Below, one piece after another: positions 1 to 64,000 of a DNA stretch of 64,000 nucleotides. The position numbers and the translations under genes were made by a program. Position 1 is the first letter of the stretch; each line of letters starts with the position of its first letter. A model generated the notes under the pieces. That model searched no databases. It worked only from the letters and a program-made list of their open reading frames with translations, and had not been told where the DNA came from. The DNA is from Anaerolineae bacterium (GTDB lineage: Bacteria > Chloroflexota > Anaerolineae > Aggregatilineales > UBA3940), in contig JAFGOY010000067.1 in assembly GCA_016926255.1 (NCBI GenBank), positions 62,001 to 126,000 of the forward strand, written 5' to 3'.

Positions 1-219
1 AGACTGATCAGCATCACCGCCGTCCAGATCACCGCCGACGGCTGGCGACCGGTCATTGCATTTTTATCATTTGCCGGAAGCACACTTTCCTCGCTCACGC
101 CCAATCCTTTCGAATACCGTGTTGATTTCTCTCTTCATCAGGCTATACGCATCAGCGGGCCGGTTCGTTTCACAGTGTCGGACATCTTACGACGGGAAGG
201 AGTCGAAAAATGGCAGTGA
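1..219 (+). CDS. 3' end of an unidentified protein
   Basis: An open frame runs from base 1 to a TGA at 217-219, giving 72 residues with no start inside the window. The residues alternate hydrophobic and polar as in a beta-rich domain. It ends about 95 bases before the next gene on the same strand. I do not recognise the family, and an open frame of this length could be chance in GC-rich DNA. Confidence 0.4.
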   Translation, partial: RLISITAVQITADGWRPVIAFLSFAGSTLSSLTPNPFEYRVDFSLHQAIRISGPVRFTVSDILRREGVEKWQ

Positions 220-313
220 TCGCGTATAAGGCAAAATCGGCAACAGGGTCTATAATTCGCCCCGGTCTATATCCCGGCCCTGACCCGGCCAATAACGGAG
301 GTTTATCAATACA

Positions 314-727
314 ATGTCCAGGAACTATGATCACATTACAGGCGAAATCAAATACCTGATGGACAGCGGCCACAGCTGCGCCGAAGCAATCGTCCTGACC
401 GTCGGGAAAGAGGTGATCGACGATTACGATCCTTCGATGTGCCGACTGGCGACCGGTTTCAGAGGCGGCATTGGTGCCTGCCACGACGAGGTCTGCGGCG
501 CGATCAGCGGCGGCGTGATGGTGATCGGCGCGGTGTACGGGCGAACTGATCCGAAGGCAAGCACGGAACGATCCGATGCACTGGTGAACGATCTCCGAAG
601 GCAGTTTATCGAGCGCTTTGGTTCAACCTGCTGCCGCGATCTCTATCAAGGCCCGATTTCCTGCACGCAGATCGTCCAGGAGACGGCGCTGATGCTTCTC
701 CGGGCGCTCGAAGGCAGCGAGAAATGA
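314..727 (+). CDS. C_GCAxxG_C_C family redox-type protein
   Basis: A 137-residue protein with the spaced cysteines of the C_GCAxxG_C_C family: Cys22 in GHSCAEA, Cys56 and Cys61 around HDEVCGAISGG, and a CC pair plus a further Cys near the C-terminus. Members are small proteins assumed to be redox-active or to bind a cofactor; no reaction is established. A strong ribosome site (AACGGAGG) lies about 12 bases before the ATG. It stands alone, with the YozE-like gene 96 bases downstream on the same strand. The family assignment rests on the motif pattern and length. Confidence 0.8.
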   Translation: MSRNYDHITGEIKYLMDSGHSCAEAIVLTVGKEVIDDYDPSMCRLATGFRGGIGACHDEVCGAISGGVMVIGAVYGRTDPKASTERSDALVNDLRRQFIERFGSTCCRDLYQGPISCTQIVQETALMLLRALEGSEK

Positions 728-823
728 TCGACTGGTGATGCCCCCCGCGCCGCGGACGTGCTTCATTGCGCCGAATACGTTATCATTGTATGACGCATGA
801 TCAGTTGGAAGGACAACGGTTGT

Positions 824-1321
824 ATGGAGATTGTGAAAGAGTTTGACACGTCGAGGGGATCGAAAAAAGTGGCCATCGTACAGACCGGCTACGGATTGAA
901 GATCATGGTCGATGTCTCTGGCGATGGAGAGGTTGTCGACTGGCCCATTCTGAACGAAGACGGCTCCATCACCTACCAAGACCCCAACAACATTCCGAAG
1001 TATGTTGACAAACTTGTAGAAAAGGCCCAACAAGAACTCCAAATTATGAAAGAAACAAACAAAGACACCTTTACTTTTACATCCTGGCTGTTTTCGCAGA
1101 ATGACCGCAGTGACCCGGTCGGCGAGCTGGCGCGCGGAGCCGAGCGCGACCGGACGTGGCCGCGCAAGGGGAACACTTACCACGTTTTCGAAGAGTATCT
1201 AGCCGTTGACGATGCTTCTCGTGGGCTGCTCGATGCGCTGGCACTGGCCTGGGCCGAGTTCGAGCAACACGTGCAGGAGGAGCCTGTTTCGGAAGAAGAT
1301 TTATTTGAGCAACTCAGCTAA
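824..1321 (+). CDS. Hypothetical protein with C-terminal YozE/SAM-like domain
   Basis: I chose the ATG at 824 rather than 797 because GGAAGGA at 807-813 is well placed for it. The 165-residue product has an N-terminal half of unknown type. From about residue 83 it resembles the YozE SAM-like fold: a FxxWLFSQNDRSDPVGELA helix, a WPRKGNTYHVFEEYL segment and a final helix with AWAEFEQH. That domain is found in small uncharacterised bacterial proteins and suggests protein or nucleic-acid contact, not catalysis. No partner gene is evident. Confidence 0.6.
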   Translation: MEIVKEFDTSRGSKKVAIVQTGYGLKIMVDVSGDGEVVDWPILNEDGSITYQDPNNIPKYVDKLVEKAQQELQIMKETNKDTFTFTSWLFSQNDRSDPVGELARGAERDRTWPRKGNTYHVFEEYLAVDDASRGLLDALALAWAEFEQHVQEEPVSEEDLFEQLS

Positions 1322-1404
1322 TATCCGGCAGTGATCGTCAGGGGAAGAGGCATCCGAGCGTTGTTCTCCCGGTATGTGACATTCATAAAACCGGATAATG
1401 ACAC

Positions 1405-1450
1405 TTGACATTCTTCTGGTTACCCTTATGATGTATTATAAGGGTAACCA
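1405..1450 (+). promoter_or_regulatory. Sigma-70 promoter overlapped by a perfect 13-bp inverted repeat
   Basis: TTGACA at 1405-1410 and TATGAT at 1427-1432 (16-bp spacer) make a strong promoter. The arms 1417-1429 (TGGTTACCCTTAT) and 1438-1450 (ATAAGGGTAACCA) are perfectly complementary around an 8-base centre and cover the -10 box. This is the layout of a repressor operator. The next gene is FeoA-like, so a metal-sensing repressor is the natural candidate, by inference. Confidence 0.75.
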
Positions 1451-1479
1451 TAAAAATTTGATTGATTGCAGGAGCCTGC

Positions 1480-1944
1480 ATGCCACCTCGACACCACCAT
1501 ACTCCCTCCGAAGAAAGCGACGAACGTTCGCGCAGACGGTTCCGGTATCATATGCGCCGGGCCGCACGCGAGTGTCGAAACGCCGCACGGACAGGCCGGT
1601 TTGACCAACGACGCGTCCGGCGGCATCTGCGGCGCGCTGCCCGTGCCCAATTCCACGAAACCTACAAACCACTTCGATTCAAAGATGCGGTGACTCTCGC
1701 CGAGGCGGCTATCCACCAGCCGCTTCGACTGGTCGGGATATACGGCGGCGCGACGATCAGAAAGCGCCTGCTCGATCTTGGCCTGAACCCCGGCAGTGAG
1801 ATTCGGATTATCAAGCGCGGGCATCACGGCCCGGTGATCGTCGCCGTCAAGGTCGATTCCCGGCTGGCGATTGGCCGCCGGATGGCCGACAATATCTTCG
1901 TGATGCCGATACCCCAGAGCGCCCCCGCTGCCGGAGATCGGTGA
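1480..1944 (+). CDS. FeoA-domain protein with Arg/His-rich N-terminal extension
   Basis: I start at ATG 1480, which has GGAG at 1471-1474; the in-frame TTG at 1462 has no better site. The protein is 154 residues. The last ~75 residues are a FeoA (SH3-like) domain: PLRLVGIYGG, then RKRLLDLGLNPGSEIRII, then a final VKVDSRLAIGRRMADNIFV strand region. FeoA works with the FeoB ferrous iron transporter. The first ~75 residues are dominated by Arg with a His cluster after Met-Pro-Pro-Arg, which is not part of normal FeoA (about 75-80 residues). No feoB follows. The palindromic promoter upstream suggests metal-dependent repression. Confidence 0.8.
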   Translation: MPPRHHHTPSEESDERSRRRFRYHMRRAARECRNAARTGRFDQRRVRRHLRRAARAQFHETYKPLRFKDAVTLAEAAIHQPLRLVGIYGGATIRKRLLDLGLNPGSEIRIIKRGHHGPVIVAVKVDSRLAIGRRMADNIFVMPIPQSAPAAGDR

Positions 1945-1994
1945 TACAAGCCCATCCCCAATGCTACAAGCCACGATAGAACATCCACAAGGGT

Positions 1995-2018
1995 TGGGCG
2001 GGGACAAGCCCCGCCCCT
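1995..2018. repeat. GC-rich hairpin repeat, copy 1
   Basis: GGGCGGGG and CCCCGCCCC arms around ACAAG form a tight hairpin between two convergent genes. A near-identical hairpin lies at 23436-23459. Confidence 0.7.
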
Positions 2019-2066
2019 GCTATCGGTTTCTTTGTTAAATAACACTCGAAACAGCGACCGCCAGAG

Positions 2067-2765
2067 TTACCAGGGGAGATCGCGGCCATCCCATTGAAGG
2101 TAGCGCCCGGTATCATTCTTCTTCAACCCGTCGATCAACTGGATCATCGAGCGGATCGCCCGTTCGGGTTTGAGATGCGCCCCCCTGCCCCCCATATCGG
2201 TCTGAACCCAGCCGGGATGCAGCGCCACGACAACGATGCGCCGCGACCGGAGCTCATTCGCCAGGGTTTTGCTGAACATATTGAGCGCCGACTTACTCGC
2301 CCCGTAGCTGTAAAACGTGCCTTCGTCCTTATTCTCCAGCGATCCCGCCCCTGACGTGATATTGATGATCTTCGGCGACCTGCCTTTAGCCACCAGGTTG
2401 ATGAAATGCTGAGTGACGATCATCGGACTGACGGCGTTTACATCAAAAAGGCGCATGAGCGTCTCCCGCGAGAGATTGTCGATCCGCTCCCCGTGCGAGA
2501 TGATCCCGGCGTTATTGATCAGCAAGTCGAGGGCCTTCGTCTCGCGGCGGACGGCGTCAGCCGCCGCAACGATGCTCGCGTCGTCGGTGACCTCCATCTG
2601 GATGATCGACAGTCGATCCGGGTAGGCATCGGCGAGCGCGTGGAGTTCCGCCGCCGCGTCGGGATTGCGGCAGGCAGCGAATATGCGATCACCGCGTTCG
2701 AGGTATTGACGGGTGAATTCAAGGCCGATGCCCCGGTTCGCGCCGGTTATGAGAATTCGCTGCAT
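2067..2765 (-). CDS. Short-chain dehydrogenase/reductase
   Basis: The start is ATG 2765, preceded by GAGG; the longer open frame upstream has no site. The 232-residue product is a classical SDR with the NAD(P) motif TGANRGIG near the N-terminus, NNAG (residues ~83-86), a catalytic Ser in ITSGAG, and YGASK as the Tyr-x-x-x-Lys pair. The overall pattern is close to C-factor-like SDRs. The substrate cannot be read from the sequence. It stands alone and is convergent with the FeoA gene. Confidence 0.85.
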   Translation of the reverse strand: MQRILITGANRGIGLEFTRQYLERGDRIFAACRNPDAAAELHALADAYPDRLSIIQMEVTDDASIVAAADAVRRETKALDLLINNAGIISHGERIDNLSRETLMRLFDVNAVSPMIVTQHFINLVAKGRSPKIINITSGAGSLENKDEGTFYSYGASKSALNMFSKTLANELRSRRIVVVALHPGWVQTDMGGRGAHLKPERAIRSMIQLIDGLKKNDTGRYLQWDGRDLPW

Positions 2766-3137
2766 AAAAACCTCGTTTCTGATACTCGTGATCGTGTAAG
2801 GCGGATTATGTGTATTCCCGGCACTGAAGCACCGGGCTAAAATCGACTGGTTGGGCCAACCGGTGGGCACAGCACGCTGGCAACTGGCAAAATACCAGAT
2901 GCTTTGAGATTTCGCTTGCAGCGAAACTCGCTGTGCCCGTACAAATAGAACTGAACAGGGTGGTCCAGATATTCAGTTCACCAACCCACCCCCTTCGATC
3001 GACGTTCCGTCGGCCACTTCCCCCTTTCAGGGGGCAGAGAGGATTCCGCTCCACAGGGTGGAGGGAACAGAACCGCGTGGCATTTTGCGCGGAATTCGAT
3101 TCCCTCATTAATTTGCCAGGGGGCGATCAGGAAGTCT
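2766..3137. other. Gap with hairpins and two dispersed repeats
   Basis: No convincing gene is seen. The gap holds a GGGCACAGC...GCTGTGCCC inverted repeat around 2875-2938, a smaller TTTCGCT/AGCGAAA hairpin inside it, a family B repeat (2980-3042) and the right half of a family A repeat (about 3055-3116). Confidence 0.6.
2980..3042. repeat. Dispersed repeat family B, copy 1
   Basis: Pattern: CCCCCTT, a short hairpin (CGACGTTCCGTCG), then a run of C and AGGGGGC. Other copies are listed separately. Confidence 0.7.
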
Positions 3138-4877
3138 CTAGCCTTCCAGTGCCTCGATGGTATCCATTGCCAGATCGACGACCTCATGCAGGGTGGCGGC
3201 ATCGAAGGCGAATTTGACGCCCGCCGTCTCGTAGAAGGTCGGGATGTTCACCATACCGCCCAACTTAAGCGCCGCGCGGTACTGTTTCACCGCCTTCGAC
3301 TGATCGGCGAGGGCATTGCGCCAGACCTGCAAAGCGCCGACCTGCGCGAGACCGTAATCGACATAATAGAAGGGCACCGAGAAGATGTGGGGCTTGTTGT
3401 GCCAGCCGGTGACCTTCACGTCTTCCAGGCCGGTATAGTCGACTCCGGGCACGAAACGATCCCACAATTCGGCCCACTGCGCATCGCAGTTGGCCGGGTC
3501 GCTGGCCGCATCGTGGTGGGTATAGACCCAGTGCTGGAAAGCATCGACGGTTGCCATATAGGGCAGGAAGCGCAAAATGCCCTGCAGGTGTTCAACACGA
3601 GCGCGGGCATACTCTTCTTCGCTATAGACACCGCCCTCGGATTTCAACAGGTAAGGCGCGGCGATCAGCTCCATCGCCATCGACGCAACCTCGGCAACTT
3701 CCATCGGCATGGCCGATTCGGTGCGCTGCTGGTGATAGGGCAGATGAGCACACTCAAGAGCATGCATCGCGTGGCCGCCCTCGTGGAGCATCGTCTGAAC
3801 GTCGTCATGAATGCCGACCGCGTTCAAAAAAACAAAGGGGACGCCGGTTGCATCGAGCGTCTGGCAGTAGGCACCCGGCCCTTTACCCTTGCGATTGGGC
3901 AGGTCGAGATGACCGACACGCCGCAGCATTTCGAAATACTCGCCCAGTTCGGGATCGACCTTGTGGAAGACACTGCTGGCAAGCTGTTCGAGTTCTTCCG
4001 CCGTTTTGAAGGGACGCAGCGGCGGGCGGGCCAGCGGCTCGATGCGCATATCCGCCGGATGCTGCAAATCGACGCCCAAATCCCAGGGGCGAAGCACCTC
4101 GACACCGAGATGCTGGCGATGACGGTCATTGAGTTCGGCTACCACCGGAACGACCACTTCTTCAATAGCCGCGTGGAAGGTCAGGCAGTCTTCGGGGGTG
4201 TAATCGAAACGACGCCAGTACTGCCAGCGATAGGCACGGTAGTCATCGAATCCGGCATTGACAGCGATCTTCCTGCGGAGGGCCATCAATTTGACCCATA
4301 TCTCGTCGATCTTCGCGCGGTCTTCGAGATTGCGCTCTGATGCCACCCGCCACATCTTTTCGCGCTGATCGCGATCCAGCCCAATGAAGACAGGCTCAAG
4401 CTGGCGGAGGGTCTTTTCCTCACCGTCCCAGACGATGGTCTGCGTTCCGACCGTCCGCTCGAAATCGGAGACGAGCTTATGTTCCTCAGTTTCCAGATCG
4501 AGGTTTTCCTCGCGGAAGATGGCCGCCTCGGTACGCATACGCTTGAGGGGAAGTTCGAAGCCCTCCGGCTCGAGGCCGCTGGCAAGCAGTTTTTGCTTGA
4601 GTACCTGCTCCGCCGACTGGGCCGGGTTGAAGATATTGGTCAGGTAATCGGTGACCGCTTTCTGAGCCGCCTCGTCGGTGGTATCGAGGGTGGTGTTGAT
4701 GTAGAGCCACCAGCGGGTCTCGACGACAATATCGGCCAGTCTGGTCCAGTCGAGGAGCCAGGATTCGACGGTGTCGGCGGTCAGGTCGCGGGAGGCGAGA
4801 TCGTCGAAGTAAGGCGCGATCTTCTCCCACGGCCAGTCGAGAAATGCTTTCCAGTTATCGGGCAGTGTGTTGAACAT
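3138..4877 (-). CDS. M3 family oligoendopeptidase
   Basis: A 579-residue zinc metallopeptidase of family M3 (oligopeptidase F/thimet type), which cuts short peptides in the cytoplasm. The active site is MLHEGGHAMHAL at about residue 365 (the HExxH zinc motif of M3), with the third ligand expected in the following PMEVAEVASMAMEL helix. The C-terminal region has a GLEDVKVTGWHNKPHIFSVPF-like substrate loop of the pepF group, read here in parts. The length is normal and there is no signal peptide. ATG 4877 has AAAGGAT upstream. It is a single gene. Confidence 0.92.
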   Translation of the reverse strand: MFNTLPDNWKAFLDWPWEKIAPYFDDLASRDLTADTVESWLLDWTRLADIVVETRWWLYINTTLDTTDEAAQKAVTDYLTNIFNPAQSAEQVLKQKLLASGLEPEGFELPLKRMRTEAAIFREENLDLETEEHKLVSDFERTVGTQTIVWDGEEKTLRQLEPVFIGLDRDQREKMWRVASERNLEDRAKIDEIWVKLMALRRKIAVNAGFDDYRAYRWQYWRRFDYTPEDCLTFHAAIEEVVVPVVAELNDRHRQHLGVEVLRPWDLGVDLQHPADMRIEPLARPPLRPFKTAEELEQLASSVFHKVDPELGEYFEMLRRVGHLDLPNRKGKGPGAYCQTLDATGVPFVFLNAVGIHDDVQTMLHEGGHAMHALECAHLPYHQQRTESAMPMEVAEVASMAMELIAAPYLLKSEGGVYSEEEYARARVEHLQGILRFLPYMATVDAFQHWVYTHHDAASDPANCDAQWAELWDRFVPGVDYTGLEDVKVTGWHNKPHIFSVPFYYVDYGLAQVGALQVWRNALADQSKAVKQYRAALKLGGMVNIPTFYETAGVKFAFDAATLHEVVDLAMDTIEALEG

Positions 4878-4908
4878 GGTTTATCCTTTGGAAGAATATT
4901 GAAGATTT

Positions 4909-4984
4909 ACAAAATAGCAAGGCAATAGAGGGCAACGTTTTCACCCCCTCCCTATCCCTCCCCCTCAAGGTGGAGGGAACAGAA
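4909..4984. repeat. Dispersed repeat family A, copy 1
   Basis: Core: AAGGCAATAGAGG, then GTTTTCACCCCCTCCCT, then CCCCCTCAAGGTGGAGGGA. Similarity continues about 60 bases to the right (ATTTTGCGCGGA...ACTAATTTG), as also seen at 3055-3116. Confidence 0.75.
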
Positions 4985-5048
4985 CCGCATGGTATTTTGC
5001 GCGGAGTTTGATTACCTCACTAATTTGTCAAAGAGCAAAACTCTATGA

Positions 5049-6077
5049 CTATTCTCGATGATAGTGGGCTTTGATATTCGGTACAAGGTATTCGTCAAAG
5101 GCACGGTCGAGGTCATAGGCGGGCTGCCAGTTCCAATCGCGGCGCGCCCAGGTGTCATCCTGGTCTTCGGGCCAGCTATCGACAATCGCCTGACGGCGTT
5201 CGTCCGGTTGAAAAGTGATCTCCGCATCAGGGAAGTGGCGGCGGACAATCCCTGCGATCTCCTCCGCCGACGGGTTGAATGCGGTGACACTGTAAACATA
5301 CGATTTGAGATTTTCGGCGGGCGCGGCGGAAAGATCAAGGAGAGCCTTGATCGCGTCGGGCATCGCCATGAAGGGGATGCGCGTATCGGGGCGAACAAAA
5401 CAGCGGTAGGGTTCGCCCTTCGCCGCTGCGTGGATCATCTCCGAGGCATAGTCGCTGGTGCCGCCGGTAGGCAGGGTGAAAGCGCTGATCAAGCCCGGAA
5501 AACGCAGCGAACGAAAATCGACTCCGCCCCGGTGCTGGTCGGCGGCAAGCTGGCGGTAGTTATGGGCATAATAACGGCCAAGCTGCTCACAGTAAAGCTT
5601 GTTGCAGCCGTACATCGTGGTCGGCTCCAACCATTGATACTCTTTCAGCGCGCCCTCTTTGGCCTTCGTCGCGAGATCGGGCAGGCCGAAGACGGCGACC
5701 GAACTGGGGAAGACGAACTTGACCGGTTCGCCAAGCCAGCCGGATTGATCGGCGGCGAGCTTGAGCAGGTTCATCGTGCCATCGACGTTGACGCGGTGGG
5801 CGGCTTCGGGCGTGAACTCGGCGCGGGTCGAAAGGAGCGCCGCGAAGTGGTAGATGGCCGGGATTGCATACTCGGAGATCAGGCGGGAGAACAGCCGCTC
5901 GTCGAGAATGTCGCCGGGGATGGCTAACTCGCAGCGTTCCTGAATGGGGATCGGGATCGGCTTGACATCAAGGGCGACGATGTTGGAGCGGCCCTCGTCG
6001 GCTAACTGGTTGATCAACGCCTGGCCTAATTCGCCAGCCGCACCGGTGATCAAGATGACTTCTTTTCGCATGCCCAT
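5049..6077 (-). CDS. Epimerase-type NAD-dependent L-threonine 3-dehydrogenase-like protein
   Basis: A 342-residue extended SDR. It has the nucleotide-binding motif TGAAGELGQ (residues 11-19), a Ser at 125-126 and the pair Tyr156-x-x-x-Lys160 (MYGCNK). The middle region, VDFRSLRFPGLIS followed by TGGTSDYASEMIHAA, and the later RQAIVDSWP and WARRDWNW segments match the epimerase-like threonine dehydrogenases known from animals and some bacteria, which oxidise L-threonine to 2-amino-3-ketobutyrate. No 2-amino-3-ketobutyrate CoA ligase gene lies beside it, so another sugar-nucleotide or polyol substrate is still possible. ATG 6077 has AAGGA upstream. Confidence 0.78.
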   Translation of the reverse strand: MGMRKEVILITGAAGELGQALINQLADEGRSNIVALDVKPIPIPIQERCELAIPGDILDERLFSRLISEYAIPAIYHFAALLSTRAEFTPEAAHRVNVDGTMNLLKLAADQSGWLGEPVKFVFPSSVAVFGLPDLATKAKEGALKEYQWLEPTTMYGCNKLYCEQLGRYYAHNYRQLAADQHRGGVDFRSLRFPGLISAFTLPTGGTSDYASEMIHAAAKGEPYRCFVRPDTRIPFMAMPDAIKALLDLSAAPAENLKSYVYSVTAFNPSAEEIAGIVRRHFPDAEITFQPDERRQAIVDSWPEDQDDTWARRDWNWQPAYDLDRAFDEYLVPNIKAHYHRE

Positions 6078-6113
6078 GTACCATTCCTTTTTGTTTGTAG
6101 ATAGTTAAGAATC

Positions 6114-6190
6114 CAGAAAACAGTCAGGCAATACAAAGCAATGTTTTCACCCCCTCCCTGTCCCTCCCCCTTCCAGGTGGAGGGAACAGA
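6114..6190. repeat. Dispersed repeat family A, copy 2
   Basis: The same CAGGCAATA...GTTTTCACCCCCTCCCT...GGTGGAGGGAACAGA pattern as at 4909-4984, upstream of the epimerase gene. Confidence 0.75.
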
Positions 6191-6273
6191 AATGTGGGTT
6201 GTCGGGGGCTGAACGTGACCGTCCGGTTTGTTACAAGGGCTTCGCCTATCTATCCAAAGTGGACGAGGATCGA

Positions 6274-7953
6274 TCAGTCGATCCAGGCGGGCTGCCAGTT
6301 GGTCGGGTCGATGCCTTTGGCAACCATAATTACATCAAAATCCTCGGCAGCGGCAAAGTACAATGTATCCGCACTTATGAAGGCGATCAGATCACTGGTC
6401 GGGTGCCAGGTCGGGTAGATGACCGGGCCATCAAAGACCGGCATTGGATCAACGCCGGGGCCGATCCACAGGCCACCGTCCGAGTAGTTGGTCGACCAGG
6501 CCCGGTAATAGCCATCCGGCGAAACAACCGGCGTGCGGTCGGTCGGGTTGGGCAGTTGAACAAAACTGCCATCGGTGTTGACCTGAAGCGCATTATAGGC
6601 GCTCGTCCAGACAAAAAACGCCCCGGCTTCCGGCGAGTAGACCGGGCGGTAGCTGTCGCTTTTGTCGATCTGGGACACCGTACCATCAGACGCGATGAAA
6701 AACACACCGGGCTGACTACCATCCACCTCGGCCATGTATTGATCAAGCGTGAATACCGCCGTATGAGTCTCCGGGTCATAGGCGATATCGCCAAACGCGC
6801 CTTCGTAGATCGGCTCGACAAGCTGGTTGAGGATCGTCACACGACGGAGGTTATGCGGGCCGTAAGCCGCCGACCAACTATATACGATCAGCGTACCCGG
6901 CGATTCCCAGCCGACAAAGACCTCGTCGCCGCTGCGAGATGGATCGTAGAGAGAGAGCACTTCGCTGCCATCGGCGGCAGCGGCCCATACGCCTTCCATC
7001 GAATAGCCCGCACCCGTACCCAGGCTACCGACTCCAGCATGAACGATATACTTGCCATCGGGCGAAAAGACGGGGTGAATACCCTGACTCGGCCCGTCGG
7101 TCAGGCGGGAGATCGATTTTTCGGCCATCGAGTAGACGTACAGGTCGGAGGTTGGACCATCAATTGCGCCCATGAAGGCCAGCAGTTGACCATCAGGCGA
7201 CCAGGCCACACTGTTCAGTTCGGTGAAGGCGCGCACCACCTGGAAATTCGGGTCATCCCAGATATATTCATAATCGCCGCTGCCCGGTTCAGTATCGAAG
7301 GATGTCAGCGGTGTAATGGGGATGAGCATACCCGTCTCAAGATCAAGCAGTTCCAGCCACAGGTCCTCATAACGTTCGACATTTGCGGTAGTGATCACGG
7401 CCATGATTGTCTGGTTTGGGGAGACAAGCTGATCGAGTTCCGCGTCCCAGGGCATGATGATCGACACATTGTCTACCAGTTTTCGGACCTGCTTACCGCT
7501 GGCATCGGCCAACCAGATCGTATCGACGGTCAGCCCATCCGCCGAGGTGGCGACCAAAAGGTGGCCTTCCAGTGTTTCGATCTCGACGGTGCGGGGGCCT
7601 GCGGGTTCGACTTCGACCTCGACCGGTTCTACCTGTTCAGAAGCAGGGGGTTCAGTCGGCGCTACGGTCGGCAGGGGCGGCACGGTTGGGGTCTCGGTCG
7701 GGGCCGGAAGCGCCTCAGCCGCTTCCGCCGCTGCCCCCTCTGATACGGCATCCTGCGCCGCCGAACATGCCACCAGCAACAGTGCCATTAATATGCTAAG
7801 GAACTGTAAAAATATAAGCCCGCCTTTTTTGACCTTGCCCTCACCCCTAAATCCCCTCTTCCTCAGGGCGAGGGGACTTGATACTCTTATTGAAAAATGC
7901 GGCGTTATTTCTTTACAACCACTAATCATCAACCGGTATATGCTGATTCTCAT
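6274..7953 (-). CDS. Lipoprotein with TolB/PD40-like beta-propeller repeats
   Basis: The product has a hydrophobic stretch ending in a lipobox (ALLLVAC), a Pro/Glu/Thr-rich linker, then repeated SPDGQLLAFMG- and SPDGKYIVHAG-like blades typical of TolB/WD40-like propellers. It is expected to be anchored outside the membrane; the ligand is unknown. The start is uncertain. ATG 7953 overlaps the stop of the upstream nuclease gene (ATGA), but using it forces translation through a family C repeat (7837-7879), giving an odd arginine-rich stretch before the lipobox. No better ATG or GTG lies between the repeat and the lipobox. Confidence 0.75.
   Translation of the reverse strand: MRISIYRLMISGCKEITPHFSIRVSSPLALRKRGFRGEGKVKKGGLIFLQFLSILMALLLVACSAAQDAVSEGAAAEAAEALPAPTETPTVPPLPTVAPTEPPASEQVEPVEVEVEPAGPRTVEIETLEGHLLVATSADGLTVDTIWLADASGKQVRKLVDNVSIIMPWDAELDQLVSPNQTIMAVITTANVERYEDLWLELLDLETGMLIPITPLTSFDTEPGSGDYEYIWDDPNFQVVRAFTELNSVAWSPDGQLLAFMGAIDGPTSDLYVYSMAEKSISRLTDGPSQGIHPVFSPDGKYIVHAGVGSLGTGAGYSMEGVWAAAADGSEVLSLYDPSRSGDEVFVGWESPGTLIVYSWSAAYGPHNLRRVTILNQLVEPIYEGAFGDIAYDPETHTAVFTLDQYMAEVDGSQPGVFFIASDGTVSQIDKSDSYRPVYSPEAGAFFVWTSAYNALQVNTDGSFVQLPNPTDRTPVVSPDGYYRAWSTNYSDGGLWIGPGVDPMPVFDGPVIYPTWHPTSDLIAFISADTLYFAAAEDFDVIMVAKGIDPTNWQPAWID
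7837..7879. repeat. Dispersed repeat family C, copy 1
   Basis: Pattern CCCTCACCCCTAAATCCCCT, then CTTCCTCAGGGCGAGGGGACT. It lies inside the apparent 5' part of the beta-propeller lipoprotein frame. Confidence 0.8.
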
Positions 7954-9374
7954 TTCTCGCCCCCTGACAGCGTCAGCAGCCAATCGCGCACAACGCGTGT
8001 AGCTTCGACATCGTCCTTATTGTAAACCAGAATATTGTCTATATGAGTCCGGTCGCCCGTCTCCAGCCAGTGAAAATACTCCAGCATCGAATCGTCGGCG
8101 TGCTGCGTCACCCCCGACCATTCAAAGCCGAGCCAGGGCGCGACATCTTTCAGCGAATAACCCTTGAGCGGCAGCGTCACACTCTCGTTGATCACCTTCT
8201 GTAAGTCGACCAGCCGGTCGAGCAGATCGAGGGCGCGGGGGTCTTCGCCAAAGCGAGACATCAAGCAGTTGATCGCCGTTCGCTCGTAAACACCGTAGTG
8301 ATACACCCACCCACCAATCCGGTCGATGTGCTGCAAGAACTGCTCCCACATCGCCGCCTGTTCGCCGGGATGCTCGGCAAGGTCGTATTCAAAGGTCAGG
8401 TCATCGCCACGGCGCACCAGCAGCCCCATCAGGTAGAAGCAGTCCTCACTGGGGACGCTCTCCACGTCAAAGAAGATTTCCAGGTCGGTTGGCTCCGGCA
8501 GATCGACAGGGGCGAACACCACCGGTTGACCGGTCGAGAGCGCCTGTGCCTGATTGATCATCTTTTCGGCGGTGATCTTCCCTACCCCCTTGTAGACGAC
8601 CAGTTCCCCAGGCGACAGCTTCGCCATGTCGTGGTAAGTTCGAATCCCCTGCGCCCGGAGCTGCTGCCAGACCGAGCGACGTATACCAGATAATAGCGAA
8701 ACATCCTCCGACGCCTCAAGCTCCGGCACGCAGACATCGTGCCAGTGGCAGCCCTTACAGGTCGAGGAGTAAAAGGGCGGCGGTTCCTCACCTGCCGCCA
8801 ATGCCCGCACCTGAGCCAGCACCTCGTCAAAAATCTCCGCGTCGTATTCGACCGGCATCTCGGTAAACAGCCCGGCGGACTCGGCCTCCGAGGATGGCGT
8901 CCTCAAGAAAAGGCTGCCCTCTGGCCGGACGCCCTGGATCGATTCGAGAAGGGTCGCGTAGAACATCACCTGGAGTTCGTGGCCGATGCGGGCCTTCGTT
9001 GCGGATTTGACGTCGACGGGACGGTAGTGATAGCTGCCGAAATTCGAGGGGTCGTCGACGCGCTGCATGAGATCGGGAAGGCCGATCAGACCATCGACAA
9101 GCAGCACGCCCTGGAAGATATAAGCTACGCCCTGGCGCATGTAGTCGAGGGTCAGCGCGAAGCCCTGCTCAAAATCGGCGATGGGATATTCCGGCTCGAA
9201 GATATCGAAGGTCGAGACGACCTGCTGCTCGAAGGCAATGCCCTGATCCTGCACCCATTTCTGATAGGCAGACGAGGGTACACGCAGGGCCGGGTCGCCA
9301 TTGTGATTGAGATACACCAGCCGGTCACAGCGTTTGAAGGCGGAAAGATCGGTGGCTTTAACCAGTTTGCTCAT
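7950..9374 (-). CDS. TM0106-type RecB-like putative nuclease with RNase H-like C-terminal domain
   Basis: About 474 residues from ATG 9374 (MSKLVKATDL); an in-frame upstream start at 9428 is possible. The N-terminal part has RecB-like nuclease features (VDVKSATKARIGHELQVMFY). A Cys set follows (FYSSTCKGCHWHDVC plus the Cys in FKRCDRL), as in nucleases that bind an iron-sulphur cluster. A helix-hairpin-helix-like segment (SPGELVVYKGVGKITAEKMI) is next. The end is a DnaQ/RNase H-like domain (EIFFDVES, YHYGVYERTAI, YNKDDVEATR). The role in DNA or RNA metabolism is unproven. The downstream lipoprotein may be translationally coupled by ATGA. Confidence 0.85.
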   Translation of the reverse strand: MSKLVKATDLSAFKRCDRLVYLNHNGDPALRVPSSAYQKWVQDQGIAFEQQVVSTFDIFEPEYPIADFEQGFALTLDYMRQGVAYIFQGVLLVDGLIGLPDLMQRVDDPSNFGSYHYRPVDVKSATKARIGHELQVMFYATLLESIQGVRPEGSLFLRTPSSEAESAGLFTEMPVEYDAEIFDEVLAQVRALAAGEEPPPFYSSTCKGCHWHDVCVPELEASEDVSLLSGIRRSVWQQLRAQGIRTYHDMAKLSPGELVVYKGVGKITAEKMINQAQALSTGQPVVFAPVDLPEPTDLEIFFDVESVPSEDCFYLMGLLVRRGDDLTFEYDLAEHPGEQAAMWEQFLQHIDRIGGWVYHYGVYERTAINCLMSRFGEDPRALDLLDRLVDLQKVINESVTLPLKGYSLKDVAPWLGFEWSGVTQHADDSMLEYFHWLETGDRTHIDNILVYNKDDVEATRVVRDWLLTLSGGEK

Positions 9375-9421
9375 GATTTCGGCGGCGAGGCTTCGCCGCA
9401 TAGTCTCCTTAATCTGATAAG

Positions 9422-9464
9422 CCCTCACCCCTGCAAGTCCCCTCTCCCTCAGGGAGGGGACAAG
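9422..9464. repeat. Dispersed repeat family C, copy 2
   Basis: CCCTCACCCCTGCAAGTCCC followed by a CCCTCAGGGAGGGGAC hairpin, at the 5' side of the nuclease gene. Confidence 0.7.
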
Positions 9465-9668
9465 TGTGAGAGTTGGAGAAGTCAGTCAATGTCCCATTGT
9501 ACACCGAGCGTCCTTTCTGCGCGGAATCAACAGCTTTCCACAGGGGAAGAATCGCGGAAATACAGTTTCATTACATTGGCCGAATAACAGCACAGTCCTA
9601 GTGTATAATGTTTCTGGGGGCTTTAGAGGACAGTTTTATATTCTACACAGGTATCTATGTGAAACAGA

Positions 9669-10931
9669 ATGAAACGGATCAATCATCGCAGTGACATCGA
9701 AAATCATTTAGCTGTCCCTTTGTTAGCACAATTGATACCCAATGTTTCCTCACCAGGACACACAATCATTGACTCTTCACCCTTTCCTGTGGAGGGTGGT
9801 TTGGGAACACCTCTTTCAGATGCAAAAGGAACCCCCAAAAAAGATGGCCTGGTTAATCCTCTTATGGTTACCAGTACCTTTCCTGAAGAAGGAAAATCAA
9901 CATTCGCTGCCAGTTATGGTATTGCGCTGGCGAAACATGGTTACCAGGTGCTGCTGGTAGACGGGGATTTCTATCACCCGACTTTGCATAAAAAACTAAA
10001 AATATCCAATTCGTTTGGTATAGGCGACCTGATATCCGAGTCGATGGAATGTCTTGTAGATGCGATACAAGAAACATCTATACCCCGCCTTTTTGTCCTG
10101 CCAGTCGGCACGGTATCGACCCATCCATATGACCTGTACGCTTCGACGATAATCCCTCAAGCACTGGATCAATTGAAGGACCAGTTTGATATTGTGCTGG
10201 TTGATGCACCGCCCGTCCTTGTTATAGAAGCTGCCGCCGTGGTGTTGACTACATACGTTAACAACATAGTGCTCGTCGTCAGGAAGGGAAAGACAAGCTT
10301 CGATGATTGCGCAAAAGCCATGGAACGATTAAGGCTGGTCAGGGCGACAGTGCGGGGAGCAGTGCTTACAGATTTCAAACAAAACATGCAGAGCGATGGC
10401 GTCTTGCATTACGCGGATAAGCATAGAGAAGCTTTTTCTCACATTCTTTCCTTAAATTCGTGTTCCGAGATCGATCTTCACAACGCCAATCTTGCAGAAT
10501 TCAACCTATATAATTCTGACTTCCGTGGGGCAGACTTATCCTGTGCCGACCTGCGGGGGGCCTTCATGTTCCGTTCGATGCTCGAAGAGGCGTGTCTGTA
10601 TCATGCAGATTTCCAGGAGGCAAACCTGGTCGCAACAAACTTTCAACGGGCGAATCTGGGGGTAGCCGATTTGCAAAGAGCCGTTCTTTTTCGAGCGAAT
10701 CTGCGAGAGGCAAATCTTGCTCTGGCTAACCTGAACGGGGCAAACCTGTATGGAGCCGACCTGCGGGATGCCAACTTAAGTTACGCCTACCTGCAAGGTG
10801 CGGATTTAAGCGGGGCTGACCTCGGAGGGGCGATTCTAAACCGGGCAAAGCTCGACCATGACACCTGTCTGCCGGATGGCACTCAATGGACACCGGAAAC
10901 CGATCTGACTCAGTTCACACAGACAAATTGA
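9669..10931 (+). CDS. BY-kinase-like P-loop ATPase fused to pentapeptide repeats
   Basis: A 420-residue fusion. Residues ~60-240 resemble the cytoplasmic ATPase of bacterial tyrosine kinases (Wzc/CpsD type): Walker A STFPEEGKST (69-78), Walker A' VLLVDGDFYHPTLHKKL (95-110) and Walker B VLVDAPP (176-182). Residues ~268-396 are about 25 consecutive pentapeptide repeats (A-D/N-L-x-x), expected to form a right-handed beta-helix. The tyrosine cluster that BY-kinases autophosphorylate at the C-terminus is absent, and no Wzz-like membrane half precedes it. The first 60 residues look low in structure. Codon use is more AT-rich than in neighbours. TATAAT at 9604-9609 may be its -10 box. No polysaccharide genes adjoin it. 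Confidence 0.85.
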   Translation: MKRINHRSDIENHLAVPLLAQLIPNVSSPGHTIIDSSPFPVEGGLGTPLSDAKGTPKKDGLVNPLMVTSTFPEEGKSTFAASYGIALAKHGYQVLLVDGDFYHPTLHKKLKISNSFGIGDLISESMECLVDAIQETSIPRLFVLPVGTVSTHPYDLYASTIIPQALDQLKDQFDIVLVDAPPVLVIEAAAVVLTTYVNNIVLVVRKGKTSFDDCAKAMERLRLVRATVRGAVLTDFKQNMQSDGVLHYADKHREAFSHILSLNSCSEIDLHNANLAEFNLYNSDFRGADLSCADLRGAFMFRSMLEEACLYHADFQEANLVATNFQRANLGVADLQRAVLFRANLREANLALANLNGANLYGADLRDANLSYAYLQGADLSGADLGGAILNRAKLDHDTCLPDGTQWTPETDLTQFTQTN

Positions 10932-11293
10932 TGCTGAGTGGATTCAAGGTGGTAGTCCGACAGCAGATATCTGAAAGCCCTCATCCCCCGGCCCCTTCTC
11001 CCTCATGGAGAAGGGGAGAACTGCCAATTGGGCCTATTTTCTCAAGTGGTGGCAATATAGCACAACAAACGAATGACAGTTAGCCCTCAGCCCATCTCCC
11101 TATTCTGTTTTTTTGCCTTCCAACCACTGCGATAATCACCCGGTCGGGGTATAGGCCAGGTCGACCGACGGCCTCTAATATTCCAGCAGTAGCTCAAGCG
11201 TCGAAAACCGGGCAACAAGATCGGTTATAATCTGGCACGCGGCGCAGATATCGCTGGCGACTGATGATTATCCTTAAGTGCTGAGGTAAAGCG
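10932..11293. other. Intergenic gap with a family C repeat
   Basis: No gene is seen. Apart from the repeat at 10978-11020 the stretch has no recognisable terminator or promoter that I can defend. Confidence 0.5.
10978..11020. repeat. Dispersed repeat family C, divergent copy 3
   Basis: CCCTCATCCCCCGGCCCCTT then CTCCCTCATGGAGAAGGGGA, a hairpin-forming variant of family C. Confidence 0.6.
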
Positions 11294-13147
11294 ATGGAAC
11301 ATGGCCTTGGATTGATGTCACAGATTCTGGCATTGATGGCAGTCGCCGTCCTGGTGACGGTCGCAGCGCAGCGATCACACCTCCCCTATACGATTGCAGT
11401 AGTGCTGACCGGACTCGGCGTCAGTTTCCTGAGCACCCGGCCCGAATTCACCCGCGTCACCGTCCACCCGGAGCTTATCCTGGGGGTTTTCCTGCCGGGA
11501 CTGCTGTTCGAAGCTGCCTACCATCTCGACCTGAAACGACTTAGAGACAACTCGCTGATGATTATGTCACTGGCGATCGGGGGGACACTGATCTCCGCCG
11601 GGGTGATCGGGGTGATCCTCAGCTATGCCCTGGGCATGTCACTGGCCGAGGCGCTGCTGTTCGGCGTGCTGATCTCGGCCACCGACCCGGTCGCCGTCAT
11701 TTCGATCTTCAAGGAACTGGGCGTCAACAAGCGGTTGAGGATCATCGCAGAAGGCGAGAGCATGCTCAACGACGGCGTATCGATTGTGCTGTTCGGCATT
11801 CTGATCAGCTCAATCGTCGACGGTACGCCGATTACCATCGCCGGTGTGACCTCCGCGTTTTTTGTGACGGTCGCCGGGGGAGCGGTATTGGGGCTGATCA
11901 CCGGGGTGATCGCCGGCGAACTGGTGCGACGGAGCGAGAATCACCTGGTCGACCTGGCGCTGACGGTGATCCTGGCCTACGGCACCTACGTGATTGCCGA
12001 AGGGCTGCTGCATGGCGCGGTGTCGCCGGTTATCGCGGTGGTGGTTGCCGGATTGTACGTCGGAAACTACCAGGATCGGGCGATGTACTCGGCTAAGACC
12101 TCGATCACAATCGTAATGTTCTGGGAGTTCGTCGTCTTCCTGATCAACTCTGCCGTGTTCCTGCTGATCGGGATGACGATTGAACCGACAGACTTCATCC
12201 AATATGCCATCCCGCTGGCAATAACGATTGTCGTGGTGCTGTTTGCCCGCGCAGTGATCGTCTACCCGCTGGGCACCTTCGTCAACCTCAAGAAAAAAAA
12301 CGTGCCCGGCAAATGGAACCATGTGCTGTTCTGGGGCGGGCTGCGCGGTGCGGTCAGCATGGCGCTGGTGTTGAGCCTACCGGAAGAACTGGAAGCAGGC
12401 GGGCTGATCAAAGTGCTGGCTTTCGGATACGTCCTGTTCTCGCTGCTCGTCCAGGGGCTGACGATCCGGCCCCTGCTGAGAAAACTGGACATCATCAAGA
12501 TCAGCCAGTACCGGCAGGAGTACGAGGAACGCCGCGCCGAAATGGTGATAGCCCGATCTGCGCTGGATGCCATCGACCATTTACGCGAATCGCACACGCT
12601 GACCGGCCCGGTCTGCGATTTCCTTCAGCAGGTTTACGAAGGGCAGATGGACGACCGATGGAACGAAGTGCGGGACCTGATCTCACGCGATCCACAGCTT
12701 GCCAAGCGCGACATTCGCCTCGCCCAGCGGGAGATCGCCACCCATCAGAAAAAAGCGCTGTTGAACCAGATGCGCCAGGGACTGCTATCACAGGAAAGCT
12801 ACGAAAAACTGGAAGAGAAAGTCGACCAGTGGCTGGCCGAGACCTACGATCCGGGATGGGAACCGCCGCTGGTGCTGAACCGCGCCCGCGAGATGCAGCT
12901 CGACAGCATCGTCGGGTTGGAACTGGTAGAGCTGACGCTGGCCGATGCCGACGCAGCGGTGGGCCAGTCGGTACGGGATTTGTCGAAGCACCTGCCGGAG
13001 GAATGCCTACTGGTATCGATTCGACGCAATGGGATCGTGCTGATCCCGCGCGGGACGACGATCTTCCAGCCCGGAGACCTAGTCACGGCACTGGTCGACC
13101 AGCAGAATCTGAACGTATTTCACCAGACGCTGCGGAATCCCTCATAA
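11294..13147 (+). CDS. CPA1 family Na+/H+ antiporter with C-terminal TrkA_C (RCK_C) domain
   Basis: A 617-residue membrane protein. Residues 1-400 hold about 12 hydrophobic segments with the CPA1 hallmark FGVLISATDPVAVISIFKEL (transport Asp in ATDP) and the helix EGESMLNDGVSIVLF. GGLRGAVSMAL is the conserved late motif. A charged cytoplasmic helical region follows (~410-530), then a TrkA_C-like domain (~535-615, GRTVRDLSKHLPEE-like in position and ending ITIFQPGDLVTALV-like), which usually senses a ligand. It exchanges cytoplasmic sodium or other monovalent cations for protons. It forms a single-gene unit. Confidence 0.9.
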   Translation: MEHGLGLMSQILALMAVAVLVTVAAQRSHLPYTIAVVLTGLGVSFLSTRPEFTRVTVHPELILGVFLPGLLFEAAYHLDLKRLRDNSLMIMSLAIGGTLISAGVIGVILSYALGMSLAEALLFGVLISATDPVAVISIFKELGVNKRLRIIAEGESMLNDGVSIVLFGILISSIVDGTPITIAGVTSAFFVTVAGGAVLGLITGVIAGELVRRSENHLVDLALTVILAYGTYVIAEGLLHGAVSPVIAVVVAGLYVGNYQDRAMYSAKTSITIVMFWEFVVFLINSAVFLLIGMTIEPTDFIQYAIPLAITIVVVLFARAVIVYPLGTFVNLKKKNVPGKWNHVLFWGGLRGAVSMALVLSLPEELEAGGLIKVLAFGYVLFSLLVQGLTIRPLLRKLDIIKISQYRQEYEERRAEMVIARSALDAIDHLRESHTLTGPVCDFLQQVYEGQMDDRWNEVRDLISRDPQLAKRDIRLAQREIATHQKKALLNQMRQGLLSQESYEKLEEKVDQWLAETYDPGWEPPLVLNRAREMQLDSIVGLELVELTLADADAAVGQSVRDLSKHLPEECLLVSIRRNGIVLIPRGTTIFQPGDLVTALVDQQNLNVFHQTLRNPS

Positions 13148-13191
13148 CAGGAGACCTGGGGATGACGCGCCCCGTTTGATGGGCGAAGCCT

Positions 13192-13246
13192 TACCCCCTT
13201 TGTCCCTTCGGGACATTTCCCCCTGAGAGGGGGGCAAGTGGGTTGG
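13192..13246. repeat. Dispersed repeat family B, copy 2
   Basis: CCCCCTTTGTCCCTTCGGGA, CATTTCCCCCTGAGAGGGGG and CAAGTGGGTTGG, preceded by GATGGGCGAAG as in the copy at 18736-18814. Confidence 0.8.
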
Positions 13247-13322
13247 CATAATATATGGGTGATTACCAGATTATTTTGTAAATTTGCACCCGTAAAAACG
13301 TCCAGCCCCCACCGGGGGGCGA

Positions 13323-14264
13323 TCAGGGGGCTGTTTCGATGTCAAGGGCTTCGTCGAAGAAGCCGATAATGCGGGATTCGTATTCCTCCGGGTCGTAATT
13401 AAAAGCACCGCCATGGGTAATTTCGGGGATGTGCCACAGTGATTTCGGCTCCCCGGCAAGTTCGTACATATTGAAGCCTATCCGGTAGCGCAGATCGTCT
13501 TCCGGGTAAGCAGCGATGAACAGAATCGGGCGCGGGGCGATCTGGTCGACCGTATCGACGATATCGGGGGGCGGCTCGATCCCCATCCGCTGCCGGAAAT
13601 ACCAGTAGCCGAACCGGTAGCTTGCGATCATGTACCAGTCGTACAGACTCTTACCCGGCGGCACGTCGTCCATCGTCACCATGCCCGGTTCTTCGGCCAC
13701 CACCGCCGCGATCTCCGGGTAGGCCGCAGCCGATGTCAGGGCGATCTGCCCACCAACCGAGAACCCCAACACACCGATCCGCTCCGGGTCGACGTCCGGC
13801 TGCTCCTTCACAAAGGCGAGCGCACCGGCCACGTCAGCCGGGTCTTCCCAACCCAGCGAACGGTGATCGCCTTCACTCTCACCGTGACCCCGCAGATCGT
13901 AGGTCAGCACACCGTAACCGTGCTCGGCCAGCATCATCGACCGGTAGATCATCTGCATCCGATTGGCACTGTAGCCGTGCAGCAAGATGATCACCGCACC
14001 GTTCTGTGAAGGGATGTACCAGCCAGAAAGAGTCAGACCATCACCGCCGGTAAAGGTCACGTCCTCATAGTCAAAACCGAAATCAGCAGGCGTAAAACAG
14101 CAGACTTCGTTTTGCGCTGGCTGCATCTGCATCTCGAAATCGACTATCGGGTAGGCGAAGAAGACCACGATCAGCAGACTGAGTAATCCAAAGCCGCCCA
14201 GCTTCAGCCAGTAGACACATCCGCGCTTGGGTTTCTTATTTACTTCTTCCTGATTGCTCACCAT
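13323..14264 (-). CDS. Membrane-anchored alpha/beta hydrolase
   Basis: ATG 14264 has a strong GGAGGGG site, so the protein is 313 residues and not longer. An N-terminal membrane segment (GGFGLLSLLIVVFFAYPIV) follows a short basic cytoplasmic tail. The hydrolase fold shows ILLHGYSANR (oxyanion region), YDLRGHGESEGDHRSLGWED, the nucleophile elbow GFSVGG, and a late His in the HGGAFNYDPEEYE segment. The substrate is unknown; an esterase or peptidase acting outside the membrane is likely. It stands alone. Confidence 0.85.
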   Translation of the reverse strand: MVSNQEEVNKKPKRGCVYWLKLGGFGLLSLLIVVFFAYPIVDFEMQMQPAQNEVCCFTPADFGFDYEDVTFTGGDGLTLSGWYIPSQNGAVIILLHGYSANRMQMIYRSMMLAEHGYGVLTYDLRGHGESEGDHRSLGWEDPADVAGALAFVKEQPDVDPERIGVLGFSVGGQIALTSAAAYPEIAAVVAEEPGMVTMDDVPPGKSLYDWYMIASYRFGYWYFRQRMGIEPPPDIVDTVDQIAPRPILFIAAYPEDDLRYRIGFNMYELAGEPKSLWHIPEITHGGAFNYDPEEYESRIIGFFDEALDIETAP

Positions 14265-14492
14265 TGTCCCCTCCACGTAAGAATGGTCACCCCGTCCATT
14301 ATAGTCAGAACTGCCAGCACCGAAATCAGGAAACAAGCATACCGCTCCTGACCCAGCGCGTTGAACCCACTTCACCCGTTCGATACAATCAAAGGGTCAG
14401 TCAAGCAGCAGATAAACGGAAGCTGAGTCATCAAAACTAACTACCTCTCTGATCCTCTATCCAGTTTCCAAAACTAACAATTTTGCGATAAT

Positions 14493-14521
14493 TTGCATAA
14501 ATTGTATAAACTTTGTATAAT
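14493..14521 (+). promoter_or_regulatory. Promoter of folE
   Basis: TTGCAT at 14493-14498 and TATAAT at 14516-14521 with a 17-bp spacer, in an AT-rich stretch unlike its surroundings. Start of transcription is expected near 14528, leaving a leader of about 125 bases. An imperfect inverted repeat (CTTTGTATA / TACACAAAG) spans the -10 box at about 14511-14539 and could be an operator. Confidence 0.7.
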
Positions 14522-14537
14522 ATTTGTAAATACACAA

Positions 14538-14597
14538 AGATGCCCGCCCGCAGACAGGCACACGATCAGGTAAGACCAAACCGGGGTAAGCGCATCT
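14538..14597 (+). ncRNA. Candidate structured leader of folE (possible riboswitch)
   Basis: AGATGC (14538-14543) pairs exactly with GCATCT (14592-14597), closing a 60-base domain that contains CCCG/CGGG and GGT-AAG-ACC pairings. It lies in the untranslated leader of folE, where tetrahydrofolate-sensing RNAs occur in other bacteria. I cannot confirm a match to a known class. Confidence 0.3.
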
Positions 14598-14651
14598 AAA
14601 TAAAAGAGTGTACCGGTATCAATCAATAACTGTAACGGAAGGTAAAAAGTC

Positions 14652-15392
14652 ATGGCACTACCAATCGAAGTCGTGAAGTCCGGGAACGGGCATCGCACAA
14701 ATGGAAACGGGAACGGAAATGGGCACGCCCATCTTCACATCCACGAGAGTGAAGCGGCCCACGTCCACACCCACGACCCCGAACTCAAACACGAACTGAT
14801 CGTCAAGGGGCTGAACACGACGGTCGTTGACAACCTCGAAAAGATCGAGGACGCTGTCCGCACCATTCTCGAAGAAGTGGGCGAAGACCCCGACCGCGAC
14901 GGGCTGGTCAAGACTCCTTACCGAGTCGCAAAAATGTACGGTGAACTGCTCGAAGGCTACACCCAGGATGCCGAGGAAGTGATCAACGGGGCGATGTTCG
15001 ACGTCGATTATGGCGAGGGCGAAATGGTCGTCGTTGCCGACATCGAGTACAACTCGCTGTGTGAGCATCACATGCTGCCGTTCGTCGGGAAGGCGCACGT
15101 CGCCTATATCCCACGTAACAAAGTGGTCGGGTTGAGCAAAATCCCGCGACTGGTCGACATGTTCGCGCATCGACTCCAGGTGCAGGAGCGGCTGACGAAC
15201 GAAATCGCCGACGTGCTCGAAGAATACCTCGATCCGGTGGGCGTGATAGTGATGATCGAAGGGCAGCACATGTGCGGATCGCTGCGGGGGGTCAAGAAGC
15301 ACGGGGTCAACATGGTCACGACCGCCAAGCGCGGCGAGTTCCGAACAAACCGCGATCTGCGCGACGAGTTCTTCAAGCTGATCGGGAAGTAG
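14652..15392 (+). CDS. folE: GTP cyclohydrolase I (FolE) with His-rich N-terminal extension
   Basis: A 246-residue enzyme that converts GTP to 7,8-dihydroneopterin triphosphate, the first step of folate and pterin synthesis. The family core starts near residue 60. It shows [19 protein letters not shown], the zinc ligands in [10 protein letters not shown] and the second Cys in [13 protein letters not shown]. The first ~50 residues are an unusual Gly/Asn/His-rich tail ([17 protein letters not shown] then HVHTHD) that looks like a metal-binding tag. GGAAGG lies at 14638-14643. It has its own promoter and is followed by a terminator before folM. Confidence 0.95.
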
Positions 15393-15399
15393 GGCACAG

Positions 15400-15440
15400 C
15401 CCTCACCCCTAAATCCCCTCTCCCTCAGGGCGAGGGGACT
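15400..15440. repeat. Dispersed repeat family C, copy 4
   Basis: CCCTCACCCCTAAATCCCCT then CTCCCTCAGGGCGAGGGGAC, directly after the folE stop codon. Confidence 0.8.
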
Positions 15441-15488
15441 ATGAAGAATCAAGCAAGTGGACTCACAATCGCAACTTGATTACACTGA

Positions 15489-15514
15489 AGGCAGGGATAA
15501 ATCCTGCCTTTTTT
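15489..15514 (+). terminator. Rho-independent terminator after folE
   Basis: AGGCAGG (15489-15495) pairs with CCTGCCT (15503-15509) around GATAAAT and runs into six T. It separates folE from the folM-folB-folK genes. Confidence 0.85.
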
Positions 15515-15582
15515 GCATTGTTTCAAGAAACGAACCCAAAGGACGCAGAGTACGCAAAGGAATCAAGAAAGGGAGATGGCCC

Positions 15583-16344
15583 GTGAAATTAGACGGAAAA
15601 GTCGCGCTGGTCACCGGATCGGCGAAGCGGGTTGGCAGGGGGATCGCGCTGGCGCTGGCCGAAGAGGGAGCCAGCATCGTCGTGCATTACGGCGGGTCAC
15701 GCGAGGCAGCGACCCAAACGGTAAGTGAGATCGAGACGCTGGGCGTCGAGGCGTTCTCCTTATCCGCCGATCTCGCTGACCCCGACCAGATCGCGGCGCT
15801 GTTCGCTGCCATCGACGAACGATTCGGACGGCTCGACATACTGGTGAACAGCGCGGCGAGCTTCGTCAAGCAGCCTTTTGATTCGATTACGGTCGAGGAC
15901 TGGGATCAGGTGATGAAGGTCAACCTGCGGGCACCTTTCCTGTGCAGTCAGTACGCCGCCCGGATGATGATCACCAGCGAACGCGAATCCCCGGCGCTGG
16001 TCGTCAACATCGCCGATCTGAGCGGCGTCAATCCCTGGATCGACTTCGTACAGCACGGCGTCAGCAAGGCGGGACTGCGCCACCTGACGGCGATTCTGGC
16101 CCGCGAGTTAGCCCCGGACGTTCGCGTCAACACGCTGACGCTCGGCCCGATCCTCCCTTCGCCACACACCGATCCCGAAGGCCCTGTCTGGAAGCGAATC
16201 GTGGAGCGACTCCCGATGAAGCGATCCGGCAGCGTCGAGGAGGTCGGGCAGGCGGTGGTGGCACTGGCACAGAACGATTTCGTCACCGGGGCCGAACTCG
16301 CCATTGACGGCGGCGAGCACCTGATCGGACAGGCAAATGACTGA
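15583..16344 (+). CDS. FolM/PTR1-like pteridine reductase with His at the catalytic Tyr position
   Basis: The start is GTG 15583 with GGGAG at 15571-15575; 253 residues. The N-terminal TGSAKRVG (11-18) is the TG-x3-R-x-G signature of pteridine reductases and FolM, which reduce dihydropterins with NADPH. The late DFVTGAELAIDGGEHL also fits FolM. Aligned on PTR1, Asp145 (NIADLSG) and Lys162 are kept, but the catalytic Tyr is His158 (QHGVSK; codon CAC 16054-16056). It may work differently or be altered in activity. The neighbours folE, folB and folK support a pterin substrate. folB follows after 85 bases. Confidence 0.75.
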   Translation: MKLDGKVALVTGSAKRVGRGIALALAEEGASIVVHYGGSREAATQTVSEIETLGVEAFSLSADLADPDQIAALFAAIDERFGRLDILVNSAASFVKQPFDSITVEDWDQVMKVNLRAPFLCSQYAARMMITSERESPALVVNIADLSGVNPWIDFVQHGVSKAGLRHLTAILARELAPDVRVNTLTLGPILPSPHTDPEGPVWKRIVERLPMKRSGSVEEVGQAVVALAQNDFVTGAELAIDGGEHLIGQAND

Positions 16345-16429
16345 TATTCCAGAGGTAAATTGCTATCATCTATAAGAGAGGGTAGCGGCCTGTAAAAATG
16401 GATTCTGGTTTACAGGCATAGACAAACAA

Positions 16430-16810
16430 ATGGAAAATGACAAAATCATCATTTCTGACCTGCTCGTTCGCGGCCTGATCGGGTTCCAACCCTGGGAACT
16501 GGAGAAACGGCAGAACATCCTGATCAACCTGGTGCTCTACACCGATGTCCGCAAGCCGGGGGAATCCGACGAAGTAGCCGATGCGCTGAACTACAAAACG
16601 ATCACCAAGACGATCATCGGCTACATCGAAGAAGGCGACCGACATTACAACCTGGTCGAGTCGCTTGCCACCGAAATCGCTCGAATCTGCATCGAGGGCG
16701 GGGCCGAACGGGCCGTCGTCCGGGTCGAGAAGCCGGGCGCGCTGCGGTTCGCCCGCTCGGTCGGCGTCGAGATCGAACGCAGCCGCGCCGATTTCGACCG
16801 GGAAAAGTGA
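16430..16810 (+). CDS. folB: Dihydroneopterin aldolase (FolB)
   Basis: A 126-residue protein of normal FolB length. It converts 7,8-dihydroneopterin to 6-hydroxymethyl-7,8-dihydropterin and glycolaldehyde. Seen: the opening DKIIISDLLVRGLIGFQPWE, the conserved ALNYKTITKTI segment, the active-site region HYNLVESLATEIA and the late VRVEKPGALRFARSVGVEI (Lys of VEKP). It lies between folM-like and folK genes, with 7 bases to the folK start, so all three are probably co-transcribed. The ATG has no strong ribosome site, which would fit coupling to upstream translation. Confidence 0.93.
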   Translation: MENDKIIISDLLVRGLIGFQPWELEKRQNILINLVLYTDVRKPGESDEVADALNYKTITKTIIGYIEEGDRHYNLVESLATEIARICIEGGAERAVVRVEKPGALRFARSVGVEIERSRADFDREK

Positions 16811-16817
16811 CAAAGTG

Positions 16818-17339
16818 ATGGACTACCGGCCTGTGTTCATTACCCTGGGGTCAAACCTCGATCCCGATTACCATTTGCAGTGGGCGGTCGGGCTGCTGCA
16901 CGACCAGATCGGCATCATCAGGACGTCGGGGGTCTACCGCAGCGAACCGCTCGGCCCGGATGGAGAACTGCTCGACCAACCCGACTATCTCAACGCTGCC
17001 GTTCTCCTCGCGCTGGACCCCTACGTCGCCCCGGACGAATTCAAGTACCGCGTCCTGCGCCCGATCGAGGCCAGCCTGGGACGCCAGCGCAGCGACGACA
17101 AATTTGCACCGCGCCCGATCGATCTCGACATTGCGATCTTTGGCGATCTCGTCCAGGACGATCCCTTCCCAATCCCCGATCCGGACATCTACACCCGCGC
17201 TCACATCGCCCTACCCCTAGCCGATCTCGACCCCGATTTTTACCACCCGGTGACGTGGGAGCCGCTCGGTATGATCGCGATCCGATTTGCCCGCACTCCC
17301 GGTATCTACCCCGCCGATCTTTCCATCGATCTTGATTAA
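16818..17339 (+). CDS. folK: 6-hydroxymethyl-7,8-dihydropterin pyrophosphokinase (HPPK, FolK)
   Basis: 173 residues from ATG 16818, 7 bases after folB. It transfers pyrophosphate from ATP to 6-hydroxymethyl-dihydropterin. Family marks: ITLGSNLDP near the N-terminus, VYRSEPLG, QPDYLNAAV, and the metal/ATP signature RPIDLDIAIFGD with the preceding ASLGRQRSDDKFAPR. The C-terminal HIALPLADLDPDF segment also fits. folP and folC are not in this window, so the pathway is completed elsewhere. Confidence 0.93.
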   Translation: MDYRPVFITLGSNLDPDYHLQWAVGLLHDQIGIIRTSGVYRSEPLGPDGELLDQPDYLNAAVLLALDPYVAPDEFKYRVLRPIEASLGRQRSDDKFAPRPIDLDIAIFGDLVQDDPFPIPDPDIYTRAHIALPLADLDPDFYHPVTWEPLGMIAIRFARTPGIYPADLSIDLD

Positions 17340-17377
17340 AACCTGTCTTTTTGCGATGATAGATGCATGGCACCGAT

Positions 17378-17423
17378 TTCACCCCCTCCCCGTCCCTCCC
17401 CCTCAAGGGAGAGGGAGCAGAGA
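17378..17423. repeat. Dispersed repeat family A, copy 3
   Basis: TTTCACCCCCTCCCCGTCCC then TCCCCCTCAAGGGAGAGGGA. It lies between folK and the sugar kinase gene. Confidence 0.7.
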
Positions 17424-17554
17424 AACCTGTTTGTTTCGACTGAATTCGACTGCCTTATCAAATATTCAAGGTACAAAATTCTCCGCTAAGCTCAACGCCC
17501 TGCCGAGGTTATTTCTATGACAAGCTGTTCATCCACCCGCCAAAAGGGGGACAC

Positions 17555-18730
17555 ATGCAAAAATCGACCGTCGTCGCCGGACATATCTGCCTGGACGTCA
17601 TCCCCGATCTCGACGCCTTACCCAAAGGCCAGTTTCACGACCTGTTCAAGCCCGGCCACCTGATCGTGGTAGGTGAAGCGGTCTTTGCGACCGGCGGGCC
17701 GGTATCGAACACCGGGCTGGCGCTGCACCGGCTGGGTGTACCAACTCAGTTGATCGCAAAAATCGGCGATGACCCATTTGGCGAGATCGTCACCGGGTTG
17801 GTGGGAAGCATCGATAGGTCACTGGTGGGCGGCCTCGTCGTCGATCCGGGCGTGCCGACCTCGTACACGGTGATCATCAGCGCGCCGGATGTTGACCGGA
17901 TATTCCTCCACAACCCCGGTGCAAACGACGCTTTCAGCGCCGACGACGTGGATTACAGCCTGCTCGACGCTGCCGACCTGTTCCACTTCGGCTACCCGCC
18001 GATCATGGCCGGGATGGTCAAAAACGAGGGTGACGAACTGGCGGCGATCTTCCGGCAGGCGAAACAGACAGACGTGACAACTTCGCTGGATATGGCCTTC
18101 CCCGATCCAACATCGCCCGGTGGACGGGCCGACTGGCAGGCGATTCTCGACAAGACGCTGCCCCACGTCGACATCTTCACACCAAGCGTCGAGGAAATCC
18201 TGTTCCTGCTCCACCGGGATCGCTACAACCGGTTGATTGACGAACACGGAAGCATCCTTGCTGCGCTGTCGACGGAACTGCTCAATGAAATCAGCGGCAA
18301 CCTGCTGGCAATGGGGACAAAGATCGTGCTGCTCAAGCTGGGCGACCGGGGGGCGTATCTGCGCACGGGGGACGCGTCCACGCTGATCGACATGGGGCGC
18401 GGAACACCCGACGATCTCGCGCAGTGGGCAGATCGAGAACTGTGGGCACCCTGCTTCCAGGTCGACGTGGTCGGGACGACCGGGTCGGGGGATGCAACGA
18501 TCGCCGGTTTCCTGAGCGCGTTCCTGCGGGGGTACGATCCGGCAGAAGCGCTGACAATGGCAGTGGCGGTCGGGGCATGCAACGTCGAGGCTGCGGACGC
18601 GATCAGCGGGCTGCGAAGCTGGGAGGAAACGCGCTCGCGGATCGAGCAGGGCTGGCTGCGCTGCTCGTTCGAGCTTGATGCTGAGGGGTGGAGCTTCGAC
18701 GCGAGAGCGGGGTTGTGGATCGGGCGATAA
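17555..18730 (+). CDS. PfkB family carbohydrate kinase
   Basis: A 391-residue ribokinase-type kinase. The N-terminus VVAGHICLDVIPDL and FATGGPVSNTGLALHRLG form the sugar-binding part. GTTGSGDATIAGFLSAF near residue 310 carries the catalytic Asp and anion hole of the second PfkB signature. The family phosphorylates sugars or nucleosides with ATP; the substrate is not evident. It is slightly longer than usual (300-330), with an extra C-terminal ~25 residues. A run of G (GGGGGA) sits before the ATG. Single gene followed by a family B repeat. Confidence 0.88.
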   Translation: MQKSTVVAGHICLDVIPDLDALPKGQFHDLFKPGHLIVVGEAVFATGGPVSNTGLALHRLGVPTQLIAKIGDDPFGEIVTGLVGSIDRSLVGGLVVDPGVPTSYTVIISAPDVDRIFLHNPGANDAFSADDVDYSLLDAADLFHFGYPPIMAGMVKNEGDELAAIFRQAKQTDVTTSLDMAFPDPTSPGGRADWQAILDKTLPHVDIFTPSVEEILFLLHRDRYNRLIDEHGSILAALSTELLNEISGNLLAMGTKIVLLKLGDRGAYLRTGDASTLIDMGRGTPDDLAQWADRELWAPCFQVDVVGTTGSGDATIAGFLSAFLRGYDPAEALTMAVAVGACNVEAADAISGLRSWEETRSRIEQGWLRCSFELDAEGWSFDARAGLWIGR

Positions 18731-18735
18731 CAAAG

Positions 18736-18814
18736 GCCCGTTATTTGATGGGCGAAGATCAACCCCCTTTGTCCCTACGGGACATTTCCCCCTTAAAGGG
18801 GGCAAGTGGGTTGG
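18736..18814. repeat. Dispersed repeat family B, copy 3
   Basis: GATGGGCGAAG, CCCCCTTTGTCCCTACGGGA, CATTTCCCCCTTAAAGGGGG, CAAGTGGGTTGG; almost the same as 13192-13246. Confidence 0.8.
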
Positions 18815-18976
18815 CGTGATTTGATGCGGTCATATAAGACTAACGAGCTGCATCAAGAACCGCTCCGGTTTTCTGCATTTTTATCGGAGCCGGTGACCAA
18901 TCTCCTACTCGCGCGATCCTTCAATTATGCTATGCTGTAGCTACGGGCTTTTGCATTAATCAATTGGAGGAGAACG

Positions 18977-20581
18977 ATGAGCAACTGGCACAAACACAGG
19001 CGATATGCCCTGCTATTTCTACTGCTGATTCCGCTGCTGGCGATTAGCAGCGGTGTATCAGCGCAGGACAACGTATCGGTGATCTTTTTGCATCACTCGT
19101 GCGGGCACAACCTGATCGAAGAGGGCGGCGTGCGTGAGGGAATGACTGCGCGCGGTTATGATTTCTACGATCACGGCTACAACGGCGACGGCCTCCGGCT
19201 GGCCGACGGCACTTACACGGGCGACAACTACAACGTCCCTGACGACAACACCGACCCGGACGGCATCGCCCGGATTTTCAGCCAGCCGCTCCACTCACCG
19301 CCCGACAATACATTCAGCTACCTGATGCAGTACGACGTGATCGCCTTCAAATCGTGCTTCCCAACTTCGAACATCTACGACGATTCACTGCTGGAGGAAT
19401 ACCAGTCTTACTACCTGACCGTTCGCGACCGGGTTGACCAGTACCCCGACAAGCTATTTGTTGTCGTCACGCAGCCGCCGCAGGTGCCCAACAGCAGCGA
19501 TCCGCAGGAGGCGCGGCGCGCCCGCGCGCTGGCCGACTGGCTCTCGTCGGATGAGTATCTTGGTGGACGGGAGAACCTGGTGACTTTCGACTTCTTCGGC
19601 TACCTGGCAGGCAGCGACAACTTCCTGCGGCCCGAATACCGGGTCGACGAGTGGGATGCACACCCGAACGGAGTTGCCAACGCAACAATCGGGCCGATCT
19701 TCGTCGATTTTCTCGACGCGAACATTTCGGCGTTCATGGCCGGAGGGCCGCGCCCAACGACCACCGTGCCAGGGCTGAGCGACGAAGCCGAAGAACCGGT
19801 CGACGAGGCGGCTGAGTCTGAAAGCCAGCCCGGTTCAGGCGGGGCGGCAGCCGCTGGCGGGTTGATCGAGGGGTTCGAGGCAATGGGGGAATGGTGGCCC
19901 TCGACCGATGATGCATCGGTGGTAGAGTGCAACGCCGACTCGAACTTCGCACACGAGGGCAGCGCCTCGCTCCGCTTCCATTACACGGTATCGGCGGGCG
20001 GTTGGGCCGACTGCGGCACGAACTTCGAAACCCCACAGGACTGGAGCAGCAGTGATGGCATCTCGCTGTGGATGCTCTCCGACACCCCTGGACAATCGAT
20101 CACCTGGATGGTGTTCGCCGGGGAACCCGACCAGGAGCAGCCTTACGAAGCCTTCCTCCAGACGTCCGAGGAGAGCGTCAACGGCTGGGTGCAGGTCAGC
20201 TTCGCCTGGGACGAGTTCACCATTGCGGAATGGGCGGAAGACACCAGCGTGCCCTTCGATACGACGCGGGTGATCGGCTACGGATTCAGCGTCGTGCCGG
20301 AAGACGCGCTCGAAGGGATCACCTGGATCGACGAGATTGCCCTGATGGGGGGCGGTGACTTCGCCGACGAGCCAGTGGATGAAAGCGCAGAGGAGGCGGC
20401 AGGCGAAGTGGAAGCCGAGGCAGTGGTCGACGAGCCGGAACAGCCCCAGCCTGACAGCGGCGATGAAGTCGATCAACCCGATTCCGGCGAAACGGGCGGC
20501 GGCGGATTGTGTGGTTCAGCCGCGATTCTCCCCGTGCTGGCTGCCGGGGCGATCTTCTTCAACCGGAAACGGATGACATAG
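18977..20581 (+). CDS. Secreted SGNH-like protein with jelly-roll module and C-terminal anchor-like tail
   Basis: 534 residues. A signal peptide (basic start, LLFLLLIPLLAISSGVSAQ) is followed by a domain at ~33-255 with SGNH-hydrolase features: VIFLHHSCGHN at the N-terminal side and DAHPNGVAN as a possible Asp-x-His end. An acidic linker leads to a module at ~295-460 (LIEGFEAMGEWW...VVECNAD...WIDEIALM) like carbohydrate-binding jelly rolls. A second acidic linker ends in GGGGLCGSAAILPVLAAGAIFF and Arg-Lys-Arg, a tripartite tail resembling sorting signals. Enzyme activity is not shown. GGAGGAG precedes the ATG. Confidence 0.72.
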   Translation: MSNWHKHRRYALLFLLLIPLLAISSGVSAQDNVSVIFLHHSCGHNLIEEGGVREGMTARGYDFYDHGYNGDGLRLADGTYTGDNYNVPDDNTDPDGIARIFSQPLHSPPDNTFSYLMQYDVIAFKSCFPTSNIYDDSLLEEYQSYYLTVRDRVDQYPDKLFVVVTQPPQVPNSSDPQEARRARALADWLSSDEYLGGRENLVTFDFFGYLAGSDNFLRPEYRVDEWDAHPNGVANATIGPIFVDFLDANISAFMAGGPRPTTTVPGLSDEAEEPVDEAAESESQPGSGGAAAAGGLIEGFEAMGEWWPSTDDASVVECNADSNFAHEGSASLRFHYTVSAGGWADCGTNFETPQDWSSSDGISLWMLSDTPGQSITWMVFAGEPDQEQPYEAFLQTSEESVNGWVQVSFAWDEFTIAEWAEDTSVPFDTTRVIGYGFSVVPEDALEGITWIDEIALMGGGDFADEPVDESAEEAAGEVEAEAVVDEPEQPQPDSGDEVDQPDSGETGGGGLCGSAAILPVLAAGAIFFNRKRMT

Positions 20582-20681
20582 TAAGCGCTGGCTTCTCCGG
20601 CGCATCGAAACAGCGCGTCTGGCCGTGAAAACAATCGACCGGGCGCGCTATTATCAATTATAGAAGCCAAAGGAGCCGCCA

Positions 20682-20966
20682 ATGAAGCCTTTCACAAGGA
20701 ATGAGATCACAGACAAGCTGTCCGAACATCCCGGCTGGGCGCTGAACAATGCCGGACGATTAGAAAAAGAGTACATCTTCAAGAACTTCACCCAGGCGAT
20801 GCTGTTCGCCAATGCCGTCGGGCATCTAGCCGAACGCGCCGACCATCACCCCGACTTATGCATCCACGATTACAAACACGTCACTATCAGCCTGATGAGC
20901 CACGACGTGGGCGGTATCACCGATAGGGATTTCGCGTTGATCGGCGAGATTGATGGGCTGGGTTGA
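20682..20966 (+). CDS. 4a-hydroxytetrahydrobiopterin (pterin carbinolamine) dehydratase
   Basis: A 94-residue protein of normal family length. It has FKNFTQAMLFANAVGHLAE and the signature ERADHHPDLCIHDYKHVTISLMSHDVGG, which holds the catalytic His pair. These enzymes dehydrate the 4a-carbinolamine made by aromatic amino acid hydroxylases. No phenylalanine hydroxylase is in the window, but folE and a pteridine reductase are only 4-6 kb upstream. Some members serve in molybdopterin or pterin recycling. AAAGGAG sits before the ATG. Confidence 0.93.
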   Translation: MKPFTRNEITDKLSEHPGWALNNAGRLEKEYIFKNFTQAMLFANAVGHLAERADHHPDLCIHDYKHVTISLMSHDVGGITDRDFALIGEIDGLG

Positions 20967-20978
20967 TATGAATCTTTC

Positions 20979-21029
20979 GCCCCCCTCTGTCGCTACGCGA
21001 CATCTCCCCCTACCAGGGGGCGATCAGGG
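20979..21029. repeat. Dispersed repeat family B, copy 4
   Basis: CGCCCCCCTCTGTCGCTACG, CGACATCTCCCCCTACCAGG, GGGCGATCAGGG. Confidence 0.7.
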
Positions 21030-21119
21030 TTGGCTTTGTTTGATACGGAATCAGGATAAAAGAAACATCAGATTGAATCAGTCTGAGGTCTGTTTATCCA
21101 GTCATTCGAAGGAAAAGCA

Positions 21120-21833
21120 ATGTCATTAAAAGATAAAGTTGTGGTGATTACCGGTGCGGCGGGCGGCCTCGGATCGGTTGTGGCGCGCAAGTTTGGCACG
21201 GAAGGTGCGAAACTCGTCCTCGTCGACAACAGCCCTACCCGACTCGCCGACAACTGCGAGATTCTCCGCGAGCAATACGACGCAACGCTGATCGGCAATG
21301 TGGACGTGACGCTCAAGAAGTCGGTCGACAAGCTGGTCGAGATGGTTGTCAAGGAGCACGGGCGGATCGACGTGCTGGTCAATATCGTCGGCACGTGGCG
21401 CGGCGGCACACCCGTTCACGAGACGGAGGTCGAAACCTGGGACATGCTGATGAACGTGAACGCCAAATCGGTCTTTCTGATGTCGGGCGCGGTGGCCCCG
21501 CAGATGATCGAGCAGGGGAGCGGCAAGATCGTCAGCATCGCGGCAAGTGCCGGGCTGAAAGCCCGCTCTGGCAACGGGGCCTACGCCGCATCGAAAAGCG
21601 CGGTGATCCGGCTGACCGAAGCGTTCTCGGAAGAACTCAAAAACAAGGGGATCAACGTCAACTGCGTGATGCCTTCGACCATCGATACGGAACTAAACCG
21701 GGAGGCGATGCCTGATGCCGACTTCGACAAGTGGGTGACACCGGAGCAGATCGCAGATGTGCTGGTATTCCTTGCATCGGAGCAGTCGGCGGCAATACAC
21801 GGGGCGGCGATACCGGTTTATGGGCGGGCATAG
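21120..21833 (+). CDS. FabG-like short-chain dehydrogenase/reductase
   Basis: 237 residues with all classical SDR marks: TGAAGGLGSVVARKF (nucleotide binding), an Asp after VLVD suggesting NAD preference, a VNIVGTW segment at the NNAG position, Ser in SIAASAGLKA, and Tyr-x-x-x-Lys in YAASKSAV. The end GAAIPVYG is typical of the FabG/3-oxoacyl group. The substrate is unknown. GGAAAAG before the ATG is a modest ribosome site. Single gene, convergent with trmO. Confidence 0.87.
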   Translation: MSLKDKVVVITGAAGGLGSVVARKFGTEGAKLVLVDNSPTRLADNCEILREQYDATLIGNVDVTLKKSVDKLVEMVVKEHGRIDVLVNIVGTWRGGTPVHETEVETWDMLMNVNAKSVFLMSGAVAPQMIEQGSGKIVSIAASAGLKARSGNGAYAASKSAVIRLTEAFSEELKNKGINVNCVMPSTIDTELNREAMPDADFDKWVTPEQIADVLVFLASEQSAAIHGAAIPVYGRA

Positions 21834-21845
21834 GGGATAAAACGA

Positions 21846-21900
21846 TCCACCCCCTTCGACCGACCTTCGGTCGGCCACTTCCCCAAGGGGGCAGGTGGGA
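21846..21900. repeat. Dispersed repeat family B, copy 5
   Basis: CCACCCCCTTCGACCGACCT, a CGGTCGG hairpin, then CCACTTCCCCAAGGGGGCAG. Close to the copy at 2980-3042. Confidence 0.75.
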
Positions 21901-21985
21901 TCATATTCATATGGATCGAGTCATAAAAGCGGGGCGACCGGGTGGCCGCCCCATACGTTTTCTGTACCAATAACTTGATTACCGG

Positions 21986-22486
21986 CTAATCGCCAAAATC
22001 GACCTCATGGGTGGCGAAGAATTCCGCGGCGTCCTCGTAATATTCGGGGAAACCCTCGAACCAGGATGCGTATTTCGCATCGCGGATGCGATCCGACATC
22101 GGGACGTAGGGCTTGATATCAACCAGCGGGGTGCCGTCCTCGGCGTCGATATAGGCCAGCCTGACAATCCCCTTTTCCTCGTCGATGCCGAGCACCGCCG
22201 CGTTAGTCACCGTCAGTGGATTGGGTCGGGCCGGTGAACGGGTGGCGAAAATACCGGCCACTGTTCCCGGCGCATAAGGCAGTTCAGCCTGCATGATTCC
22301 TCGTAGTTCCTCGGTATCGACCTGATCGGCCCACCAGACAACCATCACATGGCTCCACTCGCCGAGCAGCTTCAGGGCCGGGCGGTAGGTCTCATCGACC
22401 TCCAGGTAGAACTCGCCCTTATCCGCGTGGATGGTACCGATTGGCCTGACGGTATAGGTTTCCGATTTTCCATTCTGATTACTCAT
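21986..22486 (-). CDS. trmO: TrmO-type tRNA (adenine(37)-N6)-methyltransferase (TsaA family)
   Basis: 166 residues of the TsaA/TrmO beta-barrel family, which uses S-adenosylmethionine to methylate N6-threonylcarbamoyladenosine at tRNA position 37. Key parts: YTVRPIGTIH at the start, GEWSHVMVVWWAD, and GIFATRSPARPNPL, the family signature, then VDIKPYVPMSD. The ATG overlaps the stop of the MerR gene by four bases (ATGA), so the two are translationally coupled. Some TsaA proteins have diverged roles, so the tRNA function is a family-based inference. Confidence 0.85.
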   Translation of the reverse strand: MSNQNGKSETYTVRPIGTIHADKGEFYLEVDETYRPALKLLGEWSHVMVVWWADQVDTEELRGIMQAELPYAPGTVAGIFATRSPARPNPLTVTNAAVLGIDEEKGIVRLAYIDAEDGTPLVDIKPYVPMSDRIRDAKYASWFEGFPEYYEDAAEFFATHEVDFGD

Positions 22487-23364
22487 TCGCTTTTCTCCTG
22501 CACTTTCTCATTCGATTGATCGCTGCCGGTCACAGCGTCCTGCTTCCGGCTGACAACAGGTGCCACAGGCACCTGGAGCTCCACCACTTCATCGGGCTTG
22601 ATGTAGATTTCACGGTTCGGCCCGGCGGCCATCTCGAAGCCATGCTGCGCGATCCAGGTCGCCAGCAGCGTGTAGGATTCGGTGAAATCGGTATAGCGGC
22701 CATAGCGGACAAGGCAGGCGGCATTCTCGACCGGCTCGACCTGCCGGACGGCCAGCCGCAGTCCGCTTTCGAGATCGATGTCGCCGCCGTAAGAATCATC
22801 GACCTCGAAAACCAGTTCCATGTCGATGTCTTTGCCCGTCCATTCCTGGTCATAGTAGATGGCGAAACAGGGGCCGCAGATCGGCACCCGGCGCGACCTG
22901 AGCGCCCGCGCTGCTTCGGTGTAGATCGGTACCATATCAAACAGTTCTGGCAGGGTCACACGCAGGGTCAGCGCGTGACGCTTCTCGATACGCTTGAGGA
23001 CGATGTCGGACATCAAGCGGCGGTTGTTCTGCTCGGCCTGCTGAAGCCAGTTTTCGACGCGCTCCAGGCGAGCCAACTCCTCGCGGATGTCCTTCTCGAT
23101 CTCGACGCGGCGCAGTTTGAGCATCCCCTTGATCTGGTCGATGGTCAGGTTTTCGTCGATCAACTCGCCGATCTGGTCAAGGGCGAATCCGAGGTCGCGC
23201 AGGGCGACGATCTGGTTGAGCCGGGTCAGTTGATCGAGCGAATAGAAGCGGTAGCCGCTTTCGGGATCGATATGGGCCGGTTCGAGCAGGCCGATATCGG
23301 CGTAGTAGCGGAGCGTCGATACGGGAACGCGGCACAGTCGTGAGAAATCACCGATTTTGAACAT
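22483..23364 (-). CDS. MerR family regulator with GyrI-like effector domain
   Basis: 293 residues. The N-terminal winged helix reads FKIGDFSRLCRVPVSTLRYY and YRFYSLDQLTRLNQI, as in MerR/BmrR regulators. A long dimerisation helix follows (~80-120). From ~130 a GyrI/AraC-effector-like domain (VTLPELFDMVPIYTEAARAL, later REIYIKPDEVVELQVPV) would bind a small hydrophobic ligand. Such proteins bend promoters with 19-bp spacers, and exactly such a promoter lies upstream of the hydrolase gene at 24290-24320. Order hydrolase-merR-trmO suggests one operon under its own control. Confidence 0.88.
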   Translation of the reverse strand: MFKIGDFSRLCRVPVSTLRYYADIGLLEPAHIDPESGYRFYSLDQLTRLNQIVALRDLGFALDQIGELIDENLTIDQIKGMLKLRRVEIEKDIREELARLERVENWLQQAEQNNRRLMSDIVLKRIEKRHALTLRVTLPELFDMVPIYTEAARALRSRRVPICGPCFAIYYDQEWTGKDIDMELVFEVDDSYGGDIDLESGLRLAVRQVEPVENAACLVRYGRYTDFTESYTLLATWIAQHGFEMAAGPNREIYIKPDEVVELQVPVAPVVSRKQDAVTGSDQSNEKVQEKSE

Positions 23365-23435
23365 GGTTCCTCATTCCTGGGGCTGAAGCCCCAGGCTAAT
23401 ATCGATACGACGGGCAGCCGGACAATCGGCTGCAG

Positions 23436-23459
23436 GGCGGGGGCAAGCCCCGCCCCTAC
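23436..23459. repeat. GC-rich hairpin repeat, copy 2
   Basis: GGGCGGGG-GCAAG-CCCCGCCCC, nearly the same as 1995-2018. A second hairpin, CTGGGGCT/AGCCCCAG, lies just before it near 23379-23397. Confidence 0.7.
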
Positions 23460-23481
23460 GAAATAGATCAGGGATTGAGAG

Positions 23482-24258
23482 TCATCCTTTCAAAAAATCG
23501 ATCACAACAGGCAGGACGGCGTCGATCTGGTTGAACTCCTGTAGATGGGTCAGGCCATCGAGGACGATCAACCGCACGCCCGCCGCACGGATCGCCGATT
23601 CGTCGGCCTTGAGCAGATTGCAGGCATTGGCATTCTTCGTTCCGACGTAGACGAGCGCCGGGCAGAGCAGATCGGCGGCCTCGACGGTCGGCCACGATTT
23701 CATTGCTTGATAGATCGGCAGCCAGACGTCGACACTGCTGTGTTTATAGACCTTCTGATCTTTCTTGTCGAGATCGTCCGGGGCGAGTTCTCCGCGCCGC
23801 ATGGCTTCGATGATGGGTTCCCATTTTGCGATATAGTCAGCGACCCAGGTCATCGATTCAGGGATCGAGGAGCCGAAGGCAACTCCGCCGATCACCGCTT
23901 TCTCGATCCGATCTGAGCGGGCGGCAAGGCAGCGGGCGATATTACCTCCGAACGAGAACCCCCACACGCTGAACGACTCGACCCCACAATCATCGGCGAC
24001 GGTCAGCACATCGGCATTGATGCGGTGGATATCGTAGGCATCGGGAGTCGTCGGGTGGTCGCTATCGCCATTGCCGCGAATGTCGAGGGTGATCACGGTG
24101 AAATGATCGATCAGCCGTTCGACGTAGCCCGTTTTGTGCCACATCCGGCGATCATAGAGGCCGCCGCCCCCGTGAAGCAGGATCAGCGCCGGGCCGCTGC
24201 CCGATACGTCATAGGCTACCTTGATTCCATCCGCCGCCGTGCAATAGTGAGTTGCCAT
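23482..24258 (-). CDS. Alpha/beta hydrolase
   Basis: 258 residues from ATG 24258, with AAAGG upstream. The fold marks are ILLHGGGGLYDRRMW, TLDIRGNGDSD, nucleophile elbow WGFSFGGN (Ser), and a catalytic His likely in DGLTHLQEF near the C-terminus. It resembles small soluble esterases and haloalkane/epoxide-type hydrolases; the substrate is unknown. It is the first gene behind a MerR-type promoter and is followed after 118 bases by a MerR regulator, so it probably acts on, or protects against, the compound the regulator senses (inference). Confidence 0.85.
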   Translation of the reverse strand: MATHYCTAADGIKVAYDVSGSGPALILLHGGGGLYDRRMWHKTGYVERLIDHFTVITLDIRGNGDSDHPTTPDAYDIHRINADVLTVADDCGVESFSVWGFSFGGNIARCLAARSDRIEKAVIGGVAFGSSIPESMTWVADYIAKWEPIIEAMRRGELAPDDLDKKDQKVYKHSSVDVWLPIYQAMKSWPTVEAADLLCPALVYVGTKNANACNLLKADESAIRAAGVRLIVLDGLTHLQEFNQIDAVLPVVIDFLKG

Positions 24259-24289
24259 CGATCTGCCTTTCATTTTGACGTCTGGCCCC

Positions 24290-24320
24290 AGTATAAAGTC
24301 TCAAGTAACTTGAGAGTCAA
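24290..24320 (-). promoter_or_regulatory. MerR-type promoter: 19-bp spacer with central palindrome
   Basis: On the minus strand the -35 box is TTGACT (24320-24315) and the -10 box TATACT (24295-24290), 19 bases apart. The spacer contains a 17-base palindrome, TCTCAAGT-A-ACTTGAGA (24299-24315). An overlong spacer with a dyad in it is the classic target of MerR-family activators. It leads into the hydrolase gene, with merR downstream. Confidence 0.85.
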
Positions 24321-24397
24321 GGGGAATCTTGGAATTGATACCAATCAACCGTTTCCGGTTGTCGATTATAATGAATCCAGGGAAAGGAGACAGCCTT

Positions 24398-25375
24398 ATG
24401 CCGCCGTTTACAGCTATTCTCAAGCCGGACAACCCGATCACCTGCCTGACGCTGCGGCGGCTGCGCGCCGGGTTCGGGAAGCATGCCGTCGGGTGGGGAC
24501 TGTTGATCAGCCTGATCGGGGTGATCGTGTTGATCGGGCTGCCGATGAGCCTGCTGCCGCCGAGTCATGTGCTGCCGCAGTTCAAGTGGGAATTTGTGTA
24601 CGCCCCCTGGCAGTTCGGGCTGATCGCCTGGCAGGAGGTGGTCAAGCAGGCGATCAGTATCGGTGGGGGGATTCTGCTGGCAATTGCCGCCAACAACATC
24701 CTGCACGAGGGAAGCACCGATCTGCTGCGCACAACACCCTATTCGGCGCGGCAGATCCGGCTGGCGATGCTGGGTGCGGTGCTGCGCTACCTGCTTGTCC
24801 CGCTGATCCTGGTGACCCTCGTACGCGGGGGGCTGGTGCTGTTTGTTGCCTCAAACCCGTCCCTGTACCAGAGCCTTCTGACGCCGACAGCTATTATCAA
24901 ACTGGGAATGAACAACGTACCGCCGATCATCCAGCAGACTGCCGGGCGGCTGTGCATCCTTGAATACGATCTATGGGAAATATGGGTACGGCAGGTCGCA
25001 GCGGTAGGCTTTTTGAAAGGTTGGCCGCTCTGGGAAGCGTATACCATCATACAGCCGGTGTGGGATACATTGCTGTACGGGTTGATCGGATTGGCGGCAG
25101 TATCGAGAACCCACCGCGAGGACAACCGCCTGCTCGCCGCGAGTGGGTGGATCGGCGGGGTGTGGATCGCAGGATTTCTGGGCGAGCGTCTTCTGGTCGC
25201 GGGACGGATGTGGCTGCGCTATTCGTGGGCAGAGCTTCGCTGGTTTCCCGGCATCCCGGCGTTGGGTTATGACTATATCTGGGTGCCGGGGCTTTTCGGA
25301 CCGTCGATGGCGATTGTGATCGGGGTGAAGATTCTGGTGATGGGATTCTTGCTGCGGGCCGTCGGCAAATCGTAA
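24398..25375 (+). CDS. Integral membrane protein of unknown function
   Basis: 325 residues from ATG 24398, with AAAGGAG at 24383-24389. About six to eight hydrophobic segments are visible (WGLLISLIGVIVLIGLPMSLL, AISIGGGILLAIAANNIL, YLLVPLILVTLV, TLLYGLIGLAAV, IVIGVKILVMGFLL). A charged stretch, LRTTPYSARQIRLAML, after the second segment resembles the cytoplasmic part of ABC-2 type permeases. No ATPase gene adjoins. It is divergent from the MerR-controlled operon. Confidence 0.7.
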   Translation: MPPFTAILKPDNPITCLTLRRLRAGFGKHAVGWGLLISLIGVIVLIGLPMSLLPPSHVLPQFKWEFVYAPWQFGLIAWQEVVKQAISIGGGILLAIAANNILHEGSTDLLRTTPYSARQIRLAMLGAVLRYLLVPLILVTLVRGGLVLFVASNPSLYQSLLTPTAIIKLGMNNVPPIIQQTAGRLCILEYDLWEIWVRQVAAVGFLKGWPLWEAYTIIQPVWDTLLYGLIGLAAVSRTHREDNRLLAASGWIGGVWIAGFLGERLLVAGRMWLRYSWAELRWFPGIPALGYDYIWVPGLFGPSMAIVIGVKILVMGFLLRAVGKS

Positions 25376-25418
25376 CCTCAGCTTCTCATGTATTCCCAGC
25401 CGGCTGTCTGACCACGAT

Positions 25419-25476
25419 CACCCCCCTGTGCGGAACTACGTTCCGCATCCGTCCCCCCTTAGCAAAGGGGGACATC
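25419..25476. repeat. Dispersed repeat family B, copy 6
   Basis: CACCCCCCTGTGCGGAACTA, a GGAAC/GTTCC hairpin, then GTCCCCCCTTAGCAAAGGGG. Confidence 0.65.
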
Positions 25477-25515
25477 ATACATTGGAATGCGATGGTGGCT
25501 TGTAGTATTGCTTTT

Positions 25516-26583
25516 CTACTCGCCGATCACTTTAATGCGGGTGCCGGTTTCGCCTTCGGGGGGAGTCACCGAGAGGCTGTCGGGGGTGGCGACGGGGGTT
25601 GTCCAGCGCCAGACCCAGCGGGCGGCTTCGGGCGGGAGGTTGAGGCAACCGTGACTGACCGGGCGGCCATAATCATTGTGCCAGGTGCAGCCATGCGTGG
25701 CGATCATTGTGCCGGTGAAGTAGCAGACATAAGGCGCGCCCGGCAGGTTGTAGTAACGCGGCGACTCCGGCTCGACCAGATAGGGGATCAGGTGGCTGCT
25801 GATCCGCTTCTCGAAGATGGTGAACTCCCCGGCAGGGGTCTCCCAGCCCGGCGCACCGCTCGATATGGGATGCGTCCAGACGGCCCGATCACGCACGTAG
25901 GCGGTGAGCATCTGCTGAGTCAGGTCGGCTTCGAGGCGCTTGTCCTCCGGCGGGACATCCGGCGAGAGGGGCGTGAAATGATCGGCGGGGAGCAGGCGAA
26001 CATGAGTGGCAAGGATGTAGGTGGTCTGGTAAAGCTCCTCGACCTTGTACCAGGATCGACCGTCGGGGCCTTCGAGAAGCTCGGTGACAAAAAAGACGCT
26101 TCGATAATGGGCGCGGGCGGCGACGTCGCGCTGGTAGTGGCGAACGGGCCGCCAGTAGGTATCGGTGAAGGGAACGATCACTTCGGCCCAGCGCCCCGCG
26201 CCAAGATCGGGGTCGGGCCGGACGGGGAGATGATAATCGATGGGCTGAAGAAAGGCGGCGTTCAGGTAACCGTAGCGGGTATCGAGCCAAAGATTGTTGT
26301 TCGGATAGGTCGCTTCGCCCTCGCCTACATCACGCACCCGGACAATCGTATCCTGCGGGAGCGAGGCGGTGACCCGCGACGCGGTGCGCGGCAGGGAAAA
26401 GGCATCCTGAACCGGGGCGGCGATCCGGGCGAGCGATTCGCCGTCCCAGCGCCGGTATGACGACGTAACGCCCGAATCGGCGCGGACGGCATCGACACGG
26501 GCAAGGGCCGCCGCCAGCCCGATCAGGCCAATGGACCTGAGGAACGCGCGCCGGGAAAGTGCCGAAGCAGGCTCGCCAGGCAT
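25516..26583 (-). CDS. Tat-exported L,D-transpeptidase (YkuD), third of three tandem copies
   Basis: 355 residues. The N-terminal twin-arginine signal (SRRAFLRSIGLIGLAAALA) indicates folded export. A first half with SH3-like segments (TIVRVRDVGEGEA, WYKVEELYQTTYILATHVRLLP) is followed by a YkuD catalytic domain ending in HGCTWHNDYGRPVSHGCLNL; the Cys of SHGC is the nucleophile. Such enzymes cross-link peptidoglycan (3-3 bonds) or attach proteins to it. It is the last and most divergent copy; only 3 bases separate it from the copy upstream, so the three are one operon. In a lineage often said to lack typical peptidoglycan this dosage is notable. Confidence 0.9.
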   Translation of the reverse strand: MPGEPASALSRRAFLRSIGLIGLAAALARVDAVRADSGVTSSYRRWDGESLARIAAPVQDAFSLPRTASRVTASLPQDTIVRVRDVGEGEATYPNNNLWLDTRYGYLNAAFLQPIDYHLPVRPDPDLGAGRWAEVIVPFTDTYWRPVRHYQRDVAARAHYRSVFFVTELLEGPDGRSWYKVEELYQTTYILATHVRLLPADHFTPLSPDVPPEDKRLEADLTQQMLTAYVRDRAVWTHPISSGAPGWETPAGEFTIFEKRISSHLIPYLVEPESPRYYNLPGAPYVCYFTGTMIATHGCTWHNDYGRPVSHGCLNLPPEAARWVWRWTTPVATPDSLSVTPPEGETGTRIKVIGE

Positions 26584-26586
26584 GGA

Positions 26587-27654
26587 TCAACCACGCGTGA
26601 CGATGATCTTGGTGCCGTCGACGGTGCGGCTGGGCTTGTAGTAAAGCGCCTGGACGTCCGGCGGGTGGGGATCGGTCCAGCGCCAGAGCCAGCGGGCGGC
26701 CTCGTTGGGGAAGTTCACGCAGCCGTGACTGCGCTTGTGGCCGTAATCGTTGTGCCAGTAAGTGCCGTGCAGACCGACTCCCTTACCGGTGAAATAGGAG
26801 ACATAGGCCACGCCCGGCAGATCGTAGTGACCGGGATCAGCAGAAGCGGTGCCGGAAGTCATGCGGGTGCCAACACGCTTATCGTGGATGTAATACTCGC
26901 CGACCGGCGTGTCCTCGTCGTTGATACCGCTCGACATCGGGTGCGACCAGACCGGCTGATCGTATTCATAGGCGACGGCAAGCTGCTGATCGGTGAAAAG
27001 GACGACGTGCTTGTCCTTCGGCGCGATCTCCGGGGTAATCGGCGTCAGGTCGGATTCGGGGATCAGGCGGACATGGGTGGCCCGGATATAGATGGTCTGG
27101 TAAATCTCTTTGACCTTATACCAGGAGCCGCCATCTTTGCCCTCGACCAACTCACGGGCATTCAGCACACAGCCATAATAGATCAACCCGGCAAACTCGG
27201 ACTCTTTCGAGGGGTCAGGCTCGAAATAGGTGTTGGAGGTCGGGACGATCACTTCGACCCAGCGCCCGCTGCTGCCCAGATCAGCGTGAGGCGGCTGCGG
27301 GAGGTGATAGTACATCGGCTGAACCATCGCGGCATTGATGAACCCGTAGCGAGTATCGAGCCACAGGTTGTTGTTCGGATAGGTCGCCTGACCCTCGACT
27401 ACACGACGGACTCGGACGACATCGTTTTCAACCAGCGTATGGACAATATCCGACTCAGTAGTGGGTTCGGCACGGACATGCTGCCAGGCATTGGTTACCC
27501 GCAGCAGGGGTTGATCCGACCAGCGGATGAAGCTGCTGGGAGGAATCGGAATATCGGCCTGGGCGTGGGCAAAGTCGATTCCCTGGCGCAGGGCAAACAC
27601 GCTGCCCAGCCCCACCAGCCCGATCGATTTAAGTATGGTGCGTCTGGATGGCAT
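26587..27654 (-). CDS. Tat-exported L,D-transpeptidase (YkuD), middle copy
   Basis: 355 residues, clearly a paralogue of both neighbours. The twin-arginine signal is PSRRTILKSIGLVGLGSVFA. The SH3-like half shows DVVRVRRVVEGQATYPNNN and WYKVKEIYQTIYIRATHVRL. The catalytic motif LHGTYWHNDYGHKRSHGCVN has the Cys nucleophile and both His residues. Spacing to the copy downstream is 3 bases and from the copy upstream 12 bases, so the genes are read as one message. The copies differ most in the linker before the catalytic domain. Confidence 0.9.
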   Translation of the reverse strand: MPSRRTILKSIGLVGLGSVFALRQGIDFAHAQADIPIPPSSFIRWSDQPLLRVTNAWQHVRAEPTTESDIVHTLVENDVVRVRRVVEGQATYPNNNLWLDTRYGFINAAMVQPMYYHLPQPPHADLGSSGRWVEVIVPTSNTYFEPDPSKESEFAGLIYYGCVLNARELVEGKDGGSWYKVKEIYQTIYIRATHVRLIPESDLTPITPEIAPKDKHVVLFTDQQLAVAYEYDQPVWSHPMSSGINDEDTPVGEYYIHDKRVGTRMTSGTASADPGHYDLPGVAYVSYFTGKGVGLHGTYWHNDYGHKRSHGCVNFPNEAARWLWRWTDPHPPDVQALYYKPSRTVDGTKIIVTRG

Positions 27655-27666
27655 CTGGTTGGCGTC

Positions 27667-28749
27667 CTATTCGTTGACGACGATGACTTTAGTGCCCTCG
27701 TTATAGTAGTTCTGCTTGGTGTAGAGTTCGCTCGTATTGATCGGCGGCGTTGACCAGCGGTAAACCCACTTAGCGGCCTCGTTGGGCAGGTTGACGCAGC
27801 CGTGGCTGCGCTGGCGGCCAAAATCGTTGTGCCAGAAACAGCCGTGGAGGGCGACATATTTCAGCGTGAAGTAGCTGCAATAAGGCACGCCCGGCAGATT
27901 ATACCAGCCCTCCTCCTGGGCAGTCAGCGAAGTGGGCACCATGCGGTCGCCGATGCGCTTGTCGAAGATGCGGTGCTCGCCGACGGGGGTATCCTCGATA
28001 AAGATTCCACTCGAACACGGGCTGGAAAAGACCGGCTGGTCGTATTCGTAGGCGGTAACGGTCTGCGCGCGGAGACGGACGACGATGTGCTTGTCCGCGT
28101 CGGGCACGTCGGGCGAGAGGCGGGTCAGTTCGGATTCGGGGATCAGGCGGAGGTGGGTGGCGGGCAGGTAGATCGTCTGGTACATCTCCTGGATTTTGTA
28201 CCAGGAGCGGCCATCGGTGCCGGTCACCAGGTCGGTGACGTAGAAGATGCAGCCATAATAGGCATAATCTTTGGAGGCATCCTTGTTATATGGATCGGGA
28301 ACCTTGAACGACTCGCTGTAGGGGACGATCACCTCAGCCCAGCGGCCTTCACCAAGATCGGCGATCGGCACGGCGGGCAGGTGATAGTTGACCGGCTGCA
28401 CCAGTGACGCATAGAGATAGCCGTAGCGCGTCTCGATCCACAGGTCGTTGTTCGGGTAGACCTTCTCGCCGCGAACCAGCCCGCGCACGCGGACGACCGT
28501 GTTCTGCGGCAGGCGCTCGACAATGTCGGCATCGATGTTCGGTTCGACGCGAGCAGGCTGGTTGGTTCCGGCGATGCGGGCCAGCGGCTCGCCGTTCCAG
28601 CGCTGGTAGGTAAACGGCGGATCGGTTTCCGCCGCGTGCGCCGTCGAGACACCGCCCTCCCCCGCGATCCACTTCCCGGCGTTGGTGAGCGTCAGGCTGC
28701 CCAGGCCCACCAGTCCAATCGATTTGAGTATGGTGCGTCGTGATGTCAT
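27667..28749 (-). CDS. Tat-exported L,D-transpeptidase (YkuD), first copy
   Basis: 360 residues and first in the three-gene operon. The Tat signal is TSRRTILKSIGLVGLGSLTL. SH3-like segments (TVVRVRGLVRGEKVYPNND, WYKIQEMYQTIYLPATHLRL) precede the YkuD domain with LHGCFWHNDFGRQRSHGCVN. All catalytic residues are kept in all three copies, which argues against decay. The promoter should lie in the 28750-28990 stretch beside a family A repeat. Confidence 0.9.
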   Translation of the reverse strand: MTSRRTILKSIGLVGLGSLTLTNAGKWIAGEGGVSTAHAAETDPPFTYQRWNGEPLARIAGTNQPARVEPNIDADIVERLPQNTVVRVRGLVRGEKVYPNNDLWIETRYGYLYASLVQPVNYHLPAVPIADLGEGRWAEVIVPYSESFKVPDPYNKDASKDYAYYGCIFYVTDLVTGTDGRSWYKIQEMYQTIYLPATHLRLIPESELTRLSPDVPDADKHIVVRLRAQTVTAYEYDQPVFSSPCSSGIFIEDTPVGEHRIFDKRIGDRMVPTSLTAQEEGWYNLPGVPYCSYFTLKYVALHGCFWHNDFGRQRSHGCVNLPNEAAKWVYRWSTPPINTSELYTKQNYYNEGTKVIVVNE

Positions 28750-29109
28750 AGACCTCTGCTCGTCGAATACCCGGTCGCAAGTGTGTTTTTCAGGAATGAT
28801 CTTTTACTTACAAAACAGTAAGGCAATAGAGGGTGCTGTTTTCACCCCCACCCCAACCCTCCCCCTCAAGGTGGAGGGAGCAGAATCCGGGTTGTGTTGG
28901 TATCTACACTAGCTGCCTCAGTAAATTCTAAAGATTCGATTGTTCACTTCGAGTCGATCCAAAGGATACCGCAATACCCGCTGACGTTTCAACGAGAGAA
29001 TAGTACCTCATTCTCAATTAGTCCCACAGCGTCATTCACAACGACAGCCAAACTGCCTATAATGCGGGTGAGATAGGGCACTGATGCTGCTGATAGGGGT
29101 GGATTGGAA
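28750..29109. other. Divergent intergenic region with family A repeat
   Basis: It separates the transpeptidase operon (leftward) from a small membrane protein gene (rightward). It contains the repeat at 28809-28885. I see no convincing operator or RNA. Confidence 0.5.
28809..28885. repeat. Dispersed repeat family A, copy 4
   Basis: AAAACAGTAAGGCAATAGAG, GTTTTCACCCCCACCC, CCCCCTCAAGGTGGAGGGAG; near-identical to 4909-4984. Confidence 0.75.
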
Positions 29110-29490
29110 ATGAAAAAACGGACACAGATGTATATCGCCGCCATTGCGCTGATCGCCGCGATTGTGATTGCCTTGATGCGCTCCGGTGCGATGACCATGT
29201 CGCTGGGGTCGTTCTCCGAGCGGGATGTCGCGATCTTCGGAGCGACCGTGCTGGGGATCGTCATCCAGGCGGTATATGGGCCGCTACTCAAACGGGAGTC
29301 GTTCAACTGGATTTCGCTCGCCCTCGCGCTGATCGTCGCGCCGCTGGTTTTCTACAATGTCTTCGCCAAGATGATCAGCGGGGCGGGGATGCCCTCCTGG
29401 GCGAACCTGGGATTGGCGTTCGAGAACGGCTTTTTCTGGAACGCGATCTTCGCCGCGATCCGGTTCGACAGCGGCGGGGGCGGGGATTGA
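29110..29490 (+). CDS. Small membrane protein, unknown
   Basis: 126 residues from ATG 29110. Three or four hydrophobic helices: MYIAAIALIAAIVIALM, DVAIFGATVLGIVIQAVYG, ISLALALIVAPLVFYNVF, and a weaker one before the end. The tail is Gly-rich (DSGGGGD). No family is recognised. A GGTGGA stretch upstream may be the ribosome site. The downstream neighbour is a permease pseudogene on the other strand. Confidence 0.6.
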   Translation: MKKRTQMYIAAIALIAAIVIALMRSGAMTMSLGSFSERDVAIFGATVLGIVIQAVYGPLLKRESFNWISLALALIVAPLVFYNVFAKMISGAGMPSWANLGLAFENGFFWNAIFAAIRFDSGGGGD

Positions 29491-29605
29491 GAACCAGCCG
29501 ATGCCGCGACAAACGGGCACCCACAAGAGTGCCCTACCGTTGATTTGATGTTTTTTGCCGGGACAAATCAATTTCCCCGATCCGTTCCAACAGGAACCGG
29601 TAACG

Positions 29606-29730
29606 CTACTCGTATTTGAGCGCCACGGACCGGGTCGAGATGGACGGCACGCAGGGCCGGGTAGACTCCCGAAATCAGCCCGATGATCAGCGAGAAGACG
29701 ATCGCAAAGAACAGCGTGAGTATGAAGTTT
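29606..29730 (-). pseudogene. C-terminal fragment of a MacB/FtsX-type ABC permease
   Basis: About 125 bases match the last 40 codons of the intact permease at 32110-33426 (FFAIVFSLIIGLISGVYPAL, RAVHLDPV, then ALKYE and stop). One extra base lies between the DPV and ALKYE codons, so the reading frame is broken. Nothing of the permease upstream of this remains. It is the stump of a second permease gene. Confidence 0.8.
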
Positions 29731-29778
29731 ACCAACCGCCTTCTTGCTTACCTGAGCTTTGCTGGCACTCTCATCTGG

Positions 29779-30453
29779 TTACGCTGGAATGGCAACCCTT
29801 TCCAACTCGCCTTTCTTCTTCTTAGCCCGCAACAACAGGAAAGCACCCAATCCCCCGACCGGCCCACCAAAAAGAAACAACATCATTAGGCTCATTCCGA
29901 TATGACTCGCCCAGGTCGTATCTTCGGAGGGCCCAGCGATCAACACCAGAACTATAAGCAGGACCCAGATTATCGCCAGCACACTTAAGACCAGCCCAAA
30001 ATAATAATGCCTTTTTTGCCCGGCCTGGAGCCGGTCTCGCTCGAACTCCTCAAGCGTATTGCCGATTTCTACAACCTTGCCATCAGGGCCAATACTGAGT
30101 TGCACATGGTAGGCTTTTCTTATCGACCAGATGTAAAAAATGGCTAAATAGATCAACAAACCAATACCACCGGTGAGAAAAAACAAAAGTGAAGCCACAC
30201 CGCAGGCTATTTCTTTAGCCGGGCGGTCCATGACCGCTATATCTCCTGAAGCAGAGGTAACTTGATAACCTGCCGCTGAATACCTTTGCATCGCTGAAGA
30301 TATTTCATGATTGAGTGGCATACTTGCCGGCGTTTGCGTCACATGTTGAGCACTGGCTGCTGTGGGTTTGAGAGGCACAAGTTCACGTCCACAGTGTTTG
30401 CATACAATTGCTTCATCCTGAATCTCTTCTGCACAGAATGGACATTTTTTCAT
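29779..30453 (-). CDS. Zinc-ribbon membrane protein
   Basis: 224 residues from ATG 30453 with AGAGG upstream. The N-terminus [20 protein letters not shown] then CGREL is a four-Cys zinc ribbon. After a Ser/Thr/Gln linker and a domain with [14 protein letters not shown], there are two hydrophobic hairpins ([40 protein letters not shown]) and a last segment [18 protein letters not shown] ending in KKKKGEL. Function unknown. Its zinc ribbon is nearly the same as that of the next gene upstream, suggesting a shared partner or shared origin. Confidence 0.75.
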
Positions 30454-30673
30454 TTTATCAACCTCTATAGAACCTAAATGGTTCACTCGCTAAATAGATA
30501 AGGGCAAATTGTACTGACAAAATTCGAGATCGGAAGACTGATTTTAAAAATGCTTTGATCGAGGCATACACAAATGTGCGCCGAATAATCAAAGTAGTTC
30601 AAGGCTTTTGTCCAGACTCTTATTCCAAAATAGTTTTCTGATCTCACTTAATGCATGATAATTGCAAGTGCCT

Positions 30674-31051
30674 TTATATTTTTATAAGTTCTATTCCTCC
30701 CGTCATGCGATTTGAGTTTAATCGAAGTAGAATACTATCTCCCGCGGCGACATCGAGGGCGATTACCGGTGTCTTTCTGAACCCCATTTTAGCCTGAATC
30801 GTGTTCCTGCCTGGAGCAACCGGCACATCCACTTTGCTTTTCATAAATTTAGTTATAGCTACTTGAACGCCATTTATGTGGATAGTCACTTGTGGATTGG
30901 TAGCAAACCACTGTTCAGTACCAAATATCGTAACCAAGCTGTTTACATCAGGGGAAGCACTGCTTTGAAGGTCAACCAAATCCCGCTTACAATGTTTGCA
31001 AACAATAGCCTCATCCTGTATCTCTTCGGCACAAAAAGGACAAATCTTCAT
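30674..31051 (-). CDS. Zinc-ribbon protein with small beta domain
   Basis: 125 residues from ATG 31051, with AAAGGAT upstream. The ribbon is [20 protein letters not shown] then CKRDL. The rest (EQWFATNPQVTIHINGVQV, VDVPVAPGRNTIQAKMGFRK, LDVAAGDSILLRLNSNRMTG) reads as a beta-sandwich of PEGA-like or carboxypeptidase-regulatory type. There is no membrane segment. The region is AT-rich compared with the surroundings. Function unknown. Confidence 0.7.
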   Translation of the reverse strand: MKICPFCAEEIQDEAIVCKHCKRDLVDLQSSASPDVNSLVTIFGTEQWFATNPQVTIHINGVQVAITKFMKSKVDVPVAPGRNTIQAKMGFRKTPVIALDVAAGDSILLRLNSNRMTGGIELIKI

Positions 31052-31249
31052 TGTCTGCCATCCTTTCAAGAATTATACAATTATCGACCCGAAAGCCTTG
31101 TCCGCACAAATGAGGAATCTGGAGGTTTTTACATATCCCATCGATTTGGTGCAGCTCAAGATAGTATAGCCTCAACAGGCCCGAACTGTTCCCCGGTAGA
31201 CTGTGACCATCACCGCACCTCTAACAACTCTGTTGGAGTAATTACCTCA

Positions 31250-31636
31250 CTACCAGTTCTTGATATCCAGCCCATCTACTTCGTTAAAGTGCTCGTCATT
31301 TGTTACCAGCGCAAGTTTGTACTGAAGGGCTGTCGCCGCAATCCAGAGGTCATTCTCAGGTATAGGACGGCCTTTTGATCTCAAGCTCTGGTGGATGTCG
31401 CCAAAGATACGTGCGGTAACGGCATCCACAGGCAAAACCCGGACCCGATCCACCAATCGATCGACAACTTCCAAGTTGGCTTCAATTCTGCCGGAACGAT
31501 AGGCCCCGTAATACAATTCTCCAACAACAGTGGCGCTCAAATACCATTCGTCGGCCTGAGCAAGCAAACCCAAAAGGTTTTCATCACCACGTTGAAGGGC
31601 TATCACGGCGTTTGTGTCCAGTAGATTACCAGACAT
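31250..31636 (-). CDS. PIN-domain toxin (VapC family)
   Basis: 128 residues from ATG 31636 (AAGG 9 bases upstream; an in-frame TTG at 31645 is less likely). It has the four acidic PIN positions: Asp in NLLDTNAV, Glu in VVGELYYGA, Asp in IPENDLWIAA, and an Asp/Glu near VTNDEHFNEVDGL. VapC proteins are ribonucleases that cut tRNA or rRNA when freed from their antitoxin. The gene overlaps the upstream antitoxin gene by 11 bases, the usual coupling. Confidence 0.88.
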   Translation of the reverse strand: MSGNLLDTNAVIALQRGDENLLGLLAQADEWYLSATVVGELYYGAYRSGRIEANLEVVDRLVDRVRVLPVDAVTARIFGDIHQSLRSKGRPIPENDLWIAATALQYKLALVTNDEHFNEVDGLDIKNW

Positions 31637-31850
31637 CTGGATCAACCTTCTCCAGATCAGACTCGATGGCTGCTTCCATCCGGTCGAGGTCTTCTGCCGG
31701 GATCGCGCCGATGAACCCCTTCAATACGTCGGGCGAGGTGCCTCTGGGCCGGTCGGGTTCGAGGCTGCGCACATAACTCAGTACCTGCTGCTGCTGCGAG
31801 GAGGACAGCCGCCGGAGATGATCGATAATCTGCTGCTCGATTGCTGCCAT
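31626..31850 (-). CDS. Putative antitoxin paired with the PIN toxin
   Basis: 74 residues from the second Met (MAAIEQQIIDHL). The N-terminal half is a Gln-rich helix pair (LSSSQQQQVLSYVRSLEP); the C-terminal half (FIGAIPAEDLDRMEAAIESD then LEKVDPDVW) is acidic and probably wraps the toxin. No ribbon-helix-helix or AbrB DNA-binding motif is obvious, so it is not a standard VapB. The assignment rests on position, size and the 11-base overlap with the toxin gene. Confidence 0.75.
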   Translation of the reverse strand: MAAIEQQIIDHLRRLSSSQQQQVLSYVRSLEPDRPRGTSPDVLKGFIGAIPAEDLDRMEAAIESDLEKVDPDVW

Positions 31851-31902
31851 ATGCATCCTCACTTTACCACCTCATGCCAACTCCGTTTGACGACAGTATA
31901 AC

Positions 31903-31932
31903 ATAAAACAACCCCGCCAATTTCGGCGGGGT
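31903..31932 (-). terminator. Terminator of the ABC/CARDB operon
   Basis: Read leftward, CCCCGCC (31931-31925) pairs with GGCGGGG (31918-31912) around GAAATT and is followed by TTGTTTTATG. It ends the operon 37160-32110. Confidence 0.8.
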
Positions 31933-31989
31933 CGATACAGATTTGTGGGCAATGTTGCGAACAGCCGCAAGTAAATTGGCAACTACACC

Positions 31990-32055
31990 AGGGCTTCGCC
32001 CTGTGGAGCCTTCGGCTCCGGCCATTCATCCCCCCAGCAAGCTGGGGGGGGCATT
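31990..32055. repeat. Hairpin-rich repeat resembling family B
   Basis: GGCTTCGCCC, GGAGCCTTCGGCTCC hairpin and CCCCCCAGC-AA-GCTGGGGGG hairpin. Similar in build to family B but divergent. Confidence 0.5.
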
Positions 32056-32109
32056 CTGGCAGTGCAGTAAAATTTAATTGGCGTAATTCGCGGATAAACC
32101 CCGGCGCTG

Positions 32110-33426
32110 CTATTCGTATTTCAACGCGTTCACCGGGTCGAGCTGGACAGCACGCAGAGCCGGGTAAATCCCCGACGCCAGCCCGATGATCAGCGAGAAG
32201 ACAATCGCAAAGATCGGCAGCCAGATCGGGATGATCGCAATGCTGATCGGATCGCTGGAAGTCGATCCAGACGAGGCAAGCTGGGCGTTGATATACGCCT
32301 GGGCGATCACGTCGATCACCTTCGCCGCGCCGATCCCGAACAACACCCCGGCGATCCCGCCGAAGAAGCCAATTGCTCCCGCTTCGGCGATGAAGATGCT
32401 CATCACATCGCGGTTGGTCGCCCCGACCGCTTTCATCAGGCCGATCTCGCGCGTACGTTCCAGGATCGACATGATCATCGTGTTGGCAATGCCAATCGCG
32501 GCGACGAGCAGCGCAATCGCGCCGATGCCGCCGAACACGGCCTGGATCACCGCAAACAGGATGTTGATCTGCTGGAGAGTCGACTGGGCCGAAAAAGCGA
32601 AGAAGCCATCGTCCTCAAGCTCGCGCTGGATCGGCAGAAGCTGCTGTGTATCGTCGACGACCACGACGGCCTGTGAATACCCATCATTGCGGCGATCCGG
32701 TCGCTGGCCCGAATACCAGCTTGTCAGGTCTTCTGCGTCGGCCAGCGCCATATAGATCGCATAATCGTCAGAGCCGGTCTCTTCGAGAACACCGCCCACG
32801 CGCAGCCGGACGGTGCGGGTGATCGGCTTGCCATCATCGCCCAGTTTGGTGATCGATACGCTGAGAGTCTGGCCCAGCAGATCGAGCGGTTCCTCGCTGC
32901 CATTGCGCTGCACCTGCGTCCCGCTTCGCTCACGGGGATCGACAAAGCTCTCGCCGACTTTCGCTCCGACGATCACCGTCCAGTTGCCGAGGATATCAGC
33001 ACCGCGCTCGACTTCCAGCCCCATATCACGCACCACCAGCGGGTCGATCCCGGTCAGGGTTCCCGAACCGACCAGGCGGTTGAGTTTGATCGTCGTCGGG
33101 GCAGCCACCTGTTCCTTTGGCGTAATCGCCGTCACGCCTTCCCGCCGCCCGATCTCCTTGATGATATCCGGAGTCAGTACCGATTCATCGCCGCCGCTCG
33201 GCGCGCCGAAAGCCCGGAAAAAAGCGCCGGGCAAAAGTGTGATCTGATTGACCGGCCCAAACGCTGTAGCATCGCCGGTAGCGCTTTCCTGAAGACCACT
33301 TGCCAGCGCGATCAGCACGACGATTGCCGCCGTGCCGATCACCACGCCCAGGGCGGTCATGATCGCCCGCCCGCGCATGCGGTTCAGGTTCGACCAGACA
33401 ACGCGTAATAAGTCACGAAAATTCAT
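32110..33426 (-). CDS. MacB/FtsX-type ABC transporter permease
   Basis: 438 residues. One N-terminal helix (GRAIMTALGVVIGTAAIVVL), a large exported domain (~45-290, MacB_PCD type), then three C-terminal helices in the FtsX domain (VFGGIGAIALLVAAIGIANT, EAGAIGFFGGIAGVLFGIGA, LPIFAIVFSLIIGLASGIYP) and the usual ALRAVQLDPVNALKYE end. Such permeases move lipids or peptides, or pass mechanical force across the membrane. Five bases separate it from the CARDB protein upstream; the ATPase is two genes upstream in the same operon. Confidence 0.92.
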   Translation of the reverse strand: MNFRDLLRVVWSNLNRMRGRAIMTALGVVIGTAAIVVLIALASGLQESATGDATAFGPVNQITLLPGAFFRAFGAPSGGDESVLTPDIIKEIGRREGVTAITPKEQVAAPTTIKLNRLVGSGTLTGIDPLVVRDMGLEVERGADILGNWTVIVGAKVGESFVDPRERSGTQVQRNGSEEPLDLLGQTLSVSITKLGDDGKPITRTVRLRVGGVLEETGSDDYAIYMALADAEDLTSWYSGQRPDRRNDGYSQAVVVVDDTQQLLPIQRELEDDGFFAFSAQSTLQQINILFAVIQAVFGGIGAIALLVAAIGIANTMIMSILERTREIGLMKAVGATNRDVMSIFIAEAGAIGFFGGIAGVLFGIGAAKVIDVIAQAYINAQLASSGSTSSDPISIAIIPIWLPIFAIVFSLIIGLASGIYPALRAVQLDPVNALKYE

Positions 33427-33431
33427 ACGGT

Positions 33432-35462
33432 CTACCGCCCGTTGTCCGTATACATCTCAGGCATTTCCGCCGGGCGGGTGCCCAAACCGAAGAAGCCCCG
33501 CAGCCCGCGCCAGAAACGCTCCGCCGCCGTGACCTCGCCCGTGTCTTCGCTGCCGGGGCGCACGCCCTCGCCCGTCTCGTCGACCGCGAGGGGCAGCACC
33601 TCGGCCATCAGCGTCTCGCTGGTCGTGCGCGGCTGCTGGAAGGTATCGAGGTAGTTAACGGTGATCGTGATCGTCGCCTGCCCAGCCTGTGACGCCTCCG
33701 CGTAGGCGATCATCGAGCCGGACGTACCGCCGTCGAGCGGGCCGACATAGAGCGACCCCTCGGTGATGTGCAGCCGGTCGCTGGTTACCTCGACGGTACT
33801 CACGTTGATCATCGAGCGACCGATGTTGATCACCTCGACCGGGATTTCGAAGGTATCGCCGACGTAGATTTCTTCCGGCAGTGGGTCGAAAAGGCCAATG
33901 TCAAAATAAGTCGCTTCGAGCACCTGGAGGCTGATCGTCTCCGTGTCGGTATGGATGACCCCATAGGCGTCTTCGTATTCCAGTTCGATATCAATCGGCA
34001 CGATCCCCGCCTCGGCGCCGCCGTCGGCGGCCAGATCGTAGCCAACGACCTCCGTCGCTCCGCCCTCCATCTCTTCGACATAGCGCACATTACTGCTGCC
34101 CAGCGGCGCAAGCGGCCCCAGAGACGCCGCGTTCTGACCCAACCGGACGAATACTCTCCGTGCTGTCCCCGCACCCACGTTCAGTAGTTCGAGGTTGAGA
34201 TGAACCGTCGTACCGGGAGAGATGGTCTGTGGTTCGGTGGTGTAGCCTACAATCAACAAACGCGGTGCTTCGATGGCTTCGCCACCAAGTGAAATAGGTA
34301 CTGACTGAGTCGCCTGATAGTATCCACCGCTGTAACTGGCATATTCAATTGTGAAACTCTGCGTAACTCGCTCACTGGAAGTGGTGAGCAGCGACAGCGG
34401 CATCTGAACGACTGCCGTTTCGTCAACACCGATATCATCTTCGAGAGCGAGCGCAGTGCTGAAACCGTCGGCAGGACTGAAAACCGTCGACTGGTCGAGG
34501 TTGATAACCACGCTGGTGGCGATCCGGTTGCCGGAGTTGCGCACAATCATTGTTAAAATGAGCTTACCTTCTACAGCAGAAGGGACAATTTGCGTTTCTT
34601 CAATCACCAGCTGCGGACGGCCATTATCCGGCCCCGTGCTAGGAGCGATGCCAAGCACGAAGACACCAATACCATCTGAATCGCTTGATGCCACTTTTCC
34701 AGTCGACGATGGGTGGTAGAAACTGATATCGAGCGGCAGGGTATAATGCCCCGTCACTACGGACGACGTGACTGCCCCGCGTAAAGATACTGACCGGGTT
34801 TCGCCGATCTGCAAGCGGTCAATTCCTGCCGAGGGTGTGATCCCGACAAAGGTTGTACTTGAACCAACCTTGACGACGATGTTTTCCCCATCCCAGGTGC
34901 CGTTGTTGGTAATCGAAAACGTCACGTCGAATTCCTGTCCGATTACCAGTTCCTCCGGGTTGAAGACCGCGTTCGATACAGAAAACGCAGCTTTCCCTTC
35001 GGGACTGCTTGCCGAGGGAAGGCCCTGGACATAGACACCGACATTGAGCGTCGCAACGCCGGGCGAATTGTCTTTATCATTGATATAGTCGATCCGGATC
35101 GGGATTGAGTAGTAATCGCTGGTAACGTCGCTGGTTGTTGCCAGGAACATCTTCACCGCTACCGACTGGTTCTCGCTGATCTTACCGATCCGCTCAGCGG
35201 ATGACATTTCAACGAAAGTGGTAGTGGCCCCCAGCGATACCAGCACATCCTCGGCATCTTCATCACCCACATTTTCCAGATTCAGGCTCAGTTCGAACTG
35301 CATGCTGCTGTGGAGCGTGGCCGGGTTTGTCGACCAGCTTTTGATATTGAACTCCGGCGCATCGCCAAAGGCGAATGCAGTTGATGAGGCCGGCACGGCG
35401 GCCAGAGCGATCAACAGTCCGGCCAGCAGTACGATTCGGTGAATAGTTGGTTTTGGATTCAT
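33432..35462 (-). CDS. Exported COG1361/CARDB-like protein of an ABC operon
   Basis: 676 residues. The signal peptide is VLLAGLLIALAAVPASSTAF. The mature protein is a chain of about four or five Ig-like beta domains (repeats such as FELSLNLENVGDEDAEDVLV, FDVTFSITNNGTWDGENIVV, KLILTMIVRNSGNRIATSVV and VHLNLELLNVGAGTARRVFV), typical of CARDB/COG1361 domains. The C-terminus has GEDTGEVTAAERFWRGLRGF without a membrane span. In related operons such proteins stand where MacA (HlyD) adaptors do, so it probably works with the adjacent permease outside the membrane (inference). Confidence 0.85.
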   Translation of the reverse strand: MNPKPTIHRIVLLAGLLIALAAVPASSTAFAFGDAPEFNIKSWSTNPATLHSSMQFELSLNLENVGDEDAEDVLVSLGATTTFVEMSSAERIGKISENQSVAVKMFLATTSDVTSDYYSIPIRIDYINDKDNSPGVATLNVGVYVQGLPSASSPEGKAAFSVSNAVFNPEELVIGQEFDVTFSITNNGTWDGENIVVKVGSSTTFVGITPSAGIDRLQIGETRSVSLRGAVTSSVVTGHYTLPLDISFYHPSSTGKVASSDSDGIGVFVLGIAPSTGPDNGRPQLVIEETQIVPSAVEGKLILTMIVRNSGNRIATSVVINLDQSTVFSPADGFSTALALEDDIGVDETAVVQMPLSLLTTSSERVTQSFTIEYASYSGGYYQATQSVPISLGGEAIEAPRLLIVGYTTEPQTISPGTTVHLNLELLNVGAGTARRVFVRLGQNAASLGPLAPLGSSNVRYVEEMEGGATEVVGYDLAADGGAEAGIVPIDIELEYEDAYGVIHTDTETISLQVLEATYFDIGLFDPLPEEIYVGDTFEIPVEVINIGRSMINVSTVEVTSDRLHITEGSLYVGPLDGGTSGSMIAYAEASQAGQATITITVNYLDTFQQPRTTSETLMAEVLPLAVDETGEGVRPGSEDTGEVTAAERFWRGLRGFFGLGTRPAEMPEMYTDNGR

Positions 35463-35524
35463 AGTCCTATCAGTCTCTGCTTGTAAGCAATCAAATCAGC
35501 CAAATTATGGGTTCGCTAAATAGC

Positions 35525-35578
35525 TGGCAGCGTTTTCACCCCCACCCCGGCCCTCCCCCTCAAGGTGGAGGGTGCGGA
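35525..35578. repeat. Dispersed repeat family A, copy 5
   Basis: GCAGCGTTTTCACCCCCACC, then CCCTCCCCCTCAAGGTGGAG. It lies inside the ABC operon, between the ATPase and CARDB genes. Confidence 0.75.
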
Positions 35579-35694
35579 GTGTGAATTTGTTCGGCCAGAA
35601 TGACATCGCTGCATTAAATTGTAAGCCAGTGATTATAGCCAGCTGGCTTTGCACCGTTCCTCCAGTGACAATCAACGGGGAAAATCCGCTGCAC

Positions 35695-36390
35695 TCACAG
35701 AGGCGCAAGTTCTTCCTCGATGATCCTGCCATCCAGCATATGGATCGAACGGGTCGTATACTGGCTCACACGCGGGTCATGGGTGACCAGTACAATCGTC
35801 TGCCCCTGCTCGTTCAATTTGCGCAGCATTTCCATCACCTCGACGCCGGTTTTCGAATCGAGGTTGCCAGTCGGCTCGTCGCCGAGCAGAATTTGTGGAT
35901 CGTTCGCCAGCGCACGCGCCATTGCGACACGCTGCTGCTGCCCGCCCGACAGTTCGGTCGGCTTGTGATCCATCCGGTCGGCCAGCCCGACCATGTCCAG
36001 TAATTCCTCGCCCCGCGCTTTGCGTTCGGCGGGCGCTGTCCCGGAGAAGATCAGCGGGAACGAGACGTTCTCCAGGGCGGTCATCGTCGGGATCAGGTTG
36101 AACGATTGGAAAACAAATCCCACCATCTGCCTGCGATACAGGGCCAGTTCGTTCTCGTCCAGCGCGGAGATATCACGCCCGCCAACGACAATCGTTCCCT
36201 CGTCCGGCGTATCGAGTCCGCCCAGCAGGTTCATCAGCGTGCTTTTGCCGCTGCCGCTGGGTCCCATCAGGCACATCATCTCACCCTGCTCGATGTCGAG
36301 ATCGACTCCGTCGAGCGCCTTGACCACACTGTCGCCCAGAATGAAATGCCGCTTGATCCCCTGGATGCGTATCAACGTATCTGGGGCCAT
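35695..36390 (-). CDS. ABC transporter ATP-binding protein (MacB/LolD type)
   Basis: 231 residues, normal for stand-alone MacB/LolD ATPases. Walker A is GPSGSGKST, Q-loop in FVFQSFNLIPTMTALENV, signature LSGGQQQR, Walker B ILLGDEPTGNLDS and the H-loop Asp/His in VLVTHDPRV. It powers the FtsX-type permease in the same operon. It starts 2 bases after the stop of the Yip1 gene. Confidence 0.95.
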   Translation of the reverse strand: MAPDTLIRIQGIKRHFILGDSVVKALDGVDLDIEQGEMMCLMGPSGSGKSTLMNLLGGLDTPDEGTIVVGGRDISALDENELALYRRQMVGFVFQSFNLIPTMTALENVSFPLIFSGTAPAERKARGEELLDMVGLADRMDHKPTELSGGQQQRVAMARALANDPQILLGDEPTGNLDSKTGVEVMEMLRKLNEQGQTIVLVTHDPRVSQYTTRSIHMLDGRIIEEELAPL

Positions 36391-36392
36391 GT

Positions 36393-37160
36393 TTACCCCC
36401 CTCCGAAAGCCCGGCCTATCTGCTGCCCGATGACGGCCCAGGCCGCCACCCAGCCCAGGCCAAGCAGCCAGGTAAAGATCGCCGTCACACTGGCCTTGAC
36501 CTTGCTCATCTTCGAGGTGGCGACCATTCCCATGCCAACCAGCACCAGCGACCAGAAAATATAAATATCGATCTTCCCGAGGATGGCAACCAGTGCCGCC
36601 GATGCTTCGGCGACTTCGGTATTGCTGACGTAGATCGCCGACAGCCCGGCAGCGGGAAGCTCACCGGTCACAAAGACGGCAATCGCCGAGGCGATATTAC
36701 GAACGACGCCCGGCAGCATCGTCCAGACGCCCATTCGCCAGACCTGCTTGAACTCGACGCGCGCGCCAAAGGCCAGCCCGAACAGGAATAACAGCCCCGA
36801 CCGCGCGCCAAAGCCGATCAGCATGGTGACGATGCCACCCACAATGCCGAGCGCCCCCAGCATCGCCTGTGACGAAAAAATCGCCTGGGTCTGCTCCATT
36901 TGCGCCTGCTCCTCCGCCGAAAGCTGCACCCCTTCCTGCTGGGCAGCCAGCACGTCCTGGGTGAGCTTCGCCTCGATAGGAACGACCGCCACAGTCACCA
37001 GCACCAGCGAAATAATTCCCAGCACCAGCACCACCCACCAGTAACCCCGCTCGGCATCCCGCATCGCCGCGAAGGTTGCCCTGGGGCGAAACAGAACGCC
37101 AATCAGCGTCCCAAATGGAGTCAGTTTACTGGCTACAGCAGTAGGGGGAACGTCAGACAT
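36393..37160 (-). CDS. Yip1-like integral membrane protein
   Basis: 255 residues. The N-terminal LIGVLFRPRATFAAMRD is the amphipathic lead-in of YIP1 domain proteins, followed by about five helices (WWVVLVLGIISLVLVTVAVV, GALGIVGGIVTMLIGF, GLLFLFGLAFGA, MLPGVVRNIASAIAVFV, WLLGLGWVAAWAVIG). It is first in the operon with the ABC ATPase, CARDB protein and permease and may be a membrane partner of the transporter. The element insertion at 37278 lies about 118 bases upstream of its start and may affect its promoter. Confidence 0.82.
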   Translation of the reverse strand: MSDVPPTAVASKLTPFGTLIGVLFRPRATFAAMRDAERGYWWVVLVLGIISLVLVTVAVVPIEAKLTQDVLAAQQEGVQLSAEEQAQMEQTQAIFSSQAMLGALGIVGGIVTMLIGFGARSGLLFLFGLAFGARVEFKQVWRMGVWTMLPGVVRNIASAIAVFVTGELPAAGLSAIYVSNTEVAEASAALVAILGKIDIYIFWSLVLVGMGMVATSKMSKVKASVTAIFTWLLGLGWVAAWAVIGQQIGRAFGGG

Positions 37161-37277
37161 AACGATCTTCTCCAGTGAGCACTGTATATTCTTTTTGACT
37201 ACCCTGTTAAAAATGACTGGTCTTGTTAATTATACCCGGTTCATTGATGGAGATACAGACTCCAACCGAGTCTAACT

Positions 37278-37283
37278 TACTTA
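37278..37283. repeat. Target-site duplication, left copy (TACTTA)
   Basis: The same six bases occur at 53245-53250, directly outside the right inverted repeat; identity does not extend further. Confidence 0.75.
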
Positions 37284-37318
37284 CCTAATTTTTGCCCAAA
37301 ATAAGCAACAGATCATTA
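37284..37318 (+). repeat. Left terminal inverted repeat of the 16-kb element
   Basis: 35 bases starting CCTAATTTTTGCCCAAAATA. On the opposite strand 53244-53210 reads the same except for three mismatches. Confidence 0.88.
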
Positions 37319-37841
37319 GACGGACTCCTATGAGATAACTGATTCATAGACACTGTACCTGTCGCTACCTGAGAAGAACAACCAACCAGCAACCGAGAAA
37401 CTCTCGACGCCCCCTGCCAGCATAAATCGTCTGGAGCCTACCAGAGGCTCAGCTCTGGATGAAATACGCATGCCGTCTCCTTTGTCTCAGCGCTGCCCAC
37501 AGCAACGAGATCACCCGCCAGCAGCGATACGCCGAGACGCCCCTACAATGAATTGCATATAGCGCTGGTCCATCACAGCGATGGCAGATGACTGACCTCA
37601 CCCGCGTGATTACCCTCAACCAAGACCTTAAGTACTGCACGACGATTGACATATGTCCTGCATCTTGAAGTAGGAGATATCCACCTGCTTCACAGGCAAC
37701 CCGACGAACGCTTCAATGGATGTGTCCTGCCAATAGCAGGGATTTACCTTCGGGCAGGGAATGTGTCGTTTACTGTAGATAGTATTTCGTTCCTAGCTGC
37801 CAGTTCTGGCTGTGGGGACACCAATTCATAAGGAGAAAAGC
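37319..37841. other. Left subterminal non-coding DNA of the element
   Basis: About 520 bases with no gene I can support. It contains scattered short inverted repeats (for example around 37434-37462) but no clear promoter. The next gene has its own AAGGAG site. Confidence 0.5.
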
Positions 37842-38078
37842 ATGATCAATAAAAACAATCAGTTGATGCCAATCATTGGCCCGATTCTCAGGCTGCTGCA
37901 CAGCCGCAAGTTCATGGTTGTGTTGATGACACTTGTCGTCGATATCGTCATTGCCTATGTTCCAGCCTTCGAATCGGTTGAAGAGAGCCTGCTGGCTGTA
38001 TTCACTGTGATCGGTACTGCGCTGGTCGCATCCATCGCCTATGAGGATGCCGGACGAGCAAAGGAGACTGTTCAATGA
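37842..38078 (+). CDS. Small membrane protein, holin-like
   Basis: 78 residues from ATG 37842 with AAGGAG upstream. Two hydrophobic segments (FMVVLMTLVVDIVIAYVPAF, LLAVFTVIGTALVASIAY) with charged ends, the size and shape of a phage holin or a phage 'DUF' membrane protein. It overlaps the next gene by four bases (ATGA). Its position beside a fibre-like gene fits the lysis end of a tail module, but no lysin is next to it. Confidence 0.6.
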   Translation: MINKNNQLMPIIGPILRLLHSRKFMVVLMTLVVDIVIAYVPAFESVEESLLAVFTVIGTALVASIAYEDAGRAKETVQ

Positions 38079-38608
38079 CCTGGAGCGATCCTGAATCACG
38101 GGACATAGGAGACCTGATCACCGCTGCCATCTGGAACCAAGATGTGGTCGACAACGTTCAGTATCTTTTCGACAATCTGCCTGGTGGCAAGAGCTGCTGG
38201 GTGTACAACACTGCCGATATCTCCTGGCCAACCGGAACCGATACCACCATGACATTCAATTCCGAGTTGTGGGATACGGATGACATACACAGTACCATCT
38301 CAAACACCGACCGGCTGACTGCCCCTCAGGATGGCTTGTACCTGGTTGGGGCCTCGCTGTACTTCAATCAGCCAGACTGCTTCGACTTGAAAGTCTTCAA
38401 GAACGGCAGTACACAGCTTGGCGTCGGTGGGCGTGGTGATGCAGGATCAAGTTTCGGTGGCAGTGTAGTTACTATTGTGGACCTTGCCGAAGATGATTAC
38501 GTAGTTTTCAAAGGTTATCACACAGAGGGGACAACACGTCTGATGGTTGCGAGCGGCTATATCGGAATTGCGGCCTTCATGGTACTGATCGGAGCAAAAC
38601 CAACATGA
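38075..38608 (+). CDS. C1q-like phage fibre/receptor-binding candidate
   Basis: 177 residues. The N-terminus MTWSDPESRDIGDLITAAIWNQ, read in parts, is the short lead found on many phage tail-tip proteins. The body (TMTFNSELWDTDD, TDRLTAPQDGLYLVGASLYF, VVTIVDLAEDDYVVFKGYHT, GYIGIAAFMVL) follows the ten-strand C1q/TNF-like jelly roll used in trimeric fibre heads. It would bind a cell surface. It is coupled to both neighbours by four-base overlaps. Confidence 0.65.
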   Translation: MTWSDPESRDIGDLITAAIWNQDVVDNVQYLFDNLPGGKSCWVYNTADISWPTGTDTTMTFNSELWDTDDIHSTISNTDRLTAPQDGLYLVGASLYFNQPDCFDLKVFKNGSTQLGVGGRGDAGSSFGGSVVTIVDLAEDDYVVFKGYHTEGTTRLMVASGYIGIAAFMVLIGAKPT

Positions 38609-39039
38609 TTACTTTGACGTTTAACGGAGAACCGGGCAGCTTCAACCTGGAAGCCGCCACTGATCGCCTGATTGATCTCGGGATTGACCCGGCTAATCTA
38701 ACCATCATGTCGATACCAGATCGCTCTGAAGTAACTGTTCACATCCATGACGATCCAGATGGCAGTATTCAAACACTGGTCATCGCCGAGTTTTCCAACC
38801 ACGACCCGAGTCTGACGGAGGCGCAGTTAGCAGACGCAGCAAAGGAACTGACCGAAGCAAACGCCAAAGCGGATGCGGCCAGCATTCCCGGCTGGGCATC
38901 GTGGACCGAAGCCGAAGCCGTTGCCTGGGTCGATGGACATGTGACCAATCTCGAAGGTGCCAAACAGGCCCTTTCAGCACTGTCCAGACTCGTTGTCGCC
39001 CTTCGAAATAAAACCTGGCCCGGCTTGCAGGGCCAGTGA
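38605..39039 (+). CDS. Phage-like hypothetical protein
   Basis: 144 residues, start overlapping the stop of the fibre-like gene (ATGA). The first half is beta-like (ITLTFNGEPGSFNLEAATDR). A Ala/Glu-rich helix (LTEAQLADAAKELTEANAKA) and a Trp-rich segment (WASWTEAEAVAWVDGHV) follow. No family is recognised. Similar small proteins accompany phage fibres as chaperones or tips, which is only a positional suggestion. Confidence 0.55.
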   Translation: MITLTFNGEPGSFNLEAATDRLIDLGIDPANLTIMSIPDRSEVTVHIHDDPDGSIQTLVIAEFSNHDPSLTEAQLADAAKELTEANAKADAASIPGWASWTEAEAVAWVDGHVTNLEGAKQALSALSRLVVALRNKTWPGLQGQ

Positions 39040-39055
39040 AACACGGTGATATACC

Positions 39056-39442
39056 ATGGCAGGTGATGGACAGGACATGGTTGATGTAGGCAGTGACACC
39101 TTCAAGATCTTGCTGCAGCTCATCGACCAGGGGGCAGCAACCAAAGCCACGCTCGAGGGGATAGCCCGGGATGTCAGGGAACTGCGTGACAGCACCAATG
39201 CGCAGTTGGCCCGGCTCCAGGAGCGCGTTGGACAAGTGGAATCACTCAACGAACGTCAGGAAGCACGGATCGGAAACCTGGAGATCTGCGAGCAGAACCT
39301 TAGCGAGGATCATAAGGAGCAAACACAGGAAATCAACCAGTTGAAGGAGCGTATTGCCTACTTCGCCGGTGTGGCTGCCGTAGTGGGTGCCCTCTTTGGA
39401 GCAATCCTGGGTAAGGTAGTTCCAAAGATATTCGGAATGTGA
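39056..39442 (+). CDS. Coiled-coil protein with C-terminal membrane anchor (XhlA-like)
   Basis: 128 residues. A long heptad region (~25-100, RELRDSTNAQLARLQERVGQ and EDHKEQTQEINQLKERIA) is followed by one hydrophobic helix (FAGVAAVVGALFGAILGKVV). The layout is like that of phage XhlA/haemolysin proteins that help holins. It is last in a four-gene set (37842-39442) that ends in a terminator-like hairpin at 39565-39591. Confidence 0.55.
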   Translation: MAGDGQDMVDVGSDTFKILLQLIDQGAATKATLEGIARDVRELRDSTNAQLARLQERVGQVESLNERQEARIGNLEICEQNLSEDHKEQTQEINQLKERIAYFAGVAAVVGALFGAILGKVVPKIFGM

Positions 39443-39564
39443 TCGATGCTCGTTGATGGTAGAGGTTTATGGATCGATGCCAAACTAGCTGCAACGGAGA
39501 CCATCGACGAGAACTCACAATATTGAGTGCCTGGTGGAAAGCAATAATCGTCGTGTATCAATAT

Positions 39565-39591
39565 AGTCCTGCCGGTGCAACTGGCGGGACT
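39565..39591 (+). terminator. Hairpin ending the fibre/holin-like gene set
   Basis: AGTCC-T-GCC pairs with GGC-G-GGACT around a GGTGCAACT loop. The downstream T-run is weak (GTTCCTATAT), so termination strength is uncertain. Confidence 0.5.
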
Positions 39592-39721
39592 GTTCCTATA
39601 TATCTATACAGAGAGGCCAGAGTATAGTTGTAATTGTCTGAGACAGATTGTAAGTGAACCACTTCGCTGCTGAGCAGCGCATGGATGGCGTTTCGCCTCA
39701 GGCGACAAATCCCAACCGGTT

Positions 39722-39937
39722 TCAGGCTGCACGGTGAGCGGCTTTAACGAGTATGTGCTGCACTGTCATCAGAAACGCAATTCGAGCAGCAGGAGATAAG
39801 TCCCGTTCAACCTCCGCCTGGCGCAGGGCAGCAAGTAATATGAGCACCATAAACGGAAAAGGCTGTGATTGTAGCAGCGCCATTGTTTCCGCCACCGGAT
39901 CATCAACCAGGTAGAGTTGAGGTTTGTGGTAGTTCAT
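39722..39937 (-). CDS. Small hypothetical protein downstream of the XRE regulator
   Basis: 71 residues, MNYHKPQLYLVDDPVAET then a hydrophobic helix and an Arg/Ala-rich C-terminus. No family is recognised. The promoter at 39993-40022 with an operator half-site in its spacer suggests that it is controlled by the XRE protein; it could be an antirepressor or accessory regulator, by position only. GGGAGA lies about 12 bases before the ATG. Confidence 0.5.
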   Translation of the reverse strand: MNYHKPQLYLVDDPVAETMALLQSQPFPFMVLILLAALRQAEVERDLSPAARIAFLMTVQHILVKAAHRAA

Positions 39938-39992
39938 TTAAACACAAGTCTCCCTTGCTTACGTATCCTCCCGGATTCCAGCTTAGACACTA

Positions 39993-40022
39993 ATGATAGA
40001 CCATGTGTTCTACTTCTGTCAA
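39993..40022 (-). promoter_or_regulatory. Promoter with operator half-site in the spacer
   Basis: On the minus strand TTGACA (40022-40017) and TATCAT (39998-39993) are 18 bases apart. ATGTGTTCTA (plus strand 40003-40012) lies within the spacer. It drives the small gene 39722-39937. Confidence 0.65.
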
Positions 40023-40065
40023 GCATAGCATGTTACAGTCCGGTTGGATTCCATGTGGAGTTGTG

Positions 40066-40458
40066 TTAACCAGCCCGTTTTTGCGAAATATCGCTTTGCT
40101 CTGGTTGATCCGAACTTTTCAGCCGATCCACTTCCTCGCGCACCAGGTCCCGAATATGACGCTGCGTATCCCTGTCCAGGTTCCGCAGCAGGGCTTCCAC
40201 TTCCCGAAAAACCAGCGATTGGTCCTCGGCAGGCGGCAGATACCCGCACAGACGGTACAGCATCTCGACCGGAACGTCCAGTGCCCCGGCCACCTGCACC
40301 AGGGTTTCCGGATCAACCCGCTCGCCGTTCAGCATCCGGGCCACTGTCATCCTCGGCAGGTCCAGGTAGCGCGCAAATGCGCGGCCGCTGCCGATACTAC
40401 GCTCTTCCATGGCGGTTCGCAGATAGGTCGCCAGCCGGTCAAAGCCATAATCAGACAT
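40066..40458 (-). CDS. XRE family (Cro/CI-type) transcriptional regulator
   Basis: 130 residues from ATG 40458, with AAAGGGA upstream. The helix-turn-helix spans ~24-70 (RAFARYLDLPRMTVARMLNG, then DPETLVQVAGALDVPVEMLY). The remaining ~60 residues are a charged helical segment (LVFREVEALLRNLDRDTQRH), probably for dimerisation; there is no LexA-type peptidase domain, so it is not a self-cleaving CI. It is read away from the glycosyltransferase-tail operon. Three copies of a TGTGTTCTA site surround it. Confidence 0.85.
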   Translation of the reverse strand: MSDYGFDRLATYLRTAMEERSIGSGRAFARYLDLPRMTVARMLNGERVDPETLVQVAGALDVPVEMLYRLCGYLPPAEDQSLVFREVEALLRNLDRDTQRHIRDLVREEVDRLKSSDQPEQSDISQKRAG

Positions 40459-40528
40459 GTGTTCTATCCCTTTTCTAACCGGATTATAACACACTTCTAC
40501 TTGACGCAAAGAACTTGTGTTCTATAAT
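40457..40528. promoter_or_regulatory. Divergent promoter/operator region of XRE and the glycosyltransferase-tail operon
   Basis: Rightward: TTGACG (40501-40506), 16 bases, TATAAT (40523-40528), with TTGTGTTCTAT (40515-40525) over the -10 box. Leftward: TATAAT at 40488-40483. ATGTGTTCTAT (40457-40467) lies at the XRE start codon and an inverted AACACAC copy lies near 40488-40494. This is the layout of an autoregulated repressor switch. Confidence 0.7.
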
Positions 40529-40530
40529 AT

Positions 40531-40658
40531 GTCCAACGCATGGGACACTCTCTGCTCTCTGCAGGTACCTGTTTTGGAGTATGGAGAAGATAGATTTGCA
40601 CCATTTGAATAGTCCAACAGCAGCTATTTTTTTCGAAGCGCTGTCCCACAACTTGGAC
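40531..40658 (+). ncRNA. Leader with long-range stem before the glycosyltransferase operon
   Basis: Bases 40531-40547 and 40642-40658 can pair: GTCCAA with TTGGAC and TGGGACA with TGTCCCA, with four unpaired bases in between. The first arm begins where transcription should start, so the stem would close a 94-base loop in a 195-base leader. Function unknown; an attenuator or RNA-stability element is possible. Confidence 0.4.
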
Positions 40659-40727
40659 GACAGTTAGATTGTACAGCAACCCGGGCCAGGGGACAACTCC
40701 TGGCTGCAACGACACAGGAAGGAAGGC

Positions 40728-41942
40728 GTGATGAAAATACTCTGGCATAGCAATGCCCCGTGGGTAGGAAGTGGATACGGCACACAGACGGAGACCTTTG
40801 TCCCCCGTTTGAAAAAGCTGGGACACGAGATGACGGTCAGCTGCATGTACGGTCTCCAGGGAAAACCTATCTTTGTTGATGGGGTGCAGGTGCTTCCTAC
40901 AGGGCGTGACCGGTATGGCAACGACATCCTGCCAGCGCATACAAAATACCTGAAAGCCGACATTGTCATCACGCTGCTGGATGCTTACGCCATCGAACCC
41001 TATGCAGCACGTCAGTTTCGCTGGGTGCCCTGGGTGCCGGTCGATACCGACCCGCTGGCCCCGGATATCGAGGAGGCGTTGAGCGCGGCTTACCAGCCGG
41101 TGGCCTTCAGCCGGTTTGGGATGCGGAAACTGGCCGAGGCCGGGTTCAAGCCGCTGTACGTTCCACACGGGCTCGACACCTCTGTTTTCCAGCCGCGTGG
41201 ACAGAAGATCGGGCGCGAGATGCTGAAGGTCGAAGAAGATATCTTCCTGGCCGGGATCGTCGCCGCCAACAAGGGGCGGCCAGGGCGTAAAGCCTTCGAC
41301 CAGCAGATTCGGGCCTTTGCACGGTTCCACGCCGGTCATCCTGACAGCCGTCTCTACCTGCATACCGACCTGACCGAATACGGCTGCCAGCACGGAGAGG
41401 ATATCGACCGGCTGATCGCGCTGGCCGGGCTGCCCGAAGAGGCGGTCATCCGGGTAGACCCTTATCGTTATGCAGTAGGTCATATCTCGCAGACCGAAAT
41501 GTCGCACCTGTATTCCGCGATGGACGTGCTGCTGGGGGCAGTGCGTGGCGGCGGGTTCGAACTCCCGCTGGTGGAAGCCCAATCCTGCGGCACGCCGGTG
41601 ATCACCACCGATTTCAGCGCGATGGCAGAACTGGTCTTCGCCGGGTGGAAGGTTGGGGCGGCGGATAGGTTCTTCTATCAGAACGCCTACCAGGTGATCC
41701 CCTCGGTGGACGATATTATCGCCGCACTGGAAGAAGCCTATCAGACGAAGCAGAAGGGGCAGTCGGCCTATCTGCAAGCCGATGCTCGGACGGGGGCACT
41801 GACCTACGATGCCGACCGCGTCGCCCGCGAGTACTGGCAGCCGGTGCTGGCGGAGATCGAGAATCGAGTGCGGAAAACCGCACATCGACTGGCTCCCCTG
41901 ACGATCCAGGCGCAGGGCCTCGACTTCGCGGAGGTGTCGTGA
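40728..41942 (+). CDS. GT4-type glycosyltransferase
   Basis: 404 residues. Two Rossmann-like halves of the GT-B fold: the N-terminus MKILWHSNAPWVGSGYGTQT has the Gly-rich loop, and GGGFELPLVEAQSCGTPVI in the second half is the E-x7-E donor-binding motif of GT4 enzymes. It transfers a nucleotide-activated sugar to an unknown acceptor. AGGAAGGAAGG precedes the ATG. The last ten residues (AQGLDFAEVS) and their DNA are identical to the end of the tape measure gene at 48831. The stop overlaps the start region of the next gene. Confidence 0.87.
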   Translation: MMKILWHSNAPWVGSGYGTQTETFVPRLKKLGHEMTVSCMYGLQGKPIFVDGVQVLPTGRDRYGNDILPAHTKYLKADIVITLLDAYAIEPYAARQFRWVPWVPVDTDPLAPDIEEALSAAYQPVAFSRFGMRKLAEAGFKPLYVPHGLDTSVFQPRGQKIGREMLKVEEDIFLAGIVAANKGRPGRKAFDQQIRAFARFHAGHPDSRLYLHTDLTEYGCQHGEDIDRLIALAGLPEEAVIRVDPYRYAVGHISQTEMSHLYSAMDVLLGAVRGGGFELPLVEAQSCGTPVITTDFSAMAELVFAGWKVGAADRFFYQNAYQVIPSVDDIIAALEEAYQTKQKGQSAYLQADARTGALTYDADRVAREYWQPVLAEIENRVRKTAHRLAPLTIQAQGLDFAEVS

Positions 41943-41948
41943 TGGCGG
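41909..41948 (+). repeat. 40-bp direct repeat, copy 1 (gene-junction cassette)
   Basis: 40 bases covering the last codons of one gene, a GGAGGTG ribosome site, stop, and the next ATG-GCG. It matches 48798-48837 with one difference (G41941 versus A48830). Confidence 0.9.
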
Positions 41949-42766
41949 ATATATTTTTTTGCCCCCCAAACAGAACAAGTATTCTAAACCCGGACAGCGG
42001 CATCCTGAAAAAGAGGTCGGATACAACCGTCACCTGCCCGGATGTCAGCGTCCTGATGCCGGTCTACAACATGCGTGAGCGCTGTCCTTTTGGCCTGCTG
42101 GAGCGGGCGGTCGAGTCGACCCTGCTGCGCCAGCCGGGAGTCAGCGTCGAGATCTGCCTGGTCGACGATGGCAGCGCCGACCGGACACCGGAGATTGTCG
42201 AGGAACTGCAAAGCATCTATCCCTTCCTGTCGAGCTTCCGGCACGAGCAGAACAGGGGGATCGCCGCCGCACTCAACACGGCAGCGAGCATGGCCGCCGG
42301 GCGCTATTTCATCGTCCAGAGCGTGCGAAGTTGGTACGAGCCGGGCGTCTTCGGCGAGTTCGTCGACGCGCTCGACCAGTGCCCGGATGTAGGGTTCGTC
42401 TACGGCTCGACACAGTATCACGGCGCACGCCGGACCCGCTATCTCCCCCCACCCTTCAGGCGGATAGATTTCTTCCGCCATTTTGCCTCGCTGTTTGGCT
42501 ATATGTACCGGCGCGAGGCGTGGCAGGCAGGCTGCCGCTACCAGCCCTACATCGAGCGGGAAGGCCGGAACATCGACATCAGCGACTACGATTTCGTCAT
42601 GCAGTTGATCGTCGACCTGGGGTGGGAGGGACTGGCCCTGCGTGACACGCTCGCCCTGCATTATTTCTACCAGGGCGAGGGGCAGATGACCGCGCTGGTG
42701 CATCGATACCAGTCACAGATCGATGCCATTTTCAGGCAGCGCTGGAGCAAAGGGGTGGCCGGATGA
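41942..42766 (+). CDS. GT2-type (GT-A) glycosyltransferase lacking an evident DXD motif
   Basis: 274 residues from ATG 41942. The GT-A start VSVLMPVYNMRERCP and CLVDDGSADRTPEIVEEL (donor-binding DDGS) are clear, followed by NRGIAAALNTAASMAAGRYF. Where family 2 enzymes have Asp-x-Asp this protein has IVQSVRSWYEPG. It may be inactive, use another ligand, or bind metal elsewhere. The first ~35 residues (FFCPPNRTSILNPDSGILKK) are unlike the family and follow directly after the 40-bp repeat, as if newly joined. Overlaps the next gene by ATGA. Confidence 0.8.
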   Translation: MADIFFCPPNRTSILNPDSGILKKRSDTTVTCPDVSVLMPVYNMRERCPFGLLERAVESTLLRQPGVSVEICLVDDGSADRTPEIVEELQSIYPFLSSFRHEQNRGIAAALNTAASMAAGRYFIVQSVRSWYEPGVFGEFVDALDQCPDVGFVYGSTQYHGARRTRYLPPPFRRIDFFRHFASLFGYMYRREAWQAGCRYQPYIEREGRNIDISDYDFVMQLIVDLGWEGLALRDTLALHYFYQGEGQMTALVHRYQSQIDAIFRQRWSKGVAG

Positions 42767-43551
42767 AAGTAGGCTGGCTGTATGATCATCCGGGGCAGTA
42801 TGCCGGAGGCGCGGAACTGGAAGTCATGGAACTGCTCGACGCCGTGCCGGAGGGAGTCGAAATCGTGCAGTGCCCGCCGGAGAAAGTCTCGGCGGACGTG
42901 GACGTTTACGTCATCCACAACTGTGTGAGCTATGGCCGGTCGCTGCTGCCGCTGCTGGCCGACAAACCGGTCGTCAAACGGGTGCATGACGTGTGGCCGC
43001 ACGGCGATGGCGATCTGCGGCGCTGGCTGCTGACCCACGCCCGGCTGGTGCTGCTCAGCAGCCCGATCCAGCACGAAGAGATGCCCTGGCGGATCGACGC
43101 GCCGGTCGAGTATGTGCCCAGCCCGGTGGACATCGGGCGCTTCCGGCGGGCCGGAATGACTGGTTCGAAGCGGGCAGGGACGGTCTGGCTGGGGCGGCTG
43201 ACCAGTGGCAAGGGATTGGAACAGGCGCACCGCTGGGCAGTCGAACAGGGCTGCCGGGTCGATGTGTACGGGTTCGGGCCGCTGCGGGATGCTATACGTC
43301 CACCGCTGATCTATTGCGGGCCGGTGACCTATCTGGCAGTGCCCAAACTGCTGGCCCGCTATGAGCGTTTCCTGTTTCTGCCCGACGCGGTCGAACCCTT
43401 TGGCCGGACGGTGGTCGAGGCGTGGGCGGCAGGCTGCGAGATGATCGTCAACCACAATGTCGGGGCGCTGTGGTGGATCGAACGGGACCCGGCAGCGCTG
43501 GATGACGCGGCGGATCGCTTCTGGCGGCTGGTGCTGGAGGCGGCGCGATGA
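42763..43551 (+). CDS. Short GT4-like glycosyltransferase
   Basis: 262 residues. MKVGWLYDHPGQYAGGAELE is a GT-B N-terminus, VYVIHNCVSYG and VPSPVDIGRFRRAG lead to GTVWLGRLTSGKGLEQA, and EPFGRTVVEAWAAGCEMIV is the donor-binding region. It is shorter than usual GT4 enzymes (350-400) through a reduced N-terminal domain. It is coupled by four-base overlaps to the genes on both sides, so the three transferases and the sigma-like factor are made together. Confidence 0.82.
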   Translation: MKVGWLYDHPGQYAGGAELEVMELLDAVPEGVEIVQCPPEKVSADVDVYVIHNCVSYGRSLLPLLADKPVVKRVHDVWPHGDGDLRRWLLTHARLVLLSSPIQHEEMPWRIDAPVEYVPSPVDIGRFRRAGMTGSKRAGTVWLGRLTSGKGLEQAHRWAVEQGCRVDVYGFGPLRDAIRPPLIYCGPVTYLAVPKLLARYERFLFLPDAVEPFGRTVVEAWAAGCEMIVNHNVGALWWIERDPAALDDAADRFWRLVLEAAR

Positions 43552-44498
43552 CCGTCCTGCTCAGGGAGACCTACTATAGCTCCGGCCATCCCTTCTGGGC
43601 AATACCTGGAGATCGGCGCTCGGCACGTCGTCCGCTGACACGGAGACGCGAGGAACCCCGGCCTGCCATTCGATGCCATCGGCTGGCCGAAATCGCTCGC
43701 GAACAGGGGTTGGCCGAAAACGACGTCGAAGGAGCATTCGTCCACGCGCTGCCCTGGCTGCGACCGGCGATGATCCGCCATCTGTGGTACGTGCTGCACC
43801 TCCGAAACTGGCGGATGATCGACGACGTGGTCGCGGAAGCGGTCGAGACAATCCTGCGCGAGATCAGGCAGGGGCGGGAAATCTACAGCATCCTGCGCTA
43901 TGCCCGAACGGTCGCTCACAATGTAGGATGCGACTACCTGAACCGAGAATCGCGCCAGCAGCGCATCGAAGAAGAGATCGTTCTCAGAACGTCTCGATCT
44001 CTTGGTTACTCAATCTCTGCCGAGGATGCCTATCTGGCACAACAGAAGGAACGCCAGTTTGACCAGCGGCTGGAGATTCTTGCAAGGGTGGTCGATGACC
44101 TGCCTGATGACAACCTGCACCGGTCGATCATCCAACTGCGTTTGCAGGGTCTGAGTCTGCCGGAAGTCGCCCGGCAGTTGGAACTGACCGAAGGAGAGTT
44201 GTATGGGCGGTACAACGTGGCGCGGGAGATGCTGCGCGCCCGGATTGAGGCCATAGAGAGGGCACCGCTGCGTGACGAGTACATTGACTGGGTTTTTGAG
44301 AACATCGATGAACTGACCGACAGCGCGATCAACCGGGCGGTGCTTGACCTGCGCATGCAGGGTTACAACCTGGCTGAAGTGGGTGAGCGGCTCGACATCT
44401 CACATACTGCCGCTGCCCGGCGCTTCTACCGCATCCGGCAGGCAATAGAAAGTGAGAGGGTAGAAGTCCCGGCACGGTTTCCGTTCAGCCTGGGATAG
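43548..44498 (+). CDS. Sigma-70-like factor with two C-terminal helix-turn-helix segments
   Basis: 316 residues. Residues ~60-142 resemble sigma region 2 (FVHALPWLRPAMIRHLWYVL, then VVAEAVETILREIRQG, ILRYARTVAHNVGCDYLNRE). Residues ~170-235 look like region 4 (LQGLSLPEVARQLELTEGEL). A second region-4-like segment follows at ~247-303 (DSAINRAVLDLRMQG, YNLAEVGERLDISHTAAARR). ECF factors have only one. It may direct polymerase to the tail genes that follow, or regulate in another way. The ATG overlaps the transferase stop (ATGA). The Arg-rich first 45 residues have no counterpart. Confidence 0.72.
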   Translation: MTVLLRETYYSSGHPFWAIPGDRRSARRPLTRRREEPRPAIRCHRLAEIAREQGLAENDVEGAFVHALPWLRPAMIRHLWYVLHLRNWRMIDDVVAEAVETILREIRQGREIYSILRYARTVAHNVGCDYLNRESRQQRIEEEIVLRTSRSLGYSISAEDAYLAQQKERQFDQRLEILARVVDDLPDDNLHRSIIQLRLQGLSLPEVARQLELTEGELYGRYNVAREMLRARIEAIERAPLRDEYIDWVFENIDELTDSAINRAVLDLRMQGYNLAEVGERLDISHTAAARRFYRIRQAIESERVEVPARFPFSLG

Positions 44499-44625
44499 TA
44501 ATGATGTGACGGTTTATTTGTTCTTCCATTTTCGCAGTGGCAGGGGAGGGAACTTTTATTGTTATCAGCCTGCTCTAAAGAAGCAGGGGGTGCGAAGGAA
44601 GAACGCAAGCAGAAAAGGAGCATTG

Positions 44626-45054
44626 ATGACCGCATATGGAATGGTAGGCAAGGTTCGCAGCGCAATCAAGGATGCGCTGAACGTGACAGCCGTTACCGAC
44701 CTGCTCTACAACCAGAGCGCCGACAGCATCGCCTGGCTGGATGCCAGCGCGGTGGGCGGCAAACCTTACATCCTGATCGAACTGGTCGGCGGAGGGGACG
44801 AAAACGCCTCCCCGACCCGGCAGCGCGAGGTGGTCTACACGGTCAAGGCCGTGGCCGATACCGCCGACGCCGCCGAACAGATCGACGCGCAGATCGACGC
44901 GCAGCTTCATGAAGGTACGCTGACCATCAGTGGATGGCAGACGGTCTCGATGGTGCGCGAGAATGATCTGGCTGACACCCAGGACGACGGTGGCGGGGGC
45001 ACCGAGTTCGTCATCGGGGGTCAGTACCGGATACGAATCGGTATGACGAGTTAA
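44626..45054 (+). CDS. Tail completion/terminator-like protein
   Basis: 142 residues from ATG 44626 with AAAAGGAG upstream; the longer open frame is not needed. MVGKVRSAIKDALNVTAVTD, KPYILIELVGGGDENASPTR and the strand pattern after it, including AQIDAQLHEGTLTISGWQTV, follow the DUF3168/gpU-like tail completion fold, which caps the head end of a siphophage tail. The gene directly precedes the tail tube gene, as in phages. Confidence 0.7.
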   Translation: MTAYGMVGKVRSAIKDALNVTAVTDLLYNQSADSIAWLDASAVGGKPYILIELVGGGDENASPTRQREVVYTVKAVADTADAAEQIDAQIDAQLHEGTLTISGWQTVSMVRENDLADTQDDGGGGTEFVIGGQYRIRIGMTS

Positions 45055-45087
45055 TGGTATCACTATAAAACAAGGAGATGTGAACGT

Positions 45088-45492
45088 ATGGCAGGAATCA
45101 CAGGAAAGAACCTGTATGTCGCTTTCATGGGCGAGGCGCTGGAAGCCGACTACCGCGAGTTTTCCATCAGCGAAGAGGTGGGAATGGCCGATGCCAGCTC
45201 TGGCAGCGAAGCCGCGCGCACCTACCTCAAGACGCTCGAAGATGGCACCGCGACCCTGAGTCTGCTCCTTCAGGCTGATGGCACGGCTGTGACCGACCCG
45301 CCCCAGCTTCTGGAGAAGGGCGCGGAAGGGACGCTGGAATGGGGGCCGGAAGGCACCGCCGCCGGTAAGCCCCGCCGCTACGTCAACGCCATCGTGACGA
45401 CCTACGAAGAGCGGATGCCGTATGACGAAGTGGTCGAGATTACGGCCAGCTTCCAGTTCAGCGGCGAAGTGACCCGCACGACTTACGCTTAA
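45088..45492 (+). CDS. Major tail tube protein
   Basis: 134 residues with ACAAGGAGATG upstream. AGITGKNLYVAFMGEALEAD is the usual start of a tail tube subunit, and the rest is all-beta (SGSEAARTYLKTLEDGTATL; VVEITASFQFSGEVTR). Tube proteins stack in hexameric rings to form the tail. The small size fits a siphophage type. Position between completion protein and chaperone is canonical. Confidence 0.78.
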   Translation: MAGITGKNLYVAFMGEALEADYREFSISEEVGMADASSGSEAARTYLKTLEDGTATLSLLLQADGTAVTDPPQLLEKGAEGTLEWGPEGTAAGKPRRYVNAIVTTYEERMPYDEVVEITASFQFSGEVTRTTYA

Positions 45493-45560
45493 AGCCTGAC
45501 AGCGGTGGGGAACACCCCCGACGTTCCCCACCCGTCACATTCTGAAACAAGGAGAAAACA

Positions 45561-45845
45561 ATGATCGAGATCGACATCGAACGAAGTGACCAGGGTGCCC
45601 GCCGCAGGCTGGAACGCTTCGAAGGGGCCGCCGACGCCCTGGGAGACCTGCTGACCGACGAACTGGTGAAGGCCGCCCGGCGGCTGGCCCCGGTGAACCT
45701 CCGCTCCGGCATCAACCGGCGGCGGGTGGGGAAGCGCTGGCGGGTGTTTGCCCGTGACGACTCCGCCGAGACCTACATTGAGCAGGCGGTGGTGGATTTC
45801 GACTGGCGCGGCGCGCTGCGTCGGCTGCTCAACGATGTGAAATGA
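45561..45845 (+). CDS. HK97 gp10-like protein (head-tail or tail component)
   Basis: 94 residues with AAGGAG upstream. IEIDIERSDQGARRRLERFE, EGAADALGDLLTDELVKAAR, RRLAPVNLRSGINRRRVGKR follow the HK97gp10/neck family, which has LAPVDTGRLRxS; here the motif is LAPVNLRSG. In phages the gene comes before the tube gene; here it follows it, a rearranged order. A hairpin repeat lies immediately after the stop. Confidence 0.65.
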   Translation: MIEIDIERSDQGARRRLERFEGAADALGDLLTDELVKAARRLAPVNLRSGINRRRVGKRWRVFARDDSAETYIEQAVVDFDWRGALRRLLNDVK

Positions 45846-45882
45846 CCTATCCGCAAATTCACTGCGTTCATTTCGGATAGGT
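45845..45882 (+). repeat. Short inverted repeat shared with 60558-60587
   Basis: ACCTATCCG...CGGATAGGT arms around CAAATTCACTGCGTTCATTT. It directly follows a stop codon. The copy at 60558-60587, outside the element, shares TCATTTCGGATAGGTA. Confidence 0.7.
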
Positions 45883-45932
45883 AAAACGACCGACTGACGA
45901 GTAGATATCAAACCCAAAAGGAGAAACAGGAA

Positions 45933-46223
45933 ATGACCGACGAAAAGAAGAAAGACCCCCGGCAGATCGTGCTGGAGGATGGACAGGAGTTGACCCTCGA
46001 CATGCGTAACATCACCTGGGTGGAAGCCAACGAGATGCTGCGCGTGCGGGCCGAGAAGGAAGGCGACATCGAGGCGGCGCAGCGGCGTTTTGCCGACCTG
46101 CTGGGGCGCTGCGTAAGCCTGAGCGCCGAAGAGGTGCTGGCGCTGAACCTGGTGGACTTTGCCAGGGTGAGCCGCCGGGTGGCCGAGTTCGTCCGTGACC
46201 CGCTGGGTGCGGACCCAAACTAA
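45933..46223 (+). CDS. Tail assembly chaperone, zero-frame product (gpG-like)
   Basis: 96 residues with AAAAGGAG upstream. The acidic helical protein (DGQELTLDMRNITWVEANEM, FADLLGRCVSLSAEEVLALN, FARVSRRVAEFVRDPLG) fits the first product of the two-frame chaperone system that loads the tape measure protein. It stops at TAA 46221 directly after the slippery site C CCA AAC (46214-46220). Confidence 0.8.
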   Translation: MTDEKKKDPRQIVLEDGQELTLDMRNITWVEANEMLRVRAEKEGDIEAAQRRFADLLGRCVSLSAEEVLALNLVDFARVSRRVAEFVRDPLGADPN

Positions 46224-46453
46224 GCCGGGCGATCTATCTCGCAACCAGATTCAATTCACCAGTTGACTCTTTCACCTGGAATGCGAGTTTGATGTGGGAA
46301 ATCGCCCAAGCAACAGGTTGGACGCTCGATTACATTCGCCACCTGAGTATTGAAGACCTGTGGGCGTTCTTAAGTATACGGGATGGATATGCAAAAGCCC
46401 ACAGATCTATCTCAGTGTCCAAAAAGCGAGGCAGAAGAAGGATCATTCGTTAA
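45933..46453 (+). CDS. Tail assembly chaperone, -1 frameshift product (gpGT-like)
   Basis: If ribosomes slip back one base on CCCAAAC (46214-46220), translation continues from CTA 46220 to TAA 46451, adding 77 residues for a 173-residue product. The extension (IYLATRFNSPV then WNASLMWEIAQATGWTLDYI, RHLSIEDLWAFLSI) has the Trp/helix pattern of the T domain of phage chaperones that binds tail tube protein. The frame is open, lacks its own good start upstream of the slip site, and ends just inside the lipoprotein gene of the other strand. Confidence 0.8.
46214..46220 (+). promoter_or_regulatory. Programmed -1 ribosomal frameshift site
   Basis: C CCA AAC in the zero frame is an exact X XXY YYZ slippery heptamer, followed at once by the zero-frame stop TAA. 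The GCCGGGCGA bases downstream may help stall the ribosome. This arrangement is the signature of phage tail chaperone genes. Confidence 0.82.
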
Positions 46454-46859
46454 GTTTTTCATATTCAGCATCGAAGATTTCGTGGCTTGCTTCCATCTCG
46501 GCAATAGCTACCTGGATTTCCGACTCGGATGCTTCTTGCAACTTTAATTCTGCTACCTGAATGCCCAATTCAAGCGTGGTAAGTAATGCTTCTTGAGCTG
46601 GTTTGGCGCATTCTGGAACCGACTTTGAGCTATGAGAGCTGTAAATACTCTCGATTTCATCCAAATGTTCTTGAATAACAACTGGATCATTAGTATCCAG
46701 AATTGCGCCAAGTCGAGCATCAAGTCCTGATATAGCGCCTAGCATATCGAGCCTTGCATGACGTGTCTGTTCAGGAGGACAAGAAAGGCACCCTGTAGTT
46801 AGGAAAACAATTCCTAAGATTATGATTAAGTGATATGAAGAAAACAAACTCTTTCTCAT
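46443..46859 (-). CDS. Lipoprotein within the tail operon (moron-like)
   Basis: 138 residues from ATG 46859 (second Met of the open frame). The signal (SLFSSYHLIIILGIVFLT) leads to a TGC lipobox. The mature part is helical and acidic (ARLDMLGAISGLDARLGAIL, ELGIQVAELKLQEASESEIQ). It is clearly more AT-rich than the tail genes and lies on the opposite strand between chaperone and tape measure, the favourite place of phage 'morons', some of which are surface exclusion lipoproteins. No specific family is recognised. Confidence 0.7.
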   Translation of the reverse strand: MRKSLFSSYHLIIILGIVFLTTGCLSCPPEQTRHARLDMLGAISGLDARLGAILDTNDPVVIQEHLDEIESIYSSHSSKSVPECAKPAQEALLTTLELGIQVAELKLQEASESEIQVAIAEMEASHEIFDAEYEKLNE

Positions 46860-46935
46860 GAGAATACACACTTTCACAGTTGATCTTAATTAACCCTATG
46901 TAGATTTTACATCAGTAAGGATTAGGAGGAAAAAT

Positions 46936-48831
46936 ATGTGCGATGGGATTGATATAGATGACATTATTCCTGGCCTCTTAGAGTTTTTTAGTAAAGGGCG
47001 CACAGACTTTGTTCTGTATGTGGATGCGTTAGAAAATTTAGCCAAGGACCACGACCCAAGGTCGACAGTAAATGAATTTCAATTCAGTTCTCGCGGAGGA
47101 CTCTCAGGCAGCGAAAGTGCCATATGGGCAAACAGGTTTTATGAAAGTGCCATTGCTTCTTCTGAAGAAGATTTAGTCAGGATAGCGGGTATAGCAAACA
47201 ATCTGCAACCGTTTGGCGAAGACTACTCCGCCACCATCGAGAATATTTACGAGGTTGTGTTATCTGAAGACGCATCTGCCGCTGCGGAGCTTGGTATATA
47301 TGATTTCCCATTCGAAAGCATTAACGAACAGACCCAATCGGATTTAGAAAGGTATCAACTCCGACTTGGGTACCTCGAACAGTTCGGGGTAGACCAGATG
47401 GGTGATCAACATGCAAACGCCATGACTATGCAAAATATTCTTCATACTGCATGGGATGAATTTCGGATGCAAAGTGCAATTTCGTTATCCGAGGATCCTG
47501 TGAAGTCCGCGACTATGTTAAGCAACCCACTAACAGGATCAATATGGTCAGTTAATGCAATGTTTGATTTCCTTGAGCACCGGACTGGAAGACCGAATCC
47601 AATCGAGGCGTTGGAAGAATTGAGACCAACACGTAACAAAATATTGGGTATTGATGATCTGTTAAGTACAGTAAAAAGCGACCTCTTCCAAGGACTTGAA
47701 AACTGGGGGTTTACTCCCGCCAAATTTATTACTTCTTTGGATGAATATGATGCTTTGACAGGTAATGACACCTCAATATTGTACGATCAAGTAGGTAGCT
47801 TTCTACACGATCAAGTAATTGGTCTCTTTGGACAGGATGTCGAACAAGGAACTGATAGCGAGGGCATTCTCGATCTACCGTTCGAGGTCAATTTGGACGC
47901 GATCCTGGAGCAGTTGGGCGGTCTCTCTGACGGAATTCTGGGCGAAGGCGGCTTTAAACTTCCCATTGACATCGACACCAGTCTGTTTGATGAGGAGGGT
48001 GGACCGCTTGCCGGGCTGTTCGGTGGGCTGTTTGGCACCGGCGAGGAGGAGGGTGAAGGCGGGCTGCAAATCCCCATCAGCTTCGACCAGGCATCGGTAG
48101 AAGAGGGCGTTACTATACTCAGCGAGATGTTCAGCGGTTTGTTCAGTACCGGCGAAGGCGAAGGCGAGGAGGGCGGCAGCGGCCTGCAAATCCCGATTGA
48201 TTTCGATCTGGAAGCGGCGATGGAAGCCTTCGCCCCAATCCAGGAGATGATCTATCAACTGACGGGCGCGGGCGAAGACGAGGAGGGACTGCTCAACGTG
48301 ATCCAGTTTGCCGTCGACCCCGAAGGGATGGCCCTGGCCGCCCTCGACAACCTGCTGCTCAACCTCCTGAACATCGTCGGCGGCGAAGGGGAAGATCAGA
48401 CCCCCTGGATTCTCAACCTGGTGGCCGGAGAAGGGCTGGAGGCGGTACAGGGCAAGGTCGAGGGGATACTCTCCAACCTGCAAAGCATCGCCTCGAAACC
48501 ATGGACCGCGACCATTTCGATCATTCAGAGTGTGTTGGGGGGCGGAGATGGCGATAACCGGCAGTACGGCGGGCCGGTCGGCATGACCGGTGCGTACCTG
48601 GTCGGCGAGACCGGGCCGGAACTGGTCACCCTGCCGCAGGGAGCCTACGTCACACCTTCGGTTCGCACCGGGGTGCTGCTGGGCGGAGCGAGCGGCGAGA
48701 GCGCCGGTGGATCGGTGAACCACAACAACCTCTACATCTCGGTCGACGGCGTCAGCGACGCGCGGAGCTTCGTCCGCGAACTGCGCTACGAACTGCGGGC
48801 GCAGGGCCTCGACTTCGCGGAGGTGTCGTAA
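46936..48831 (+). CDS. Short, chimeric tape measure-like protein
   Basis: 631 residues with AGGAGGA upstream. The C-terminal part has the tape measure end signature QYGGPVGMTGAYLVGETGPE then LVTLPQGAYVTPS (around residues 540-580), preceded by hydrophobic helices and two repeat units with GLQIPI and acidic Gly/Glu-rich loops. The first ~310 residues (to about 47870) are AT-rich, lack such repeats and look unrelated to known tape measures. At about 0.15 nm per residue the tail would be near 95 nm. The end (AQGLDFAEVS) forms the second 40-bp repeat. Confidence 0.72.
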   Translation: MCDGIDIDDIIPGLLEFFSKGRTDFVLYVDALENLAKDHDPRSTVNEFQFSSRGGLSGSESAIWANRFYESAIASSEEDLVRIAGIANNLQPFGEDYSATIENIYEVVLSEDASAAAELGIYDFPFESINEQTQSDLERYQLRLGYLEQFGVDQMGDQHANAMTMQNILHTAWDEFRMQSAISLSEDPVKSATMLSNPLTGSIWSVNAMFDFLEHRTGRPNPIEALEELRPTRNKILGIDDLLSTVKSDLFQGLENWGFTPAKFITSLDEYDALTGNDTSILYDQVGSFLHDQVIGLFGQDVEQGTDSEGILDLPFEVNLDAILEQLGGLSDGILGEGGFKLPIDIDTSLFDEEGGPLAGLFGGLFGTGEEEGEGGLQIPISFDQASVEEGVTILSEMFSGLFSTGEGEGEEGGSGLQIPIDFDLEAAMEAFAPIQEMIYQLTGAGEDEEGLLNVIQFAVDPEGMALAALDNLLLNLLNIVGGEGEDQTPWILNLVAGEGLEAVQGKVEGILSNLQSIASKPWTATISIIQSVLGGGDGDNRQYGGPVGMTGAYLVGETGPELVTLPQGAYVTPSVRTGVLLGGASGESAGGSVNHNNLYISVDGVSDARSFVRELRYELRAQGLDFAEVS

Positions 48832-48837
48832 TGGCGG
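48798..48837 (+). repeat. 40-bp direct repeat, copy 2
   Basis: The same 40 bases as 41909-41948 except A48830. It again joins the end of one gene, a GGAGGTG ribosome site and the ATG-GCG of the next. Confidence 0.9.
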
Positions 48838-51119
48838 TTCAGGCAGACTATTTGGTTGATATCGATCTCAACGGCGATCGTGACTTCTCCGACGCCAATG
48901 AAGATGTATCGGCCTACTGGAAACGCATGGAATGGAGCCTGGGCGTCGATCAACCCTATGACGCGATGGCCCGCGCGGCAACACTGGAGATGACACTCAT
49001 CAATGAGGATGGCCGGTTCTCGCCGGAGCATGCCAGCGGCCTGAGCGGCTTTGCCCCCGGCGCACTGGTGCGCGTCCGGTCGTTGCAGCCCACCGATGTC
49101 GATGGGACATACAGCGGCGTGACGCTGGGGCAGACCGGTATCGGCGATGGGAACACCTGCGCCCGTTTTCCGGGCGGCAGCAATATCGGGTATGCGAATA
49201 TCCCTGCGCCTGCGCTCGACATACCCTTCGACCCGGATGCGGGGACGATCAGCGTGTGGTGTACCGCCGATGCCGGGTCGATTGCCGATGGATCATGGCG
49301 GCAGGTCATCCGGCTTACGGGGAGCGGTTCTAATAACTACATCTGCATTTATGCCGATGCGGTTGTCGACCGGATTCAACTGGCATACTATGCCGGTGGC
49401 ACCTGGAAATCGGTAGCGCTCAACACCCCCGACACCGGAGACTCTGCATGGTATCACTTTGTGTTGACCTGGGATACCGCCGCAGACGAAATGAAGGGCT
49501 ATGCCAATGCTGTTCAGCTTGACTCAACTCGAACAGGACTCGGCACCTGGGTCGGGCCGCTGGCTACAAATAAATGCTGTATTGGGACTGCACAGGCCGG
49601 GACCATCTGGTCTACGTGGTCGGGGAAGATCGCTCACTGTGCAATCTGGGACAAAGCTTTGACTGCCGATCAGGTCGGCCAACTATATCGGGCAAATACC
49701 CGGCAAGAGGATGTCGTTCTCGACACCGAGCGCGACGACCTGATCGGCTATTGGATGCTCGACGAGGCCAACGGATCGACCGCGGCCAGCAGCACGGGTA
49801 AGACCAATCACTTTATCGGTTGGATCGACAAAGATGGTATCCGGCCCGCGCCCGGCACACGAGGCAAACGCGAGACGGTGGTCAAAGCGTCGGGTTGGAT
49901 GAGCCGCCTTCAGGATGATGAGGTCTTCCTCGAAGTGCAGGAAGGCAAACGCACCGACGAGGTCATCCAGGCGTTGATGAGCGCCTCGGCGATCTATCCA
50001 CCCGGCTCGATGGGCTGGTTCCTGGACATTCCAGGGTTCATGTCGCTCGGCCAGACCACGACGCTGGCTGCCGGGTTCGAAGATTTCACCGATATGGGTG
50101 AGGGCGCGACCGTTCTCAACTATGCAGGTGACAACTGGGAGGAGGGCGTCAGCGTCTACCGGGCGGTCAGTGACGTGGTCGAGGCGGAAGGCGAAGGGGC
50201 GCTGCTCTACATCGACCGGGCGGGGCAGCTTGTCTTCCGGGGCCGCCACTGGCCACACCAGGACATGCCAGAGTCGGTCGACGCAACACTCACCCAGGAC
50301 GACATCAGGGAGGATGGATTCCGGTACGCCTATGGTGACCGTATTGTCAACGACGTGACGATCTCACTGCGCCCGCGCGAGGTGGGCGATACCATCGAGA
50401 CGCTGGGGACGCTCACGAACCCGGTAAAAATCGAGCCGGGCGAAAGTCGCACCGTGCGTATTCGCTACGACGATGGCTCCGACAACCGAATCGGCGGTAA
50501 GGAAGTATCGATGGGAAGCTGGTCGGCCAAGTCGGAGAGCGATGGTGGCTCCGACCTGACGGGCTATATCGCTGTGGAGCTTGAAGAAGGCGCAACCGGT
50601 GCTGAGATCACCTTTGCCAACAGTGGCTCGAAGGTGGCCTATATCCAGGCTGGCGCGGCGGTACAGGGATACAAGATCACCGACTTCGGCGGGCAGGAGG
50701 CCACGTTGGCGGATGAAGACAGCATCGTCGCCTATGGTCGCCAGAAGATGCAAATGCGTATAAGTCTGCTCGACGACCTGGACGTGGCCGAAGCGCTGGC
50801 CCAGGGGTTGATCTTCCTGCGCAAGGAACCGCAGGGCCAGATCGAGGCGGTGACGCTGGTCGCCAACAGGAGCGACACGCTCATGACGCAGGCCCTGGGC
50901 CTGACCATCGGCGACCGGATCGAGATCAGCGAAGGGCAGACCGGCTCGGATGGCGAGTACTTCATCGTCGGCGAGCAGCACCAGGTGTCGAGTCAATATG
51001 AGCACCTGGTGACATGGACGCTGCGCCCGGCCCCGGCGCGGGTCTTCTGGCTGCTGGGGAAGACCGGCTTCAGCGAAGTGGATACGGAAGCACTCTCGAC
51101 CACATTGCTGGGCTTTTAA
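48831..51119 (+). CDS. Tail hub/tip protein with embedded LamG-like domain
   Basis: 762 residues. The first 80 (QADYLVDIDLNGDRDFSDAN, ARAATLEMTLINEDGRFSPE) look like a distal-tail/hub N-terminus. Residues ~95-290 are a LamG/concanavalin-like jelly roll (DPDAGTISVWCTADAGSIAD, AWYHFVLTWDTAADEMKGYA, GKIAHCAIWDKALTADQVGQ). The remainder (residue 330 on) resumes hub-like features and ends in a phage baseplate-like region (VAEALAQGLIFLRKEPQGQI, LGLTIGDRIEISEGQTGSDG). It would sit at the tail tip and bind glycans. A strong terminator follows. Confidence 0.72.
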   Translation: MAVQADYLVDIDLNGDRDFSDANEDVSAYWKRMEWSLGVDQPYDAMARAATLEMTLINEDGRFSPEHASGLSGFAPGALVRVRSLQPTDVDGTYSGVTLGQTGIGDGNTCARFPGGSNIGYANIPAPALDIPFDPDAGTISVWCTADAGSIADGSWRQVIRLTGSGSNNYICIYADAVVDRIQLAYYAGGTWKSVALNTPDTGDSAWYHFVLTWDTAADEMKGYANAVQLDSTRTGLGTWVGPLATNKCCIGTAQAGTIWSTWSGKIAHCAIWDKALTADQVGQLYRANTRQEDVVLDTERDDLIGYWMLDEANGSTAASSTGKTNHFIGWIDKDGIRPAPGTRGKRETVVKASGWMSRLQDDEVFLEVQEGKRTDEVIQALMSASAIYPPGSMGWFLDIPGFMSLGQTTTLAAGFEDFTDMGEGATVLNYAGDNWEEGVSVYRAVSDVVEAEGEGALLYIDRAGQLVFRGRHWPHQDMPESVDATLTQDDIREDGFRYAYGDRIVNDVTISLRPREVGDTIETLGTLTNPVKIEPGESRTVRIRYDDGSDNRIGGKEVSMGSWSAKSESDGGSDLTGYIAVELEEGATGAEITFANSGSKVAYIQAGAAVQGYKITDFGGQEATLADEDSIVAYGRQKMQMRISLLDDLDVAEALAQGLIFLRKEPQGQIEAVTLVANRSDTLMTQALGLTIGDRIEISEGQTGSDGEYFIVGEQHQVSSQYEHLVTWTLRPAPARVFWLLGKTGFSEVDTEALSTTLLGF

Positions 51120-51136
51120 CCAAGCCAAGCAGTTTT

Positions 51137-51170
51137 CAGGGCCATCGGGTTCGGTGGCCCTGTCTTTTCC
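51137..51170 (+). terminator. Terminator of the tail operon
   Basis: CAGGGCCA (51137-51144) pairs perfectly with TGGCCCTG (51155-51162) and is followed by TCTTTTCCCC. Confidence 0.8.
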
Positions 51171-51376
51171 CCTCGCTATCCCGCTGATATTCATAACCCT
51201 TCATTTCCTGCTCGCTCGTTTTTGACCTTGACTTCACCAGACAAGGCAGAGCATACTCGATCGTTGATGTATATGGAAGGTATTCCGAGAAGAGTTGTAT
51301 CAAGATATGACAATGACAGTCTCCTATGCCAGACTAAGGCAGGCAAACCAATCGCCAGCAAAGGAGAACTGTCATC

Positions 51377-52735
51377 ATGAATAAGTATATCGCATATTCA
51401 CCACACGCCAGCCTATCGATGATGGGCCTGAAGCTGAGACAGTGGCATATCTGGGATATCGTTGAAGAGCATGTGCGGATCGCACAGAAAACAGTCGTGT
51501 ATACGCCACTCGAAAAGCTGCGGTTCGCCATGGTCAATATCCTGGCCGGAGGACAGGGCCTGGTCGAGATCAACACACGGGTTCGCACGGACAAGATGAT
51601 CGTGGCCGCATTCGGGTCTGCAAGGTGTGCGGAACAATCGACCGTGAGTGAGACGATCAATGCCTGCACCGATGAAACCGTCGAACAGATGCAGGAGGCT
51701 ATACGAGTCATCTACCAGAAAAAGAGTCAGGGCAGCCAGCACGACTATGGTCAGCAGGGACTGCTGCTGGATGTGGATATGACCGGGATGCCCGCCGGAC
51801 GCCAGGGAGAAGGTGTCACCAAAGGCTACTTCAGTAACCAGAAGAGCCGGCGGGGGCGTCAGTTGGGACGGGTGACGGCTACCCAGTATGATGAAATCGT
51901 GGTGGACCAGTTGTTTCCTGGTAAACGCCAGTTGGACAAGAGCCTGCCGGGCCTGGTGAGTGCAGCGGAGGTCGTATTGGCGCTGGATGACCAGCGCAGG
52001 CCGCGTACGATTCTGCGAGTGGATGGCGGTGGCGGCACCGATGAAGACATCAACTGGATGCTCCAGCATGGCTATCGGATACTGGTGAAAGTCAGGAACT
52101 GGAGACGGGCGGCGCAGTTGTGCCAGTCAGTCGAGACCTGGTATCCAGACCCGAAGATCCCCGAGCGGGAAGTGGGCTTCATCACCCAACCACATGAGTA
52201 TGCGTGCCCCACCCGGCAGATCGGCATTCGCACCCGGAAGAAAGATGATACCTGGTCTTTTCACGTTCTTGTTCTCAACCTGGCCGACGACTCTCTATTC
52301 CCCATAGCGCGCCAACCCGTTCGGAATCAACCCACCGATAGGCATGTGCTGCTGGCGGCGGTCTATGCCTATGACCTGCGCAGTGGTGGTGTGGAAACGA
52401 TCAATCGCAACGCCAAGCAGGGGCTGGGTTTGACCAGACGCAACAAGAAACGCTGGGCTGCGCAGATGATGCTCGTGCTGCTTGCGCAGCTGGCATACAA
52501 TCTCATCGTCTGGTTCCGGCTTGAACTGGCCGCGTACTCTTCTGATTTCGACAACCTGAAAACGCTGCGAATGGTGCGCGATGTCCTGGCTATTCCAGGG
52601 CGTTTTGAAACGGATGGACAAGGCTCCACATTTGTCATTCTGAACAAAGGCCATCCCAAAGCAATATCTTTTGCTAAGGCTTTCTCGCAGGGCCTGATAC
52701 ACAATGATTTTGTATTCACTTTCGGGGATATTTAG
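51377..52735 (+). CDS. DDE transposase (IS4-superfamily, IS1380/IS1634-like)
   Basis: 452 residues, apparently complete. The first catalytic Asp is in LLLDVDMTGMPAGRQGEGVT, the second in ILRVDGGGGTDEDINWML, and the Glu in GGVETINRNAKQGLG, the order and spacing of IS4-type DDE enzymes with an inserted beta domain. It cuts and joins element ends. AAAGGAG precedes the ATG. It is 509 bases from the right inverted repeat and 14 kb from the left one, so the cargo lies between the left end and this gene. The family within the superfamily is uncertain. Confidence 0.85.
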   Translation: MNKYIAYSPHASLSMMGLKLRQWHIWDIVEEHVRIAQKTVVYTPLEKLRFAMVNILAGGQGLVEINTRVRTDKMIVAAFGSARCAEQSTVSETINACTDETVEQMQEAIRVIYQKKSQGSQHDYGQQGLLLDVDMTGMPAGRQGEGVTKGYFSNQKSRRGRQLGRVTATQYDEIVVDQLFPGKRQLDKSLPGLVSAAEVVLALDDQRRPRTILRVDGGGGTDEDINWMLQHGYRILVKVRNWRRAAQLCQSVETWYPDPKIPEREVGFITQPHEYACPTRQIGIRTRKKDDTWSFHVLVLNLADDSLFPIARQPVRNQPTDRHVLLAAVYAYDLRSGGVETINRNAKQGLGLTRRNKKRWAAQMMLVLLAQLAYNLIVWFRLELAAYSSDFDNLKTLRMVRDVLAIPGRFETDGQGSTFVILNKGHPKAISFAKAFSQGLIHNDFVFTFGDI

Positions 52736-53209
52736 CATCTCCCAGGTGCCCAACCTCAAGTCAGTGTCGGTGCCGGAATGACGGAATCCTGGTCAAGTTT
52801 GTGCAGGACTATTGACACGGTCATTGGTTGATATCTTTGATTCCTGGTGCCGGGTGAAGAAGTACAGGATGTTGTTTGACGACCGGACAGACCTATGTTG
52901 TGAAGATTGGTGTCAACAATGATGTTGCTGCTGCTGTGAGCGTTAGTCGACCAGCATTGTTGACCTGAGAGTGATGATACGATAGGCACAGGCTATGCAA
53001 GGACTTCGGCTGTTTTGTGCTGTCTGCTCCGCACAGGTTGTCAGGGAGGTCAATCCTGGCTGCTGCTCCCGGTCTCTCCCTGCCCGTGACTGCCGATATG
53101 TTCAGTCCAGACAGTGTTCAATTGAATCCTTTTTACGCATGACTGTTGGCACCTGCTGGCCGATCTGATACTGTTACCTTCAAAGTTGAGCTATTTTACT
53201 CCGTCACAT
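52736..53209. other. Non-coding DNA between transposase and right inverted repeat
   Basis: About 475 bases without a gene I can support. It has scattered short inverted repeats (for example GTCAACAATG at 52911-52920 and CATTGTTGAC at 52954-52963). Too long for a standard IS end. Confidence 0.5.
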
Positions 53210-53244
53210 TGATGATTTGTTGCTTATTTTGGGCAAAAATTGGG
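53210..53244 (-). repeat. Right terminal inverted repeat of the 16-kb element
   Basis: Read on the minus strand it begins CCCAATTTTTGCCCAAAATA and matches 37284-37318 except at three positions. Confidence 0.88.
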
Positions 53245-53250
53245 TACTTA
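53245..53250. repeat. Target-site duplication, right copy (TACTTA)
   Basis: Direct copy of 37278-37283, immediately outside the right inverted repeat. Confidence 0.75.
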
Positions 53251-53394
53251 AAGCTAAACACCGTGCAGCATCTTTTTGTGACACCCTCACGCAAATTGAT
53301 CGAAGCCGTCACACAAGGCACCCCCGACTCCCTTACCAGGAGAAGCCGGGGGTATCGCCAGTTTTTTGTATTTCAACCGGTCAGGGTTGACTGC

Positions 53395-53850
53395 CTACAA
53401 CCCAGCTTTCTCCAATGCCGATCCGATAATCAGATAGCGGAAGTCTTTACCTTGCAGCGACCGGAACGCCGCCCACAGCCCGTAGAGGCCAATGACGATC
53501 ATCACCATGAAGGGGATCACCATGCTGCCCATCCCGACCCAGAAGATCGGCGGGGGTGGCGCATTCGGGGCGGCTTCGGAGGCCTGGATCACAGGGATCA
53601 GCGACAGCATATAGAAAAACGTCCACACGATCCACATCCCGACGACAAGAATCATACTGATGAGCTGGAAGACCGCCGCCTGCAATGCCTGAAAAGCGGC
53701 ATACTTCGATCTGTCACGCTGGGTCAGGTAGACGACCACGCCCACGATAATCCCAGCACCCTGGAGAAAGATCGATCCGTGCGACAGCGCCGCAAGCAGC
53801 CGCGATTCGAATTCGGGTTTGTCGTTGACGATCATTTCATTGTCGGACAT
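53395..53850 (-). CDS. DUF4870-type membrane protein
   Basis: 151 residues. LLAALSHGSIFLQGAGIIVG, VVYLTQRDRSKYAAFQALQA and three or four helices (MILVVGMWIVWTFFYMLSLI; MVIPFMVMIVIGLYGLWAAF) match the DUF4870 (Tic20-like) family, membrane proteins of unknown role. AAGGAAA precedes the start. A lipoprotein gene ends 13 bases upstream on the same strand, so they may be co-transcribed. Confidence 0.85.
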   Translation of the reverse strand: MSDNEMIVNDKPEFESRLLAALSHGSIFLQGAGIIVGVVVYLTQRDRSKYAAFQALQAAVFQLISMILVVGMWIVWTFFYMLSLIPVIQASEAAPNAPPPPIFWVGMGSMVIPFMVMIVIGLYGLWAAFRSLQGKDFRYLIIGSALEKAGL

Positions 53851-53863
53851 ATCGTTTTCCTTG

Positions 53864-54808
53864 CTACATTCCTAAATCGAGCGAGATTTCGATCAACTCA
53901 CAGATGTTGTAGTTGTGAAGTCCCGTACCGGGACAATCAAGGTGACCAAACTCATCATCGGTGGTTGAACAGTCATCAAGATATTCAAAGGATTCCGAGT
54001 GCAGCAGCAGCCCGGTTTCAGCATCGTAGTAGAAAAGCAGATGGCGGCTGTACCATTGTTCCACCCGGTTATAGCCATCATCGTTCACATAGGTAAACGC
54101 ATTGCTTGATTCATATGAGGTCGCCGTCAAAGTTGTCCCCATCACAGGAAACGGCGCCTCACCGACAGGTGTAACATAATAGGCGTCATAAGACCAGACT
54201 ATCTCACCGTCACCGGGGGCATGCTGCGACGCGGGTATCGTCAGTTCCTCCACCTCCGGGAGACACAGAGCCGGGGCATGCATCAGGGTAAACTCACGCA
54301 GCATATCGTTCTCGGCAACTGCCGGTACGGGCGGGATTACCATATCGTAGGTAAGCTCATGCCGCTCAACCATCAATACGCCATCATCGGATACAGTGAA
54401 GGTATACTGATCGGCGGTATCGCCCTTGCCGCGTCCCTCCGGCATTAACTGCCACATGCCACCTCCACATTCATAGACCGCCTTAAAACCCGGTACCAGC
54501 AAGTCGACACAGTTCAGGACAGGCTCTTCGGTTGGTTCGGGGGTTGGCTCTGGTGTTGGCTCGACCGTCGGTTCGACTTCGGCGGATTCCTCCTGCGCTG
54601 TGTCCGGTGCCGGAGCAGCCGATTCCGTATCATCCGCCGGTTCACCCTCGACTGCCGCGCTGTGATAATCATCCGGTTCGAACGATTCTTCCTCTTCGTC
54701 TGGCTCAATACCCATCGCACGTTTTGAAATCGCCCCCAGGTTACAGGCAAGGCTGGCCAGGACAACCATAATCAATACCAGCCGGATTAGTAAAGACTTT
54801 CTATCCAT
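53864..54808 (-). CDS. Lipoprotein with Pro/Glu/Thr-rich linker
   Basis: 314 residues from ATG 54808, with AAGGAGAG upstream. The signal LIRLVLIMVVLASLAC has a lipobox. A low-complexity acidic linker (PTVEPTPEPTPEPTEEP) leads to a domain with five or more Cys (LNCVDLLVPGFKAVYECGGG, DDCSTTDDEFGHLDCPG), probably disulphide-bonded outside the membrane. No family is recognised. The same linker style occurs in the beta-propeller lipoprotein at 6274. Confidence 0.7.
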   Translation of the reverse strand: MDRKSLLIRLVLIMVVLASLACNLGAISKRAMGIEPDEEEESFEPDDYHSAAVEGEPADDTESAAPAPDTAQEESAEVEPTVEPTPEPTPEPTEEPVLNCVDLLVPGFKAVYECGGGMWQLMPEGRGKGDTADQYTFTVSDDGVLMVERHELTYDMVIPPVPAVAENDMLREFTLMHAPALCLPEVEELTIPASQHAPGDGEIVWSYDAYYVTPVGEAPFPVMGTTLTATSYESSNAFTYVNDDGYNRVEQWYSRHLLFYYDAETGLLLHSESFEYLDDCSTTDDEFGHLDCPGTGLHNYNICELIEISLDLGM

Positions 54809-55306
54809 TTCGCTCTCCTTTTTGAATACGGATAACCGATCCATTCCGCTTCGCCGGGACTCCGAATGTGGCAAATAAAGCAAAATGGAGAACGGCAAGG
54901 AGATTGAAAGCCTGTTGAGTTGAAACGCGATCAGAATTTCGCAAAAGGTTTTAGATGAACGTCTCCCGGATATCCCGGTGCCAGACATGGTCATCCATTA
55001 TTATAACCCAGGGAATCGCGTCTGCGGGACCATTCGGAAACACATTTCGCAAACCGGTCAGACTACTTTATACAACCAATCACTTCTATTCCATTACCCC
55101 AATAATTGGGGATAGCGTCTCTTTTCACTACCATTACAGCCGGTCGATTTCAGTAGCAGGCTCCCGGTTAGCTGGTATAATCTGGGATAGTAATGTTGCA
55201 AAACATACAATAACGACACCACGCCCGGAATTGGTCAATGACCGTTCGGGCTTAATTGTGTCTGATAGTTGTGAGTACCTGAATAGTCAAGAAAGAGGCG
55301 TTTTTA
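54809..55306. other. Divergent intergenic region
   Basis: About 500 bases between a leftward lipoprotein gene and a rightward permease gene. I see no gene, known RNA or clear operator; it is more AT-rich toward the permease, where the promoter should be. Confidence 0.45.
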
Positions 55307-57712
55307 GTGGCTCAAAACCGCTCAATTGAACATGGCGCAGATATCGACGTTGGCCTGAGCCGTGACCTGAAATTGTTCGACATCACCATGATCGGCGTCG
55401 GCGCGATGATCGGCGCCGGTATCTTCGTCCTTACCGGCATCGCCGCCGGTGAAGCAGGCCCCGCGCTGGTGATGGCCTTCCTTTTAAACGGGATCGTTAC
55501 CTCCTTCACGGCAATGAGCTACGCCGAACTCGGCTCCGCCTTCCCCGAAGCGGGCGGCGGCTACCTGTGGGTCAAGCAGGCGATGGGCGGCCTGCAAGGG
55601 TTCCTCTCCGGCTGGATGAGCTGGTTTGCCCACGCGGTAGCAGGCAGTCTTTACGCCCTAGCCTTCGGCACCTTCGCCGTCGAACTGTGGCACCTGGCAG
55701 GTCTGCCGATGATCGAGACGACCGTGCTGCACTTCGCAGGCCCGGAGTTTATGAGACTCCTGTTCATGACCTTTATCGCCATCCTGTTTACCGTGATCAA
55801 CTATATGGGTGCATCCGAAACGGGATCAATCGGCAATATCATCACGCTGGCAAAGGTAGCAATCCTGGCCCTGTTCGTAGTCTTCGGCGTGATCGCGCTG
55901 TTCCACCAGGAGGCGTGGCATTACCGTTTCACAGACGGATTCATGCCCAACGGTTTTGTCGGGGTGTTTACTGCAATGGGGCTGACCTTCATCGCCTTCG
56001 AAGGGTATGAGATCATCGCCCAGAGCGGCGAAGAGGTGATCGACCCCAAGCGCAACATTCCGCGTGCGATTTTCTGGGCAATCGGTATTTCGGTGATCAT
56101 CTACGTCCTGGTTGCATTCACCACCATCGGCGCGATCACCGTCCCCACAGAGTTTCCCGGCATGGCTGCCTTTGAATACCTCGGCATCGAAAAGGAAACC
56201 GCCATCGTCCGCGCCGCCGAACAGTTCTTCCCGCTGGGCGTGGGGGGCATCCTGCTCCTGATCAGCGGGTTGGCAAGCACGATGTCGGCCCTCAACGCCA
56301 CGACATACAGTTCGTCGCGGGTATCGTTTGCCATGGGGCGCGATCACAATCTCCCTGAGTTTTTTGGCCGGATCGACCCACAGCGGCATACGCCGGTCTG
56401 GGCAGTCGTTTTCTCCGGCGTGCTGATCGTGATCATGGCCTGGGCGCTGCCCATCGAAGCGGTCGCCGCCGCCGCCGACCTGATGTTCCTGTTCCTTTTC
56501 TTCCAGGTCAACATTTCGGCGATGGTGCTCAGAAACAACAAACCCGACCTGGATCGCGGGTTCCGCATTCCCTGGTTCCCGGTCGTCCCGGTGATCGGGC
56601 TGATCACCCAGGTTGTCCTGATCGTCTTCCTGTTCCGCTATGACCCGCGCGCCTTCCTCACCGCCATCGGCTGGATCGTCGGTGGGGCGCTGCTGTATTA
56701 CACCATCTTCTCGCGGATCGAAGAACTGGAGGCCCCCAGCGAAATCCTACTGGAGGAAGTGCTCGTCTCCGCTGATTACTCGGTGCTGGTGCCTGTTTCC
56801 TCGATGCAAGAGGCCGAAGAACTGGGTAAGCTGGGCGCGCTGATCGCCAAGGATCAACAGGGTGAGGTGATGGCCCTCCATATCGCCCGCGTGCCGCCGC
56901 AGCTAACTCTCGCCGATGGCCGCTACTTTTTGCGCGAAGGGCGCGCCTTTCTGGAGCGCCTGATCCAGGAAGCCCGCCTGTTCGAAGTCCCGGTTCACAC
57001 GATGATCCGGCTGGGGCGCGATGTCCCCGAAGCGATCCGCAAGACGGCTATCGAGAACGCAGGCGACATGATGGTGCTGGGCTGGCCCGGCTACACGGCC
57101 AGCGCCGGGCGGCTGTTCGGCAATGTGATCGACACGATCGTCGACAACCCGCCCTGTGATATTGCGATGGTACGCTATCGCGGGATGGATCAGATACGCT
57201 CGATCCTCGTGCCGGTATCAGCCGGACCCAACAGCCGCCGCGCGGTCAGGCTGGCGGCCAGTCTTGCGCGTGTCGTCGAGAACGGCCCGGCGCGTGTCCA
57301 CATTATGAGCGTCGTACCGCACAACGCCCCACAGCATATCCGTGTCCGCGCGCAGCAGGCGATCAACGTCTCGCAGGAAGGCAGCCGGACGTTCGAGAAC
57401 TTCACGACCGAACTGGTCGAGGGACAACGGATCGACGATGCCATCCTCGAAACAGCAAAGAATTATGACCTGATCGTCATCGGTGCGACCGAGGAACCGC
57501 TGTTCCGGAACCGGCTGACGGGGAGCATCCCGGCCCGCATCGCCAAGAATGCCGAAACGACGGTGATCATCGTCAAGCGGCGCAGCGGTGTCATCCGCTC
57601 AATGCTGCGCCACACGGTGGTATCACCCAGCACCGGCGCGGCTTCGAACGGGCACACCCAGCCGGAAGCGGCGGCGCTGATCGACGAGGACGCCCCCAGC
57701 CCCGGCATCTGA
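55307..57712 (+). CDS. APC-superfamily amino acid permease with two UspA domains
   Basis: 801 residues from GTG 55307, GAAAGAGG upstream. Residues ~20-460 are an amino acid/polyamine permease with 12 helices; the first reads LFDITMIGVGAMIGAGIFVL (the GxGxGIF substrate loop). Two cytoplasmic universal-stress-protein domains follow (~480-630 and ~640-770), the second with VIGATEEPLFRNRLTGSIPA like the ATP-binding G-2x-G-9x-G(S/T) signature. Such fusions are known in bacteria and archaea and are thought to gate transport by nucleotide state. Confidence 0.92.
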   Translation: MAQNRSIEHGADIDVGLSRDLKLFDITMIGVGAMIGAGIFVLTGIAAGEAGPALVMAFLLNGIVTSFTAMSYAELGSAFPEAGGGYLWVKQAMGGLQGFLSGWMSWFAHAVAGSLYALAFGTFAVELWHLAGLPMIETTVLHFAGPEFMRLLFMTFIAILFTVINYMGASETGSIGNIITLAKVAILALFVVFGVIALFHQEAWHYRFTDGFMPNGFVGVFTAMGLTFIAFEGYEIIAQSGEEVIDPKRNIPRAIFWAIGISVIIYVLVAFTTIGAITVPTEFPGMAAFEYLGIEKETAIVRAAEQFFPLGVGGILLLISGLASTMSALNATTYSSSRVSFAMGRDHNLPEFFGRIDPQRHTPVWAVVFSGVLIVIMAWALPIEAVAAAADLMFLFLFFQVNISAMVLRNNKPDLDRGFRIPWFPVVPVIGLITQVVLIVFLFRYDPRAFLTAIGWIVGGALLYYTIFSRIEELEAPSEILLEEVLVSADYSVLVPVSSMQEAEELGKLGALIAKDQQGEVMALHIARVPPQLTLADGRYFLREGRAFLERLIQEARLFEVPVHTMIRLGRDVPEAIRKTAIENAGDMMVLGWPGYTASAGRLFGNVIDTIVDNPPCDIAMVRYRGMDQIRSILVPVSAGPNSRRAVRLAASLARVVENGPARVHIMSVVPHNAPQHIRVRAQQAINVSQEGSRTFENFTTELVEGQRIDDAILETAKNYDLIVIGATEEPLFRNRLTGSIPARIAKNAETTVIIVKRRSGVIRSMLRHTVVSPSTGAASNGHTQPEAAALIDEDAPSPGI

Positions 57713-57745
57713 CAGCCTGACAGATTGATCAGAAGAATCATCGAT

Positions 57746-57774
57746 GGCAGTGCGTGAAGCGCTGCCGTTTTTTT
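57746..57774 (+). terminator. Terminator after the APC permease
   Basis: GGCAGTGC pairs with GCGCTGCC around GTGAA, followed by G and seven T. Confidence 0.85.
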
Positions 57775-58035
57775 GTTTCCGCCAACCGGCTGCCCCACCT
57801 TTCTGGATCATCGTTTTTTATGTTACATCTTTATAACACCAACCCTCCAGGGGATCACTTCTAAGCCTGCACAGTTTATAATTCATTCTAGGGGAGAATT
57901 CCTGCGATATTGTGAACCGCTCCGGTTTTCAAAAAGGCGGATTACATCCAGTGAAGACCAGTGGGATTGCTCCGAGAAAATTGTCGGTTTTCACCGGGAG
58001 AAACAGGAAGCGAAAGGATAGAGGCTTAGAAACTG

Positions 58036-58533
58036 ATGGTCCCGAAACATACTACACCACTGGATAGTCAGTTCGACGATGGGACTATATTCACCATTCC
58101 AAAACCGGGCGAACACGAAATTGGTGTTGAGTATCGCATCGTTCCTGTAGAGGCCGATTCCACCGCTCACCCCGAAGATGAACAGGTCCGGCACTGGCGG
58201 GTGCAGATTGCCCCGGTTGGCGTCAAGGAAGTGCTGGCCCTGGAAATCCGGGCTGATACGGTAATGGGTTCCAACAACAATTCCGAGGCTGATCTTGATG
58301 TGAACCTGTCACAATGGAACGGCTATGAGAATGGGGTCAGCCGCCGCCATGTGCTCCTGCGTCCCAGCAAAAACAAGCTGTTCGCAATGGATTTGCGCAG
58401 CACCAATGGAACACATATCAATGGACTGCCGCTGGGCGTCGGTTGGGCTTATGCCCTCCGCGATGGCGACCTGCTCACGCTGGGTCGGCTCCACATCCGG
58501 GTGCGGATCACCCAGATGCCCGAGGATGAATGA
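58036..58533 (+). CDS. FHA-domain protein
   Basis: 165 residues. The first ~60 residues are uncharacterised. The FHA domain, which reads phosphothreonine, covers ~65-160: LALEIRADTVMGSNN, GVSRRHVLLRP (the Ser-x-x-His motif), MDLRSTNGTHINGLPLG (the Asn-Gly motif) and LRDGDLLTLGRLHIRV. It likely reports Ser/Thr kinase signalling; no kinase is near. Stand-alone gene with a weak ribosome site. Confidence 0.85.
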   Translation: MVPKHTTPLDSQFDDGTIFTIPKPGEHEIGVEYRIVPVEADSTAHPEDEQVRHWRVQIAPVGVKEVLALEIRADTVMGSNNNSEADLDVNLSQWNGYENGVSRRHVLLRPSKNKLFAMDLRSTNGTHINGLPLGVGWAYALRDGDLLTLGRLHIRVRITQMPEDE

Positions 58534-58629
58534 GCATATCTCAAGTTCAAGATCACCCGCAGCGTCCCAATCCCGGAACGCTGTTTTTTCTTTTTCCCCA
58601 TCCCCGTCGATCTCCTGCTCCCTGCTGCA

Positions 58630-58677
58630 GCACCTCCTTTGTCCCTTGCGAGACATTTTTTCCCAGAGGGGGCAAAG
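58630..58677. repeat. Dispersed repeat family B, copy 7
   Basis: CACCTCCTTTGTCCCTTGCG then GACATTTTTTCCCAGAGGGG; degenerate. Confidence 0.5.
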
Positions 58678-58790
58678 AAGAGAACAGGTAGTTAACCAGT
58701 TTACCCATTTTTGCGGGTTTTCCTCTTGACGGCATCCTAAACCTCGGTTATCATCGCGGCACTGTGCGAGCCAATGGCGGAGGGCCAGCG

Positions 58791-59765
58791 ATGAATGCAT
58801 TAGTGATCAGCGATCTGCGACGTGTCTACCGCGCTCATACGGGCGTGATCAAGCGCAAGGTGAAGGAAGTCGTCGCCGTCGATGGCATCTCGTTCGAGGT
58901 CGGCGAGGGCGAACTGTTTGGCATGCTTGGGCCGAACGGCGCGGGGAAGACTACCACCGTCAAGATGCTTACCACCCTCCTGATCCCGACCGGGGGCCGC
59001 GCCAGCGTGCTGGGTTACGACATCGTCAAAGACGAATCGAAGGTACGTGAGCATATCGGGTTCATCTTTGGCGGCGAGCGCGGCCTGTACTGGCGGCTCT
59101 CCGGCTATGACAACCTGCGTTACTTCGCCAGCCTCTACCGCGTCGATCCGGCGGTCAGCAAGACGCGCATCCCCTACCTGCTCGACCTGGTTGGGTTGAG
59201 CGGGCGCGGCGACGAGAAGGTCGAAGGGTATTCCCGCGGAATGAAACAGCGGCTCCATGTCGCCCGGACGCTGCTGCACAATCCGGACGTGCTGTTCCTC
59301 GACGAGCCGACGATCGGCCTCGACCCGGTCGGCGCGCGCGAGCTTCGGCAGGTGGTGCGCAACTTACAGGCTGAGAACAAAACAATCCTGCTGACCACCC
59401 ATTACATGTTCGAGGCCGATGCGCTGTGTGACCGGATCGCCGTGATCGACAAGGGAAAGATCGTCGCGCTCGACACGCCCGCCGGTTTGAAGAAACACGT
59501 GCAGGACTTGTCCGTGATCGAGATTGAGGTGTTCGGGCTACGTTCCGAGGCACTGGAAAAGATTCGCACCGAGTCTTACGTCGATACCGTCTCACTGGAG
59601 AATCGCGACCAGCGGCAGGCATTGATGATCCACTCACCGCGCGGCGCGGAAGCCGTGCCCGATATCATGGCCCAGCTCGACGGACACCGGGTGGGACGGG
59701 TGAGCGTCCGAGAACCAACGCTCGAAGATGCTTATATCCGGCTGGTGGGAGGCACACATGAGTGA
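58791..59765 (+). CDS. ABC-2 type transporter ATP-binding protein
   Basis: 324 residues from ATG 58791 (GGAGGG upstream). Walker A MLGPNGAGKTTTVKML, Q-loop replaced by the region IGFIFGGERGLYWRLSG, signature YSRGMKQRLHVARTL, Walker B VLFLDEPTIGLDPVGA and H-loop LLTTHYM. A C-terminal ~90-residue regulatory extension is normal for this group. It overlaps the first permease gene by 8 bases and drives the two-permease exporter. Confidence 0.94.
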   Translation: MNALVISDLRRVYRAHTGVIKRKVKEVVAVDGISFEVGEGELFGMLGPNGAGKTTTVKMLTTLLIPTGGRASVLGYDIVKDESKVREHIGFIFGGERGLYWRLSGYDNLRYFASLYRVDPAVSKTRIPYLLDLVGLSGRGDEKVEGYSRGMKQRLHVARTLLHNPDVLFLDEPTIGLDPVGARELRQVVRNLQAENKTILLTTHYMFEADALCDRIAVIDKGKIVALDTPAGLKKHVQDLSVIEIEVFGLRSEALEKIRTESYVDTVSLENRDQRQALMIHSPRGAEAVPDIMAQLDGHRVGRVSVREPTLEDAYIRLVGGTHE

Positions 59766-60555
59766 GCGCAATATCGCGATTCGCTATATCAGGCCGATCC
59801 TGATGTCAGCAGGGGTATTGTTCAAGCAGCAAGCAACCGATCTGTTTGTGATATTCACGGTCGTCATCCAGCCGATGATCGTCGCGCTGCTGGCGCTGTG
59901 GATGCTCGGCGATGCGGTCGACGACGCAATCTACATCGTTGTCGGGAGCGGGATGACCGGCCTGTGGAGTGGACTCCTGTTCAACGGTGGGAACTCGATC
60001 ACCCGCGAACGCTGGACGGGAACGCTCGAAACGATTGTCGGGCTGCCGACCGCAATGCAGGTGATCGTGATCGGGAAGAATCTCGCCAACGTCACCCAGT
60101 CGATGGCCTCGATGATCGCCTGTTACACGATCTCCTCGCTGTTCTTCGGCTACCCGCTGGTCGTCCAGCAGCCCTGGTTGTTTGCCATCTCGCTGGTTTT
60201 CACCGGGATCGCCTTCGTCAGCTTTGCGCTGATTCTCGCCCCGCTGTTCATTCTCAACCCGGCAGTGCGCTCTTTCCAGAACGGGATGGAGTTCCCGGTT
60301 TTCCTGTTGAGCGGATTCCTGTTCCCGATCCTGCTGCTGCCCAATTGGACCAACCCGATCAGCTACGCGCTGCCGACCTATTGGGCGGCGCGGGCGCTGC
60401 ATATCACGTCCCAGGGATTGGCAACGCGGCATGAACTGCTATTCGTCTGGGCGATGCTGCTCGGATTTTCGGCGTTGTACCTGATTATGTCGTCGTGGAT
60501 ATTCCGGGCGGTGCTGCGCAAGGCCCGCGTCGATGCGACGTTGAATATGCAATAG
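59758..60555 (+). CDS. ABC-2 type permease, first subunit
   Basis: 265 residues from ATG 59758. Six helices are visible, including LFVIFTVVIQPMIVALLALW, ASMIACYTISSLFFGYPLVV and FPVFLLSGFLFPILLLPNWT, the last being the conserved ABC-2 motif near the fifth helix. The export substrate is unknown; similar pairs carry lipids, antibiotics or polysaccharides. Ends just before an inverted repeat at 60558. Confidence 0.9.
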   Translation: MSERNIAIRYIRPILMSAGVLFKQQATDLFVIFTVVIQPMIVALLALWMLGDAVDDAIYIVVGSGMTGLWSGLLFNGGNSITRERWTGTLETIVGLPTAMQVIVIGKNLANVTQSMASMIACYTISSLFFGYPLVVQQPWLFAISLVFTGIAFVSFALILAPLFILNPAVRSFQNGMEFPVFLLSGFLFPILLLPNWTNPISYALPTYWAARALHITSQGLATRHELLFVWAMLLGFSALYLIMSSWIFRAVLRKARVDATLNMQ

Positions 60556-60557
60556 GT

Positions 60558-60587
60558 ACCTATTCGCTCCGCTCATTTCGGATAGGT
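60558..60587 (+). repeat. Short inverted repeat shared with 45845-45882
   Basis: ACCTATTCG and CGGATAGGT arms around CTCCGCTCATTT, directly after a stop codon. Confidence 0.7.
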
Positions 60588-60664
60588 ATGAAAACGAGCG
60601 GCTCTTGTGTAGAATGCCCACGCGTGGGGATCATGAGCCTTAAAAGAATTTAGCCCGGTAAAAA

Positions 60665-60720
60665 CAACCCCCTCTGGCTCCTACGGAGCCATCTCCCCCA
60701 CAGGGGCGTTCAGAGGTTGG
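60665..60720. repeat. Dispersed repeat family B, copy 8
   Basis: CAACCCCCTCTGGCTCCTAC, GGAGCC hairpin, CATCTCCCCCACAGGGGCGT, between the two permease genes. Confidence 0.65.
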
Positions 60721-60744
60721 TTTGTTCAAGCAAGGAGACGGGAT

Positions 60745-61545
60745 ATGCGTAAATTTGTGTTCAATCTGCGATTGTTTTTCGAAAGCGCCCGGCTCTCCTA
60801 TATCGCGCTGTTCCGGTGGCTGCGACCCGGCACCTACGCCGCGTCGAAGATCATCATGCCGCTGGCCGATATCATGTTCTTTACCTTCATCGGCATCTAC
60901 GCGAACGGCGTCGAAGCGGCTCCCTTCTACGTGATCGGCAACGCGATGCACCTTGCAGCGATCAACGGGATATACGGGGTCACAATGAGCGTCGGCGGCG
61001 ACCGTTGGGAGGGAACGCTGCCCTACCTGTTCGGCGTGCCGGGATCGCGGCTGTTCACCTTCCTGGGGCGGGCGTTCTTCCACCTGCTCGACGGCTCGCT
61101 GAATGTGATCATCGGCCTGCTGCTCGGCTGGCTGATCTGGCAGCTCGACTTCTCTCAGGCGAACCTGCTGCTGCTGGGCGCGGCAATCGCTACCGCCACC
61201 ATCGCCACCTGCGGGATGGGACTGGCACTCGGCGCGCTCGGGCTGGTGACGGTCAACATCATGTTCATCAACAACCTGTTCTTCTTCCTGCTGCTGATCT
61301 TCGCCGGGGCAAATGTACCGATAGAGCAGTTCCCCAACTGGATGCAGACGATCTCGCAGTTCATCCCGCTGACGCGCTCTATCGCTGCCGCCCGCCTGAT
61401 CATCAACGGGGCGCATTTGGCCGACGTGCAGTCGATGCTGCTGGTCGAGCTGCTGATCGGGGCGGCTTACGCGCTGCTTGGGTTCATCATCTTCCGCACG
61501 TTCGAGTATCAGGCCCGGCTGCGCGGGACGCTTGAGGCGATCTGA
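60745..61545 (+). CDS. ABC-2 type permease, second subunit
   Basis: 266 residues with AAGGAGACGGG upstream. Helices include IIMPLADIMFFTFIGIYANG, GSLNVIIGLLLGWLIWQL, LLLLGAAIATATIATCGMGL and the conserved ANVPIEQFPNWMQTISQFIP, equivalent to the motif in the first permease. Together they form a heterodimer with the ATPase at 58791. The 190-base gap between the two permease genes, filled by two repeats, is unusual. Confidence 0.9.
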   Translation: MRKFVFNLRLFFESARLSYIALFRWLRPGTYAASKIIMPLADIMFFTFIGIYANGVEAAPFYVIGNAMHLAAINGIYGVTMSVGGDRWEGTLPYLFGVPGSRLFTFLGRAFFHLLDGSLNVIIGLLLGWLIWQLDFSQANLLLLGAAIATATIATCGMGLALGALGLVTVNIMFINNLFFFLLLIFAGANVPIEQFPNWMQTISQFIPLTRSIAAARLIINGAHLADVQSMLLVELLIGAAYALLGFIIFRTFEYQARLRGTLEAI

Positions 61546-61580
61546 GCGCGTCAAACCGCTTGTGGCCCATATAGAAATCA

Positions 61581-62369
61581 TCAAAGTAAGCGAGCAATCC
61601 GAAAACCAATGAAGTGGTATCCGTATTGAGGCGGCCCAGCATTACGGAACGCCAGACGAAGGTACTCCGGCTTTTTAGTATTCCACGACCCGCCGCGCAC
61701 CACACGACCTTCCGCCATAAGTTTTATGTCCTGCGCCCCGGTGTGATAATCTGTCAGACACCATTCGTCTACATTGCCCGTCATATTGTACAGTCCGTAA
61801 GGCTGCTTCTCTGCCTGCAAATGATGGCTATCAACGTGTTCAACCAGGTATTGGCTTTCACCGATGTGCTTGTTCCAGTTGACGAGCCGTTCGCTCGGTC
61901 TGCCATTTCCCCAGGCATAAGCCCGGCGATCATCGCCCTGACCGGCCCGCTGCCACTGCTGCTCAGTTGGCAGCATGATATTCTGGCCCGTTCGATTGCT
62001 GAGCCATAAGCAGAACGCGACCGCCTCATACCAGGTCACGTTGACCCTGGGATTGGATACGTGTGGATAAGTTGCATCGGCTGGATCGTAACCTTTTTTA
62101 TTATGTTCAAGCGCAGCATCACAATAACTCCACCACCGCCCATCACCATAGGCATAACCATCGTCGACAAAGGCATCGAACTGGGCGTTGGTTATGCAAT
62201 ACCTCGCCATCTGGAAAGCTTCAACTTGATGTGTTCCCAGATTACCTTCTAACGTCACACTCCCCGCCGGGATATCGACCCACTTAAAAGGGGTATCAAA
62301 CGTCATACAGAGAATATCCCGCACGGCTTGAGAGGGATCACGGGACGGTTCTGGCCCTGATTCGGTCAT
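61581..62369 (-). CDS. Formylglycine-generating-enzyme/sulfatase-modifying domain protein
   Basis: 262 residues with TAGGAGATG upstream. FGE fold marks: FKWVDIPAGSVTLEG, FQMARYCITNAQFDAFVDDG, VNVTWYEAVAFCLWLSNRTG, LPTEQQWQRAGQGDDRRAYA, LYNMTGNVDEWCLTDY and VVRGGSWN. Members make formylglycine in sulfatases, sulphoxidise histidines, or bind other ligands. No sulfatase is nearby. The paired Cys needed for copper binding in true FGE are not evident in the C-terminal part (WCLTDYHTG keeps one), so a non-FGE role is likely. Confidence 0.83.
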   Translation of the reverse strand: MTESGPEPSRDPSQAVRDILCMTFDTPFKWVDIPAGSVTLEGNLGTHQVEAFQMARYCITNAQFDAFVDDGYAYGDGRWWSYCDAALEHNKKGYDPADATYPHVSNPRVNVTWYEAVAFCLWLSNRTGQNIMLPTEQQWQRAGQGDDRRAYAWGNGRPSERLVNWNKHIGESQYLVEHVDSHHLQAEKQPYGLYNMTGNVDEWCLTDYHTGAQDIKLMAEGRVVRGGSWNTKKPEYLRLAFRNAGPPQYGYHFIGFRIARLL

Positions 62370-62686
62370 CGGAACATCTCCTATCTGAATCGACCTTATC
62401 CTGACAGCATCACATGTCTATTATAAGGGGGAAATCACACCGGCGGGTGATCACCCCTTCTCCCGGACATCACCCGCTCCCTGATCTCAGGCTCCCTTGT
62501 TCCAAAAAACTTTATCTGTATAATCACTTATTAGAATGCCCTTTGCCGACTGACCTTATCGGATTTTGGGTCTGGCCGAAAACTTGAGGTTCGGCGGCGA
62601 TGATTGATGCGTACCCGGCCCGCACTTCCGGACATCTTCCGACCGGTTGACAGTTGACACATAGTCTCAAGGAGTAAAAGAAACCT
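62370..62686. other. Divergent intergenic region
   Basis: No gene is seen. It holds a CACCGGCGGGTGATCACCC palindromic stretch near 62441-62459 and the leader of the methyltransferase gene. Confidence 0.45.
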
Positions 62687-63937
62687 GTGGCCGAAACCCT
62701 CAGCAGCGGTGCAAGCTGTAGATTCTGTGGAAGCGATCTCCATTACACCTTTGTCGATCTGGGGATGTCGCCCCTGTGCGAAAGCTATGTAAGCCTTGAA
62801 CAACTGAACCAGATGGAGCCGTTCTACCCGCTTCATGTGTTCGTCTGCGAGAAGTGCTTCCTGGTTCAACTGGAAGAGTACGTCAGCCCGGAAGAGATTT
62901 TTAGCGACTATGCCTATTTTTCGGCTTATTCCGACTACTGGCTGAAACACGTCAGCGACTACACGGACATGATCACGGAACGCCTGAAGCTGGGAGCAGA
63001 CAGTCTCGTCGTCGAGTTAGCCAGCAACGACGGCTACCTGCTGCAATACTTCATTCCGAAGGGCGTCCCCATCCTGGGGATCGAACCGGCGGCGAACGTC
63101 GCAGAGGCGGCGGAAGCGCGGAACGTCCCGACGCTGGTGCGGTTCTTCGGCGAGGCACTGGCACGCGAACTGATCGCCGAAGGCAAACAGGCCGACCTGG
63201 TGATCGGCAACAACGTGCTGGCCCAGGTGCCCGACATCAACGATTTCGTGGAGGGGATGAAAATCCTGCTCAAGCCGCAGGGGGTGATCACGATGGAGTT
63301 TCCCCACCTGATGCGTTTGATGGCGGAAAACCAGTTCGACACCATCTACCACGAACACTTCTCCTATTTTTCCCTCATCTCGGTCGAGAAGATTTTCGCC
63401 GCGCACGGGCTGACGCTGTTCGACGTGGAAGAACTGCCCACGCACGGCGGATCGCTGAGAATCTACGCCTGTCACACCGAAGACACGAGCAAACCGGTCG
63501 GGCAGCGGGTGATCGATCTGAGGAACAGGGAAGAATCGGCGGGCTTTACCCGGATGGAAACCTACGACTCATTCTCCGAACAGGTAAAGGACACGAAGCG
63601 AAAGCTCCTTGATTTTCTGATCGAGGCCAAAAGTGAAGGTAAGTCTATTGCCGGGTACGGTGCACCGGGCAAAGGGAATACGCTGCTGAACTACTGCGGC
63701 ATCCGCACCGATTTCCTCGACTACACCTGTGATCGCAACCCTCACAAGCAGGGCATGTTCCTGCCCGGAACCCACATCCCGATCTTCCACCCCGACAAAA
63801 TCGAAGAAACGAAACCGGATTACGTGATGATCCTGCCCTGGAACCTGAAGGACGAGATCATGGCGCAGTTGAGTTTTATCCGCGATTGGGACGGAAAGTT
63901 CATCGTACCGATCCCGGAAGTGAAAATTTATCCCTGA
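62687..63937 (+). CDS. Deoxysugar C-methyltransferase (SAM-dependent)
   Basis: 416 residues from GTG 62687, AAGGAG upstream. An N-terminal zinc site CRFCGSDL and later CEKCFLVQLEEYV (Methyltransf_13 type) precedes the SAM fold (VVELASNDGYLLQYF, LGIEPAANVAEAA, DLVIGNNVLAQVP) and a C-terminal Methyltransf_14 domain (IAGYGAPGKGNTLLNYCG). This three-part build is that of TylC3/NovU-like enzymes that methylate C-3 of nucleotide-linked 4-keto-deoxysugars. The partial gene after it fits a sugar-nucleotide cluster. Confidence 0.92.
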   Translation: MAETLSSGASCRFCGSDLHYTFVDLGMSPLCESYVSLEQLNQMEPFYPLHVFVCEKCFLVQLEEYVSPEEIFSDYAYFSAYSDYWLKHVSDYTDMITERLKLGADSLVVELASNDGYLLQYFIPKGVPILGIEPAANVAEAAEARNVPTLVRFFGEALARELIAEGKQADLVIGNNVLAQVPDINDFVEGMKILLKPQGVITMEFPHLMRLMAENQFDTIYHEHFSYFSLISVEKIFAAHGLTLFDVEELPTHGGSLRIYACHTEDTSKPVGQRVIDLRNREESAGFTRMETYDSFSEQVKDTKRKLLDFLIEAKSEGKSIAGYGAPGKGNTLLNYCGIRTDFLDYTCDRNPHKQGMFLPGTHIPIFHPDKIEETKPDYVMILPWNLKDEIMAQLSFIRDWDGKFIVPIPEVKIYP

Positions 63938-63983
63938 CCCAGAAAAAGAGTATCCGGCAAGCGCGCTCAAGGAAGGGTAACCA

Positions 63984-64000
63984 ATGAAAGTCGTTCTGTT
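63984..64000 (+). CDS. Start of the next gene (cut by the window end)
   Basis: ATG 63984 preceded by GGAAGG; reads Met-Lys-Val-Val-Leu. Nucleotidyltransferases such as glucose-1-phosphate cytidylyltransferase begin this way and often follow sugar C-methyltransferases, but five residues cannot decide. Confidence 0.5.

Follow-up and report, generated by a model that had tools for sequence, protein, structure and literature searches.

Organization of the tail gene cluster

The DNA analyzed here, referred to as the window, is a 64,000-nucleotide stretch from an Anaerolineae bacterium, and coordinates are positions within it unless a related locus is named. Related loci are designated by L followed by a number; L031, L032 and L034 come from uncultured phages (IMG/VR), L019 is a 7.4-kb contig of an Anaerolineae metagenome-assembled genome (MAG), and L030 belongs to a Rhodospirillales MAG. 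The window contains a cluster of tail genes on the plus strand, comprising the following features:

44506..45054, plus strand: tail terminator (PHROG 123, E = 9.6e-6; relatives in > 30 loci)
45088..45492, plus strand: major tail protein (PHROG major tail protein, E = 3.9e-10)
45561..45845, plus strand: small protein with no family match of note
45933..46223, plus strand: G part of the predicted tail assembly chaperone, 96 aa, zero frame (Phage_TAC_7, BLAST relatives, AlphaFold2)
46214..46220, plus strand: slippery heptamer C CCA AAC, zero frame, abutting the stop codon TAA
46214..46453, plus strand: putative T extension, -1 frame, stop included (profile, tblastn, helical model)
46936..48831, plus strand: tape measure protein (PHROG tape measure, E = 1e-4, residues 509-614)
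48831..51119, plus strand: tail tip-like protein with a LamG insert (Pfam Laminin_G_3, E = 6.5e-16)

Counterparts of the major tail protein in the nearest viral and genome loci share 48-70% identity with it, and the tail tip-like protein shows 32% identity over 735 columns to a tail gene product of L034. Matches of the tape measure protein to phages by tblastn were confined to C-terminal residues 527-627, the first ∼310 codons of its gene being AT-rich and unmatched. The product of 45561..45845 was tentatively assigned by eye as a short HK97 gp10/Neck1-like protein; the L031 protein to which it was likened, again by eye, matches PHROG 5 with E = 8.8e-16. This candidate gene precedes the chaperone in the window and follows it in L030, L031 and L032.

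Upstream of the tail genes lie three glycosyltransferase-like genes and a sigma-like gene, and related phages likewise carry relatives of the glycosyltransferases ahead of their tail genes. Two further genes of the window, one at 38075 and a holin-like one at 39056 (together 38075-39442), are located upstream of the glycosyltransferases; their relatives lie downstream of the tail gene in L034, L030 and L019. An antisense ORF of 138 aa with a lipoprotein-type signal (TTGC) occupies the minus strand between chaperone and tape measure (46443-46859); it has no family match of note and is possibly a moron gene. Base composition changes sharply within the cluster, with an AT-rich patch (46224-47865) beginning right after G. 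GC3 is 0.84 in G, drops to 0.51 in T and to 0.40 over the first 310 codons of the tape measure gene, and is 0.77 thereafter. The patch sets the window cluster apart from L019, L031, L032 and L034.

A slippery heptamer abuts the stop codon of G

The ORF at 45933-46223 ends with GAC CCA AAC TAA (stop codon at 46221-46223), which places the heptamer C CCA AAC in frame directly before the stop, exactly where the first-pass annotation had noticed it. CCCAAAC, which has C in the X position, is the sole in-frame X XXY YYZ heptamer of the 96-codon G ORF. In the -1 frame, no stop occurs between 46199 and 46450; the first lies at 46451-46453, and the overlap with G amounts to only 22 nt. The frame is thus open as initially described, but its length, given then as 77 codons, is 76 codons beyond the zero-frame stop or 79 from the heptamer. 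Because a -1 frame stays open in 1.4% of mononucleotide shuffles of the region, this openness is weak evidence by itself, and the case rests on homology and conservation. The ORF list contains no ORF of at least 60 aa with a usual start codon in this frame; start-to-stop gene calling would therefore miss or truncate T, in agreement with the initial suggestion that the extension had escaped ordinary annotation.

The G protein matches Pfam Phage_TAC_7 (PF10109) at 25.1 bits, barely reaching the curated cut-off of 25, and this match is weak or absent in the closest relatives of the window G. BLAST relatives of G occupy the same place in L030, L031, L032 and L034. The AlphaFold2 model of G has a pLDDT of 84, and a Foldseek comparison of this model with the PDB returned nothing with E < 0.75; likewise, profiles of G and T gave no meaningful match to PDB sequences. 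Folding of the first 80 nt after the junction, limited to simple folds without pseudoknots, yielded no significant stimulatory RNA structure 3' of the window heptamer (z = -0.57), with values of -3.63 for L019 and -3.00 for L030. No strong pause element was found.

Conservation of the T frame and heptamer

When used as a query, G retrieved no close relatives from viral contigs or 150 related genomes, and the major tail protein was therefore used instead, yielding 30 loci from viruses and two from genomes in addition to the same-order loci. Most of those with enough sequence contain a G-like ORF followed by a -1 extension of 58-89 codons past its stop. A profile constructed from eight T sequences, from which the window was left out, recovered the window segment with E = 4.9e-22, whereas the runner-up among 1190 six-frame segments reached 0.43. 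By tblastn, the window T is 37-51% identical in six close relatives, L031 being the best match (49%, 3e-19), followed by L032, L034, L033 and L019, with L030 at 2.5e-11. Homologous T frames were found in the same -1 relation in > 20 independent loci; no match to T was obtained among 50,697 deposited phages.

A canonical in-frame heptamer is present within the last 8 codons of G in 17 of 26 distinct loci with the same layout and absent from the other 9, a set that includes the eight seed loci, which match by construction, and several with weak T matches (L037, L041, L046, L047 and L048; E 0.02-0.13). In 2000 trials with codon-shuffled G genes, the corresponding count had a mean of 0.6 and a maximum of 5. 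CCCAAAC itself lies at the same place in the window, L019, L031, L032 and L034, and other canonical heptamers occur elsewhere. Both the -1 frame and a slippery heptamer are thus conserved in homologous clusters, contrary to the outcome named at the start as grounds for rejection. This conservation argues that the tail chaperone is subject to programmed -1 frameshifting, as had been proposed from the window alone, and on this comparative evidence the window -1 frame is judged to be coding sequence.

The pattern of substitution had been put forward at the outset as a check. Differences in the -1 frame at codon positions 1, 2 and 3 number 28, 27 and 42 relative to L031 and 34, 27 and 53 relative to L032 and are thus concentrated at the third position, and the T tip branch of the window measures 0.55, compared with 0.33-0.98 for its phage relatives. 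Neither measure gave any sign of decay or acceleration. As the differences fall mostly at third positions and the branch is no longer than those of the relatives, past purifying selection on T in the phage lineage is supported by these sequence comparisons.

Junction variants

CCCAAAC itself marks the opening of the -1 frame in L019 and L032, a stop being located just upstream, and in L030 the frame begins at CCCTTCC, again with a stop directly before. Because of these stops, slippage in the three loci would be possible only at the heptamer. The conserved LS.A block of T starts immediately at the -1 opening in each of them. The junction of L030 (7206-7212) and L033 (10694-10700) reads CCCTTCC TGA, which is non-canonical and differs from that of the window, whereas the T family and its -1 position are the same. 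The frame overlap in L030 is 7 nt, leaving no alternative slip site. CCCTTCC has the form XXXYYZZ, which PMC10885494 appears to name “threetwotwo” (matched here by motif form). The G genes of L043, L050 and L053 end in GGGGGAA TAG, corresponding, also by motif form, to the “fivetwo” motif of the same study.

The T protein and its likeness to known systems

The T alignment contains an invariant glycine followed by a near-invariant tryptophan, and T is predicted to fold as four helices with a mean pLDDT of 91; the model is therefore consistent with the tryptophan-containing helical extension that had been anticipated. The family has no match in Pfam and only one in PHROGs, with E of about 0.01, probably since gene callers do not join the two frames. 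The viral protein structurally closest to the T model was a 74-aa protein of Bacillus phage Finn (probability 1.00, TM about 0.6, E only 0.086), taken from its length to be gp22. Finn gp22 is encoded between gp21 and the tape measure gene, in the -1 frame of gp21, the stop of which is preceded by A AAA AAG, and it matched the T profile weakly (E = 3.3e-4, 38% probability). The Finn pair therefore shares with the window a short -1-frame protein before the tape measure and a heptamer at the junction but differs in that it is annotated as two genes and that its G part is not recognizably related to the window G.

Frameshifting in tail assembly chaperones is conserved and has been reviewed, and the mechanism has been described for phage lambda (PMC5009743). 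The window shares with lambda the order major tail protein, G, T in the -1 frame and tape measure (PMC5009743). In both, G carries an in-frame X XXY YYZ heptamer close to its end, and T is short. The lambda heptamer, G GGA AAG, lies 15 nt before the stop, whereas CCCAAAC stands directly against it, and the window T comprises 76 aa compared with 144 in lambda. Profile comparison revealed no detectable sequence similarity of the window G and T to lambda gpG and gpT, hhalign giving a probability of 0.4% for T against gpT, which places T outside the gpT sequence family. The original comparison with the gpGT T domain accordingly holds for position, frame relation and slippery signal but not for sequence: judged from these alignments, the window T is gpGT-like in arrangement and mechanism and not a sequence homologue of gpT. 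The closest counterparts are L019, L031, L032 and L034, which have the same CCCAAAC, frame relation and T family. Head genes are present in L031, L032 and L034 and absent from the window cluster; the L019 contig spans only 7.4 kb.

Proposed mechanism

The layout, the heptamer, the conservation of the -1 frame and the helical prediction are established for the window. We consider it highly probable (∼0.94) that 45933-46223 and 46214-46453 are two parts of a single tail assembly chaperone gene, of the gpG/gpGT kind and with a -1 frameshift. Points that weigh against this assignment are the C in the X position, the failure to find a strong pause element or significant RNA structure in the window, the 9 of 26 loci without a canonical heptamer in the last 8 codons, and the lack of sequence similarity to lambda gpG or gpT. 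Slippage, its rate and the protein contacts are inferred and can be described by the following minimal model. The majority of ribosomes would terminate at the TAA at 46221 to produce G. A minority would move one base back on C CCA AAC, so that the zero-frame Pro-Asn becomes Pro-Lys, and would then read CTA AGC CGG and onward to yield G-T with a predicted helical C-terminal T part of 76 residues. By analogy with lambda (PMC5009743), G would coat the tape measure protein and T would recruit the major tail protein.

That T is instead a separate gene with its own start, the heptamer being incidental, has some precedent in Finn, where the protein at the T position is annotated separately, and many T frames contain internal ATG, GTG or TTG codons. 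Such a gene is nevertheless very hard to reconcile with L019, L030 and L032, in which the heptamer coincides exactly with the start of the open -1 frame and the LS.A block follows at once, with the lack of a start codon yielding at least 60 aa in the window frame, and with the strong over-representation of heptamers at the junction. Still more remote is a -1 frame open by chance, as happens in 1.4% of shuffles of the same composition, or a single fused gene broken by a sequencing error, conceivable in an assembly of 82 contigs. The same -1 relation recurs in > 20 independent loci, and a sequencing error would not strike one and the same codon repeatedly; both variants were ruled out by the homologous T frames and the leave-one-out profile match.

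State of the island

The tail cluster sits in a rearranged island of ∼15 kb. A transposase adjoins the tail gene, and a 40-nt direct repeat, 98% identical, is present at 41909-41948 and 48798-48837. The repeat places a copy of the last part of the tape measure gene, together with the beginning of the following gene, at the 3' end of the glycosyltransferase ORF at 40728-41942. The final residues encoded by this ORF, AQGLDFAEVS, are those of the tape measure protein, and the repeat has the appearance of a recombination scar. Searches of the genome for relatives of the L032 terminase, portal and capsid found none. Capsids related to that of L032 occur in L031 and L034 (54-65% identity) and in L059, L020 and L037 (31-41%), but the L032 terminase and portal have fewer matches among the loci, and a head gene that has diverged could therefore have escaped detection. 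Of the island genes, three were searched for in other genomes of the same family: the chaperone, the major tail protein and the glycosyltransferase were found in 0 of 8.

These observations bear on a reading that is compatible with the frameshift assignment, namely that the sequence was selected in a phage and the island is now inert, with the frameshift idle today. The lack of matches to the L032 head genes, the upstream placement of genes that trail the tail in relatives, the transposase, the scar-like repeat and the absence of the three searched genes from the eight same-family genomes all favor it, whereas all tail-module reading frames examined are intact and the T tip branch falls within the range of the relatives. 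On balance we lean slightly towards this reading, a remnant being no less likely than a functional apparatus in the present host. The constraint on T may have acted entirely in phages, prior to the loss of head genes from the island. The original view that the tail genes are, or were until recently, under selection is only partly supported: T shows no sign of decay or acceleration, but the constraint may be older than that view implied, and the three genes searched are missing from all eight other same-family genomes. It is improbable that the cluster is a retained head-free siphovirus-type tail (tailocin-like) of the Anaerolineae bacterium that still needs the chaperone frameshift; on this reading, T and the N-terminal part of the tape measure protein would have been acquired together in a single AT-rich cassette, joined upstream at the slippery site.

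The window frameshift is of the textbook gpG/gpGT type and familiar in kind. Its analysis brought out a T family without a match of note in Pfam or PHROGs, and CCCTTCC, a second and non-canonical junction found in two relatives, in one with a 7-nt overlap, provides a clean test case for slippery-site rules. Taken together, the data indicate that tail-chaperone -1 frameshifting extends to Anaerolineae-linked phages and their uncultured relatives.
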